Positions 1-64,000 of a DNA stretch of 64,000 nt are shown here, in pieces. Origin of the DNA: Nymphaea colorata (Eukaryota > Streptophyta > Magnoliopsida > Nymphaeales > Nymphaeaceae); assembly GCF_008831285.2 (NCBI RefSeq), contig NC_045139.1, forward strand, positions 11,754,704 through 11,818,703, read 5' to 3'. The notes below the pieces were generated by a model, which worked only from the letters and a program-made list of their open reading frames with translations, had not been told where the DNA came from and did not search any database. Position numbers and translations under genes: made by a program. Numbering within the stretch: the first letter of the stretch is position 1; every line of letters begins with the position of its first letter.

Positions 1-911
1 ACCATAAAATCAGGGAGTTTGTAGCAAATGGTGAAATTCAACTAAAAAATGTAGAGTCGCAACATAATGTGGCAGACATGTTGACAAGACCTCTCACTAC
101 AACTAAATTTCACCATTGTCTGAGCTTGGCTTAGATTTGTGCATGTTAACATGTTTGGAGTCCTAGGGAGAAGGGACATTTATACTGAACAGGATTGATC
201 TTATTTTTGTTTTGTGGATTATGACCAAGCCAAAAAGGTGGAGTTTTGTTGTTTTGTTTTTGACCTGGTCATATACAAGTCAAACAGTGGGCATTTGTGT
301 CATTATTCAAATAGTTCTTTTTACTTTATGTAAGGGTTCGAGTTGGTTCTTTTTTTTCAGTTTTTCCCCTTTTTTGTTGTGAGCTGCGTTTTTGGTGGAG
401 AGTCCTCAAGTCGTGGCTGAAAAAATAGAGCCTCCACGCAAGCTGTTGTAGTTTCTCCATACATTCAAATGGTGGAGAGAGAAAACGATGTGATCTTCAT
501 CCTTTCAGAAGAACGGCAGGTTGGTAACAAGTTGGGGCAGTTATTTTCTACTGATTTTCAGTATTTTTGTGAAGAGAGAAGACAGAGACAGATTTGGGGC
601 AGAAGGTCACTGCGTAGCAGCGTTGTTTGTATGGGTATTGGTTTGTTTCAGTTTATTTGATCTCACTGTACTTGATGTTCCTTCTAATAGAGAATCTTGC
701 TGAGTTCTTCCCGTGGATGTAGGAAGGCAAACAGCCTATCCGAACCACGTAAATTAGTGTGTTTTTTGTGTGACTGTTTTTTCTATTTTTCTATCTGCCG
801 GCTCATTTCTTTGTTCATAGTCTTGATATCACATACACATATCTGTTTAGAGATATTGTTTTTCACCTTATCTTATATTTTGCTTGCAATCTGGTCCTCT
901 CTTTTTCAACA
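1..911 (+). mobile_element. 3' end of a Ty1/copia retrotransposon
   Basis: The first 134 bases encode the C-terminal tail of a Copia RNase H in frame 3 (3-134, stop at 132-134). It includes the conserved run NVADMLTRPL, the counterpart of the usual ADxxTKxL motif near the end of Copia polyproteins. A spacer follows, then a purine-rich tract at 232-243 (AAAAAGGTGGAG) that fits a polypurine tract, then an LTR. The rest of the element, including its 5' LTR, lies to the left of the window, so completeness and target duplication cannot be judged. Confidence 0.85.
247..911 (+). repeat. Probable 3' LTR of the left-edge Copia element
   Basis: It starts TGTTGTTTTG just after the polypurine tract and most plausibly ends at TTTTTCAACA (911), giving the TG...CA form of Copia LTRs. 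The internal text around 706-760 (CCGTGGATGTAGG, then GAACCACGTAAAT) resembles the R/U5 part of other plant Copia LTRs. The right boundary is a judgement because the matching 5' LTR is not in the window. Confidence 0.55.
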
Positions 912-2115
912 GACTCCTCTCATTCTCTAATATCATTATTTTTTTATCGTCTACCAAGAAGTCGTTTATGATCCAACTTTCTACCATTTCTTGACATCAA
1001 TCTCCTCTTTGATCCACTATGCTTGCCCAAGATTGGGAAGCAAGTGGTGTCCATGGAAGATGTCAGATGTATTCCTCCAATGGCTCTTCCTCTCAATTTC
1101 AACCATCCAAAACTCGCTCCCTCTTCCCCTTCATCTCTTTATTGGTTAACCTTCAACTCCAACAGAGTATCTAAGGTTCTTTGATATCTCAACCCATCGT
1201 AGTCGAAGCCCGATCCACTCCTGGGCTCATACCCCTAGTATGGTGGATTTCAATCCATCTCTCAGTAATTTCAGTTTCAACTCGAAAAAGGTTAGAAACC
1301 AAGACAACCAACTACTTTAACTGACACTCTTTATAAGTCTCTTAAGATCTCTCATAATTTCTAATACAGGGCTAAACTTTTGTGGTGTTACATATACGGT
1401 GTTAGAGTACATTAATTAACTATGATAACTATAGAATTAATTTGATTCTTTCATTGTTATTTTGTTATTTTATTTTCTTCTTCCATTGCACGTGTCTTTT
1501 TTCTTTGTTTCAATTTATTACAAGGAGGACACGTTGCAGCTCATGATTACGAAGGAGAGATCGCAAGAGGGTTCGAACCAACATAACCTAACGGAGAACT
1601 ATAAACACCAATTGATCAGGAGCTTATTTTCCTTTACTCAGTCTAGACTAAGACATATGGTCATTGCTTACTACTTGGTTTGTATTGCTACCATTATTCA
1701 TTTTTGCTTTGTCAGAAGTCATTGGGTGCTAATGTTTCTGTATCTTTCTTTCTTTGAAGGCAAATAAACATGAATGAGTTGTGTTTGAAAGCTTGGATTA
1801 TGAATCTTGTTCACTGAGCAGATCGAACCCGTTCAATATCTAACGAGAGATGGTTATTATTAATTTAATTTACAATTTTCACTTGACTTTTATTTAAAAC
1901 ATTTATCCAATGACACGATATCAGCAAACCATCTTGCTTCTAACATGCAAAAAAAAAAAAAAGCAGAACAAAAACATAGAAAAAGTCTATAATTTAAGGA
2001 ATTTGAAAGAAAGCGTTTCTACTGGTAAACACAATGACAATTAACATGTATCAAAAATCATGGGTAAGGGCATCTTGGTCCCATGAAAAAATTTAGGAGA
2101 TCTACACCACCAATT

Positions 2116-2241
2116 ACACGAGTTAAACAAGTCGAGTTCGAGCTCGATTTTGTGTAGTCGAGTCGAGCTCGAGCTTGCTATAAGGAGTTCGAGCTGAGCT
2201 CGAGTTCGAGTGGAGCTCAAGCTGACCAAGCCGGGGCTCGA
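2116..2241. repeat. GAGCTCGAG-rich degenerate palindromic patch
   Basis: Overlapping copies of GAGTTCGAGCTCGA, GTCGAGCTCGAGC and GAGCTCGAGTTCGAG occupy this stretch, on a background of self-complementary hexamers. Similar motif-rich patches lie at 4325-4650 and 18515-18610. In other plants such sequence usually lies in non-autonomous DNA transposons. No clear terminal repeats or target duplication were found here. Confidence 0.5.
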
Positions 2242-3948
2242 GTTCATCTACACTCACAAGTGCTACGTCACTTGTCGCCACATCATGTATTAGTTGAACT
2301 CATGTCCACCTTCTTTTCTTCAACTTTCTTTGATAATTACAACAATCGCAAATATGTGCTGGTGGCTGGCCGAACCAACAATGAAAAAAAGCTTCTGCCT
2401 GAATACTTGATAGTCAAGAAGTTTAGAAGGCCATTGAGGGGGACATCGTCTACAACCATAATTTTTATAGGTACTACTTTTCTAGACCATAAACAGTGGC
2501 ATGAGTTAAAAGACATACAATATAACTACCAGGTCTCAAAACAACTTTAGACAGAAAAAAAGGTCAAAAAGAAATTGTAATTGAAAACTGGATACACAAA
2601 GGAGGAGGAGATCTCAGGGGAACCAAGTTGCCTGGTTAAAATAATACAACCAACAAGTTAGGGTGGAACTGAAAATTCGTCGAGATCTCAAGGGATCAAG
2701 AAGAATGATTCCTATATCAAATCCGAAATTTTTAAAATCACATGATCCATTAGATTGTTCCGATACTAAGCGTGGACGTTAATCAATGTATTGTTTCTAA
2801 GCAAGTGCATTTGGAATGTCTTTACGTGGCGAGGAAGAAATACCAAACCCACATTGGGAGCAGTACGACTGCAAGGTTTGCCGTCCAAGCAACTACTTGG
2901 TCTTGTCTGTTTGGTCACTGTTCGTGGATCCTTCTCAGGTTGGAACCAGTGTGGAGACATATATTTCTGGTGTGGGTATTTTTTGTTTATTTTGTATATG
3001 TGCTTCAAATGTCTGTTTTTTTTTTTTTTTTTTTTTTGTACACTTTTACTTTCTAGGGATCGTTTGGTAGAATGAGCACTCGAGCAACGTCTAATGAACT
3101 GTTCTTGCTGTCAAACGATGAAAATTTCAAAAATAATGCTTCTTAATAAAAAAATTTTTTGCTCTTCCACTGGTTTGAGTGATAATCCTTCAAATCCGCT
3201 GCAATTTAGATGGCCTCTCCAATAATAACTTCGGAGCTAAGGACCCTTAAACCTTCTCACAAGTTATAGCAGTCCGTAATGGCTCTTGTTTTGAACTGAT
3301 TCGGGTCTGGTATGAAGCAGACGACCAAATCCAATGTGAGTCTGATAATGATTCTTGAGTTTGCCAATTAGGCAGATAATGAAAGGCATGGAGCCGAAAC
3401 TCCACGTGCAGTTGTGCTGGTGGGGTCTGGATGGCTAAAGGAGGGAGACACATAAAGAAAGGGAAAGATGAAAGCAACCTGTTGGGCTTTTTTTTTTTTA
3501 GAAAAAAAAAGGTAAAAAAAAAGCTTTTCCACGCTTTAAAATGAGTCTTCAAAGTTTTGCATAAACCGGATGCCTGCAACTCCAAAAAAAGATAAGCTCC
3601 TTTTATTTTTTATAAGAGGCCAAATTTGATTTCAATCCAACCCCTAGCCTCATAATAGAAATTTGTAAATAATGTCCATGGAGACCAGTTTTAATGTTTG
3701 TTTTTTTTTTGGTAAATCGTAGACTTTCCCGACTATACCTCATCCCATTTAATTTAACGTTCCAACTTGACATAATATATAATATTTTAATTTTGTAGAT
3801 TTTCGATCGAACGTGCCTTCACCACCTAAATTCACGATGCATTTTTTTTGCAGAGTCGTTGCATTCGTGCCATCATTGTGTAATAATGATTTGTATAGAC
3901 AAAAGTTATCTCATTATAACATAGTTTATACAAGTCAAATAAACACAC

Positions 3949-4076
<128 letters not shown>

Positions 4077-4324
4077 ATATTGAATTCTTAAGATGGAGTG
4101 GCAGTTACATATTTAAAAGCTTAAATGTGTTTATTAATAACATCAGTTTCATAACATTAATGTTAATATGTGTTTTTTTTTTCAAGGAACCTTTCCATTA
4201 AATGTATGCCCGTTTATTTATTAAGGACAAACCAGCCCATTCTGGTTGATTTGAACTACGGATGGAGCTCTAAATAGATGATCTATATTGTAACTCAATC
4301 ACAGTGCAGATTCTTTATTTATAG

Positions 4325-4650
4325 GACTGTACACCAGTTCAGCTCAATCAGTTCGGCTCAACTCGACTCGACTCATATGTTCCGTTCAAGCTGTGATAAG
4401 GTCAGCTTGAACTTGACTTGATAATCCGAGTTTCGGTTTGAATTCAACTCGTTTAAGCTCGTTTGCCAACAACTTTCAATTTGATCCATTTTTTTATTTT
4501 AAATTTCAAAAATGGTAATCTAAATTCAACAAGCTTATTTGAGTTTAACCGAGTTGAATTCAAGGCTCGTCTGTAAATAAATCAAACGAGTTGAGTTCGA
4601 GTCAAACATGATCGAGAGAGTTTGAGTTGAGCTGGACTCGTTCTACAATC
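4325..4650. mobile_element. Imperfect inverted-repeat (MITE-like) element
   Basis: The left end at 4325-4347 (GACTGTACACCAGTTCAGCT...) and the reverse complement of the right end at 4624-4650 (GATTGTAGAACGAGTCCAGCT...) align as a diverged terminal inverted repeat. Both sides continue into GACTCGACTC and GTTGAGTTCGAGTC motifs. No coding sequence lies between. A hAT-type non-autonomous origin is possible, but the target duplication is not clear. Confidence 0.45.
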
Positions 4651-4674
4651 TTTAAAGGCCATTTGGGACACTTA

Positions 4675-4810
4675 AGTTTTTCATGAATCTAACTAACAAA
4701 ATTAAAGTAGTTTCTCATGAATCTAACTTACAAAATTAAAGTAGTTTCTCATGAATCTAACTAACAAAATTAAAGTGGTTTCTCATGAATCTAACTAACA
4801 AAATTAAAGT
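4675..4810. repeat. Tandem repeat, 4 x 34 bp
   Basis: Four head-to-tail copies at 4675-4708, 4709-4742, 4743-4776 and 4777-4810. The unit begins AGTTTCTCATGAATCTAACT and ends AAAATTAAAGT. Copies differ by one or two bases each, so the array is young. It ends about 380 bp upstream of the GT47 start codon. Confidence 0.97.
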
Positions 4811-5016
4811 AGATTCATTGAGTAATAATAATTCTAGTGACTTGGAACCTAACGTGGATGAAACGAGAAGTCTTGAGTGCCCTTTGCATTTCTGTAAATT
4901 ATCCTTTATTAAGGGTTAAGGTCAGACAAGCAGCGGATACCCAAGAACTTAAATCGAAACACTCGCCGGCCGTTGGAAGAGTGCTCGCCAAGCGACCCTC
5001 CCGTTCACCCGGCACC

Positions 5017-5024
5017 ATAAATAG
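5017..5024 (+). promoter_or_regulatory. Candidate TATA box of the GT47 gene
   Basis: ATAAATAG (in CACCATAAATAGCC) lies about 170 bp upstream of the ATG at 5189, in an otherwise GC-rich stretch, so transcription would begin near 5050. The implied leader has a two-codon upstream ORF (ATG GAG TGA, 5084-5092), a GT repeat (5105-5124) and an in-frame upstream ATG at 5141. Confidence 0.5.
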
Positions 5025-5188
5025 CCTCCCGCCCTTCCTCGCTTCTCTCTTCTCCCTCTTCATTTATTGCGGAGGGAACGGCGATGGAGTGAAACAGAGA
5101 GAGGTTGTGTGTGTGTGTGTGTGTGCGCGTGCGGGCGTATATGTTGGAGACAGAAGGAGAGAGGGAGGGGAGGGGGGAAGGGAACTCG

Positions 5189-8100
5189 ATGGCAGCGAAA
5201 ACTATTTTCTTCTTCCTCTCCGCACTGTTGCTGATTTTCCTCTACCTCGCCCTTGGAACCATAGACCTCAGATCGCAGTTCTTTCCGGACGCCGTTCCCG
5301 CCCTCCGCCTCTCCACCTGCACCTCTCGCCCGCTCAGGGTCTTCATGTACGATCTTCCCCGTAGATTTAACGTCGGGATGATCCGCCGGTCCGATCCCGA
5401 CCAGGATATCCCCTGGACGTCTCCGACTTTGCCTCCCTGGCCACACAACTCGGGCCTCAAGAAGCAGCACAGCGTCGAGTACTGGATGATGGCATCTCTC
5501 CTGGGCGGCGCCAATGATGCCGACGAGGAGCCCGCGGCGGCGAGGGTATTAGACCCGGAGTCGGCGGACGTGTTCTTCGTGCCGTTCTTCTCGTCGCTGA
5601 GCTTCAACACTCACGGACATAACATGACTGATCCGGAAACGGAGGTCGATCGGAAGCTACAGGTGAGCGACTGATTAACCGATTTTTCATGTTCTGGGTA
5701 AACGGCACATAAATTTATAATTAATTGTTCATTCTGAACATATATGGTTAAATCCCCGAAGCAGTTGCTTCGGGGAAACATGACTTTGTTGTGCACTATT
5801 GAAGCAGTAGCCGTCTCACTGATTATTAGCTAATTATAGGATTACAAATGGCGTATTTATGGCTAAAATGTGTGCCTTTGGATCTAGAGCACTGCAATCT
5901 TAGTGGTTCAGTGGCTAAGATTTTAGTGATTCACTAGCTAAATTAGGAATATGATGAATGTTTACGAGAAAGGCGTGTATAATTGGAAACATATTTCGGC
6001 TCTATTTCTTTGATATTAAAGGCTTAGGGTGGAGGGCGGTACATTTCAATTTAAAGAGACATGTTTATTATATTAACTAACAATTATCTTGATAAATTTT
6101 ACTCTTATTAACGTATGAGTCGCAAGTCAGACTTCCCGATCCAATTTATCCCTATGATCACAGGCCGGCCGCAATAGCGGGAGGAAAAGGAAGCACCCAG
6201 GAAATGTTAGTTCTCGCAGTGTGTCTTCCACGTCCCACAGTTTTTAAGTCTTAGAGTATTCCACGTCCAACAATTCTTTCTACTTTTGTGTAGTTGTTGA
6301 GCTATCTTGATGGTGTTCACTGTGCTTGCTTGGTATTTTGGTTATAATTTGCATCAGCTTGTTGTCCCGCTCCAAAGGCTTCTTTCAGTCTTTCAGGTTA
6401 CCCTATTCGTCACAATAGATTGCTTTCAGTCCATCATGAGCAGCATACCTTGATCCTGGTTTCTGTTGGGATGCGCATGATTCTATGTGAGATTCATGTT
6501 CTGTCGTCATCTTGTTTTTCTTTCCTATGATGTTTTGATTCATCTCTAATAATTGTAATGCTTTGTACAATACGATAATGCACCCCAAGGACACGGTCTC
6601 AAGCTACCATGCATTTTGTACACGTTAACTAGTGTTACTGTTCCTAACGTTGTGGATATGGCATTGGTCCTAGAGAGTTGCGATGGTGACCTTCTAGGCC
6701 TTGGGATTTAAGCATACCAAACAGCATTGAGATCCTGTTCCTACTAATGCTTTTAAAATAAATGTCTTTTGGTATAGTACCTCGTCCAAAGTAGGACTTC
6801 AGCTTGCCTTGTCTAGACATTAAATGGGGAACAATGGCACCTGATCCTTATGCAAATTTGATTAATGCAGTGCGTTGTGTTACCATATGGCTCTATGAAT
6901 CACTTGAATGTATCCTGTTTTGCTGCAATAAGTGATTGGTCCTCTTTATTATGTGTATCATTTCATGGTTATGGACCATTGGTTTTCTGTTTAATTATTA
7001 CAAGATCGAGACTGATATAAGCTTGAGGTAGGCAGGTTTTTTATAGTAACTCATTTTGTAGTAGATAGGGAACATTGCATCATTTCAGACACTGGGGATT
7101 GATGGTTGGCATTATGTATTCCCCTCCTTTGTTAAATGGAACTTCAATTTCCTCATGAGTTAAAGCAGGATAAATGGTTGTTCCTTGTAGAAATAAGTTT
7201 TCAGGGGTATTGAATTAATTTGGGACTCGGGAGAAAGCCATTCTCCTTATGTCATCATTGTTCAAGATGATGAAGGGTCTGAAGAGGGGCATCAATAGGA
7301 TTAGGTGTAACCTGATCCATTCCTGACCTATTACATTGATAATAGGATGGTGGCTTCATAAAAAAGGGAGTGGTAAACCATATTCTATTGGTTTACTAAT
7401 AGACGGGCTAGGATCAAAGAAAGAAAAGGTGATCATTAACTGTTTGATCATTGGAAGCCATAAAGTTGGGTTAGCATTAGCTTTCTTGGAAAATGAGTCG
7501 TAAATATTTATCGTTAGGAACTGCAAGAGCACCAAACTTTTTGGCAGCTACAAGTTCAAAATAACAGGCTTGGTCTTTCGCTGTTACTTTACTTGTGCAT
7601 GGTTATATGGGGTTTTAGTTTCCATGGTGGGTTGTGGGTAGCTGTAAAAGAGATTCACATTCCACAATCCAAGTGGTAGGACACCATCTCAATGTTTCTC
7701 ATTTACTCTAACAGCAGGAGGCATATTTTTTGGATTGCTCAAACTCTGATGTCAATTATCCTGAAGTTTATATGCAGATGGTCATCTTTGTGTTTTTATT
7801 TAAAATTTAAAAATGACATTATCGCAGGTGTGCCATCTGTGTCTAGCAGTTGTACAGTATGCGGTTTTGAATTTAGTGCTTATATGATTTTCTTTGTTGT
7901 TTGATGCTTTTTCACCACATAACAGGGCCTGACTGGATCTAAATCCAATTCCGTTATTTAGATTGACCATTCTCAATGGGCACCACATTATGAATATTTG
8001 GACTGTTATTTTTCTTTTGTTTTTTGACAAATATCTCTCAGTTATTTTCTTTGTTTTCTTTTCCTTTCTGGATGTAAATCAAGTGTCTGTTTGTAAATTT

Positions 8101-10141
8101 AATGCAATCTCATTTTTTATGGACTTTTTTATGGCATAGATCAGGCTGATGTGCTAAGGATTTTGAGTGAATCCAAATATTGGCAACAAGCTGGAGGCCG
8201 TGACCATGTAATCCCCATGCATCATCCAAATGCCTTTCGATTTCTGCGGGATGGGGTGAATGCATCTATTCTTATTGTTGCAGATTTTGGACGTTATCCC
8301 AAAAGCTTGTCCTCTCTCCAGAAAGATATAGTGGCACCATATGTACATGTCGTTGAGTCATTCACTGACGATGATGCTCCTGATCCTTTTAATTCTCGGC
8401 CATCTCTTCTTTTTTTCCGAGGGAGAACAATTAGAAAAGATGTACGGTGATCTAACTGTTTATCAGTGGCCTGCTTAGTCTACATCATTGCTAGTCTGAT
8501 TTGATCCATTACACATAATTTAAAATGGCAGGGCGGAAGAATTCGCTCAAAATTAGTGAAGATTTTAGCTGGCCATGAAGGGGTGCACTTTGAACAAGGT
8601 GTTGCATCTGAAGAAGGAATAAGAACAGTAAGTGACATTTCGCAATATAGAGTCAATTATATACCCAGCATGCAAAAACATTAGTTTAGGCTTTAGTTAG
8701 TCTATGCTATTAATGGCACATAACCTGGCTTGGATGCACTCCCTTGACAGTTCCTGTTTACTGTAGCAAATAATAGGCCAGCATGGGAGTTGCTTTCACT
8801 TGTTTTTTACTACTACTAAGAGCTGGAAACTGGCTATGCTTGGGCTGTAATTCTTGATGGCTGATGCTGCCTCACGTTCACCACCAGATGGGTGGTGCAT
8901 CTTGACTGCAGATCCCTACTCATGTAACTCATTTGTGATCTGACTGTTCATTGGGATCCATGTGACAGGAAGACAATCAGCCAGAGAAAGTTGTAATCTT
9001 TTTCTACTCTATATCCCGCTAGTGATGCCTTAGTACTAGTTCACCAGATCGATGGTGCATCTTGGTTGCAGGGTCTTAGTCATGCAATCATTTGTGAATA
9101 TTCTAGACAGTCCAGTGTATAAAGCTTTCTGTCTTTAGCTACACCTAATCCCTCAAGTACCAGGACACCAGATGGATGGTGCATTTTGATTGTTGTCTTA
9201 ATCATGTACTGATTCAAATTTGACTAGTAAGTTTTTCATTTTTTTGTACATTATACACATGACATTTGCTGATAATGGCTTCATGATTGTTTGATTCTTC
9301 TCATGAATATTTGTAGTTGAGAAAAATTCTTCCACTCTTTACTTCTCGTTTCTGCATCTTGCTTTTAGCTGTGGGAATTAAAGTTCTGGTTATATGCAAA
9401 GTTGCTAACTGCTTCTGATGATGCATGTTGGTCCGTGGATGTTTCTGTCCATCTTTAATGGCTCTTTTCCAGTTTGGCCATCTATATGTTCAAAACTTAT
9501 AGATTGGAACATTCTGACCTAGTTTAATGAGGTTGGATTTGTGAAAAATAGCTGGCAATGACAACCATGGGTTGTCTCTCTAATTGGATGGTCCTATATA
9601 TATGTCTGTATCCACATGCAAACTGTGCCTTTGTGCTGATAAAGTTAAATTTAGAAACCCTTTGTAATGTTTTAATATTTATGAACACTGACTCATTCGT
9701 TCTTTTTGTTCTTAATACCAGTCCACGAAAGGCATGCGGTCATCAAAGTTCTGTCTGCATCCAGCTGGTGATACCCCTTCATCTTGTCGCCTTTTTGATG
9801 CAATTGTTAGCCATTGTGTCCCTGTTATTGTCAGCGACTTGATTGAGCTCCCATATGAAGATGTACTTGATTACCGAAACTTCTCGCTTTTTTTCTCCGT
9901 CAAAGAAGCATTGCAGCCCAATTACTTGCTGCAGGAGCTCAATAAGATCTCAAAAGAAAGATGGACTGAGATGTGGAGACAGTTGAAGGAAATCTCCCAT
10001 CATTTTGAGTTTCAGTACCCTCTGAAGAAGGACGATGCTGTGAATATGTTGTGGAAGGAAGTAAGGCATAAGGTGCCTGCTGTCAAGCTTGCAATGCATC
10101 GTAGTGCAAGGTTGAAGATAGAAGATTGGTGGAGAAGATGA
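5189..10141 (+). CDS. GT47 exostosin-family glycosyltransferase (ARAD1-like)
   Basis: Predicted type II Golgi glycosyltransferase of CAZy family GT47, whose plant members build cell-wall polysaccharides; ARAD-type members are linked to pectic arabinan. Exons read by eye: 5189-5662, 8145-8441, 8532-8627 and 9722-10141, all phase 0 with GT-AG borders (donors gtgagc, gtacgg, gtaagt, and the final acceptor taccag), giving 428 aa, a normal length. Residues about 5-22 form one hydrophobic signal anchor. The exostosin fold starts with [13 protein letters not shown] (about residues 50-62). GRDHVIP lies at 176-182, and the conserved nucleotide-sugar-binding block [17 protein letters not shown] at 297-313. 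The C-terminus ([10 protein letters not shown]) is typical. An in-frame ATG at 5141 would add 16 charged residues ahead of the anchor; 5189 is preferred because it starts at the anchor. The acceptor substrate cannot be assigned. No frameshift or stop seen. Confidence 0.9.
8882..9225 (+). repeat. Three diverged copies of a ~60-bp repeat in GT47 intron 3
   Basis: Copies near 8882-8942, 9042-9100 and 9166-9225 share ACCAGATxGATGGTGCATxTTG, then a TGCAG-type segment, then a CATGTAAxTCATTTGT-like segment. They are separated by about 100 and 65 bp of unrelated sequence, so this is a spaced repeat, not a tandem array. No function is evident. Confidence 0.7.
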
Positions 10142-10496
10142 TGTGTTTGCAGTTTGCATTTTTGTTGCTGTGTCCTATAATGCTCAACAGGCTGAGCTGT
10201 GAATCATTGTTCTCACCATAAGGTATATAACCCATTTAGATCATTTTAAAGTTGATGATGATAATCATCATCTTTGTGCTGTAAAGTAAATAAATCCATT
10301 TGTTGTTCATTCTAAGAGCATTTTTTGGCCGTGCCTTTTGGAACTTCTAGTGTAATCCTAGTTGAGAAGTGCAATCTGAACTTCATTTAAAATCTTCCCC
10401 TCATTTATTTGTTTATTCTTTCTTATGGAAGGCTGGAGAAACTAAGTCCCACATCCTCGCTGTACCTGGACCCTAACAAAGTCCTCCCCAGTTTTA

Positions 10497-10967
10497 AGGG
10501 GCATTTGGACACTTTTTATGTAACCCAGTTTTGTGAAAGCTCATGAAAATAAATTTGTTTGGTTGATCTATCCAGAATTTGTTTTTTTTTTTTTAATCCT
10601 TGAAGGGCTTGGCTCAGTGGACAGGAAGGGGGGCTGGTAGGTGGTCAATTTTTGTTTCAAACTCCTGTGGTGTCATCTCTTTGTGTTGCAAAAACGATGT
10701 ATTAATATACAAGTTGAAGCATAGCAGAGTTGTTACTCCGAGACCACCCAAAGCAGCATAGATCTCCTAGGGGAATGGGAGGAAGGGAGGAGGTTTTTCG
10801 CTCTGGCTGTGGATTAGCCTCCTGCTCACCTAGAACAATAACTTGAGAGTGTTCAAAATCAGGTTTTGTGGCTTTTGTCAAAACTGAGTTTTCCTCAAAT
10901 TCAGTTTTGGTGGCACTAAAACACTTCGAAAACTGGGAACTAGTTTTGAAGTGCTATTCAGATGCCC
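10497..10967. mobile_element. Probable MITE (TTA target duplication)
   Basis: The left end AGGGGCATTTGGACAC (from 10497) and the reverse complement of the right end, GGGCATCTGAATAGCAC (ending 10967), form an imperfect terminal inverted repeat. TTA flanks both sides (10494-10496 and 10968-10970). A three-base TTA duplication and this terminus suit a PIF/Harbinger-type non-autonomous element. It lies about 350 bp downstream of the GT47 stop codon. Confidence 0.55.
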
Positions 10968-12122
10968 TTAGTTTTGGCATTGGTCATTTTTTGACATCTA
11001 TATTTCAATCGTCTGAGAAATTCCGGCTCATGCGCAAGTATTTTGTGCAAGTCGTCGGTCCTGTCAATCAATGATTTCAAATCTCCACGACTGTGAAAGT
11101 TCAAGTTTTTTTCATTTATAGAAGACGACTTTGCTCCATTCACCCTTGTATAGAGATTAATAATATCAGAAGTATAAGTATAAGCGTCTCTCTGTGTTTA
11201 ACCGTATATGTGTGATGACATGAAAGACATTTTGACACCAACTCAACTGTCTAAAAGTCTAAAGGGTCTCCCTTGTTTAACAATCACATTTTGCAGTTTT
11301 GACCCGTATGAATGTGATTTCGCCATGTAGAATTTTTATGATAGCACAATGAATCACCGGAAAGCGTGCCCCTTGTTCCAAAACTTTTGACACGGTCTCC
11401 ATTTCTCAATAAAGAAGAATGATTGTTGGGTGAGAGAGGGAACCTACGGCCCGAGTGAGAGGCCAAAGCCCCCTCTTCCTTGCTCCCAATATCCAGTGTT
11501 ATTTTAGGACTTAGTTAGGTTTGCAGTACACTCATCAACTAGACTTCTATGCTTGGGATTGTCTGTAGTTAAGAAATTTAGCACCTACAGGAATCAAATA
11601 GCGGATGACTGATGAGACTCTCACCCGCATGACCACCCAACTGGCAATGCTAGCTGTCCCATACTTTTGAAGGCGCTTTCTCATCCTTGTGCTAGGTGGC
11701 TCTTATGCCTTTATTTTTTCCGCTATGGGCAGTAGGAAAAGTTACTCCTGGGACATGAAGGAGCTAGAATGGATTTTGCCATGAAATTGACATGACTCAT
11801 GAATTCATACTGAAAGCCGCTTCCATTTCTTTTCCAAACCTATGTTTCTTGTTACACATGGTTGAGGAAATTTGTTAGCTTCACAGTGTATGTCGCTTTT
11901 TTTGACTGAGGAAACAAAAAGGCATTATGGTTTGAATGTTTCTTCTGGAGGAGGCAATGTTTTGCCACAGTTAGGACCAGTTGAAAATTTTGTAAATATA
12001 TGCTCAAGTTTTGATAGAATGCAAAAAACATGCTTGGGCTTTGATTTCTTTCAACAGTTAGATAAAAAAAGACCAAATTTGAGCGTGTGTTTTTTTTTTT
12101 TTCTGTTATGAATGTACATGAG
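10968..12122. other. Intergenic stretch, nothing recognised
   Basis: Unique-looking AT-rich DNA. The small open frames here (for example 11284-11466 and 11872-12111) show no domain, no splice context and no compositional coding signal. A T-rich run at 12088-12104 lies just before the LINE relic. Confidence 0.5.
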
Positions 12123-12159
12123 TGAATTCAAGCTTGAGCTGTTGGAAGCCAGTGCTGAT

Positions 12160-12465
12160 GTCTTAGTGTGGGATCTTGATGGTGAGCAAAATATTTTCAG
12201 GAGTTTGTGGGAGGCCATCAGAAGTAAAGGTCTCAAAACTGATTGGCATTCCCTCATTTGGAAAGTGAATGGACTTCCTTGCGCTAGATGGACGTTGTAT
12301 ATCAGTTGTGAAGGGCACCTCCTCCTTGATTCTAGGATGATCAAGCTTGGGTTCCATATTGCTTCTTGCTGTGTTCTTTGCAACAATCACACGGAAGATG
12401 AATGCCACCTTTTTCTTTCAATGTCGTGTGGCCAAAAATATCTAGAAGGATATACTCAACCGGGT
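12160..12465 (+). pseudogene. Reverse-transcriptase zinc-binding (zf-RVT) domain remnant
   Basis: The open frame reads WHSLIWKVNGLPCARWTLYI, then DSRMIKLGFHIASCCVLCNN, then ECHLFLSMSC. This is the pattern of the zf-RVT domain at the end of plant LINE polyproteins (tryptophan-rich start, RL/IKLGF, CVLC then H...CxHLF). Upstream reverse transcriptase and endonuclease are absent. Downstream bases (12470-12780) keep faint coding character but have stops. It is not a host gene. Confidence 0.7.
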
Positions 12466-12791
12466 TGAAGTAAGGAAAATCCCATCGTCTGGCTTAGTTG
12501 TTGGCCTCAAAATGGTGGCAACGCAAAAGGTTAGGCAACAAGAAGTTGCTGCGATGCTGGAAAGATTGTTATCACATAATCGTCTTGTTTATCTAGAGGC
12601 TACGTAATACCGTTAAGCATGAAGAGCAGAATCTATCACTGTGCCCCTCATCACAGGCTTGGAAATTATGCAAAGAGCCTACCCTTCATCTTCAGTGGAA
12701 GGACAAGGATGAACAACTAATCAAGGTTTGGCTTCAGATTTGGGGTCCCCTTGGGAGTCTGCAATTGGACCAAATAGGCACAAATAAATTG

Positions 12792-13211
12792 TAAATCAGG
12801 CTTGAACTTAATGATAGAAACACTTCAAGAATCACACTCTTCAAAATACTAACCACTCCAAAAATCACACAAGGAGAAACCTCAAACTAGAGGTGAGAAA
12901 CTTGTATTTAATCTCAAATAATACACAAAAGAGGCCTTAAAGCTCACACTAAGCAAGGGTTCCAACAACTAGATTTCTAGCCGTTGATAACAACCAACAA
13001 CTATTTCTTTCTTTCAATAAAAAGGGAAATAAAAAAAAGTTTAGAAAAATGCATGAACAATGAAAAGAAAATAAATACAAAAAGACCTATGCATACACAC
13101 ATATAGTTATATAGACAAATCATACATCATACTAAGAGTTTAAGATATACGATAGTAAATATAAAAACATGCATGTATACTTACATTAGAGCTAATCCTT
13201 AAATTCTAACA
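12792..13211 (-). repeat. 3' LTR of the 12.8-17.9 kb Copia
   Basis: 420 bp, ending CTTAAATTCTAACA on the plus strand. It shares with the partner at 17436-17899 the long blocks AGGAGAAACCTCAAACTAGA and CTTACATTAGAGCTAATCC. The 44-bp shorter length reflects several indels around 12950-13020. Confidence 0.93.
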
Positions 13212-13299
13212 CCCCACTACCTTAAACTTACAACGTGATCACCGAAAATTTGCTAAGAAGAAACTAAAATCTTGCTACACCAAGTGCCTTGGTGAAAAA

Positions 13300-16200
13300 A
13301 TCTCCAAGTTGATATTCTGAAGGAACAAAAGATATGTCAATTATTCAGCTAAGATATTCTTTTCTCACATAGTGATAATCTATTTCAATATGTTTTGTCA
13401 TTTCATGAAAAGTATGATTGCTAGCAATGTAGATGGTGCTTTTATTGTCGCAGCAGAGCTTAGTGGCTTCGGTCATGTCAATTCCTATGTCATTTAATAA
13501 ACTTTTTAACCATACAATCTCTATAGTGGTAGTAGTCATAGCACGATACTCTGTCTCAATTGAAAATAGAGAGACTTTATTTTGTTTTTTGCACCTCTAA
13601 GAAATAAAAGAGTCACTTTAAAAAACACAAAAACCGATGGTAGAATGCTTATTGTTAGGATCTCCACTCCAATCAGCATCAGTATAAGCAGTCATATTCA
13701 AATTAGATGAGGATGATAGAAAAAGTCCCTTAGTGATAGTATGTTTGACATATCATACAATTCTGAATGCAACTTCCATGTGTATAGAAGTAGGTCTTTG
13801 TTGAAATTGACTTATGACATGTACAACATAAGATATGTTAGGCCTTGTGATGGATAGATATGTGAGAGATCCAACTAATTGATGAAAGAGTGTGGGGTTT
13901 TCTAAAATTTCTCTATCATCAATCTTCATTTTACTCTTAAAGCTTCAAGAGTGTCGACCACCTTGTCATCAGTGATTCTTGATATGTTTATAATATTATT
14001 GATAAACTTCATTTGTGAGAGTAAGTATCCTCTTCTACTATAAGTTACTTCAATACCAAGAAAATATGTTATGTTACCCAAATAAGTCATTTTAAATTCA
14101 TTCATTAAGAAATTTTTTATCTGTATAATTCTGTTGGCATCATTATTTGTAATAATCATATCATCTACATATAAAAGCAACACAATTATACCTATAACAG
14201 TATTTTTAACAAACATAGTAGTATCAGAATAATATGATTTCAAACATTGTTTAAACATAACATTGCTAAACATATCAAACCAAACTTTTGGAGCTTATTT
14301 CAAGTCATATAGTGCCTTTCTAAGATGGAGAACTTTTCCTTCATGTAAATCAAGCCAGGGGGTGAGTCTATGTACACCTCTTCATTTAAGTAACCATTCA
14401 AAAAAGCATTCTTGACATCCATTTGATATATGGACCATTGCTTGATGGCGGCAATGGCTATTAGAGTCCTAATTGATGTCATTCTAGCAACAGAAGCAAA
14501 GATCTCCTCGTAATCTATGTCATATTCTTGAGCATACCCTTTAACAACTAATCTAGCTTCATACGTTTGCAGTGATCATCACTTTTAGTTTTAACTTAAC
14601 TTTATGTACTCATCTACATCATATTGTCTTTTTCCCTATATGAAGAGAAACAATGTCCCAAGTTTTATTAGCTTCAAGGGATCTAAGTTCATTATTCCTA
14701 GCTTCAATCCAACGTGGGTTAGTCTTGGCTTCAAGATAGGATGAAGATTCATCAAAGGAGTGAATAGCTAATATGCAAGCCCTATGTTTTGGGGAAAAAG
14801 ACTTGTAGGAGACAAATTTTTGAGGTGGATTACTATCTCTTTGAGTTCTCCTAAGAGTAGGTTGAGACTCTTGGGTGTTTTTTTAAGACCTTCTCGTATA
14901 AACTATAACTTTTCTTGGTGGTCTATTATAAAAAAAATGTTATTAATCTCATTCAAAGCATCATGTATGAAGAGTGTAAAACATCATCATCATCTTTTAT
15001 CTATAAGAAAAAATAGTCATCTTCTTGGGTTCATTTGCATCAAAGTCATTTTTTTCTTTTAAAAATATCACATTTCTTGAAACATACATTTTATCTTTTC
15101 CAATGTCATAGTATCTATATCATTTTTGAGTTTTGGAATAGCCAATAAGAACATATTGTTAGATGAAAGTTCCACAAAATAACATAATATAACAAACGAC
15201 CTTTAGACATGATAGGAGTGGGTCCCCATATATCCGAATGCACTAATTCAAAGGGTTCTTTTGCAGCAAAACTTCTATTGCCAAAAGGTAAACCCTTAAT
15301 TTTAGCTTTAATACAATCATCACAAGAAATCATTTCTTTACATTTCTCTTCTAAAATGGGATACAAAACATTTTTCCTAAACTTGAATATCCAAATCTTT
15401 GATGCCAAATTTGAATGTCACTTTTCTTGACAACGTTGCAAGTAGGGTTGGAAAGATCCAAATAATCAACATAGTAGAGATAATTTTTCTTAAAACCTTT
15501 CCCAATCGTCTTCTTGGAAAGATGACCCTGTATCAAAAATTTATTTTGTAAGAAGACAATATCACATCCATGATAGGTGGCATAGCCACATTGTGGTTGG
15601 TGTGGGCAAATCAACCTCTTCAAAGTTTTTATTTTTAAATAGAAATTTTAAATATTTATTCTTATATATATATAAGTGTTTCACCATATTTAAGTTTGTT
15701 TAAACAAGTGCCCCTCCAGCCAATTTTTCTGGCTCCGCCACCGTCCATGATTGGTTATTTGAGAAATCGACAAGATATTCAAGTTAAGTTTGACAATAAA
15801 TCTAACTTCTGGTATTTTGAAAACTTTTAAATTAAATTTTTGATCAATATTTCCAATGCATTTGATTTCAAGAGGAGTTCCATCAGCAGTTTTAACAAAA
15901 AAGCATGATTTTTTCTTAATGCATTTGGTAAGTAGTGAACTACAAAGGGTCATCTGAAATGAAGCTCCAAAATCAAGTATGCAAGAGTACTTGATGATGT
16001 AAATGTCACCATTGCTTCGAAAATTGGAGAATGCATTCCTTTGAAAAGCAGTTGAAGAGCATTAATGAGATTCGGTTGGAGAGCACTTACAAGCTTCTCT
16101 AGGTCGAAATAATTACTTTCTTCATGCATTACTCCAGCCACACTTGTCTTCTTATCAAATTTCCTCAACTTAGAACACGTAGGTTTAGTATGTCTTTCTT

Positions 16201-17050
16201 CTTGGTAATGAAAACATATAATCTTTTTGTTGCTATTCTCATAATTTCGATTGAAATGAGGAGGCCTATAGGTTATCATATGAGCACCGGGTCGCAAGAA
16301 CACTTTTGTTATTCTCTCTAGAAAAGTTAAGTATATTCTCTTTTATTTGAAATTCTACTATGATCTCATTTATGGATGACACTTTATGTCTATGAAGTAA
16401 ATAAGTATTGACCCCATCATATTCTGGTCTAAGACCAAGAATACAATTTATAATTTTTTTTCCTTTGAATTTATTTTTCTCTTAGCACTATGTCTCTTGG
16501 GTCAAGCCATTCGAGTTCAAATTAGGTTAGTTCATCCAATAGTTGTTCCATCTCACCAACATACTCTTTAATATATTTATCTCCTTGTTGAAGACTTGCA
16601 ATCTTTATTTGAAGATTGCATATGTAGGCTACATCTTTCATAGTATAAGTTTTTTTGAGGAATTTCGAAGTTTCATGAGTAAAATTGTGTTTTGCTATTT
16701 GACTAATGGTTGTAGTATCAACACAAGCAAGAATCAATGTAATGATATTGTGGTGTTTTGTCTTCCATTCTTCATTCACAACCTTATCTTTTTCGATTTT
16801 ATCTAGTTCATGGGCTTTTCCATCTATGGATTTGGTTAAGACTAATTGTAGCTCACTTTTAGACCCATCATGTCCTGTCTTCCATTCTTCATTCACAACC
16901 TTATCTTTTTCGATTCTATCTAGTTCATGGGTTTTTTCATCTATGGTTTTGGTTAAAACTACTTTTGATTCACTTTTACCCTTCAACAAGTCCCCACAAT
17001 CCTCTACTTCTAATGAAGTGTTCTATAGTTCTTGCCCATTAAACATAATT
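13300..17050 (-). pseudogene. Broken Copia gag-pol
   Basis: Recognisable pieces in order on the minus strand: gag (16522-16989; ends GDKYIKEYVGEMEQLLDEL), a zinc knuckle CFHYQEERHTKPTC (within 15950-16303), protease remnant (15690-15953), GAG-pre-integrase (15351-15623, with IWHQRFGYSSLGKM) and the start of integrase (HSDIWGPTP, 15115-15408). Then come reverse transcriptase (14300-14482; 13926-14273 with YVDDMI) and RNase H (13345-13539, with CCDNKSTIYIASN). The integrase catalytic core is missing: the frame passes from HSDIWGP almost directly to post-integrase sequence. Many stops and frameshifts. It cannot move by itself. Confidence 0.9.
16760..16985 (-). repeat. In-frame 117-bp duplication in Copia gag
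   Basis: A unit starting GTCTTCCATTCTTCATTCAC occurs at 16760 and again at 16877, a 117-bp period (39 codons). On the minus strand both copies encode EKDKVVNEEWKT preceded by a variant of VLTK(S/T)IDxKxHELD. The copies differ at a handful of bases, so the duplication is fairly old. Confidence 0.9.
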
Positions 17051-17422
17051 AGATGAAGTAAGTTTAGGGAGAAGAAGGAAAATAGTTTTCTCATCCATTA
17101 TTTTACGTGTACCTTGTATAGATGTAGAGATGTTGAGGTAGCACTAAGATGAAAACATCCACAAAAAACAGTAATAAAAGAACTTGAAGCAGCACCCAAA
17201 TAAACCATGAAATAGCAAGATACAAGCTTGTGACAGCGCCAAAACAACAGTCAGCGAGATATCCACGAAAAATAGCCACCAAAAGATCAGCAAGAAGACA
17301 GCTCCTCTTGTGCAAAACAACAATCAATTTTTTTGTCAAACAATTGGTGTGCTTCACAGTTACGAATAGGTAGAACTAATTTTTCAAGACTTTGAAAATC
17401 AACAAATGAAGAGTCAAACCAT

Positions 17423-17435
17423 GGCTCTGATACCA
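17423..17435 (-). other. Primer-binding site (3' end of initiator tRNA-Met)
   Basis: Minus strand TGGTATCAGAGCC directly abuts the 5' LTR. This is the standard plant Copia primer-binding site, complementary to the 3' end of initiator tRNA-Met. Confidence 0.95.
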
Positions 17436-17899
17436 TGTAAATCATGTTTGAACTTAATGATAGAAACACTTCAATAACTACACTCTTGAAGATACCAACC
17501 ATTTCAAGAAATCACACAAGGAGAAACCTCAAACTAGAGGTGAGAACTTATATTTAATCTCAATAATACACAAAAACAAACCTCAAGTCCCTTATTTATA
17601 GAAGAAAGAAAGGAAGAAGGAGAAAAAGAAATAGCCGTTGAGCAACTCCAACGGCTAGATTTCTAGCTGTTGGGAGCAACCAACAGCCACTTCCTTTTTG
17701 CAAATAAAAAGGAAATAAAAAAAGTTTAGAAAAATGCATGAAAAATAAGTAGAAAATAAATACAAAAAGACTTATGCATACATACATATAGTTATATATA
17801 CAAATCATATATCAAATTACTAGGAGTTTAAGGTATATGATGTTAAATATAAAAACATATATGTATACTTACATTAGAGCTAATCCTTAAATTTTAACA
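17436..17899 (-). repeat. 5' LTR of the 12.8-17.9 kb Copia
   Basis: 464 bp from TGTAAATCATG to TTTTAACA on the plus strand. TSD TAAAT follows at 17900-17904. It holds an extra GAAGAAAGAAAGGAAGAAGG purine stretch (about 17600-17630) relative to the other LTR. Confidence 0.93.
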
Positions 17900-18514
17900 T
17901 AAATATCTAGTTCTGCTCCTACTGCTCCCTTATTACAGATGTTAGTGGACGTCATCTCCATGGGTTGTTTCAATGGTGTCATCTCTCTGAATCCTTCATG
18001 ACTGCCTCTAGCCGGGTTGTTAGGTGGCTGTTGGCATAGAAGCTTACTGTTTCTTCATTCTGGTTAGTGATAGAAGCATCCTCATCCAATGGAGTAATGA
18101 TAGCGTGCAGAGGGAGTTGTCCCACATGCTTCGCGTTGATTCCCCGTTGTCTGCTTCGCAGCTCAAGTTTGGTTCCAGATATCACTTCCAATTCAGCAAA
18201 AAGTCTCCATCCATTGACCTGTTCAAGCTGCTTCTAAGATCAAAGCTCAGAAGTGTTCACAGAATGGTGGTCTTCTTGAGGACTGGCCTTCAATTTTTTT
18301 ATACGGACTTTTACAGAGCTCATAAATGTTTACAGAATAATGGTCTTCTTGAGGGCTGGCCCTTAATTTGCTTGTATAGCCTTTTCTGTTCTACGGGCTT
18401 TCCAGCCTCCATTTCTCCACTTTATTATAGATTTTTTTTGCAATAAAGAAGTTGTGGGGGGGGTGGGGTGGGGGCGTGCAGCTGGTGCATCCTTCCCTCT
18501 ATAGCTGTTTTCTT

Positions 18515-18690
18515 GAATTCAAGCTTGAGCTGAGCCGGCTTGTGCTTAGCACAACTCTGGTATTGTATAATGTCAGCTCGAGCTCGACTCAATAGAATAT
18601 GTTGGAGTTCTAGCTTGACTTGTTCCATTAAAGTTCAAACAAATCACATGTAACTGAGAGAGAGGGAGAGGGAGAGAGAGAGATAGTGTA
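18515..18690. repeat. GAGCTCGAG-like patch plus (GA)n microsatellite
   Basis: 18515-18620 repeats the AAGCTTGAGCTGAGCCGG and CAGCTCGAGCTCGACTC style seen near 2.1 and 4.4 kb. 18657-18683 is an impure GA repeat. Upstream, 18452-18478 is a G-rich run. Confidence 0.6.
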
Positions 18691-18842
18691 TGCTAATTTG
18701 CATAAGTGCTTTTGGTGGTTTCATGGCATATGAGTCTAAGATAAGTATCCAAACGCTGAAGTTACACAAGTCTACTTGTTTAATCGAGTCGAGTTTATGT
18801 AACTCAATCTCGACTTGTTTACAAACTTGAGTTTACATTTAG

Positions 18843-19082
18843 GCCTTGTTTAGATATACCTCTTCAGAAAATGGTTATTGTCAAAACCTAGTTTTGTAAC
18901 ACCAATTTGTTTAAAGAGTTTTGAAAAATCTGCTTCTATTGTTTGGGTCATGACAAAAACCAGGTTTTCTAAAATGAAAACCTGGTTTTTGTTTAGATGA
19001 CCAAAAAATTAGATTTGAAGGTTCTTTTGAAAAAGAGTTTTCAGCTGAATGGTACTTGAAAAACAGTTATCCTAAACAGTGA
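18843..19082. mobile_element. MITE-like element with a strong internal hairpin
   Basis: The left end (GGCCTTGTTTAGATA...) and the reverse complement of the right end (CACTGTTTAGGATAAC...) are imperfect inverted repeats. Inside are arms at 18953-18969 and 18976-18992, a perfect 17-bp palindrome (core AAAAACCAGGTTTTC / GAAAACCTGGTTTTT) around a 6-base loop. The target duplication is not clear. Confidence 0.5.
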
Positions 19083-19414
19083 AACATCAAAGTTCTTTTG
19101 CTTTTTCCCTTTTTAATACAAACAGCACCAACTATAGAGAACATTGTTAAGACGATTACAACTTACGAGCAAATAACCTTAGCATAAAATATTTTTAGTA
19201 ACAAGTCACATGGTGGGGCAAATCGCACCAATGTTTTCTCAGAGCATCAGCCCCAACCCAGCCATGAGCTGCCATGGGGAAACATTAGCGACAGTCAGAC
19301 TTATCTACAGTTGCCAAAAGCATGTAGAGTCGTAGACATCCATTGAACCCCCAAACTTGAACAGCCAGTTATCTAAATTCTTATTATGATCAATAGTATC
19401 TAACAACTTTGAGT

Positions 19415-19810
19415 TCACATTTTGAAATCTAAGAGAGACTGTATTGTTGGAAAAGCATGCAGCAACCTTATGACCTTCCTTGTTCCAGCACACCTCGAAG
19501 ATGCCTCCATTCCCTTGGCACGTCTTGACAACCATGCCGTCTTTTACTGACCAGATATGTAAACATTGTTATCCTATGATCCACTGGCTAGATACCCCCC
19601 ATTTGGATTAAATGCAAGTATACAGGATCTCTGTCATTTGCAAGTGAATACCAAGTTAACCATCACATAACAACCACAGATTTGCACGTCATCACACTCG
19701 AAAAACCAAAAGGAAGAAGGCTTTGAGAGGAGTAATTACCTGCATTCAAGCTGTACAAAAGGCTACCTCTCTCCACATCCCACAGCTTGATGGTCGAGTC
19801 AAAGGAAGCA
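19415..19810 (-). pseudogene. 3' fragment of a HOS15/TBL1-like WD40-repeat gene
   Basis: Minus-strand pieces match the C-terminus of plant HOS15 (a TBL1/TBL1XR1-type WD40 co-repressor subunit acting with histone deacetylases). 19737-19810 reads SASFDSTIKLWDVERGSLLY after a good acceptor (TTGCTTCAG). An intron with donor gtaatt follows. A last exon reads AFNPNGGYLASGS, a stop, DNNVYI, then WSVKDGMVVK and GGIFEVCWNKEGHKVAACF, and ends near LDFKM plus stop at 19415 after a one-base frame loss. Defects seen: one in-frame stop, at least two frameshifts in the last exon, and no upstream exons found to 21.7 kb. The kept intron argues against a retrocopy; a truncated DNA duplication is more likely. 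Confidence 0.8.
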
Positions 19811-22800
19811 CTGAAGCAACAGAAACATCAAGCATTTATTAGCATGTTTTTGTGTCTAAACAGCCTTCTCAAATGACATAAAGTGGCACCAATATACAGC
19901 TTGTCCAGAACCTCGTGACAAAGAGAGTTACATCCGTATCTTTTGTCTATTCAGAAGGCTACAAAAGGAGTGAGTGCAAAAGCTACAAAGAAAAGTTATT
20001 ATGGTCCTTGACATGCTCTTGAGTGTGACTGAAGAAAAGAGGATCTGAATAGCAATCTACAATCTGTAACCTAAGTTGAAAAAAAACATAAAAGAATTTA
20101 CGAGCACAAAATTTCATTCATGGCGAATACTACATTATGAGATGAATCATTAAATCTAGTAAAAGATTAAACATGAAGCTTCCTGCTCCTTAACTTCACT
20201 ATTACAAGTAAGTTCATAAGATCGATCTACTAATGTCAAGCAAGAACAAGTGGTCAAGAGAATATCTATATGTCAGCAGATAAACTTGCATCGCCACTTC
20301 ACGTGTCACAGGTTCAATGGTTTGGAGGACCCCCTAATTACTATGGTATTGGTTAATCATGCTGTTATCACATCAAACCTATAAGTGAATCGTGATGCGT
20401 AAGCTTCATCTGAACTAAATAAAATTTAGAAACAACAAAATGAAAACAAGTTTGTCATATTCACTAATAATAAGTCATATTGAAATCTAGAGTTAAGTTC
20501 CATTAAGAAATTAATATTTGGCCTAGTTTATGCAAACACATTCAATTATCTCCAGTTTCAAATCCTTGTTCGAGTTGGCCTTCCAAATGGAATTGCACTT
20601 ATCTGCTTTTCAAACAGTGGGCCTGTTAATACCTTGAGAAGCAATACCCAAATACCACGAATTAGCAATAACAGATTTTCTCCTACCAACTACTTTTCTG
20701 CCTTTATGAGCAGAACTAATTTTATGATGGAGATCTTTTTCCTAATTTTAGTTTAGAACACAAATGAACCTGAGTTTACCAACCCCACCAACTCGCTGCC
20801 AAGATAGGATATGACATGTTCTCATTTTGCATTGTTATGAAGTATTCTTCCATGTTTAGCTGCACTTTCTTTCACTCTGAATTTTTTATTCTTACTTATG
20901 GCTATTAGACGGTTGACTGGAACTAAAAACATGAACATGGAATTCAAATATAAGTTATATAACCACAAGTTTACAAACAAAAAACAACTACCTCTAAAAT
21001 CTATAATAATAAAATTGGCATAAAAAACTTTCAAAACTCAAATGTTGTTCTGATGGTCCATCCTGAACCTTCCCATTTTTTATAATTTTAACTTTACCAC
21101 TGGTCAAATTTCACACCGTAATGCCACTTCAGACCACTAAAACGAATTGCATATCCCATGCACTTGCAGCAATGTAAGTTTGACAAAACCAACAGATCAG
21201 ATTGGTCCCAAAAATAAAGATCTTGAAAAATTAGTACAAAGTATTTTCACAAAATTTTCATAAAATTAACATTAAAATTTTCATGCAGGATTTTTTTTCC
21301 TGACAATTGGAAGGATCTGCAACCTCCATATAGCAGAAAACAAAGGTCTCTTGAAAACAGTGAGTCAAGACAAACTTTTTCCTCATAGTATCATCAAGGA
21401 CTAAAAGCAGAATCAAGACCACATGCTCGCATTAAATACAACAACCAAAACAAGGTAAAAACAGAACCAGATTAACTACGAAACTTAATCCAAGTAGTAT
21501 CCATACCAAATAAGAGCTATAAGGAAGAATGTACAAAGCCTAATCATAAACACAGAATTGCAATCAGGCACAACAGTGACGAAACAGTAAGTACTCAAAC
21601 AGAAAACAAGCAATCCACTTTACCTCTTGTAGCAGTGTGCATACAGTTCAGAAGAGAAAAAGGCGAGATATGGAGATACTTAGGAACATAGAAGATTAGC
21701 AGAAGCGGAAAAGGCGAGGCCTCCTCCTATTGTCGTCCACAGAAGCCAAAACCAGCAACAAAAATGGATGGAGTTTGGTCTTATGGGCTTCCTATCACGC
21801 CCAAAAATGGTTATCTTAGAACCAAACAAGGTTATTCTCAACTGCCCATCATGCCCAACACACAAGAAGACAAAGAAGAACCTCTTCTGCCCATCACGCA
21901 AAAAATGGGGTTTGGATGAAAAAAGACCACCCCACCGACTTATTCAAAACCTGCATGAAAACATGGTTTCGTGCTTAGCCAAACGTCCCCAAAACGACGT
22001 TGAGGAGGGGAAACGACGAAATGTCGTTTTGGGGATCAAATGATGTTTTTGAGCGTCGTCCCAAACACGCCTTGTTGAACACCCTTATATGAAGCGTGCA
22101 ATTCCCCCTTCGGTTGCATGCACTTGTCTGAAATTGTAAAATAAATTACAAAGCCAACCATAAACACTAGATGTTGGTTTCGGTTGTCCAAGCTATAGTT
22201 GGCAAACGTAGGACTGAGAACAGATGATTTGATTATTGGGTCAACAAGTTAACTTGTCATTAAGTCTGGGCATGGGCTGGCCCGGCTCGATAATGAGTTA
22301 ACCTGGACCAGCCCAACATTCAAAAACCTGGCTCCGTTCTAGCCAGACTCAAAAAACCCAATTTTCAGCCCGGCCCGAGCCCAAGTCAGACAGGGTACCC
22401 AGTAGCGGCTCGATCCAATGTCCAGCCTTATTTGTCGACTTAGCAAGTAGACTTGTCAACTCGTCAAGTATTCAATTAACCATAATATATTTATTGCAGC
22501 TGAATCAGGTGATTTCGGGCGAGTGAGGACTAAGTAGTGACGAGTCATGCTGAGTTAGGAGTGAGTCAGCCCAAACTTTGACTTTTGGCTGGATTTATAG
22601 GCGATTGAGCTGATTTGGGCGATTCCCAAGTCAGACAACAACTTTGCCAACTATGATCCAACCGATATCAACTCAATTTAACAACTTTACTTTTTGTTTG
22701 TCAAACTCTCTCATCTCATGTCATCAGTTGATGTAATTTTAAAAATCAAAGAAAGTCAGAATAGATAGATCAATAGGCTACAGTCGTTAAGATGGGTAGT

Positions 22801-23172
22801 TGTCAATATTTTATTTTTCTATCCATACATATGTTTAATTAAATTATAGAAAAGTAAGCTGACTCTTGTATTTTTTCACTTATTACTTAAGAAGGAAATA
22901 AAAACGGAAATGTGTCTTTTGATGGCACAAAAATGTATTAGCAAGTAGACTTCGTTTGCAAGTGAGCGGTAGAGAACCCCACTACTCGGATGAAAGGGTG
23001 AAGACCTTTCCCTTTTATTTTTTTGAAGTTTAAAGCTGCATCAAGATGAGATATTCCTTTTAATTTGAGAGCAGCGTCTGTTATGGTTTCTCGTTCAAAA
23101 AAATAGCACCCATAGTTGTGGAACAACTACAACCAAATTTTATTTTCACTGACCTGCCGACTCGACCAACTA
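19811..23172. other. Gene-free interval
   Basis: No supported gene. 21987-21998 and 22023-22034 form a perfect 12-bp inverted repeat (CCCCAAAACGAC / GTCGTTTTGGGG), probably the core of a small MITE ending near 22075. 22265-22440 contains GGCCCGGCTCG and GCCCGGCCCGAGCCC motifs like those of plant non-autonomous DNA elements. The rest is unremarkable AT-rich DNA. Confidence 0.55.
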
Positions 23173-23177
23173 TGCTA

Positions 23178-23580
23178 TGTTGGGATTTCCCCATCTGGAT
23201 AGTCCTGCGTCAATATGGGTTCATATCCATTTCGGACCTTAAGTATAAATACTCGTGTCTTGTGATGGTGTGAGACACATCAAGGTTTTTACCGTCTGGG
23301 TAATCGGTCCCCTTAGCCATACGTAAATTGCCTGTCCCCATCACTGGGCTGCTATGGCTGAGGAGAGAAACCCATTGCCGCTGCCACCGCCGCTACCTCC
23401 GCAGGGAAACGACTCTATGGGGACTGTAGCCGTTCTTCCCACAGCCACCGACATTCAGTCGGCGGTCGCCTCTACAGGTTCTACTTCCACCCTATTTGAA
23501 ACACATGAATCATGAATGCTTCTTTCGAATTTCTGCATTTTCGTTTGTTCGCTATCTAGATTTCTAGCAAAGGTCCAACA
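23178..23580 (+). repeat. 5' LTR (403 bp)
   Basis: Starts TGTTGGGATTTCCCC and ends GGTCCAACA. A TATA box, TATAAATA, lies at 23244-23251. The first ATG after the expected start site is at 23354 and opens the LTR small ORF. Confidence 0.96.
23354..23515 (+). CDS. LTR-encoded small ORF, probable first exon of gag
   Basis: 53 codons plus stop, starting MAEERNPLPLPPPLPPQ in a strong initiation context (GCTATGGC). It is the first ATG downstream of the LTR TATA box. The 3' LTR copy (29651-29800) is also open and differs by an in-frame 12-bp indel and only three amino-acid changes outside it. After codon 41 there is a candidate donor CAG|GTTCTA (exon end 23477, phase 1). A strong acceptor, TTTTGTCGTCTGCAG, ends at 25258 in the matching phase, so splicing would join this exon to the gag frame at the codons for VPGSIYFNG. 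I infer that this is the natural gag N-terminus; unspliced, it is just a short proline-rich peptide. Confidence 0.55.
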   Translation: MAEERNPLPLPPPLPPQGNDSMGTVAVLPTATDIQSAVASTGSTSTLFETHES

Positions 23581-23581
23581 A

Positions 23582-23597
23582 TGGGTTATGGGCCCAC
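23582..23597 (+). other. Primer-binding site matching the tRNA-iMet anticodon arm
   Basis: TGGGTTATGGGCCCAC starts one base after the LTR. It is the reverse complement of the conserved anticodon stem-loop of eukaryotic initiator tRNA-Met (GUGGGCCCAUAACCCA), not of its 3' end. Drosophila copia and yeast Ty5 use such a cleaved 5' half of tRNA-iMet as primer; this element appears to do the same. Confidence 0.8.
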
Positions 23598-24123
23598 TCC
23601 ACGATTCCTCTGCGCATTTCTCCCTTTTGCATTCTGTCTTCACGCAAAAGGAATAGGGCTTCCATTGCAGGCGTAGGCGTGCGAGAGGCGCGGCCGATGG
23701 TCGGTCGTTCCTCCTCGCCTCGTCGCAGCCACAGAGACAAAACAAGAGGGAAAGGGGGAAACGGGAAAGAGGGATGGGCATTCAGGCGTCGACCGCACCT
23801 TGCGTCGTCCGGCCGCCAACCTCAGGCGACGGGAGGCGGAGATGAAGATCGCTCGACGCCCTTCCCCTTCCGTTTTCTGTTTATTGCTTCAAGAAAAAGG
23901 GGCGGGGCGTCCTTGCCCACCAGCCATTAGGAGTGGCCGGCGGTGTCGCCGGGTGCCGGACGGCGCCAGGCGACCGCCGGAAATGTCCCACGGCCGGTGG
24001 GACGGCCGTCTGAAGCATCTTCGGCCGCCCCCATCGCCTCTGCCGTTAGGCTAGGGCAGCGACGGCGGGAGGCGGTTTCGTCTTCCCCGAAACCGCTCGC
24101 GCGGTCGAGCGGGTGGGTCGGAC

Positions 24124-24152
24124 CTGGGTCGGGTCATGCTGACCCGACCCAG
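24124..24152 (+). other. Perfect 13-bp hairpin in the Copia leader
   Basis: CTGGGTCGGGTCA (24124-24136), loop TGC, TGACCCGACCCAG (24140-24152). It is very GC-rich and would form a stable RNA stem. A second, imperfect GGGTCGA/TCGACCC pair lies at about 24224-24245. A packaging or dimerisation role is possible but unproven. Confidence 0.8.
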
Positions 24153-24270
24153 ATCCATAAAGATTTAAAAAAAAAATCATCGTTGCCGTTCGACTTCCGC
24201 CCGCCCGACTTCATTTTGGATCGGGTCGAGTCCTGTCGACCCGGATCCATACCGCCTGATTTGTTAAATA

Positions 24271-24641
24271 GAACCGATTCAGTTTTAATTGCACCGAGTC
24301 GGGGTCTCAGAGAACCGGTTCGACCAGTTCCGGACTGGTTCATCTGGTTTTCAGACCGGTTCTGAACTGGTTCTCAGATTACAAGACCGGTTCTTCCCAT
24401 TCTGAAACGATTCGGAGCATTTTTTTAAGCGATACAATTGTTTTTAACACGGTTTTAGCCATTCTTCAACCGGTTCTTTGCCTTTTGGGACCGGTTCATC
24501 TAGTTTTCCACCGGTTCGGTCCATTTAGGACTGATACGGGACCGGTTCTAAGCTAGAGGAAGCTGGTATATGTGTTTTTATGCCCATTTAAGGTGATTAA
24601 TGGATTGGTTCGACCATTTTAGATCGATACGGGACCGATTC
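24271..24641 (+). repeat. Array of ACCGGTTC motifs with ~10-bp phasing
   Basis: Exact ACCGGTTC starts at 24314, 24355, 24386, 24469, 24490, 24510 and 24541. One-mismatch copies lie at 24273, 24323, 24334, 24366, 24604 and 24634. Successive exact copies are 41, 31, 83, 21, 20 and 31 bp apart, all near multiples of 10.4. This may be a decayed minisatellite with a ~10-bp unit or a spaced protein-binding array. Confidence 0.85.
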
Positions 24642-25258
24642 ATTATGTTTTATGGAGCTTTAATGAATAATTTAGATACCATTAAGTTGATTATGCATAA
24701 ATGATTCGTGTGTTTCATTTTAAATGTGTTATTATGACATATTATATTCTTGTATCCTATTTTGTTTAGGATTATGCTAAAGTTAATTTTTATTGCATGA
24801 TCATAAAGTTGTATGATAACGCTAATGTAAGGAGCTTATGATTAGTTAAATCATGTTATACTTCACCAAAGTGACTACGCATGATTTAAAGGCACATTAG
24901 TGTTTCATGTTGTATTTATTCTCATTTGAAGTAACATAATTACCCAAAGGTAGTATGTTATGTTCAAGAGAATAAGTAGAGTAAAATAGAAAAATAGACC
25001 CTTACATAGTTCTGTCATTTTACACCCAAAGGTGTTATGCTTAACTATAGTTTGGATTTACATTTCTTAGTTTTACTAGATAAAGTTAAGACGGAATACA
25101 TGTGCGTATTAGGTATATTACCAAAGTAGTATCCTAATGACCCCTGATATTTGTCTTGGAAATAGTAGACATAAAGAGCCTTTTATTTGGTTTACTGTTC
25201 CATATGGTTTGTCTCATATAATACATGTCAACTTATGGATGTCTTTTGTCGTCTGCAG

Positions 25259-28200
25259 TGCCTGGATCTATTTATTTTAATGGTTCAAATTCTATCCATT
25301 TACTTGATGATTCGAATTATGCTGAATGGAAAGAAAATGTTGTATTTACATTGGGGTATATGGATCTGGACATGACTTTGAGGCAACCTGAGCCACCACC
25401 TCTCACACCAAAAAGTACACATAATGAAATAGTGTATTTTGACAAGTGGGAGCGTTCTAACCGACTAAGTTTGTTGCTTTTGCAATCAAGGGTCGCTAAG
25501 AACATACGTGGTGCTATCCCACCTTGTAGATCGGTGAGAGAGTTCTTGGATGTAGTTGAGGCTCAGTTTGTCAGCTCTCATAAAGCCAGAGCTAGTACCC
25601 TAATGTCAAAGTTAATATCTATGAAATATCAAGGAGGGGGTAACATTCACCAGCATATGTTAGAAATGAGGAACATTGCTTCTCAATTGAATGACATGAA
25701 GTTGACTATTTCTGAATCTTTCTTGGTATTCTTTACTTTGACCTCTTTACCAGCTGAATATACTCCTTTTAAGATCAGTTACAACACACATAATACTAAA
25801 TGGACATTCAATGAATTGATGTCTAAGTGTGTTGAAGAGGAGGAAAGAATGAAAGGTGAGAAGTTGCAAAGTGCACATATGGTTTCTCACTCTGAGGCTG
25901 GTAAAGTTGGAATAAAGAAAAGTTTAATGAAAAGGAGTGCCAAGAAGAAGTCATCAAGTAAACCTGCTTCTCAAACTGCGCAGACTAACTTAGCTCCTAT
26001 AAAGTGTTTCTTTTGCAAGAAAAAGAGGCATAAGAAGTCAGACTGCATCAAGTATAAGAATTGGTTAGAGAAGAAAGGTAACATGTCATTTGTTTCCCTT
26101 GAAAGTAATATGTTACATGTTCCTATTAATAGCTGGTGGATTGACTCTGGTGCTACTGTGCATATTGCCAATAATTTACAGGACTTTCTGAGCAAAAGGG
26201 AACCAACACTACATGAGAGGAGCATTTTCTCAGGAAACAAAATGCGCTCACATGTGAAAGCTGTAGGAGAATGCCAGATTAGGCTTGATACTGGCTTTGT
26301 TTTGGATCTTCATGATGTTTTCTTTGTTCCATCATATAGTAGAAACTTAATTTCTGTATCAAGACTGGACAAATTTGATTTCTGTTTAAAGTTTAAAAAT
26401 TCAAAAATGTTGATTTATAAAGATCTTGTTGAAATTGGTTCTGCTATTTTGTGTGATGGTTTATACAAGTTGAATGTGAAGATCCAATCTCCTGAATCGT
26501 TGGTTTCTAGTCATAATACAATTGACAATAAGCGTAGTACCATAAAGGATGATTCATACATACTATGGCACCGCCGTTTGGGTCATATCTCTGAAAAGAG
26601 AATAAGGAGACTCTTAAATGAAGGAATCTTACCATCTCTTGATTTTACAGATAACGACATATGTGTTGATTGCATAAAGGCAAAGCAAACTAACATATAT
26701 AAAGAAGGTGCCGAGCGATGTACTGAAAGATTAGGAATTGTTCACACAGATGTTTGTGGACCTTTTTCTCCTTGTTACACAGGCGAAAAGTATTTTGTCA
26801 CCTTTATAGATGACTATTCTCGAAATTTGTATATCTACTTAATCTTTGAAAAATCCGATGTGTGTCAAGTTTTCAAAGACTATAAGAAAGAAGTAGAAAA
26901 ACAAACCGGTGAGGTTATCAAGATAGTCAGATCAGATAGAGGTGGTGAATATTATGGTAGGTTCACTAAGATGGGACAAAGGTAGAGACCATTAGCGTGA
27001 TTTCTAAAGGAAGAAGGCATTGTGCCTCAATACACTATGTCAGGCAGCACCTACCAAAATGGTGTTGCTGAAAGAAGAAATCGTACTCTTAAAGAAATGG
27101 TTCGAGCTATGTTAAATTACTCTACTCTCCCTCTAACCTTGTGGGGTGAAGCTCTCAGGACAGCAGTGCATATACAGAATAGAGTTCCTACTAAGGCTGT
27201 TCCCACAACTCCTTACGAGTTATGGACAGGTAGGAAACATTCTCTTTCTTATATGCACATATGGGGATGTCCTGCTGAAGCTAAATTGTATAACCCCTAC
27301 ATAAAAGCCTTTGATCCTAGAACAACCAGTGGTTTTTTTATTGGTTATCCAGAAAGATCGAAAGACTATAGGTTTTATTGTTCATCTCATACATCACATA
27401 TTGTGGAAACAGATAAGGCTAAGTTCCTGGAAGATGGCTCATTTGGGTTAGATGCATTACAAAACCTCAATTTTGATAAAATACAGGATACTGAAAGTAG
27501 ACCTGATAAAGAGAATATAAATGTGTATGATTATGTTGTCTCTCAGGATGACATGAATGCAAATCATACAGGTAATGCATCAGATCCAGATGAATTAAGT
27601 GTAGATCATACTGATGAACACGAACAGGATATAGACATACAAATTGAAAATGATCAATTACCTGTTTGTAGATCTACAAGGGCCAGGAGATCTGCCATAT
27701 CATCAGACTATGTGGTATACCTACAAGAGCCTAGTGATTTCATAGATGTTGATGATGATCCTTTCACATTCATTGAAGCCGTTGAAAGCAAACAATATAG
27801 GCACTGGATTAATGCCATGAAAGAAGAGCTTGACTCTATGGCTAAAAACCAGACGTGGAGCCTTGTGTCGTTGCCTGAAGGAGTAAAACCCGTATGATGT
27901 AAATGAGTTTATAAGACCAAGAGGGACTCTAAAGGCAACATAGAGAGATACAAAGCAAGATTGGTTGCTAAAAGATTTACACAAATGGAGGGCATTGACT
28001 ATAATAAGACATATTCACCTGTCTCTGCTAAACAGTCAATGAGGATTGTCCTTGCACTTGTACCTCATTTTGACTTATAGCTACATCAAATGGATGTGAA
28101 AACGGCTTTCTTGAATTGTGATTTGGATGAAGAGGTATATATGGATCAACCTCAAGGGTTTTCTGAGAGTGGTAAAGATCATTTGGTTTGCAAGCTTAAT

Positions 28201-29269
28201 AAAGCGATTTATGGACTTAAACAGGCCTCACGTCAATGGTACATTAAGTTTTCCGAAGTTATTACGACTTTTGGGTTTACAGAAAATATCATTGATCGTG
28301 TGTGTATCTTAAGACATGTGGGAGTAAGTTCATAATTTTGACTTTATATGTGGATGACATTTTACTTGCTTTAAATGATCTTCAATTGCTAACAGAAACC
28401 AAACATTTTCTCGCATCTCATTTTGAGATGAAGGACATGGGTGAGGCTTCATTTGTTCTTGGCATTGAGATTCGTCGAGACAGATCTAAATGTGTTTTAA
28501 GTCTCTCCCAATCAGCATACATCAATAAAGTTCTTAAAAAATATGGGATGGAGAATTGTTCTCCTATTTCGGCACCCATAGCTAAAGGGGATAAATTGAG
28601 CCTAAATTATTGTCCAAAGGACGAATTTGAAAAGGCACAAATGATCAACATTCCATATGCATCTGCGGTTGGCAGCTTGCAGTATGCGCAGATTTGTACT
28701 AAGCCTGACATTTCCTTTGCTGTTGGCATGCTTGGTTTGGAAGGCCGTAAAGAGAGTCATCATGCGATACTTGCAAGGGACAAAAGATTACATGTTGACA
28801 TATCGCAAGGTGGACCATTTAGAAGTGATTGACTATTCTGATGCCGATCTTGGAGGATGTACCGATAGTAGAAAGTCTACTACTGGTTTTGTTTTCCTTC
28901 TATAAGAAGGTGCCATCTCATGGGGGAGCAAAAAGCAGACTGTGACTGCTGTTCACACCATGGAAGCAGAATTCATTGCATTATATGAGACTACATCACA
29001 GACAATTTGGATAAAGAACTTCATTTCACAGCTCAAGATAGTGGAATCCATTGATAGACCTTAAGGTTCACTGTGATAATGAAGCTGCAGTGTCTTTTTC
29101 CAACAACAACAAAAGTACTACTTCTTGTAAGCATATGAAACTTAAGTATTTTGTTGTTAAGGAAAGGACAAAGAATCAACTAGTGTGTATTCAACACATT
29201 GGAACTACAAATATGGTTGCAGATCCTCTTACTAAAGTGCTATGTTCTTTGAACATGTTAAGAGGATGA
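25259..29269 (+). pseudogene. Copia gag-pol with stops and frameshifts
   Basis: The first open segment runs to 26985. It has gag, a zinc knuckle CFFCKKKRHKKSDC (CX2CX4HX4C), protease WWIDSGATVHIA, GAG-pre-integrase LWHRRLGHIS...CVDC and integrase HTDVCGPF...DDYSR...RSDRGGEY. Stops at 26983 (TAG) and about 26998 (TGA) break integrase. 27022-27897 resumes with [12 protein letters not shown] and the post-integrase region. More stops follow near 27895, 27904 and 28078. Reverse transcriptase covers 28090-28832 (MDVKTAFLN; LYVDDILLA) with a frameshift near 28300. RNase H covers 28657-29269 with a small deletion after VGMLG and a stop near 28905. It cannot make a full polyprotein. Confidence 0.9.
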
Positions 29270-29474
29270 GTTTGACACACTATTATGCAAACATTTATGA
29301 ATGTGATCACATACAGTTTGTTGATTCTCATTAAGTTTGTTGTCTATTTATTTTGTATTCTCATTTGTTTGTTGAGAAGTTTTGTAAGACAACAAGGTGG
29401 GACCTTGGAATGAATTTTAAGGCTAATCCATTCATTTTGTTTACCCTTGATATCGACTTGGACTAGTGGGAGAT

Positions 29475-29865
29475 TGTTGGGATTTCTCCATCTGGATAGT
29501 CCTACGTCGATACGGGTCTATATCTGTTTCGGACCCTAAGTATAAATACTCGTGTCTTGTGATGGTGTGAGACACGTCAAGGTTTTTACCGTTTGGGTAA
29601 TCGGTCCCCTTAGCCATACGTGAATTGCCTGTCCCCATCACTGGGTTGCTATGGCTGAGGAGAGAAACCCATTGCCGCTGCCGCCGCCGCTACCTCCGCA
29701 GGAGAACGACTCTATGGGGACTGTAGCCGTTCTTCCCACAGTGTCGGCGGTCGCCTCTACAGGTTCTATTTCCGCCCTATTTGAAACACATGAATCATGA
29801 ATGCTTCTTTCGAATTTCTGCATTTTCATTTGTGCGCTATCTAGATTTCTAGCAAAGCTCCAACA
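29475..29865 (+). repeat. 3' LTR (391 bp) just upstream of FIGL1
   Basis: Starts TGTTGGGATTTCTCC after the polypurine tract and ends GCTCCAACA, followed by TSD TGCTA (29866-29870). TATAAATA is kept at 29541-29548, and the small ORF at 29651-29800 is open. Transcription from this LTR would read toward FIGL1. Confidence 0.96.
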
Positions 29866-30132
29866 TGCTACACCTGTCAGGATAACACCGGTCAGGATAA
29901 GTAGAAATAAGTAGAAACTGTTTCATAGGCATTGAACATCGATGAGCACACAGGTGCATGTTCTGTCGGATCAGATCCAGTGTGGAAACTGGTAATTCAT
30001 CTATAACCCGGTTCTGACCGTTCCGAGACGTATATGAACCCGTTTCGAGTTTTTAAATATTCATTTTTTTTTTCGCGCGGGAGTTTCACCGTTAAAGGGC
30101 AAGGCGCTTACCCGCACTTTTCTGAAGAGGCA

Positions 30133-33100
30133 ATGGCGTCCGAGAGTTCCGCGGAGCCCGCCACGAAGGCGGAGGTCTGTTGGCGGCAGGACGTCGACGA
30201 GAAACTCCACCGCCTTCATTCTCTTCAGTTCGGAGCAGATCTCGCCGCCGATCGAGGTGATCACGTCACTGCGCGGATCTTCGCTCTACGTCTTCTTGGT
30301 TTCTTGGATTCCCACTCGAAAACCCCAACAGATGACGCGTTAATCCATCCCATTCGAAGGGAGGTTCTCTCCAGGATCAACTCCTCCCGCCGATCACTTG
30401 CTCCTCAATCTGATCGGTATGATGAACTTCCGTACTTACTTCTGTAATTTGCGGCGTTTTCTTTCGTGATCTGCCAGGTTTTCTAGATGAGGATCGCTCT
30501 TGATGAATGTGTGTGATTGATTTCGGCTGCTGCATGTATCGCTCCGTGCTTCAATCGATGTCTCTGTTGGATTTATGGAGTTCTGGGATTCGTTACATAA
30601 TGTGTTCGTCAATATATGCGAAGCTACAGTTTAGGGTTCTATACCTCGGTCATCCTGTTGCAATTTAAAAATCATTTGTGTTCGCGCGCGTGCGCTCATG
30701 TCTGCGTAGTCGTCCGTGCATGCATACACCTGAAAGTATGAGATCATGAGTAGCAATGTGGGTCGATTAATATGATTGAATGACTTATTATTTCAAAAGT
30801 AGCCTTCTAAAAAGGTTAATTGTAGTTTTAACACACACTATCTCTCTGTCTCACGCACACATATAAACATGGACAGTTGAATTAGGCCGTCGGATCCATT
30901 AATGAAGACACTCTCAGATGCTCCATCCTTCTGGACGGGAGTTTGTCCTCAAACCAAAAATTTCTTGAAGTTCCTGCATGCAGCAAATATTTGCTTTAGA
31001 AGTTGAAATTTTTTGGGACGCTTAATCCTTCAGCTGTTTTTGGTTCTATATCTTTTTGAGAATAGCAGACTTGCTGCTTACTGGCAATTGATTTACTCCT
31101 TTCCCCTATCTTTTATTTACAGTTTCTAAAGTGCATATTATTGTGATGTTTGTAGTCAAGCATTTGAGCAGGCAAGGAGGAAACAAGGTTCTATTTTTTC
31201 CAAGAAATGTGAAGTGGACAAGGAGAAGATCATGAAATCAAAGTATTTTGAACTTTATTATCTTCGATCTGGTAACAGTGTTTGTAGTGCACAGGTAGGA
31301 ACTATCCTTTTGGACACGTTTGTGTTCAAATGTTACATTATCATATTCAGAATCTTACTTGTTCAGATGCATTTTAGGTATCCAAGTCACTGCGGGAGCC
31401 AAGTTATGGTGGCCTTTATTATTCAAGTACTCTAAAGGAGAAACCATCATTTCAGACTGGCCATCAAGATAAGCAAAGCAATGAAAAGGTTGTGAAGGCG
31501 ACAAAGGTTCTTGCACAAGCAAAATTGACATCTCTATATTGCAACAAAACCTTTAAGCCAAGCAGCACTTCTTATAGGACACTTGTGAAGTCTGATTGCA
31601 ATAGTCCAAGTGAGCCCACATATTTGGAGAAGACAAATTCAAATGATTTAGATTCTCTAAAGGCCAATGGGCCATCTTCACCTTTGCAAGATGGTGATCT
31701 AGACAGGTTGAATGGAAAAGTGTTGGGGACAAAACGACAGCACACAGAAGTCATAAAACCTATTCCTGAAAATACAAGGTCTCCACCAGATATTAGCAGT
31801 ACGAACCCTGATTGTGGTAATGGTGGATTTGTCACCGCAAAGATGAAGCTGGTACTAGCCGTTTCTAATTCTAGATGTTACTACTTTTTCTAGCATGGTT
31901 TGCTTACTTTCTCATTGAATATTATCTTCCTCTTCTTTTTCTATTACATATAGTAAACAGCACTGGCATAAATGCTACTTAACAGCTACTAGTACTACTA
32001 GAAACAAGTATAAACTTTTGACTTTTACCCATGGCAATAATGGTGCCATATGGGAAAATATTGTTAAATCATTTGTTGACATACTTTTCTGATTGTGATG
32101 TAATTGGTAGTTGTTTCTAAATCGTGTCATTATAGGTAACTGTTGTTCATCACCTGACATAGGACAACCATGGTATGAAGCCCATGTGAGCAATTCAAGC
32201 TTCTATATGTATACTGGTGGCAAGGAATACTTCAGGTGTTTTACCAGTCACAGGTCGTCCAATGAGTGGTTAATGGTTTCTTGTTGTCTGGGATTTGGGG
32301 GAAGGCAGGGGTTTTTCCTTTGACCTAGTTGGAAAGAAAAGGAAAAGCTTATAAGCAACCTTTCAATATCCTTCAGCTTATCTGCTCATGCTGATTCTGT
32401 GGTACATAAATGTGATTGAGCTGAGGGTCGATGCTTTGTGTCCTAAACTAGATTGAGTACCCTTACTCTATGTACAATCTAGGAAAGGGGTCTATAGTTT
32501 ATTCCACCGTGGTTTTATATTGTCTATTTCTTGGTACTTACCAATAACGATTTCAACCTTGTAGGTGATGGACTCAAAGCAAAAGGGTTCATTGACATGT
32601 TCACCAGGTGTTTCTTCTTCTTCACCATCAAATTTTGCAAATGAAAATCATTACATGACAAAAAATGATGTCCGGCCATATGGTGGAAGATCTGCCATGA
32701 TACCACGGCGTGGTGTGCGTGGCAATTTTATTCCTCCTGTAAGATCTAATGGGACCACAGCAAGTGGTGTGTCTGGTTCACGGGTTCCTTGTAAAAATGA
32801 TGATACGCTTGATGATTCAACGAGGAGATGGTTTGTACCTTGTCATATGATTCTGGTATTGTGGATTATTTTGTGATTGTGAATAGTATCTTTTGATTAT
32901 TTTTTCGCAGGATTGCAGCATAAGCATGTGGCATGTGCATGCCCATGTGTGTCTGTTTTTATCTAGACATATGCATGGTTACAATAGGGGGCATCACAAC
33001 TTTTAAGTTTAAATCAATCATGGTGCAACTAATATATATGCAATTAAAATTAACAATATACATATGTTCATAAAGTATTCTCAAGTTGCAAGTTTTAGTT

Positions 33101-36100
33101 TGCTGAAGCTACCCCTTTGTACCAGTGGTTAGTTTTACTCAGGGAAATAGTATATATTATTGACACTTTCTTTATGTCTTGATTCACAAATTTCTTTAAT
33201 AAATTTCCGAGCCAATTGAGTTTCATATTCCTCAAAAACACATGGTTCAAGCTTTGAAACTGCTGGAGCTACTTTTGATCACTTTGTGCATGAAGAAAAA
33301 TGATTGCCTCGTGCTATGGGCCTATCAGGCATGAGCTATGGATTCTATAAGTTCATTCCATGATATAGATTAAGCAAGTAGGAGGAGTAATTTCAAAAGC
33401 ATATAGAGATGAACAAATATAAGCAAATGAGTTAACATACAGTGGAGATTAACTCTTTATAGGATTTTTTTTTTCAATATTCTTGTGTGAGAAAAATATA
33501 AGAAAATGAATAGATTGAGCTAATATCTTGTATTTATGTCAGTGGAAACTAACTTTATATAAGGGTTCCAAGAAAAATGTTACTGTTATTGAAACAAGTG
33601 GTTCCAGGAATTGAATTATGTGCCCGAAATGTTTCTTTTATTTCAAAATATATATCCATTTACTGTGGTCGTTTTAATTTTTACCGCATTACTTTCCTTT
33701 ATATTATCCTATTACCTCTGGATCCAAAGCTTTTGCAAGGAAAATTTCATAATTTTTAAACTTTCGGATTTGTTATGAATGATGGGTCCTCCAGAATGTC
33801 TAAAAGCTGAAAGCATCTTTTGGGAAACCAATTTAAAAGCATGTGGGAACTCTCACCGTGGAAAAAAAAGGGGCCTATGGGCAGCCTGAAGCAGCCCTGG
33901 CGTAGCAGGTTTGTAACAACCTCATAAGAAGTGATTAAGACAATATACTTAGAGTGATTGTGCCCCTTTCATCTATTTAGATTTTGGATCAGCATGCAGT
34001 GAAGAAATTTGTGGGGCAGTGAAATAAATTTAGCTAAATGTGGGGCCTGCAAAAGCGGCTATTTTAGTTTCTCACAGCTGCTGGTCTGTTTTCTTCATGA
34101 TACTGCTTCCTTCAGTTAACAAGCATATTTGAGGCTGAAACTTGAAGATATTTGGATTTTTACCATGCTTATGCCTATTGCTGATTGGACTAGTTTTCGT
34201 GTCAAACTTTTAATAGCTACGTCTACGTGATCTCAACTGGCTTTTATAGTACTCATCTAGGTGCTTTCTAGACCTGAATCAAGTTTCTTATTATGCCAAT
34301 TTTGCTTCTGGTCTGACACCTTATATTTCCTTTAAACTTGGAAACTAACCCCAAACTTTGCTATGCTTGATTGTGCCTTTTGTTGTTTGCATTTGGTTTT
34401 TTCATGTGGCTCTCTGACCTTACATGCTACCAATAATCTTTCCATGTGTAACCTTTGTATGATTTGCAATCAAGTACTCATATTAGGTGCACTTATGTCA
34501 CAGTGGCGGAGCCACATTTAGGTCAGTTGGCTCACCCTGGCCTGCTAAAATTCAACTGAGAGGACTTATCCAATATATGGGCTGTCCTCTTGACTCAGTC
34601 TATGGGCTGTCATCTTGAATCAGGATGATGCGCTTCTGAACCATATGTATCCATGCAATTGCATCAAAAATTTGCAAAGCAGAAAACCTTCAACCTGGAC
34701 CCCTAAAATCTCCAAAATCTCTCTCCCTTTTCTTGACATAAATCCATGATGCAGTCTCTCTCCTTCAATTTTTGCCCATGACTGTTTGGCATTTGTTTCA
34801 CATTTGCACTAAAGCTGTGGATCATAGTGACATGAAGCTAACGGTGCTGAGTGTTACAGCTTGAATAGAAAAATTACTATTTTCTAATAACATGTTTCAA
34901 AAATAAATTTATCTTTTTCTAAATTCCATATGAAATTATTTGCCCATGAATATCTTTTTGCAGGATTACCAGTTTTTTTCGTTTCTGCACGTCCCTTTAT
35001 TCATTTTTGTTTTTTTATAGTTTCTCATGTTTTCCTCTTTTTCTTTTGTTCTAATTTTTATTTACATTCTAATTTTTTTTATCAATTACATATGTTATCA
35101 TAGTTGTTCTCTTACAGTGCTTTACTGCCTCCCTGACTTAAATTTCTGGCTCCACCGTGGATCATGATGTGCCTAGCTGAGGCTTTTGATACCCGCATGT
35201 GATTACATTGCTTGCAGTAACTTTGTTCTGTATGTTGCTCAAAGCACTTTTCCTTTTCCCCTTTTGGTTTCTGGCTCACGAGTTGGCTTAACTTTTAACT
35301 CTGTTCACATGTTTGAATGGCATGAGCTCAGGGCAGTCAAACTTTAACATTTAGTTGTTTTCCCAATTTTTACTTATTGCAGTTTAGAAATGCTATGTGG
35401 ACCTGATGGAGAACTCCCAGACAAGCTAAGAAATTTAGAACCACGGCTTATTGAGCATGTTAGCAACGAAATAATGGATAAGGATCCCAATGTTCGTTGG
35501 AGTGATATTGGTAAGATATAACATAGTTTTGTTTGACAAAACAATTTTTTATTCTGTTATCTGTTTCAGAACCATTGGATCCTTTTATGATCGTGTACTA
35601 AACAGTTTTCTCATTATGAAGCTGGCCTAGAGCACGCAAAAAAGTGTGTGACTGAGATGGTCATATGGCCTTTATTACGTCCTGATATATTTCGGGGTTG
35701 CCGTTCACCAGGAAGAGGCCTTCTCCTATTTGGTCCTCCTGTAAGTCTTTTTAGTAAACATTTGACGTTTTCATCCTTGAGCTATATACTATATACTTCT
35801 TTTTTCTTAGGGTACAGGGAAAACAATGATAGGGAAAGCTATAGCTGGAGAGGCCAAAGCAACCTTTTTCTACATATCTGCCAGTTCATTGACAAGCAAA
35901 TGGGTAGGCCCATGTTATTTATCATTTCTGCTTCTTTCTCTACAAGTTGTAGTTCATATTTGTCAACCTTTCTTGCTTTCAAATGCTAAAACTATCATCT
36001 TATCAGCGACATTACTAGAGATGAATTCTTGTAAATTCCAGTTGATGTATCAAACCTTTCAGAGAAGGTTCTAGAATTTAAACGCGAAAAGAGGATTCAG

Positions 36101-39100
36101 AAATCAAGTAAAGAACACCAGCCTAAACTAGAGTTAACAAAGAAAACAACAAAAAAAGAAGTATGCAAAAACCTAGTTTTAGAGGAAATAAAAAATTGGC
36201 AGGCACAGGCCAAAGTTGGGGTACAGGACCTCTCTGAATTCTGCAGAGTAGAATCTCAAAGATCTTCAAGAATCCATGTATGTTCAAGTTCTAATCTAAA
36301 AATAAAAGTCTCCAAATTTGGTTCTTGTTCCTTACTCACCAAACCAAAAATTAGAGGCAGACTGGAAATGTAACCCCTTGAAACAACGCTTCCTAATTGC
36401 TGCTCTGTAACAGAGAGCAGAAACCTTCTGTTTTAACTGTTTCCTGTAACGCATCTAAGTTAGGGCCCTATTCAATATATTTCCATCAAACCAAAAAAGG
36501 ACTTTAATCTACATGTATTCAAGAAGTTTGGGATTGTAGAAATAAAGCATGCCCGAGAGTAGAAGAAAGCACACCAAGGTAACGTGGAAAACCCTCAACA
36601 CGAGGGAAGAAAAACCACGGGTGAGGAGGTCTGACGCCCACTAGCAGCCAGACACTCTCTCTCTTAGAAACTTCATTAACTCAAAGATTAGGGTTTACAG
36701 AGATATAAGTAGTCCTAATTAAGACAAACCGGATCGGGTAAGGATCCGGACCCGGACAACAAAACCCGTCAACACTCCCCCTCAAGTTGGGCATACATAT
36801 CAAACATGCCCAACTTGGATACATTTCTCTCAAATGGAGTTACACTTAAGGCCTTGGTTAGGATATCAGCAGTTTGGTCTTCAGACTTCATGTATGGTAG
36901 CGTTAATTCCTTAGCATCAATTCTTTCTCTGATGAAGTGACGGTCGATCTCCACATGCTTTGTTCGATCATGAAGAACCGGGTTGTTAGCCAAGTTAATT
37001 GCAGATTTGTTATCACAATACATCCTCATAGGCCCTTCAATCTCTATTCCAATATCTGTCAGTAAGATCTTCAGCCATAACAATTCTGATACCCCAGTAG
37101 CCGCAGCCCTATATTCAGCCTCTGCACTCGAGCGGGAACACACATCTTGTCTCTTACTTCTCCAAACAACTAAATTTCCCCCCAAGTAGACGCAGTACCC
37201 TAAAGTAGATCTTCTGGTGTCAACATAGCCTGCCCAGTCTGCATCAGAATACCCTTCAACTTCAATAGATCTTTGTTGCACATATAGAAGTCCCTTTCCG
37301 GGATTCTTCTTCAAGTAGCACAAAATTCTATCTACAGCCTTCAAGTGCATATCTGTAGGTGCATGCATGAACTGGCTCATCACATTTACAGCAAATGTGA
37401 TATCAGGTCTAGTCAGAGTGAGATAAATCAGTTTGCCAACTAGACGTTGATATCTCCCTTTAGCTTCTTCACACAACAGTTCTCCATCTTTGCTACCAAG
37501 TTTATGCCCAACATCTATAGGAGTAGAGGCTGGTCTGCACCCCAGTTTTCCTGTCTCCTTCAGTAGATCCAGGGTATACTTCCTTTGACTAAGTACAAGA
37601 GTTGTACTTGATCTAGCAATTTCAATACCCAGGAAATACTTCAGCTTACCAAGATCTTTTAGATCAAATTCAGTAGATAGTAAACCCTTTAATCTTGCTA
37701 TCTCTTCCTTATCATCACCTGTAACAATCATATCATCAACATAAACCAATAGTAGAGTAACTTTACTCTCTCTTCTCTTTACAAACAGGGTATGATCTCC
37801 ATTTCCTTGTTTGTAGCCATGTTTTTTCATAACAAGTCTGAGCCGTTCAAACCATGCTCGGGGAGACTATTTCAGCCCATACAAAGCTTTATTCAATTTA
37901 CAGCATTTTCCAGGCTTCTCAAAACCTGGTGGCATGCACATGTACACCTCCTCTTCGAGATCTCCATTGAGAAAGACATTTTTCACATCAAGTTGGCACA
38001 TCTCCCAACCCTTCAGCACCGCCAATGAAATAATAACTCTAACAGTCTTCATCTTTGCAACTGGAGCAAACATCTCTAAGTAGTCGATCCCATATTTCTG
38101 ACTGAACCCCTTGGCCACCAATCGTGCTTTGTACCTCTCAATGTTCCCATCTGCAGTGTAGACCCACTTCGACCCAACCAAGTGGGCTGCTTCAGGAATA
38201 TCAACCACCTCTCATGTCTGATTTCTGTCTAAAGCTTCCATCTCTTCTTTCATTGCATGAGACCACTTAGTGTCACCCTGAGCTTCTGTAGCATTCCTGG
38301 GAATCACAACCACAGCCAAGGAGGATACAAAACATTTATAGTCAGTGCTCAATCTAGAGTAAGATACGAAGTTACCAATAGGGTGCTGGGTACATGACCT
38401 GACACCCTTTCTCAAGGCAATAGGAAGATCCTCATTTTCTTTTCCAGTCTGAATTTCTCTTCCAACATCTTGCTTCTGAACACGACTTGGATCATCCAAG
38501 GAAGAAGTAGGATTGGGATTCGGTGTAACCTCCTCATCATCAATCACCTTGTTAGTACAAGCTCTTCTCCCGGAATACACCTGTCCAAACATACGATTAC
38601 CCTCTTGTTCTGTCACCATAGGATGCTCTCCCTCCTTCTCTTGTTCATGTACATCAGTAGTCGTCCCCTCTTCATCTTTGCCAAGCACCCCCACTTCATC
38701 TTTGCCAAGCACCTTGGCAACAGGATTCTCTTCACGCCTGTAATCCATAAAGTCTGTAAACTGAATTTCCTATGTGGGAGAATACTCTTCCTTAGACATT
38801 AACTTCTCCCCCTGAAGAGTATTTTCACCAAAATAGGAGACATGTTCCAAGAATGTGACATCTTTGGTAATGTGAAGACGACCAGTGGTGGGATCTAGAC
38901 ATTTATAACCTTTTTTAGTGGAAGAATACCCAAGAAAGATGCCCTTAATAGATTTGGGATCAAGTTTTTTCACATTGGGGCTGTGGTTATGTATGAAACA
39001 CACACATCCAAAGACTCGAGGAGGAAGGTGAAAAGGTTGACTTCTCCCTGGAAGCATAGAGTTGGGAGTACGACCCTTTAGCACACGACTAGGCATGCGA

Positions 39101-42100
39101 TTAATCAAGTAGACACTAGTAAGGATTGCATCACCCCAATAGTATTTTGGGAGATTTCTTTGGAACAATATGGCTCGGGTGACATTGAGCAACTGACGAT
39201 TTTTCCTCTCAGCAACCCCATTTTGAGGGGGGGTATAACTACAGGATGTCTCATGAACAATCCCCCTCTTTCGAAAGAATTCTTCAACAGTGAGACACAT
39301 ATATTCACGAGCATTATCAGACCGAAAAGTCTTGACAGAATTTCCATACTGGTTTTCCACTAGGAGGATGAAAGTTTCAATAATGTGAGGCACCTCACTA
39401 CGATCTTTCAACAAATACACAAAGGTACACCTTGAATAATCATCTATAAAAGTTATAAAGTATTGAAAACCACCACGAGAATGAATGCCCGAAGGCCCCC
39501 ACACATCAGAATGAACCAAGGAGAAAGCTTTATTAGAACGACTATTTGAAATTGGATAAGAAGCTCTAACATGCTTCGCAAACTGACACACATCACATGA
39601 TAACATGGAAATGTTTAAACTAGAACATAGTTTAGGGAACAAATGTTTCAAAATCCCAAATGGGAGATGACCAAGGCGTTCATGCCAAAACAAAAATAAC
39701 TGACGACACTCTTCCTCCTTCTTCTCTGTCCTGCTGACTGCTGACATAAGAGCTGTGACAACGCGTATAGGAAGCCGATACAGCCCATCAGACACCAAAC
39801 CAATCCCAATCCTCTTCCCTATCACCAAGTCCTGCAAAACACAACGTTTTTCAGAAAATATAAGCTCACACTTCAGTTCCTTGGTAATCTTACTAACAGA
39901 TAACAAATTTAAGGGAAGATGGGGAACATGCAAGGCATCATGAACTAAAAAATTATTTAACAAGGAAAGACTCCCTTTCCCTGCCACAGAAGTAAAGGAA
40001 CCATCGGCAAGGGACACACGTTCCTTTCCCGAGGATAGCTTGTAGTCATGGAAAAGCTTAGGGTTGCCAGTCATGTGATGAGTGGCACCGCTGTCAACAA
40101 TCCATTCACCCATAGAAGAAGTACCTTCTCCCCCTGAAACAACCAATGCCTGATTGATCTTCACCTCATCTGGTGTATCTGCCTGACCAACATCAATCTT
40201 GCTCAAATATGCTCTTAGCTCACGAATCTGTTATGCAGAAATAGAACCTTTCCCATCACTCAGACTTGTTGCAGACGATACAGGCTTCTTCCCACTAGAA
40301 GACCTCCCCTACTATCCTTCTTCTCTGGATACAGGTCCCAACAAAAATCCCTAGTATGACCAAGTTTTTTGCAATGTGTACATTTTCGGGAAGAACGAGG
40401 AGTTCCCACAGGGGCACGGCTAACATAGGCAGACTGTTCTTCCCCTTTTCGTCCACTAGAGAGCAGCCTCCTCTGTTCTTCAGCTTCAACTCGGGAATAG
40501 ACATCTTCAATACTAAATGATTCGTCAGAGTTAAGAATCTGACTCCTTATATTTTCAAATTCATCATTCAGTCCGGATAAGAAAAGGAATACCCTGTTCT
40601 CCCATTTATCAGTCATATACTGCATCTGGTGATGAGGACACCTCCATGTAATATCAGAATGATAGTCAAGGTCCTCCCACTTCGATTTCAGTGCTGCATA
40701 AAAGTCTGCAACCGAGAGAGCACCTTGTCGCAGGGAATATACATCTTTCATAAGTTGATACACCCGAACTTTCCGTTTCTTTTGACCATACATCTGCTCC
40801 AAAATAATCCACATATCCCTTGCAGTCTTCTTGCGAAGAATGAGGGGTTGGATATCAGGGGACACTGAATTAACAATCTAGGTTTTTACCTGGTTGTCTT
40901 CAAGAAACCATGTATCCCAAGCCATACTATCTGCAGCAGGTTCAACCTTTCTCCCATTCACATAGGCAATGCGTCCTCGCCCTGCAATCCCCATAGTAAT
41001 TGCTGCAGACCATCGTGAATAATTCTCCTTGGTAAGTTGGATGGTGGTAACTTGAACCGGTACATGATCAGTCCACGCAGACACAACATCAGGTAGGTTG
41101 GTATTGACTGAAGAGGAAGACGAGTCAGCCATGATCACAAATCAGAAGCGGCTGCCACGGGGTAGAGTGTTGTGGATCAACGGCAGAAGCGGTGTGAGCA
41201 ACAGGAGCGGCAAGACGCAGCGGAAGCAACAGCGTCGGGTGGCAGAGCACTGATGGCGTCAGCAGAGAACGACGGACAAATCACTGACGGCGGTAGCAAA
41301 GAATGACGATCTGGAGCCATGGATTGAGGAAGAACCAACTACTATATTTGATGATAAAGATCTTAAATGCTTCAACCTTGAAGCTGAAGCAACAGAAGGC
41401 TTTGTTGATGAAGGAGAGTCTGCTAGTGCTACTGCTAGTGCTGAATATGTTGGTGAGGATCTTCCCATTCTTGACAATGAAGATGAAGAAGAAGATGGAG
41501 ATGATGTAGATTATGAATGATGAATCATTATATGTATCGAACGACTTAAGAGTTATGAATCTATGGTTGTTGAACACTTGAATGTTTTATCACTTTATGG
41601 CTTATGCTTTGTTGATTGAAATTGAATGATATTGTTATGAATTTTGATGTCTATGAAGTATGAATGATGAACCGTAAACACATAAGTTTATAGCATTTAG
41701 TAATAATAAGTCTATCATTATCTAAAAGACTAAAACATGTTTTCTATGAAGAATTTATTATTTTCAATTTTTTCTGATTTTTTTTATGAATTTTCCTATT
41801 TTTTTTTTAATTTTTTCTGATTTATTATTATTATTTTTTTAAAATTTACGATATGGTTATGATACGTTACGATACAGCGTATCTTAAAGCCTGACCGATA
41901 CGGCTTACGATACACGTTTTACAACATTGAGTATAACTACATGAAGTCTCATGAACAATTCTCTTTTTTCGAAAGAAGCTATCAATAGACTGTCATGTAT
42001 ATTCACGAGCATTGTCAGTCCGAAAGGACTTAACAGATGCTTCATATTGAGTTTCCACATAAGCAATGAAAGTCTCTATGACAGTAGAGACTTCACTACG

Positions 42101-45100
42101 GTCTTTCAGCAAGTAAACAACGGTGGTACGAGAACAATCATCTATAAAGGTGATAAAATACTGAAAACCATGACAAGAAGGAATTCCCGAAGGCCCCCAC
42201 ACATTAGAGTGAATCAAGGCAAACACCTCATTAGAACGATGGATAGAAACAAAGTATGAAGCCCGTGACAGACATCACAAGACACCATAGTCATATCTAA
42301 CCTGAAAGATAAATCAGGAAACAACTGTCTAAGAATTCCAAAAGGAAGGTGTTCAAGGCGCTCATGCCGCATAACCAACTGAAGGGAGTCCTCTCTAGTC
42401 TCTACTCTTCTTTGTCTTGCTGGCAGCCGTCATGAGAGCTCTAGCAGTATGTATGGGTAAACAATATAACCCCTCAGAAACCAAACCAATCCCAATGCTC
42501 TTCCCTGTCACCAAGTCCTGCAAAACACATCGATCAGCAGAAAAAATAAGTTTGCAATTCAACTCTTTCGTAATCTTGCTAACCGACAAGAGGTTCAAGG
42601 GAAGATGAGGAACATGTAGAGCATTGTGAACTAAAAACTTGTTCAAAAATGAAAGACTCCCTTTTCCAGCCACAGAAATAGAGGAACCATCGGCAAGAGA
42701 CACACGTTCTTTTCTTGGTGAAAGCTTATACCCATGAAAGACCTTAGGATCGCTAGTCATGTGGTGGGTAGCACCATTGTCAATAATCCACTCTCCCATA
42801 TGAGAATCCGCCATCACAGAGGTCCACCAAAGCAGCGAAAGAGCAGCTGAACAGGCGCAACAATGGCTAGTTACTGCTGAACAAGGACAGGGAGCTAGCA
42901 ACACAGTGGAGTGAGCGGCGACGACAGAGTAGCGGCCGACAGGGAGCTCCGTGACAAAACAAGCACAGCCAGGCGATGAGCTGTAGAATCACCCAAAAAA
43001 AGAATTGTTCTCACGCCAAGTCTCGACCTGATAGAGCTGCGGACGGCAGAGTTCTCACACCTGTCGAAAAAACCCAAAAATGGGCGAAAGTTACAGCTCA
43101 AATATGAAAGACTTTGTGGTAGATCTCATTCCAACGAATACTCAGACAGGATCACGCAGGTAAGAGCTCCTCCACGACCAAAATCCAGCCCAAGCCAACC
43201 AAGGATGGAGACGGGAGAGCTCACTACCGGAATCCTGAGCCCAGTCGCCTGACCTTCCTACCGCTGCGCTTTATCCGTCGACCACCGAGAGGACAGCAAG
43301 GGAAGTCACAGGCGACGTCTCGGGCGACAGCAGAGAGGTCGGGCAACAGGCAAGCAAGTGTCGAGTGATGCACGGGCAGCAGAGAGCGAGGCAGAAGGCA
43401 TCCGACGAGCAGCTGGGAGCGACGCATGGGCAGCAGAGAGTGAGGCAGAGGCAGACGCTCGAGGGCAGAACCTCCACCGGAACCCACAGCAACAACAACA
43501 GAGTTGGGCAACGCCATAACTTCGCGGCAGAAACAAATGGGGCAAACGAGCCCCGCTGGCAGCAGGGAGCGGCCAGCTGGCACTGGCGACGTTGGGTGGA
43601 GGTCAAGGGCAGAGTGACGTGTTTGGCGGCACTGGAGCTGGGCGACAATGAGCGACAGTGGGTAGGTCAGGCGGCGCTGGGCGGAGCAGGTGACAGCAGC
43701 AGGGTCCCACGACAGACAGAAGAGGGGAGAGGCAGCAGAGCGTTGACGCTGGGAGGCTATGTCGGACGACGATGCTGGGCGGTGACGCAGGGAGTACTGG
43801 CAACACTCGAGCCAACGACAGAGAGCAGCGGAGTCAGGCAACGTCGCTCCACTGTTGACGCACGGGAACCCCACGGCAGGTGGCCAACACTAGAGTTCCA
43901 CGGGCTCATCGGAACCAAGATCAGGCAATCTTGACAGCGATGAGATCCAATCCAAAGATGAACAGTAAATTCAGAACCACTTTGGCTCTGATACCATGTA
44001 GAAACGGTAAAAGCGAGTAAAACGATGAACACACACGGCTGTAACGTGGAAAACCCTTCAACTAGAGGGAAAAAACCACAGGTGAGGAGGACTGGTGCCC
44101 ACTAGCGACCAGACTCTCTCTCATAAACTTTCTGAAATTAGGGTTTACATAGGTTAGGTAGGGTCATAACCACACACTGGATCGGGTCCAGATCCAGACC
44201 CATATAGGAGACCCAAATACCACATATGTCAACACTTCTCGTGAATTCGCGTTCCATAGTCCTATATTTGGATCTCATGGCCTACTTCTGCTTAGAATTT
44301 CTCCAATAACCATCAAATTGCTCTTGAAGTGCTCATAGAGCATCCATCATGCGAACACATATGGATATAAATATTTTATGCCGATGTTTAGTCCAAATCC
44401 ATGAATGAAATGTTATGCATGTCACTTAATTCATGTATTATCACATATTATTTGCCTATGCACATACACTCTTTAGTATATGATTATGTTTGTGTGTATA
44501 TAGTATATACTATATACTATATACTAAGTAGATGTACAATGTGCATAGGTGTATTGTTGTATTTTGTTTGTCCTTTTCTGTTCCGTTTTCATCTTTTTCC
44601 AGTTTTTTTTATATCTACATTTAAGTCATTATAAACTTTTTTGTATCAGGGCTAGTTTAGCCAAATGCACATTTAAGATGGCCAGTTTTGGCCTGGTTCG
44701 GCTTACCGCACCAGACATGCTATGCCTGGGAATCCCCAGTACTAGCATCAATGTCGACAGGGGTGTGGCAGCTGTTTTGGCTCATCCATGTGACATAGCA
44801 AACCATCAATGTAGACAAGTGGTCAAAACAATAGATGAGATGGAGGCCTTATGGCCTACATGAATGTCAAACATAGGAATTTGTTCCTAAACCTCACGAA
44901 GAAGTTTTTGGCTCCAAATGGATATTCAAAATAAAATATAAATTCATTCTAAGCATTAAACAGTACCAAGGAAAGGTTTGGAGAACAGCTTGGTTTATAC
45001 ATACGAATGGGTATGATGGGGCTGTCAGCCTTGTGGTCAAGATGGGACAATCTGTATTACTTTCATCTTCGTAATTCAACATGGTAGGACATTGAATTAG

Positions 45101-48100
45101 ATTAACATGAAAAATTAGTCTTTTATTATCATTTTGATAAGATTAGAAAGAATAATCTTTGATTAACCTCGAAATCTGCCCTAACTCCTCTTTATATAGA
45201 CTAGAGGAGAGAGAGAAGTTACAAGAGAAACATCTAAAGGAAAAGTTATTACAAAAGTACCCTCTTAAACCTAAAACTGAATATAAACACATCTTAACAC
45301 TCCCCCTCAAGTTGGAGCGTATATGTCAAATAGGCTCAACTTGGAACAGCAGCTTTGGAATGGTCCCCTTGCAAGAGCCTTAGTAAAGATATCAGCCGTT
45401 TGCCCTGTAGTTGAAATGTGTGAGGTACTTACAAACCCCTTTTGAATCATGTCTCTAGTATAGTGACAATCTACTTCAACATGCTTGGTTCTTTCATGAA
45501 AAGCCGGATTATTAGCAATAAACAGTGCAGCTTTGTTATCACATAACAGTTGCATAGGAAGAGGCACTTCGACAGTAAGATCCAACATCAGGGATCTAAC
45601 CCACATAACTTCAGCAGTACCCTGAGCCATAGCTCTATACTCAGATTCTGCACTTGATCTGGCAACCACAGTTTGCTTCTTACTCTTCCATGTAACCAAG
45701 TTGGATCCAATAAACACACAAAATCCAGTAGTGGATTTTCTGTCCGAGGGGCATCCTGCATAGTCGGCATCAACATACACAGATATAGTGAGTGAGGTAC
45801 CATTCTGAAAGAAGAGTCCCGTTCCTGGTGAATTCTTTAGATACCTAAGAATCATCATAGCAGCATCCCAATGAACTTTCTTGGGCTTATCCATAAATTG
45901 ACTCACTCTGCTAACAGCATAGGCAATGTCAGGTCGAGTAACAGTGATGTATAGGAGCTTCCCAACAATCCCTCTATACTGTCTCGCATCAACATCTTCA
46001 GTATCATCATCATACAAGCGGGTATTGATATCCATAGGCGTGGATGCAGGCCGACACCCAAGCATCCCTGTCTCTTGCAAAACATCAGTAACGTATTTCC
46101 TCTGGCACATGATAAGGCCCTTTTGATTTCTGGCAAACTCAATACCAAGGAAATAACGTAGTTCACCAAGGTCCTTGGTGACAAAGTGTTGTCCAAGGAC
46201 ATCCTTGATGTTGGAAATCCCCTGATCATCATCCCCTGTAACAATGATATCATCAACATAGACAAGAACTATCACCGTACCTGTAGAAGTCTTCTTGACA
46301 AAGAGGGAATGGTCGGCCGAAGAACGTCTGAAGCCCTCATTCTCAATATTCTCTGACAATTTCTGAAACCAAGCTCGAGGACTCTGTTTCAGACCATAAA
46401 TCGCCTTTCTCAATCTGCACACTTTCTGACACTCCCCCTCAGCAACAAACCCTGGTGGTTGCTGCATATACACTTCTTCATGTAAGTCACCATAGAGAAA
46501 GGCATTTTTGACATCAAGCTGGGAGAGGGACCAATTCTTGCTGACAGCCACAGCAAGGAGAATCCGTAAAGAAGCATGTCGTGCCACAGGAGAGAAGGTA
46601 TCATAATAATCAACTCCATAAGTTTGGGTATAGCCTTTTGCAACCAGACGAGCCTTATATCTGTCAATACTGCCATCTGCTCTGTATTTGATAGTAAAGA
46701 CCCATCTGCAACCAACAATGGCTGCATCAGCTGAAGGAGTAACAAGTGTCCAGGTGCCTCTAGACTGAAGAGCATCCATCTCTTCTTGCATAGCTGCTGC
46801 CCATTTGGGATCAGAGAGAGCATCCATGGGATTCTGTGGAAGAGCAATAGCCGACAGCCCCTTGACAAACTGTCGGTACATAGGGGTGAGTCTATCCATG
46901 GATAAATGACCAGAGATAGGATGCAAAGTGCAACTGCGTTTGCCTTTCCTTTGAGCAATGGGCATATCAAGTTCATTAGGAGCAGGAACATGCTCGTGAC
47001 ATACTCCTATGTCATCATTACATAAAACATTGTCAGTTGAGTTTGTGTCAGGAATTACCTTGGGCGTGCTGGGTGAAGGCACAGGTGCACATTGAACAGG
47101 CGCAGCAGGCTTAGTACGACGTTGGTAGACAGCCCCAAAACGTGGATCAACTGGGTTTGGACAACTCATGAGAGGTAGAGGAAATTGGACTTCATCATTT
47201 AATTCAGGCGCCCTTAATTGAGTTCCATTTGGGGAGAAGAAAGAGGTTGATTCAAAAAATGTAACATCAGCACTCACATAATACCGACGAGTAGAAGGAT
47301 CATAACATCGATATCCCTTTTGAGTGCGGGAATAACCAACAAAGATCGTTTTGATGGCCCGAGGAGACAACTTATCTCGCCCAGGACCAAGCAACTGAAC
47401 AAAGGCAACACATCCAAAAACACGAGGTGGAACAGAAAACAAGTCTCTGTCAGGAAAGAGGACAGAGATAGGAATAAGGTCTCCCAACACAGATGACGGC
47501 ATACGATTAATAAGATAGCAGGCTGTGAGAACAGCATCGCCCCAGTAAGAATGGGGAACATGGCTATGTATGATAATGGTTCTGGCAACATCAAGAATAT
47601 GACGGTGTTTCCGTTCAGCAACCCCATTTTGTTGGGAGGTATAGGCACAAGAAGTTTGGTGGATGATACCCTTATCCCTGAAAAATTGTTCCAAAGAGGA
47701 AGCACAGAACTCAAGAGCATTGTCAGAGCGCACAATTTTGACACAAGTATCAAACTGAGTCAGAATTTCATTGATAAAATTTTTGATTACATGACCCACT
47801 TCAGATTTATGCTTCATAAGAAAAACCCAACTAACACGACTATAGTCATCGATAGCAACAAGATAATATCGATGACCTTGAAGAGCAGGTGTACGACTTG
47901 GACCCCAAACATCAAAATGAAGTAACTCAAACACAGAATGGCTACTTCGACTGGGCCGCGGAGGAAAGGATGACCGATGGTGTTTGCCCAACTGACAAGA
48001 CTCGCATTGAAAAGAAGACTTAGGAGACAGCTGAGGAAGAACATGCAGCAGTTTCTGAAACGGTAGATGTCCAAAACGTAAATGCCAAGTATAAGCCGAG

Positions 48101-51100
48101 GATGAGGACGACCCTGCAGAGGTAGACCCAGCAAAGGGAAAGGGATGCACTAGCCTGTAAAGACCTCCCTGTTCACGGCCACTGCCAATCACCCTGCCCG
48201 TCAGTATATCCTGAAACACAAGAGAAGAGGAGTCAAATATCGCACGACAGTTTAAATCTCTGGTAATCTGACTGATAGATAGTAGGCTATGTGGGAATTC
48301 TGGTGCATGAAGAACATGTTGCAATGGTAATGATGAAGTAAGTTGGACCTCTCCAAGTCCAACAACTGGAGAATATTTGCCATCTGCTAGAATAACCGAG
48401 CGACCAGGTGGAGTAGGGACATAAGAAGTAAACTGTGCCTTGTCTCCACAGAGATGTGTCGATGCACCCGAATCAATGAGCCAATCTGTAGTGTCAGAAT
48501 ACATACCAGATGAAGATGCACTGGCAGCAGTAGTGATAGTAGAGGTGGTCGGATCAGGAGCTTGTTGAGGTCTATCTCCAATCAAGTGTCTCAACTGAGA
48601 GATAATATCATCTGCACGTAACTCACTGGAGGAAACAGGATGCTGAGTCTTAGGCTGCTCTGGAGAATCAGTAAAAACAGTCTGATTGGCAACAGCTGGA
48701 CGACCATGTTTCTGCCAACACTTATCCACAGTGTGACCAATGCGATGACAAAACTGACATACTGGGCGCGAAGGGGTATTGCCACGGCCACGGTATCCTC
48801 GTCCTCTGGCAAAGAGGGACCCACCTCTGCCACGAGTAGCAAGCATAGCAGAAGTGGTATCAAGAACAGTCGATGAAGGGATTGGAATTCTGCTTAGCCT
48901 ACTATAAGCTTCATCAATAGGAGGAATCGAGGGACTAGTGAGCATCTGATTCTTTGCTGATTCATAAACAGAGTCTAATCCAGACAGAAATACTCCGACC
49001 ATAAGCATATCTCTGTATGCCTTCTGTTGTTCACACTTACATGCAGGAAAGTAGCTGTTTAGTCTCTCAAACATGGACTTGAGACTAGAATAATAAGTAT
49101 GTAGAGGGCGACCATCTTGGCGCATCTGATGAATATCATGATGAAGCTGCATAATTCTTGTTTCATTCCTTGCTTGTGAATAGGTGGCTGCAAGGGAATC
49201 CCACATATCCTTGGCACTTTCCTTATGCAGGACTTCATTGGCAATGTCTTGAGTAAGAGTACCAACAATCCATACCATAACCAACGAATTATCTTTAAAC
49301 CAAGTAGTATATTTTCCTACCTTCTGTACGGGCTCGGGCTCCAATATAAGATGTTCCTTCTCATGAGCGATCAGGGTTCTTTTTACTTGCATGGCCCACA
49401 TCTCGTAATTACCCCCATCCATTTTGGTGATAAAGCTGGAAAATGGGGAACTCTTCATCTCTCCCGACGACACAAAGGAAGAGGTATTAGCGCCGCTGCT
49501 AATTTCAGACATCGCTCAACACAATGGAGGAAACCGAGCCACGGAATAGGAAGTGCAGGCAAAAAGAAGACAATCACATATCGAAAGACAACATGCTGAT
49601 CATGAAGCAGTTAACACAGGCAGCAATCCATAAGTCTGATCGGCTGGAAGAGGCAACAACAGAACTGAACGAAGACAGATTACCAGAGGCGACAGCGAAG
49701 ACGCTGAGAGGAAAATCAGCGTGCAGAGCAGCGGCGGAGCAGAGGAGAGTGGTGGAGACAGCAGAGGCGATGCAGCGTGCAGCGGCGATTCAGCGGCAGC
49801 GGAGAAGCAACAGCGACGGACGGCGGCGGCGGGCGGAGGTGACAGCCACGGCGGGCAGCGGCGAAGATGACTGCAACAGCTGACGGAGGCGTCGGGCGGA
49901 GAAGACAGCAACGGGCAGAGGCGTCAGGCGGAGAGGTCAGCGACGGGCGGAGGCGTCGGGTGGAGAGGTCAGCGACGGGCGGAGGCGTCGGGCGGAGAGG
50001 TCAGGACAGCGACTGGGCGGAGGCGTCGGGCGGAGAGGTCAGCGACGGGCGGAGATGGGTGGACACGAGCGGGTGGAGGAAGCGCAGCGATGGGCGCGGT
50101 CAGGCGGCGGGCGGCGCCGCTCAATCGGCGCGCCAAGGAGGAGGAGACGGCTGCTGCTCTGATACCATGATAAGATTAGAAAGAATAATCTTTGATTAAC
50201 CTCGAAATCTGCCCTAACTCCTCTTTATATAGACTAGAGGAGAGAGAGAAGTTACAAGAGAAACATCTAAAGGAAAAGTTATTACAAAAGTACCCTCTTA
50301 AACCTAAAACTGAATATAAACACATCTTAACACATTTGAAAGAGGAGGTATACATGGAGTAGTCACTTGGATATGCTGAAGGGGATTCCAAGACCGAAGT
50401 GTGCAAATAAGAAAGAGCCGTGTATGAGTTGAAACAAAACAAGTCTCCTGGTCTTTTGACAAATTTTTAGAAGAAATTCACAAGGCATGGCATTTTTTGG
50501 CGATTATTAGATCACCCTTTAATTGTTTTCTAAAGTCAACACATGATTACACTATGTGAATGATATAATTGTTGCTGGGGATTCAGAGTGCATATTCAGG
50601 TGGTGAAAGTTGTTTGAAATCAAAGTTCAAACTGAAACATCTTGGAAATCTAAGATGTTTTCTTAGAATTACAGTTGATAGGAAAGATGACACTTACACA
50701 CTAATGTGACATAAGTATACTCACTGGACAGGGCAGGAATAAAGGACTGTGAACCGTTATCTACTTCAAGTGTGTTAAATATTAGAGTTAGCAGCCCAAA
50801 CTATCGAGACTTGCATGATGATCCCATATGGTATCATAACATAGTAAGCATTCTTTAGTTTCTTCTTTTAGTAAACCTGATATTGTTTATTTATAAATTA
50901 GGAATTCCCAGTTTATGCATAACCCAAGGCTTGGTCATATGGATGCTGTAAAACAAAATTTCAGATATTTAAGAAAACACTTGTAGATGGGCTTCTCTAC
51001 AATAGAAATTGATGTTGCATAGACACAGATGTAGTGGTTACTTGTACAGATGTAAATTGGGCACGTGGTCTTGATGCGGCAGAAGCTAATCTCAAGTTAT

Positions 51101-54100
51101 TATATATTCCTTGGGGAAAATTTGGTGTCTTGTGGCAGTATAAGACGAAGGGCTGTTGCACAGTTGAGTATTAAAGCTGAATATATATCTACAGCTGGTT
51201 CAACTGTTGAGGTGACAAGAGTTAGATATATGTTGACGTAGCTGAGGGGAAGGATCTTGAGATTGTTTCTGCTGTGCAGCATCGAAGTGCTATCAGTATA
51301 TCCCCTAGTCCTGTAGGTCATAGTGGTACAAAACACATTAAAATAGATGAAAACTTTGTAGTTTGTAAAACGAAAAAGTAGAAGATAAGGAGCTTGAACA
51401 CAGTTTCTTTGAACTGAGCATAAAGTTGGTGACCTCTTTGCCAAAAACTTAATAGAACAAGAGTTTTGATGTTTAAGTTCTCCATAGTTCAAGACCATGC
51501 ACAGATTGAGGGAAGGTGTTATGACTTGGTTTGTTAAGGAGATGTATATTCAATCTGAATCAGATCCAAGTCCTATCTAGTGTGTATTATGTCATAAGAT
51601 GAGCCCTAGGCCCCTATTGTATGATATTAAAAAGTGTGGGGGTGTTTATGGATATATTAAAAGATTGCGTAAGCTATATAATGAAGGAATTAGGTCACGT
51701 CCAGGTTGTTCAAGGATGTGATCTTTGGGCCTTTCTTTTCTCCTTTCTGTTTGTTCTTCTTGCAGGGATTTTATTGAGGTGCACATACCAAATCTAAAAA
51801 TTCCAAGCAACATGGGAAGATGCTGAAGAAATACAAAAACATTTTCTCAACTTCACACCTTGAGGACGAGGTGTCTTCTTAAGGAGGGAAATCCATGTCT
51901 GTTTGTTTTTCTCCATACATTATGAGAATAACAGCAAGCAACCTTTGTAGGCTATCCAATTGGTTTGGGTCTACAGGAGTAACGACCTGTTATATAACAG
52001 TATGCATATAAGAGGGCCACCTTGGTATTAGGGTATGTGCTGTTTCTCATTTTCTTCATCATGAAGATTGTGTCTGTCTTCTCTTCCTGGGAGAAGAGAA
52101 TACTAATCTGGTTTCTTAATACTGGTTCATTGATTTTGTCTTTCTATTCTTGACTGTGGTTTCTTAATTGCGGCAAGGAAGATCGGTCGCTGGCAACAAG
52201 TCTCCAGCTGGAAGAATAATTAATTCATGATTCTTCTTTTTGTAATTCTTGTTAATGATGTGGCTAGACAAGCCTCCAGCTTTTATTGTTATAATGTTTT
52301 TCTGTTAATAGATTACAATTTCTGTTAGATTGGAGAAGGCGAAAAACTTGTCAGGGCTTTATTTGCAGTTGCAAGCTGTCGTCAACCTGCAGTTATTTTT
52401 GTGGATGAAATTGATTCTCTCCTATCTCAAGTATGTTTTACAACATCCCCCATGAAAATTGAGTGTCAGCTATAAGTTCTCTCATGATTGTCTGCGCACA
52501 ACTTATTTTAGAGAAAATCTGAAGGAGAGCATGAATCTAGCAGAAGGCTTAAGACCCAATTTTTGATAGAGATGGAAGGTTTTGACACTGGCAGTGAACA
52601 AATTTTGCTTATAGGTAATTGGCCTCGGTTTTATTCCTTTTTCCTTTGTCTTTGGGTGCATTCCTGCATGGAAAGTGATGTTTGACAATTCAATCGGAAG
52701 GTTGTCAGTGTCCTATTTGTGGATGAACAAGTAGCTGCAGTTAAAAACTAAACATGCAAATGTATGTGTATTTCAGCTAGTTTAGGAGACATTGGTTTTC
52801 TCAAGATCATAAGACAGTGTATTAGTTACTATCCATTTGGACGTCAGCAATTTCATTTTTTTGATTTCTTCAAAATTTGGAGCATGAGTGTGATATTTCA
52901 ATCCTTCTGTTTGTGATATTGTGAATGACCAAATCTTTTTGCTCCTTTTTGTTTTTTCTGTGTTTTGGTGAATCTTTCTTAGTAAAAGTTGCAGGCTTTC
53001 AGCAATGTTTCTATCGACTCATTGGGAAATTTCTGATTCTGAGTTTGATGTTGCTGAATATAGCATGTTATTTTTTCTTTTGCATATTTATTAATTTTAG
53101 GAAAATAAATTCCTTTTCAATGTAGCAGATTCCCAGTGAATATATGAAGAAATTTTATGATGGAAAAGAAAATGCTACTTCATGTGGTTAATGCAACCTA
53201 AATTTGATTTTCATTGTTAAAATGGTATTATGGTAATGATATGACCAATTCTTTTCATCTCATTGTAACAATATAACTTGCCAAGTTGCTCAATCCCGTC
53301 ACAAGTGATTAGAAATGCTGGCCAAATCTCTGGACATTGTATGTAGCTTTTAGTGAATGATCAAAGAAGATATATGCATTTTGTTTTTTGATGTTGGCAC
53401 TGTGAACCAGGAGCAACAAATAGACCTCAGGAACTTGATGAAGCAGCACGGAGGCGTCTCACTAAACGTCTTTATATCCCTCTTCCTTCCCCAGGTGTAT
53501 ATTGTTCCTTCTTGATAGTTTTAATGCATTTGAGTAAGTGAATTTGACAACAGTTTATGTTGCTCATGAAGAAGCAAGAGCCTGGATAGTGCGTAATCTT
53601 TTAGCGAAGGATGGTTTATTTAGCCTCTCAGATGAAGATATCAATTCTGTCTGCAGGCTTACTGAAGGTTTCACATTCGCTGTCCATCCTCAATCTTCCT
53701 TGTTATGTTTTTTGTCATAAATGACCAGATTTAGTCACCTTTTTGATAAGTGATGCTGTTCATTTATGACTTCTGCCTGCGTCTCACAGGATATTCAGGA
53801 TCAGATATGAAGAATTTGGTCAAGGATGCTTCCATGGGTCCGCTTAGGGATGCACTCAGAGAGGGCCTTGACATTACAAAGTTAGAAAAAGATGACATGC
53901 GACCTGTTGCTCTTCAGGTATATTAATTAAATTTATTAACAGCTTGTTGACCTTTTCAAGTTTCTAGCATTCTATATTGTTTATGGTTTTACCTTTTGTG
54001 TTTATCAAATTGAACTTCTATTTTTGCTGCTGACATGCTGGAGTCCTTAATTATTGATAGTCGGTCTATCTAAATTTTGTCTACGACCAACACTCATTGT

Positions 54101-57100
54101 TGGGCACAGTGCAGACCCTCCAAGAGGAACTCAAAGGCCTGCATGAGGACATAGCTCTCCCAGCTGTTGGCATTGGCAGTGGGACTGAGCCCCATTGTGA
54201 GGTGCTAGAGCCAAAGGGCTTCCATATGGTAAGGAGATAGAATTTTGCTGAGCTCCATCGGCAACTAAGCAAGTTGCTTGAGGCTGGCTTTATCCAGCCT
54301 TCACACTTCACAGGCAGTAGATACTGCTTGCAGGACTTGCTATGGGATTGTTTAATTCCTCGTAACCTTGTTAGGGTTTACCAAATGGCTCAACAACCAT
54401 CTGTTCCTTAACGGACAATCAGATTTTGTTCTTGTATACTTGATGCTACAATGGGTCTTTTGGAAAACACTACAAACACCTTCGACTTGTGTTCAAGAAA
54501 ATAAGGGAACATAAGCTGGACATAAGCTGTTCATGGAGACAGCTGAGTACATCTTTTACAGAAGATCAAGCACCATTTTCAAGCCATTTCATGAAAAAAG
54601 AAGGAATACAATGATGTATTGTCAAGAGGTTTAGATTGTGGTAGTTTGGCCTATGCGAGAAAAGGTGATGGGGTTAAGATCATTCTCTAGTTTGGCCAGC
54701 TAGTATCAGTGGTTCATGTAAGGTTACCCCCAAATTGCTGCAACTTTAACATACATGTTGTGGATGGGTCAACTATAGAAGTGGAAGGTGGGAACCTATC
54801 ATGCCTTCAGCAAACTGAGAAGGGCCTTTGCATGAGGACCCATAATAACACCTCAAATGGTTTTCTAACCATACAATTTGGAAATCGCGTACTTATAAAA
54901 CATGAGCAGTGAAAGCATCACAAAAGTGTAAAAAAAATAGAAGTTACAAAATGCAACCACAAACAAAGAGAACTAGAATTTCATATCAAACGCATATGTC
55001 CTTCCAAGATTAGGACACAGGACCCTCAAAATATAAATCCAAACCTAGGAATGTGAGGCTAGACGTACAATACATGTTTGCAAGAGATAGTTCAAAACTA
55101 CATTTTCCTAGACATGTAGAACTGGTAGACAAGCCAAGCCGGAAAGCCATAAAAATGGGCTTAAAGGCACATAATGGGCTGCCATATATACTTCACTAGA
55201 TGAACTGCATTAGTAGTTATTACCCCGGCAGCAGCACTTCAAAGACACAAGGAGTAAGTACAAAGGAAGTGCTTAGTGGAAACCTCGAAGTTTCAAACTA
55301 CATTATGCAGATAAAGTGTTATTATAGGAGATATGAATTCCAAAACCATAAATCTGCTTTAAAATAAATTAAGGCATATTTCGAGGGCCAAAGCATAGGC
55401 AAGCAGAATTATCACACTCAAACACTAAACTACATGCACAAGAATAGTAACAATCTGCACATGCCATCCGCCTTCTAGTGATGCATCTGCCTCTACCTTG
55501 GTGGCTTCAGGAGGCCGTGGTGGTAGTTTCTCCAAGGGGAGGGGCATAGGTCGAGGGTTAGTAGGAGCTCGTGGGAGATTTTAGTGCACCTACTGTGGGA
55601 AAATAGGGCATTTGGAAGACAAATGTTGGGATAAACATGGTCGTCCTTCCGCTACATCTGTAGAAAGAGGTGTTGCATCTAAGCAGAACAAGAATTCATT
55701 ACAGTCTCCTATTGGATCTGTCCAAGCATCTTCATCAGTAGTAGAGGGGTCTTGGTCTTCTTCCCATCCTGAGACTGTGACAGTGAATATCAACAAGTCA
55801 GAGTATGAGCAGTTCTTAGGGCACAGATCTATTCAGCCGTCGGCCTCCACAGTTATAATAGACAATGCTATGTCTGTCAATACTGCCCTACATGATACAT
55901 GTACTATTTGGATTATTGATTCAGGAGCATCAAGACTACTTTTATCGTAGACCATCATTATCTACCTTGCTCAACACATTACCTCATACTCATCATGTGA
56001 AACTTGCATATGACAGATGGTCTCTTGTTATGGGTTATGGAGATATTAAGATTTCCCAGTCTATGACAATTCCTAATGTGTTATATGCTCCTAAGTTTCC
56101 CACTAATCTTTTATCAGTTGGACAATTGACTAAAGACTTACATTGTCGTGTTACATTTGAATCTGATTTATGTTCATTTCAGGACTTGCAAACTGAAAAG
56201 ACGATTAGTGGAGATTATGAAAAAGGGGCAATCTATATCCTGTCTGATTCTGTGGGTATTGCAGCCTCATCGACTTTTTCATTGTCCTCCTCCTTCCAGT
56301 GGCATCTCAGACTTGGTCATCCATCTGTCTCCAAGCTCCGTCACTTGCTTCCTCATCTATCAGTACCAAAGTCGTTCCAGTGTGAAGCCTGTCACCTTGG
56401 CAACCACACCCGAAACAGTTACCCATCGAGTCTTAGTCCGTCCAGTTGTGGACTATTTGATCTTCTTCATGTTGATGTGTGGGGTCCTAGCAGAGTTGTT
56501 AGTAGGCCTTGATTTCGTTATTTCCTTGTCATAGTTGATGATTATTCTCGAGTCACTTAGGCTTTCCTTTTGAAAGAAAGGTTTGAAGTCATATGTACTC
56601 TCAAGGACCTTATTATTGAAATAAAGACCCGGTTTAGTATTCTTGTTAAAAGCATTCACACTGATAACGCTCTTGAGTTCAAGGCATCTACCTTAATGAA
56701 GTTTTACTCTGATAATGGCATTTCTCCTCAGTTTACTTGTCCCCATACCTCCCAGCAAAATGGAGTAGCTGAGCGAAAACATCGCCAACTTTTAAATGTG
56801 GCTCGTTCCCTTATGCTTCATACTAATCTACCTGCATATTTTTGGGGAGATGTCATTCTCACTGCCTGTTACTTGACCAACCGTTTACCCTCATCTTCCA
56901 TTGACAACCAGGTTCCCATTAAATTTGTGCACCCACAAAAACCCTTGTTTCCAGTAGCTCCCAAAGTATTTGGTTGCACATGCTTTGTTTACATACTTGG
57001 ACCCACACGTGATAAATTAGGGGCCCAAGCCATTAAATATATCTTTATTGGCTACTCCAGAAACCATAAAGGCTATAAATGCTTTGATCCCTTGACTCAA

Positions 57101-59696
57101 AAAGAGTATATCAGTGCGAATGTCACAATCAAGTATGTAATAGTTTATTCAAGCTCTAACTGCCCATGCAGTTTCTATTTGTCACCAACAGACTTTGTTA
57201 GATACTCAGTGGAGACGGGCTATGCAAGATGAGATAGATGCATTAGTTCAGCGAGGCACCTGGGAACTTGTTGATCCTCCTTCTGATTGTGACATTGTTG
57301 GCTCCAAGTGAGTATTCATAATGAAATATAATTCTGATGGTTCTATGGAAAGATACAAAGCTCGGTTGGTTGTTAAGGGCTACACGCATACTTACAGGGT
57401 TGATTTCTTTGAGACTTTCTCTCTTGCCATTTGGCTTATCATCCCTGTGGTTGTGCACAATGACTGGCACATGTATCAGCTTGATGTCAAAAATGCCTTT
57501 TTGTACGGTGATCTTGATGAGACTGTCTATATGCAACAACCACCAGGGTTTGAACGATAGGAGGAGTGTGGAAAAGTGTGCAAAGTGAAGAAAGCTATTT
57601 ATGGACTCAAACAGAGCCCTTGTGCGTGGTTTCACAAGTTCTCTGAAGTAGTCTCAAAGTGTGGCTTTGCGAGATTCCCTCTTGATCATTCTTTGTTTAT
57701 CAAGAAGAGTTCTAGGGTTATGACCATTCTAGTGGTTTATGTTGATGATATTATCCTAATAGGTGATTCCGATCAAGAAATTTTTGATACAACGTTGTTT
57801 CTTCAAAAACACTTTGTGACGAAAGATCTTGGTCCACTACGATATTTCTTGGGAATAGAAGTTGCTCACAACAGGGAAGGTGTAGTTTTCTCTCAACGGA
57901 AGTATGTTCTTGATTTATTGCAGAACACCGGGATGCTAGGAGCTAAACCGGCTAATCTACCTGTGAATCCACGCATATATCTTCATGGTGATCAATTAGA
58001 ATTAGTAGCTTCTCGATCATATAGATCCCTTATTGGAAAGCTCCTCTATGTTACTGTGACAAGACCAGACATTAGCTTTGCAGTGAGGAAGCTATGTCAA
58101 TTTATGGAAAAACTCAAGAAAGTTCATTGGGATGCAACTTTAATGGTTGTCAAATATCTGAAATCGTCCCCTGACAAAGGGCTTTTGTTCACAAAAGGCA
58201 AGACCCTGGAAGTGGAAGCCTATAGTGATGCTGATTATGATGGCTTAGTCGAAGACATGAAATCTACTACAGGATTCTGTGTATTTGTGGGAGACAACCT
58301 TATATCTTGGAGAAGCAAAAGTAAGGTGTGGTATCAAGATCTAGTGCAGAATCCGAGTACAGAGCTATGGCTCAAACTGCCGTTGAAATGACTTGGGCTA
58401 AATCCATGCTATCTAGACTAAGTGTGTCGATTCCACTTCCCATGAAGATGTATTGTGACAATCGAACAGCCACGTACATTGCAAACAATCCAGTTTTCCA
58501 TGAGAGAACTAAACATATTGAAGTGGACTGCCATTATATTCGAGATCTCGTTCAAGGAGGAACCATTGCCACTATTCATGTACCATCAGAAGATCAAGCT
58601 GCAGATGTCTTCACTAAAGCTCTTCCTATTGGTGATTTCTCTAGATGTTGTGACAAGCTTAGCATGTTTAATATATATGCTCCAGCTTGAGGGGGAGTGT
58701 TGAATTAAAAGAGTTTATGTTTCTAGGTGGTTCTTTGTAATATTTAATAGTTACAAGGTCTCTTTTAACATTTCTCTATTTTTGGTTGATGTAATTTGTA
58801 AATCCCTTTTCTACCCTAATCTCTTTATTATGGAGATTAGGGTTTGTGAATAAACAAGTTTTCTCTCTCAAAAGACTGCCGGCTGTAGCAGACTTGAGTA
58901 AGGACATGGGCTTCAGCTTTAAACAGTTTTGTGGTGTCCCTTGCCCGTTCAAGCTTTTGCTTAACTTGCCCTTGCATTTGGCTGTTCGGTTAAAATTTGG
59001 GCCCTGCTAAATATAGCAAGCAGGAAGCTAAGCCTCCTTCGGGTTTGGGAGACTTAGGCTGCACTCAAACAAAAAAATTAGCCATGTGACTGTTGGGTTG
59101 ACTTGAGTATATCTTGATTCAACATGTTTCACCATAATCTAGTTGTGGAATTATATATGATGCCTATTAGTTTGTTTCTTCATTTCTATTGTCATGAAGT
59201 TTTTGTTTTTATTTTCCGTAGTGGGGGCCAACATACTTGGATGACAATTTGATCAGGTTTTGAGTATCTTTCTCATATGAGACTGCATTCTGGTCCAAGG
59301 CACATATTTATCTAATTTAACCAGAACTGCATCTTGTTCTTGCCACTTGTATGTCTTGTAAATTTGTCAAGAGCAAAATGGGGCTTGCAATGTTGTTCTT
59401 ACTCAGTCATAGACTAGAGCAATCAATTAGTGCAAACTGAATAGACTTTTGTCAGGTGTTATGAGTGGTCTGAGCAAGTCCCAAGGCAAATAGTTGATAA
59501 TCAAGCTAACTTGGCCTCATTTGCTGGCTATCTGCAATGCTTTCCTTAGTTCTATTTTGAGCCACTAAAGCCCCTGTTCTACAATTATTGATAGGATTTT
59601 GAGAAGGCACTGCAAGAGGTGAGGCCATCTGTTTCACAGAATGAACTGGGAAGTTATGATGAGTGGAACAGACAGTTTGGCAGCCTCTCAATCTAA
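30133..59696 (+). CDS. FIGL1: FIGL1, AAA-ATPase limiting meiotic crossovers
   Basis: FIDGETIN-LIKE 1 is a nuclear AAA-ATPase. In Arabidopsis it acts with FLIP to regulate RAD51/DMC1 and limit crossovers. Coding exons: 30133-30416, 31156-31294, 31378-31851, 32565-32830, 35383-35510, 35622-35740, 35811-35903, 52329-52430, 52512-52614, 53411-53494, 53572-53667, 53790-53917 and 59595-59696. These total 2118 bp (705 aa), with every phase matching and GT-AG throughout. An N-terminal helical region starts [20 protein letters not shown]. The RAD51-binding FxxA motif is FVTA (residues 292-295), followed by a conserved [10 protein letters not shown]. Walker A GPPGTGKT (468-475) is split between exons 6 and 7; Walker B VIFVDEID is at 523-530. 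The C-terminal tail holds [10 protein letters not shown] and ends FGSLSI. No stop or frameshift was seen. Intron 7 (16,425 bp) and intron 12 (5,677 bp) are swollen by retrotransposons. The ATG has a good context (GGCAATGGCG). Confidence 0.95.
34501..35160. mobile_element. Non-autonomous TIR element in FIGL1 intron 4
   Basis: The left end CAGTGGCGGAGCCACATTTA and the reverse complement of the right end, CCACGGTGGAGCCAGAAATTTA, are diverged terminal inverted repeats of a type common in plant genomes. About 660 bp with no coding content. No convincing target duplication was seen; the superfamily is not settled. Confidence 0.6.
36535..36774 (-). repeat. 3' LTR of Copia A (240 bp)
   Basis: Plus strand TGTAGAAATAAAG to AACCCGTCAACA, next to the tract CTCCCCCTCAAGTTGG (polypurine on the minus strand). 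It is related to, but clearly diverged from, the LTR at 43997-44234, sharing blocks such as TAACGTGGAAAACCCT. Confidence 0.88.
36769..41132 (-). pseudogene. Copia A gag-pol with five nonsense changes and a frameshift
   Basis: Domains in order: gag (41132 to about 40300) with zinc knuckle [14 protein letters not shown]; protease [15 protein letters not shown]; integrase with [30 protein letters not shown] and NGVAERKNR; reverse transcriptase with [16 protein letters not shown] and YVDDMIV; RNase H with [16 protein letters not shown] and YCDNKSA. In-frame stops fall at about 40871, 40218, 38762, 38210 and 37856, and a one-base indel lies near 40305. Each stop is explained by one C-to-T or G-to-A change at a Gln or Trp codon. 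The 3' frame runs through the polypurine tract and ends on a TGA made by the first bases of the LTR. Confidence 0.88.
41305..41931 (+). mobile_element. 3' fragment of a hAT-like DNA transposon
   Basis: An open frame (41305-41520) starts [12 protein letters not shown] and ends in an acidic tail ([14 protein letters not shown], stop). This is like the C-terminus of plant hAT/DUF659-type transposases. After about 400 bp of AT-rich 3' sequence comes GATACGGCTTACGATACACG and the end ACAACATTG, the TATCG-rich terminus style seen in such elements. The right end falls exactly inside the Copia B integrase; the rest of the transposon is missing. Confidence 0.5.
41940..42814 (-). pseudogene. Copia B protease-integrase remnant fused to the gag start
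   Basis: The ATG at 42814 begins MADSH and runs straight into [14 protein letters not shown] (protease). In sister element A, MADS is the gag start and [14 protein letters not shown] lies about 300 codons later, so roughly 0.9-1 kb covering gag was deleted. Further on: [15 protein letters not shown], a frameshift near 42395, [17 protein letters not shown] and RTDNAREYT, ending at the hAT junction. Confidence 0.85.
43984..43996 (-). other. Primer-binding site of Copia B
   Basis: Minus strand TGGTATCAGAGCC directly abuts the LTR: the standard initiator tRNA-Met 3'-end type. Confidence 0.93.
43997..44234 (-). repeat. 5' LTR of Copia B (238 bp)
   Basis: Plus strand TGTAGAAACGGTAAAAG to CATATGTCAACA. 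It resembles the Copia A LTR in length and in several blocks but differs widely elsewhere, so A and B are relatives, not one element. Confidence 0.88.
45135..45299 (-). repeat. 3' LTR of Copia C (165 bp)
   Basis: Plus strand TGATAAGATTAGAAAG to CATCTTAACA. Identical to 50168-50332. The very short LTR contains CTTTATATAGACTAG. The minus-strand polypurine tract TTGAGGGGGAG is at 45300-45310. Confidence 0.97.
45307..49512 (-). CDS. Copia C gag-pol polyprotein, 1401 aa, uninterrupted
   Basis: One frame encodes all Copia functions. Approximate residues: gag core with [12 protein letters not shown] (39-50) and [10 protein letters not shown] (104-113); RGRG-rich linker; zinc knuckle [14 protein letters not shown] (252-265, CX2CX4HX4C). 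Protease DSGAS is at 347-351. Integrase zinc region WHLRFGH...CESCQLGK spans about 476-510, with catalytic D534, D597 and E633 (D,D35E). Reverse transcriptase has [13 protein letters not shown] (997-1009) and YVDD (about 1084). RNase H has DADYAG (about 1247), SSAESEYRA (about 1285) and LCDNKAALF (about 1322). It ends FDIYAPT, with the stop just ahead of the polypurine tract. The protein is made as one polyprotein and cleaved; no gag/pol frameshift is present, normal for plant Copia. Start at 49512, the first ATG of the frame (MSEISSG). Confidence 0.95.
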   Translation of the reverse strand: MSEISSGANTSSFVSSGEMKSSPFSSFITKMDGGNYEMWAMQVKRTLIAHEKEHLILEPEPVQKVGKYTTWFKDNSLVMVWIVGTLTQDIANEVLHKESAKDMWDSLAATYSQARNETRIMQLHHDIHQMRQDGRPLHTYYSSLKSMFERLNSYFPACKCEQQKAYRDMLMVGVFLSGLDSVYESAKNQMLTSPSIPPIDEAYSRLSRIPIPSSTVLDTTSAMLATRGRGGSLFARGRGYRGRGNTPSRPVCQFCHRIGHTVDKCWQKHGRPAVANQTVFTDSPEQPKTQHPVSSSELRADDIISQLRHLIGDRPQQAPDPTTSTITTAASASSSGMYSDTTDWLIDSGASTHLCGDKAQFTSYVPTPPGRSVILADGKYSPVVGLGEVQLTSSLPLQHVLHAPEFPHSLLSISQITRDLNCRAIFDSSSLVFQDILTGRVIGSGREQGGLYRLVHPFPFAGSTSAGSSSSSAYTWHLRFGHLPFQKLLHVLPQLSPKSSFQCESCQLGKHHRSSFPPRPSRSSHSVFELLHFDVWGPSRTPALQGHRYYLVAIDDYSRVSWVFLMKHKSEVGHVIKNFINEILTQFDTCVKIVRSDNALEFCASSLEQFFRDKGIIHQTSCAYTSQQNGVAERKHRHILDVARTIIIHSHVPHSYWGDAVLTACYLINRMPSSVLGDLIPISVLFPDRDLFSVPPRVFGCVAFVQLLGPGRDKLSPRAIKTIFVGYSRTQKGYRCYDPSTRRYYVSADVTFFESTSFFSPNGTQLRAPELNDEVQFPLPLMSCPNPVDPRFGAVYQRRTKPAAPVQCAPVPSPSTPKVIPDTNSTDNVLCNDDIGVCHEHVPAPNELDMPIAQRKGKRSCTLHPISGHLSMDRLTPMYRQFVKGLSAIALPQNPMDALSDPKWAAAMQEEMDALQSRGTWTLVTPSADAAIVGCRWVFTIKYRADGSIDRYKARLVAKGYTQTYGVDYYDTFSPVARHASLRILLAVAVSKNWSLSQLDVKNAFLYGDLHEEVYMQQPPGFVAEGECQKVCRLRKAIYGLKQSPRAWFQKLSENIENEGFRRSSADHSLFVKKTSTGTVIVLVYVDDIIVTGDDDQGISNIKDVLGQHFVTKDLGELRYFLGIEFARNQKGLIMCQRKYVTDVLQETGMLGCRPASTPMDINTRLYDDDTEDVDARQYRGIVGKLLYITVTRPDIAYAVSRVSQFMDKPKKVHWDAAMMILRYLKNSPGTGLFFQNGTSLTISVYVDADYAGCPSDRKSTTGFCVFIGSNLVTWKSKKQTVVARSSAESEYRAMAQGTAEVMWVRSLMLDLTVEVPLPMQLLCDNKAALFIANNPAFHERTKHVEVDCHYTRDMIQKGFVSTSHISTTGQTADIFTKALARGPFQSCCSKLSLFDIYAPT
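50156..50167 (-). other. Primer-binding site of Copia C
   Basis: Minus strand TGGTATCAGAGC directly abuts the 5' LTR and matches the 3' end of initiator tRNA-Met. Confidence 0.95.
50168..50332 (-). repeat. 5' LTR of Copia C (165 bp)
   Basis: Identical to 45135-45299. The leader between it and the gag start (49513-50155) is GC-rich, with repeated GGCGGAGGCGTCGGG and GAGAGGTCAGCGACGGG blocks at about 49915-50060. Confidence 0.97.
54090..54312 (+). mobile_element. Scrambled Gypsy-like fragment
   Basis: The translation first reads [14 protein letters not shown] then EPKGF, like Gypsy gag. After a stop it reads [19 protein letters not shown], like the start of Gypsy reverse transcriptase. The two pieces lie only about 40 bp apart, implying a large internal deletion. 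It lies in FIGL1 intron 12. Weak evidence, based on motif memory. Confidence 0.4.
54313..55460. other. FIGL1 intron 12 sequence without recognised features
   Basis: AT-rich DNA. An open frame at 54709-54912 has no recognisable domain. No 5' LTR matching the one at 58698 was found here. Confidence 0.5.
55470..58690 (+). pseudogene. Broken Copia E gag-pol
   Basis: Pieces: zinc knuckle [14 protein letters not shown] after a stop; protease WIIDSGAS (to 55950, then a frameshift); GAG-pre-integrase WHLRLGHPS...CEACHLGN (to 56512); integrase [13 protein letters not shown] and NGVAERKHR (56570-57232). A deletion then removes most of the linker. Reverse transcriptase runs [32 protein letters not shown] (stops at 57309 and 57558), then [10 protein letters not shown] (57576-58391). 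RNase H follows a frameshift near 58330, with SSAESEYRA and YCDNRTA, ending FNIYAPA (58690). Confidence 0.88.
58698..58870 (+). repeat. 3' LTR of Copia E
   Basis: The polypurine tract GAGGGGGAG (58689-58697) is followed by TGTTGAATTAAAAGAG; a probable end is TTTTCTCTCTCA (58870). It carries AATAAA at 58849-58854, a potential poly(A) signal in the FIGL1 sense direction. The right border is inferred from the terminal CA only. Confidence 0.65.
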
Positions 59697-61408
59697 GGTG
59701 ACTTTCTGGACAAAAATCCCTCTTTTTTGTTTGAACTTTGAAGCATTCAATACTATATTTATTGCTGCAGATGGGTTTCCAAGAAGATTTTTGTCTTTTC
59801 TGCCATTTAGCACCTCTTCTGAATAACATTTGTGAAGGTCATAATACTTTAATTATTTTGATTTTTCATTTATGATGATAATTCTTCTGGAAAAATGCTA
59901 TATACACTCCCCAAGGATGGACAGCAGACACTAATCAGCTTGAGCCATGCGACAGGAGTCTGCACTTCTTTGTGTGTCAGTTGGCATGTTATTGCTGCTT
60001 GTGAATTGGATGTGAAGATGGAACAGTATATGCTCGGTGGTAAATCTGTTTTTGTAGAAATAGAGATGTCACCTTGTGTGCTGCTTCACCTCACCTGTAC
60101 TTCAATATGTTCCAGTTGGCAAAGGATATCATTTCATGGGTCAGATTCTGCTTCACCTATTAGTACCACAAAGTTGCAAAAATGTTGTGAAGGGACTGAG
60201 TACATCAGACGTGATAGGGTCGGTTAATTCATTGGATCATTTGGTCGAGGGAGATGGCATACAAATGGAAATCTTAACTCTCTGGGACTGTTCCAACTGA
60301 TTATACTGTGGCATCTTAGCAACTGCATCGTAATGGCTGATGCTGCATTTTGAACTGGCTGTCAAGGTAAAGCAATTGTTTCTATGAGGAGAAAAGATAC
60401 AGAAGTGGTCTGCTCACTATGATGAAACCCCTAATACACTATGAATCTTAGGGGCTATTTGGCAAAGAGAACGGTTTGTTACTGTTCCGTGAATTTACTT
60501 TAAAAATTGTGGCAAATTCACATGAAACCACGTAACAAAGTGTTCCATGAATCTGCTCAGAGAGTCTCCATTTTTGGGGCAGATTCATGGAATAGTAACA
60601 CACCCCCTTAGGTTTCTACATCTTTTGAGGCTTGTATGTTTTGAACCTTTGGGTTCTGGCTTCTGCATCTTTTGGGAACATGGTAGCTAATTTCTTGTTG
60701 TCTCTGTTACATAGGTCACAGATAGGCAAGAAAAGATCTAATATCATAGATTACGTGTCAGTATAATAGGAATTATCTTTTATTAGCTGGGCATGGAGAA
60801 AGTTCTTGCAAATGATGATGATAGCAAACTTGAATAAGAGCAACATGTAGCAAGTGGACATTTTTGAAGTGGTTGTCACTTGTCAAGGTTAAAGGCATTA
60901 CGTCTTGAGATTTAGATTTTTGAACCAGAAATTGAGATGCTTTTAATTCATAGGCTTGGGCTAGTTATCTAAGCTAAAAATGGCTCAGGTTTCTTTCTTG
61001 AATTCTTGGGGAGTACCGGCTGGCTGATGGAGATTGGTGTGGCAATTCCTTTCCTTTCAGCAAGTGTGGTCCATTAATCAATTAGTTGCTTGAGGGGATA
61101 AATAAGCCTTGGACTTGAGGAACTCTAACTTAGTCAGGAACGCTGTAAATTTTATTTTGATCTGGAGATCAAGTGTGTATTCTCAACAGGTGTCCAGCTG
61201 AGAGCACCCATTTCCTTAAAGACTACATCTCCTGTTTTCTTTACACATGGAATACAGCTAGTACAAGCATGCAAGTTGGACTTTTGAGAAAACCACTTTT
61301 TTATTTTAATTTTTTGCTGCTCATATCTTTCTGGTTGTGAAGCAGAAATTATCTGAATAATGGGGAAAGCTCTTGAATGTGTTATACTAATAAGCTTCAA
61401 AGTCAAGA
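59697..61408. other. Interval between FIGL1 and P450 (tail-to-tail)
   Basis: Holds the FIGL1 3'UTR and probably the P450 3'UTR. Open frames at 59895-60227 and 60076-60300 have no domain or homology I recognise. One MITE is listed separately. Otherwise nothing seen. Confidence 0.6.
60451..60607. mobile_element. Short MITE (157 bp, TTA target duplication)
   Basis: Starts GGGGCTATTTGGC and ends with the reverse complement GGGGGTGTGTTACTATTCCA. Both arms continue with GTTACTGTTCCGTGAAT and GTTACTATTCCATGAAT, so the element is nearly one long hairpin. TTA flanks both ends (60448-60450, 60608-60610). A PIF/Harbinger-like (Tourist-type) origin is likely. Confidence 0.7.
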
Positions 61409-62851
61409 TTAGACCTTCTTTCCTTTAACTAATACATGGAAGCCACCGGCCATGTGAGTGGTCAGAAATGGAATGAGCTGTGGCTTGCTAGTGTTTATAG
61501 GCTTGAGTTCAAACCTGCTCAGTATGACAGCAACAATGTATTTCATCTCCATGAATGCCATATCCTTCCCTAGGCACTGCCTTGGCCCGCCATGGAAAAT
61601 CGGGAACTTGTATGTTGATACTGGTACTTCCTCTTCATTGCCAGAACAAGGGTCGAGCCATCTCCACGGTCGGAACTCCAAACAGTCTTTTCCCCACAAA
61701 GTCTCCATTCTTCCCATCCCATAGGGAAAGTAGGTTACTCTACTTCCTTGGGGGACAAATGTGCCATCTGGGAGGACGTCATCATTTTCTGCATGTTTTG
61801 AATCCCATACTATTGGGGGGTAAAGTCTCATGCTTTCACAGAGGCTGGCCTTTAGGAATTTCAATTCATGCAACGTGTCAAAACTAAGAATTTGAAGTCT
61901 GCTAATTTCATCTGTTATTGTTTTCTGTACATGTGGATGATGAGTTAGGAGCCAGAAGAACCATGTAAGAGCTGCTGATATTGTGTCCCTTCCTGCTAGG
62001 AGAAAGTTTATCACCATATCCCTAGCCAAGTTTTCATCTTTATTGTAGATAGACAACAACCTTGACAGGAGATCCTCACTACCCAAACTTTTCTTTGTTT
62101 GGACCATCTCCATAACTGACTTGTGCAGTGAGTCGACTGCTTCTCTGAGCCTCTGCTCAGAACCTATGCGAAGGGCTCGCTTGGCCTTCCATATCATCTG
62201 CAATGGCTCTGCTGCTCTCCTGGCACTAATCGCTGTTGCTATGTCAAATGCACGTGCAAGATGGCAAGGCGGCATTGATGGAAGAAGGGACTGTGGATCC
62301 ATGTCAAAGGAGACCTTGCAGACAATGTCGAAGGCAAACCTGTTCAACACCTCTTGCAGGTCGATGCTCCTCTTGTTTGTGCAAGCAGTCTGCAGCAGAG
62401 GCAAAAGCCGCCGTTCAGCTTCTGTCTCCATTGTTCTTAGCACCAAGTCTCTCAACGATCTCGTCGTGAATTCATGGCTCACTGCCTTCCTCTGTTGATG
62501 CCACAACTCCCCATCAACATTGAATATTCCTCTGCCCAAGAGATCTCCTAGGGTGTCAGTGAAGGGTCTGCCTTTTGGGTAGTTATGGAACTGTGTCTTG
62601 ACTATGTGTTCAACGTTGGCAGGGTTAGCTGTGATTATAGTTGGAGTGGAGCCAACTCGATCTATCAGTATTGTCTGAGATGGTGATCGAGAAAGAAGCT
62701 CAGTATACCAATCAAGGAGACGATTTTGGTTCTTGTAAAAAGAGATCAAGCAACCGACGATGGGGTAAGATGGTGGTCCATAAACAGACCTTCTAGGACG
62801 TAAGGTAGAAAAGTATAACAGAAGTGCGAAGAATATAACCACCACGACTAA

Positions 62852-62854
<3 letters not shown>
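61409..62854 (-). CDS. Cytochrome P450, CYP94 family (CYP94B/A-like)
   Basis: ER-anchored, haem-thiolate mono-oxygenase. CYP94 enzymes hydroxylate the terminal carbon of fatty acids; CYP94B members also oxidise jasmonoyl-isoleucine and so switch off jasmonate signalling. A single 481-aa exon, normal for intronless CYP94 genes. N-terminal anchor LVVVVIFFALLLYF; DLLGRGIFNVDGELWHQQRK near 104-123; oxygen-binding AGRDT (287-291); K-helix ESMR (340-343); CYP94-like WDSKHAENDDVLPDGT and YFPYGMGRMETLWG; FRPWRW; haem loop FHGGPRQCLG with Cys about 427; C-terminal THMAGGF. No defect seen. Start chosen at the membrane anchor; in-frame ATGs at 62980 and 63013 would add 42 or 53 charged residues. Exact subfamily and substrate need phylogeny. 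Confidence 0.93.

Positions 62855-62884
<30 letters not shown>
62855..62884 (-). repeat. (GA)n microsatellite immediately 5' of the P450 ATG
   Basis: Fifteen CT units on the plus strand, directly abutting the chosen start codon. The frame stays open through it (Arg-Glu repeats) from an upstream ATG at 62980. GA-rich leaders are common in plant genes. Confidence 0.95.
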
Positions 62885-62888
<4 letters not shown>

Positions 62889-63031
62889 CAGGTAAAGGTG
62901 GTGTGCTTGATGAAGTTGAAGTTGGCAGCCTCTCTCTCTCTCGCTGTGGCTCTGTGGTGAAGCTTCTTCTTTCTTTCCATAGCTCGTGCGTTTATAGTTT
63001 TCCGATTGTGCATTCCTCAAGTCACAGCAGG

Positions 63032-63038
63032 TATATAA
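63032..63038 (-). promoter_or_regulatory. Candidate TATA box of the P450
   Basis: Plus strand TATATAAG within GGTATATAAGTTGG (minus strand CTTATATACC) lies about 180 bp upstream of the ATG at 62854. Transcription would begin near 63005, just inside the ATG at 63013, which argues against that start. Confidence 0.6.
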
Positions 63039-63348
63039 GTTGGATGAAGGTGGCCGGTGGTAATTTGCGCCATCGTCCTTGATTCGGCCCGCCGAACGGT
63101 GGTATTGGTTCAGTTGGTGGGCCCAACTCGCGTAGCCATGCGCATGAATTGTGACTTCAGGTTGGGAAAATGTGAAAACAAAATCCACTGTTTACATCCT
63201 TGCCTGCATGTTCCACAACCTTTCCTTCTCGTGTCTTCATGGTCAACCTTGACACAAGTCCCTGACTCAAACTTTGGTAAAACGGTAACGTGGCAAGCTG
63301 GCAAATGTCCCTTGATGTTTTTGTCCGTTCAATTCTATTTGGAGCGCC

Positions 63349-63452
63349 TGCCTGTTCTCAACAGTGCTGTCAGAACCGGCCACAGGCATATCCTACCGAC
63401 CGCAAGCGAATGCCTGTTCTTAGCAGTGCTCTCAGAACCGGCCACGGGCATA
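63349..63452. repeat. Two 42-bp direct repeats upstream of the P450
   Basis: 63349-63390 and 63411-63452 both begin TGCCTGTTCT and contain CAGTGCT then CAGAACCGGCCAC. They differ at four positions and are offset by 62 bp. They lie about 500-600 bp upstream of the P450 start. Confidence 0.9.
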
Positions 63453-64000
63453 CCCCCGCAGATACTATGCTAACCCGACACGAGGGTCTGAAAATTGGTT
63501 ATTTTGTTGTATTTAATATTTTAAAATATTTAGTGATTAATGTTGAAATAGGAAAAGGAAATCGCCAGACACGGTGCGATGCATATTGGCGATAAGCATC
63601 ATTTCTCACGGCCTCCGACATGATATGGAAACCATCTTTTCAACTTCACTTCGGATTTAAGTAACGAGTTTTGGTGCAGTGGAGTGATTAGGTGGTGATA
63701 AGCATCGCCAGTGCTAGATTCCTCCGACGGAATTCCTGTGAATTTCTAGTAAAAAAAGCATTGGTTTCATCTCATGTGACCAGTAATGTCTAGGAGAGGG
63801 AGAAGCAGTTTATGTGACCATGAATCAGCTTGAAGAAATGGCCATATAATTACTAATCTTCTCAACATGTACTGTTAGACAGATAGTTGTTTCCATCGTA
63901 AAAATGGCCTTGTAAATCTGTTCATGCATTTGGATGCAGCGAGATTTTTTAAATATATTGTCTTCTGAACGCAGGTCGGGTTACTGCACCTTCTCATCGT
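63453..64000. other. Right-edge interval, nothing recognised
   Basis: Sequence upstream of the P450. No coding frame, repeat or RNA gene was identified. Confidence 0.5.

Follow-up and report, generated by a model that had tools for sequence, protein, structure and literature searches.

The window, meaning the whole 64,000-nt stretch of DNA that was analysed, holds a Ty1/copia retrotransposon on the plus strand, with LTRs that begin with TG and end with CA and with a 5-bp target-site duplication. Its domains, assigned by Pfam in frames that are broken, follow the Ty1/copia order of gag, protease region, integrase and reverse transcriptase. Its features, with coordinates as positions within the window, are as follows.

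23173..23177, +: target-site duplication TGCTA, 5' copy, matching 29866-29870 (sequence)
23178..23580, +: 5' LTR, TGTTGG...CCAACA (sequence, LTR comparison)
23244..23251, +: TATA box, TATAAATA (sequence)
23354..23477, +: proposed gag exon 1 in the LTR: 41 codons followed by a single G (frame retention in the family; contrast of pre- and post-insertion changes)
23478..25258, +: proposed phase-1 intron of 1,781 bases, with LTR end, primer-binding site and leader (retention of donor and acceptor)
23582..23597, +: primer-binding site (exact complement to nt 26-41 of a tRNA-Met(CAT) gene from this genome)
25225..25258, +: ATG of the rival start, with the bases directly upstream of the acceptor (ATG in 62 of 63 copies)
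25244..25258, +: acceptor, TTTTGTCGTCTGCAG (sequence; retention in copies)
25259..26985, +: gag exon 2, protease region and first part of integrase, ended by a stop (Pfam)
27022..29269, +: remaining pol in broken frames (SH3_retrovirus, two RVT_2 pieces, two 3' pieces that lack a Pfam match)
29460..29474, +: purine-rich stretch 5' of the 3' LTR, putative polypurine tract (sequence)
29475..29865, +: 3' LTR (LTR comparison)
29651..29800, +: 49-codon counterpart of the ORF in the 3' LTR, with a 12-bp deletion that the 5' LTR lacks (ORF list, LTR alignment)
29866..29870, +: target-site duplication TGCTA, 3' copy (sequence)

Pfam matches in 25259..26985 are Retrotran_gag_2, Pol_BBD, gag_pre-integrs and rve. 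The primer-binding site pairs at 16 of 16 bases with the anticodon arm of the tRNA-Met gene (L136). A search of 22900-30200 against Rfam gave no match at the gathering score, and no tRNA genes were found in the window.

The original prediction, made from this sequence, held that the LTR encodes the N-terminus of gag and that an intron is spliced out between the two. Its description of the parts was accurate: a 53-codon ORF at 23354-23515 and one of 49 codons at 29651-29800, LTRs that differ by about 5% (5.6%, or 22 of 391 aligned bases), a single 12-bp indel between them within the ORF, CAG|GT in phase 1 after codon 41 at 23477|23478, and the acceptor TTTTGTCGTCTGCAG|TG in the complementary phase at 25258|25259. 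The ATG at 23354 was also called the first after the TATA box, which is correct only if transcription begins about 30 nt past that box; a further ATG at 23265 probably lies upstream of the transcription start site. The argument for coding from the in-frame indel has to be dropped. It is a deletion in the 3' LTR only and arose after insertion; the sister LTR L073 lost the identical four codons and its partner L093 retains them, so that the deletion, being post-insertion in both elements, is uninformative on selection. The LTR frame from 23354 meets a stop at 23513-23515, and there is consequently no continuous unspliced frame from LTR to gag.

Conservation of the LTR exon and its donor

The family comprises at least about 85 same-family gag matches, judged by identity among the 150 scored of 1,779 candidates, and 72 of its LTRs were compared. 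An initial 39 sister LTRs came from the top matches to an ORF query (40 scored of 182 candidates), a selection that could favour intact ORFs. Another 34, free of this bias, came from 40 LTR stretches selected through gag, five of which had no LTR match and one (L090) a match that was too short. Rows L022, L042 and L044, being the same LTRs as L083, L094 and L077, were dropped. The segment from the ATG to CAG|GT has a length of 1 modulo 3 in 69 of the 72 LTRs, the ATG is kept in 70 and the donor GT in 71; 31 of the 34 gag-selected LTRs are in frame, with L063 and its deletion counted among them. Beyond its GT, the donor (CAG|GTTCTA) is weak relative to the donor consensus. Exon 1 is broken, by frameshift or otherwise, in 13 of the 72 LTRs. 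Four of these have no partner in the set, and in the nine whose partner was at hand the partner is intact (9/9), so none of the nine breaks predates insertion. The original prediction had named neutral-rate frameshifts in sister copies as evidence against itself, and this check favours it.

Constraint drops past the donor, as seen in 26 LTR pairs sorted into changes before and after insertion. The pairing rests on position, since in 10 of the 26 the 5' LTR is more similar to some other LTR than to its own partner, and the pair L063/L083 was omitted because of the large deletion in L063. Leaving aside the proline tract, exon 1 has 34 pre-insertion and 107 post-insertion changes, against 98 and 95 past the donor (Fisher p 9e-7); if every distinct pre-insertion variant is tallied a single time, the figures are 17:107 and 36:95 (p 0.008). 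The last 20 bases 5' of the donor have one pre-insertion and 18 post-insertion changes, the first 20 bases 3' of it 31 and 22, and the bins of pre-insertion changes are uneven on both sides (6, 17, 19, 5, 8 and 1 in exon 1; 31, 6, 27, 4 and 30 past the donor). The ratio of nonsynonymous to synonymous changes in exon 1 is 18:16 before insertion and 80:26 after it (p 0.018), and 18 nonsynonymous changes out of 34 are fewer than the 70% expected (p 0.03). Counting distinct pre-insertion variants once each gives 10:7, which is not significant (p 0.24), and the evidence from these ratios is moderate.

Triplet indels were considered as sole proof of coding and rejected. They also make up 20 of the 23 post-insertion indels in exon 1, and slippage in the (CCG)n proline tract yields triplets after insertion too, so that they do not suffice alone. 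Pre-insertion indels are triplets in 4/4 cases in exon 1, 0/5 before the ATG and 1/13 past the donor; the contrast of exon 1 with the rest (4/4 versus 1/18, p 0.0007) is confounded by the proline tract.

Nor does constraint alone prove coding, since the stretch from TATA box to ATG (43:91) is constrained to about the level of exon 1 and U3 (14:104) more strongly. Both would suit an LTR segment whose conservation reflects a role as DNA or RNA, such as a promoter, an R region or a packaging signal, with ORF, donor and phase present by chance. The related family described below would suit it as well, its whole LTR stretch having few pre-insertion changes in a test of 13 pairs, with no boundary at the donor. 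Against such an element stand the jump in pre-insertion changes at the donor of the window family and the shortfall of nonsynonymous ones, and in the related family an ATG, a phase-1 donor and a same-phase acceptor recur with a different exon 1 sequence. That the coding features arose by chance is, on this evidence, highly improbable.

The acceptor, the start of gag and a related family

Of 63 copies, 59 retain the acceptor AG. Sister copies match in the leader over long stretches, at about 76-93% identity and with large indels, and in gag at about 88-96%. The same layout is present in a family related at about 44% identity in gag: its LTR holds an ATG, a mini-exon of ten bases and a donor in phase 1, and an acceptor of the same phase precedes gag. 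Its LTRs have the ATG and GT in 29/29 cases and the G that precedes GT in 28/29, and its acceptor stretches have the AG in 14/14. Like that of the window family, its proposed intron includes the primer-binding site. Among eight stretches read from older related subfamilies, six have ATGGATTCAG|GT and six keep the AG. Of the related-family LTRs, 26 (13 pairs) come from the best 40 of 562 candidates for an LTR piece that includes the mini-exon and carry that selection bias, and L053-L055 and L180-L187 were selected by gag. Three of the relatives at 57-66% gag identity (L050-L052) were read; they are decayed, with unclear LTRs and acceptors, and were excluded from all counts; no relatives were confirmed in IMG/VR and GTDB.

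Upstream of the acceptor, 62 of 63 copies retain ATG 25225. The distance between the two is divisible by 3 in 61 copies, and an open frame leads from this ATG into gag in 44, the window copy included. Gag might accordingly be made from this ATG on unspliced or differently processed RNA, leaving the LTR ORF incidental. Its frame is closed, however, at the fifth codon in a large subfamily of 19 of the 63 copies (TGA in 18, TAA in one), one of which also lacks the ATG and two of which have an indel. In this group L018, L046, L049 and L064 (element of L148) still have an open exon 1 followed by its donor; in the element of L151 one LTR is broken and the other open (L067, L087), and that of L155 has a broken 5' LTR (L071) whose partner was not read. 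All four bases occur at the first position of the fifth codon, the ATG has T at -3, and the stretch from it to the acceptor differs by non-triplet lengths in the related family. Between the likely transcription start and 25225 there are 36 ATGs, that of the LTR included. We consider translation from ATG 25225 very unlikely.

A different alternative keeps the intron and makes exon 1 an untranslated leader or a regulatory upstream ORF, with Gag starting within exon 2. It draws on the exon-2 ATG found in 12 of 14 related-family acceptor stretches and on the moderate strength of the substitution ratios in exon 1. The start would be non-AUG in the window family and the exon-2 ATG in the related one. 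Against it, exon 1 retains its frame, start codon and phase, and a conserved gag ATG just after 25258, which the original prediction had listed as contrary evidence, is absent, 25261-25319 being free of in-frame ATGs in 23/23 copies. The 53-codon ORF first described is conserved only up to the donor; its last 12 codons are not, sister copies ending variously, and it is therefore not preserved as an upstream ORF in its own right. Either role for exon 1 appears about as improbable as a start at ATG 25225. The proposed LTR-encoded N-terminus joined to gag over an intron is supported by the sister copies, and its layout recurs beyond them.

Proposed roles of spliced and unspliced RNA

The reading that we consider likely is that gag starts in the LTR and is spliced to the rest of gag, with the spliced RNA serving as messenger and the unspliced RNA as template for reverse transcription. 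The 5' LTR would supply the site where transcription begins, the start codon of gag and the phase-1 donor. Splicing from 23477|23478 to 25258|25259 would remove the 3' end of the LTR, the primer-binding site and the leader, and would fuse a 41-codon LTR-encoded N-terminus to gag through a junction codon G|TG for valine. Unspliced RNA would retain the primer-binding site and, with the stop at 23513-23515, would give no Gag from the LTR ATG, so that it would act mainly as the template. Spliced RNA, having lost the primer-binding site, would be a messenger only, and could not be copied because this site and part of the LTR sit in the first intron. The separation of translated from packaged RNA is suggested by this position of the primer-binding site. 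A point against the reading is that exact gapped patterns found no intron-less copies (0 and 0). Controls spanning the donor in its unspliced form matched 32 and 121 times, with GT lost in one of the 32 and in three among 100 listed of the 121.

We lean slightly towards a broader view, in which the LTR start and donor are an ancestral Copia layout of at least two families (the two at about 44% gag identity) and splicing is an obligatory switch, unspliced RNA giving no Gag and spliced RNA yielding Gag(-Pol). If the reading is correct, annotation that seeks gag only past the LTR misses the true N-terminus. Scattered LTRs would likewise carry promoter, start codon and donor, and each new insertion may become fused in frame to host exons, making chimeric host proteins possible.

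Comparison with known systems

A literature search aimed at a spliced gag start encoded in the LTR found no report of one. In yeast Ty1 the gag start codon lies within the 5' LTR, and no splicing is known between it and gag. In the window element conservation favours a putative start codon inside the 5' LTR, and the LTR frame is not continuous into gag, given the stop at 23513-23515. The Ty1 5' UTR is described as composed of R and U5 (PMC4974528).

Copia introns at the gag/pol border are already known. The barley Copia element BARE1 is similar in having a spliced RNA class that favours Gag; its intron lies just past the end of gag and truncates the product to Gag, its gag starts after the LTR, and its RNA pools arise from two TATA boxes (PMC3735527). 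In the window element, by contrast, the proposed intron lies upstream of gag and spans the primer-binding site, with the start codon on the LTR side. EVADE/shGAG of Arabidopsis (Ty1/Copia) is similar in that intron retention yields two RNAs, one full-length and poorly translated, the other spliced and translated (PMC8892269, PMC12786077), but its intron removes the protease region downstream of gag (PMC12786077), whereas that proposed here lies in the leader and LTR. Ogre (PMC6317226, PMC12786077) is likewise a plant LTR element whose RNA is spliced in part, splicing creating a translatable frame; it belongs to another superfamily, Ty3/gypsy, whereas the window element has the Copia domain order. 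The Copia lineages primed by half tRNA-Met, listed in PMC6317226 as Osser, Bryco and part of Gymco-II, share with it a primer-binding site complementary to half of tRNA-Met. How a single retrotransposon RNA can be both translated and reverse-transcribed is an open question, termed major in the BARE paper (PMC3735527). With the primer-binding site in an intron, each RNA could do only one of the two jobs, and the layout proposed here would be a direct and testable answer.

Window element and the proposed splice

Judged from sequence, the simplest account of this Copia family is splicing that would fuse a start encoded in the long terminal repeat (LTR) to gag. The original prediction of an LTR ORF, a CAG|GT donor and an acceptor was confirmed at each position, and the relevant features of the window copy are as follows.

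23178-29865: Copia-type element flanked by the target duplication TGCTA; its LTRs are 403 and 391 bases long
23354-23477: exon 1, the proposed gag start in the LTR, ATG to donor (phase 1)
23478-25258: proposed intron
23582-23597: primer-binding site; all 16 bases are complementary to nt 26-41, the anticodon arm, of a tRNA-Met(CAT) gene in the same genome
25259 onward: proposed exon 2, gag

The gag, protease, integrase and reverse-transcriptase domains of the element lie in Copia order, and its pol is split over several broken frames. An ORF with a FIGL1 N-terminal domain (30133-30444; Pfam PF24347, E 4.2e-34) has the same orientation and starts about 260 bases past the 3' LTR, which could influence this host gene.

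Without splicing, the RNA contains 36 ATGs from the likely start site to an ATG at 25225, the LTR ATG included, and the LTR frame ends at a stop inside the LTR. Mismatch-free patterns found no intron-less genomic copies (controls matched 32 and 121 times), although old processed copies could escape such a search.

Constraint on the proposed exon 1 in sister LTRs

Sister LTRs were collected from the 408 Mb genome. With the LTR ORF as DNA query, the best 40 of 182 candidates were scored, which gave a first set of 41 LTRs (39 places besides the window 5' LTR, together with both window LTRs). Because choice by ORF could favour intact ORFs, 40 stretches picked by gag similarity only were added, of which 34 had usable LTRs. 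Removal of three duplicates left 72 LTRs.

The length from ATG to donor is 1 mod 3 in 69 of the 72, and the donor GT and exon 1 ATG are present in 71 and 70, respectively. Downstream of the donor, indels that break the frame are frequent, and the point at which the ORF ends varies widely. The predicted coding role of the LTR frame also withstood a check for frameshifts in sister copies: exon 1 is broken by a stop, shift or lost ATG in 13/72 LTRs, with an intact partner in 9/9 cases and the partner absent from the set in the other 4. Several sister LTRs carry a recurring CAG to TAG change at a single exon 1 codon (23402-23404 and equivalents). Each of their partners present in the set is intact, which is consistent with post-insertion C-to-T decay.

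At insertion, an element has two identical LTRs. Any change that they share is therefore older than the insertion and has gone through selection in the lineage that replicates, and a difference between them arose later. Among 26 pairs, matched by position (in 10 of which the 5' LTR is nearer to another LTR than to its partner), exon 1 without its proline tract, (CCG)n, showed 34 pre-insertion and 107 post-insertion changes (56 and 139 with the tract), as against 98 and 95 past the donor (p 9e-7 without the tract, 1e-5 with it), 43 and 91 from TATA to ATG, and 14 and 104 in U3, raw pre-insertion counts in which subfamily variants common to several pairs enter more than once. With distinct pre-insertion variants only, the comparison is 17 in exon 1 without the tract vs 36 past the donor (p 0.008). 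Pre-insertion changes per 20-base bin (6, 17, 19, 5, 8 and 1 in exon 1; 31, 6, 27, 4 and 30 past the donor) thus form a sharp step at the donor and are uneven on both sides. The nonsynonymous-to-synonymous ratio in exon 1 was 18:16 before vs 80:26 after insertion (p 0.018), and 10:7 for distinct pre-insertion variants (p 0.24).

The acceptor, a rival start and a related family

The acceptor AG is present in 59/63 copies of the family. As the prediction implied, no in-frame ATG follows it closely (25261-25319, 23/23 copies). Translation of gag might instead begin at ATG 25225, just upstream of the acceptor, which is kept in 62/63 copies; the fifth codon of its frame is a stop in 19/63 (TGA in 18, TAA in 1). 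That many copies share this stop suggests that it is older than their insertion. Exon 1 and the donor are kept in five LTRs of this group (L018, L046, L049, L064, L087) and exon 1 is broken in the 5' LTRs of two of its elements (L067, L071). These findings exclude ATG 25225 as the point where gag begins in a large subfamily, though they do not do so for all copies.

The proposed spliced start also has a counterpart in a related family, entered through gag matches of 42-46% identity (copies L053-L055), whose leaders align partially with the window leader. Their LTRs contain ATGGATTCAG|GTACGC downstream of the TATA box, and TTTGTACAG|TG precedes gag in the same phase; by manual count, 15 residues separate the junction from the first common gag motif, compared with 14 in the window family. 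Related-family LTRs retain the ATG and GT in 29/29 and a G ahead of GT in 28/29, and 14 further acceptor stretches retain AG in 14/14 and an exon-2 ATG in 12/14. Length differences in the pyrimidine tract are not multiples of three, so the tract is noncoding there. In 13 related-family pairs, pre-insertion changes were few throughout and no boundary was seen at the donor. Older related subfamilies show LTR similarity in 7/8 stretches, the mini-exon with GT in 6/8 and the acceptor AG in 6/8.

Two side observations concern related-family copies. Close to the expected transcription start, some pairs carry an additional ATG in both LTRs (L100-L101, L104-L105, L112-L113, L118-L121), which would open a three-codon ORF if transcribed. 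In L055, a 103-base gag piece is duplicated around the gag start (3147-3249 and 3390-3492, 98% identical).

Priming sites and comparison with known elements

The exact 16-mer primer-binding site occurs in 16 of 22 window-family copies with a recognisable site. The related-family site is complementary to the same tRNA-Met at its 3' end, including CCA; the two families thus differ by a switch of priming site, with the anticodon arm used in the window family and the 3' end in the related one. The site lies inside the proposed intron in both, and the spliced RNA would be without it. Among Copia groups, Neumann et al. (2019) report half-tRNA-Met sites for Osser, Bryco and a part of Gymco-II, and for none of the others (PMC6317226).

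Among the titles and abstract openings listed in a literature search, made partly with narrow phrases, none describes a plant element whose gag begins in the LTR and is completed by splicing, which is weak evidence of absence. Passages of a 2025 review describe introns as generally absent from plant LTR elements, with Ogre and EVADE as exceptions (PMC12786077). The proposed splice would join an LTR-encoded start to gag, whereas BARE1 is described as having its own splice just past gag (PMC3735527) and EVADE as losing the protease region by splicing (PMC8892269, PMC12786077).
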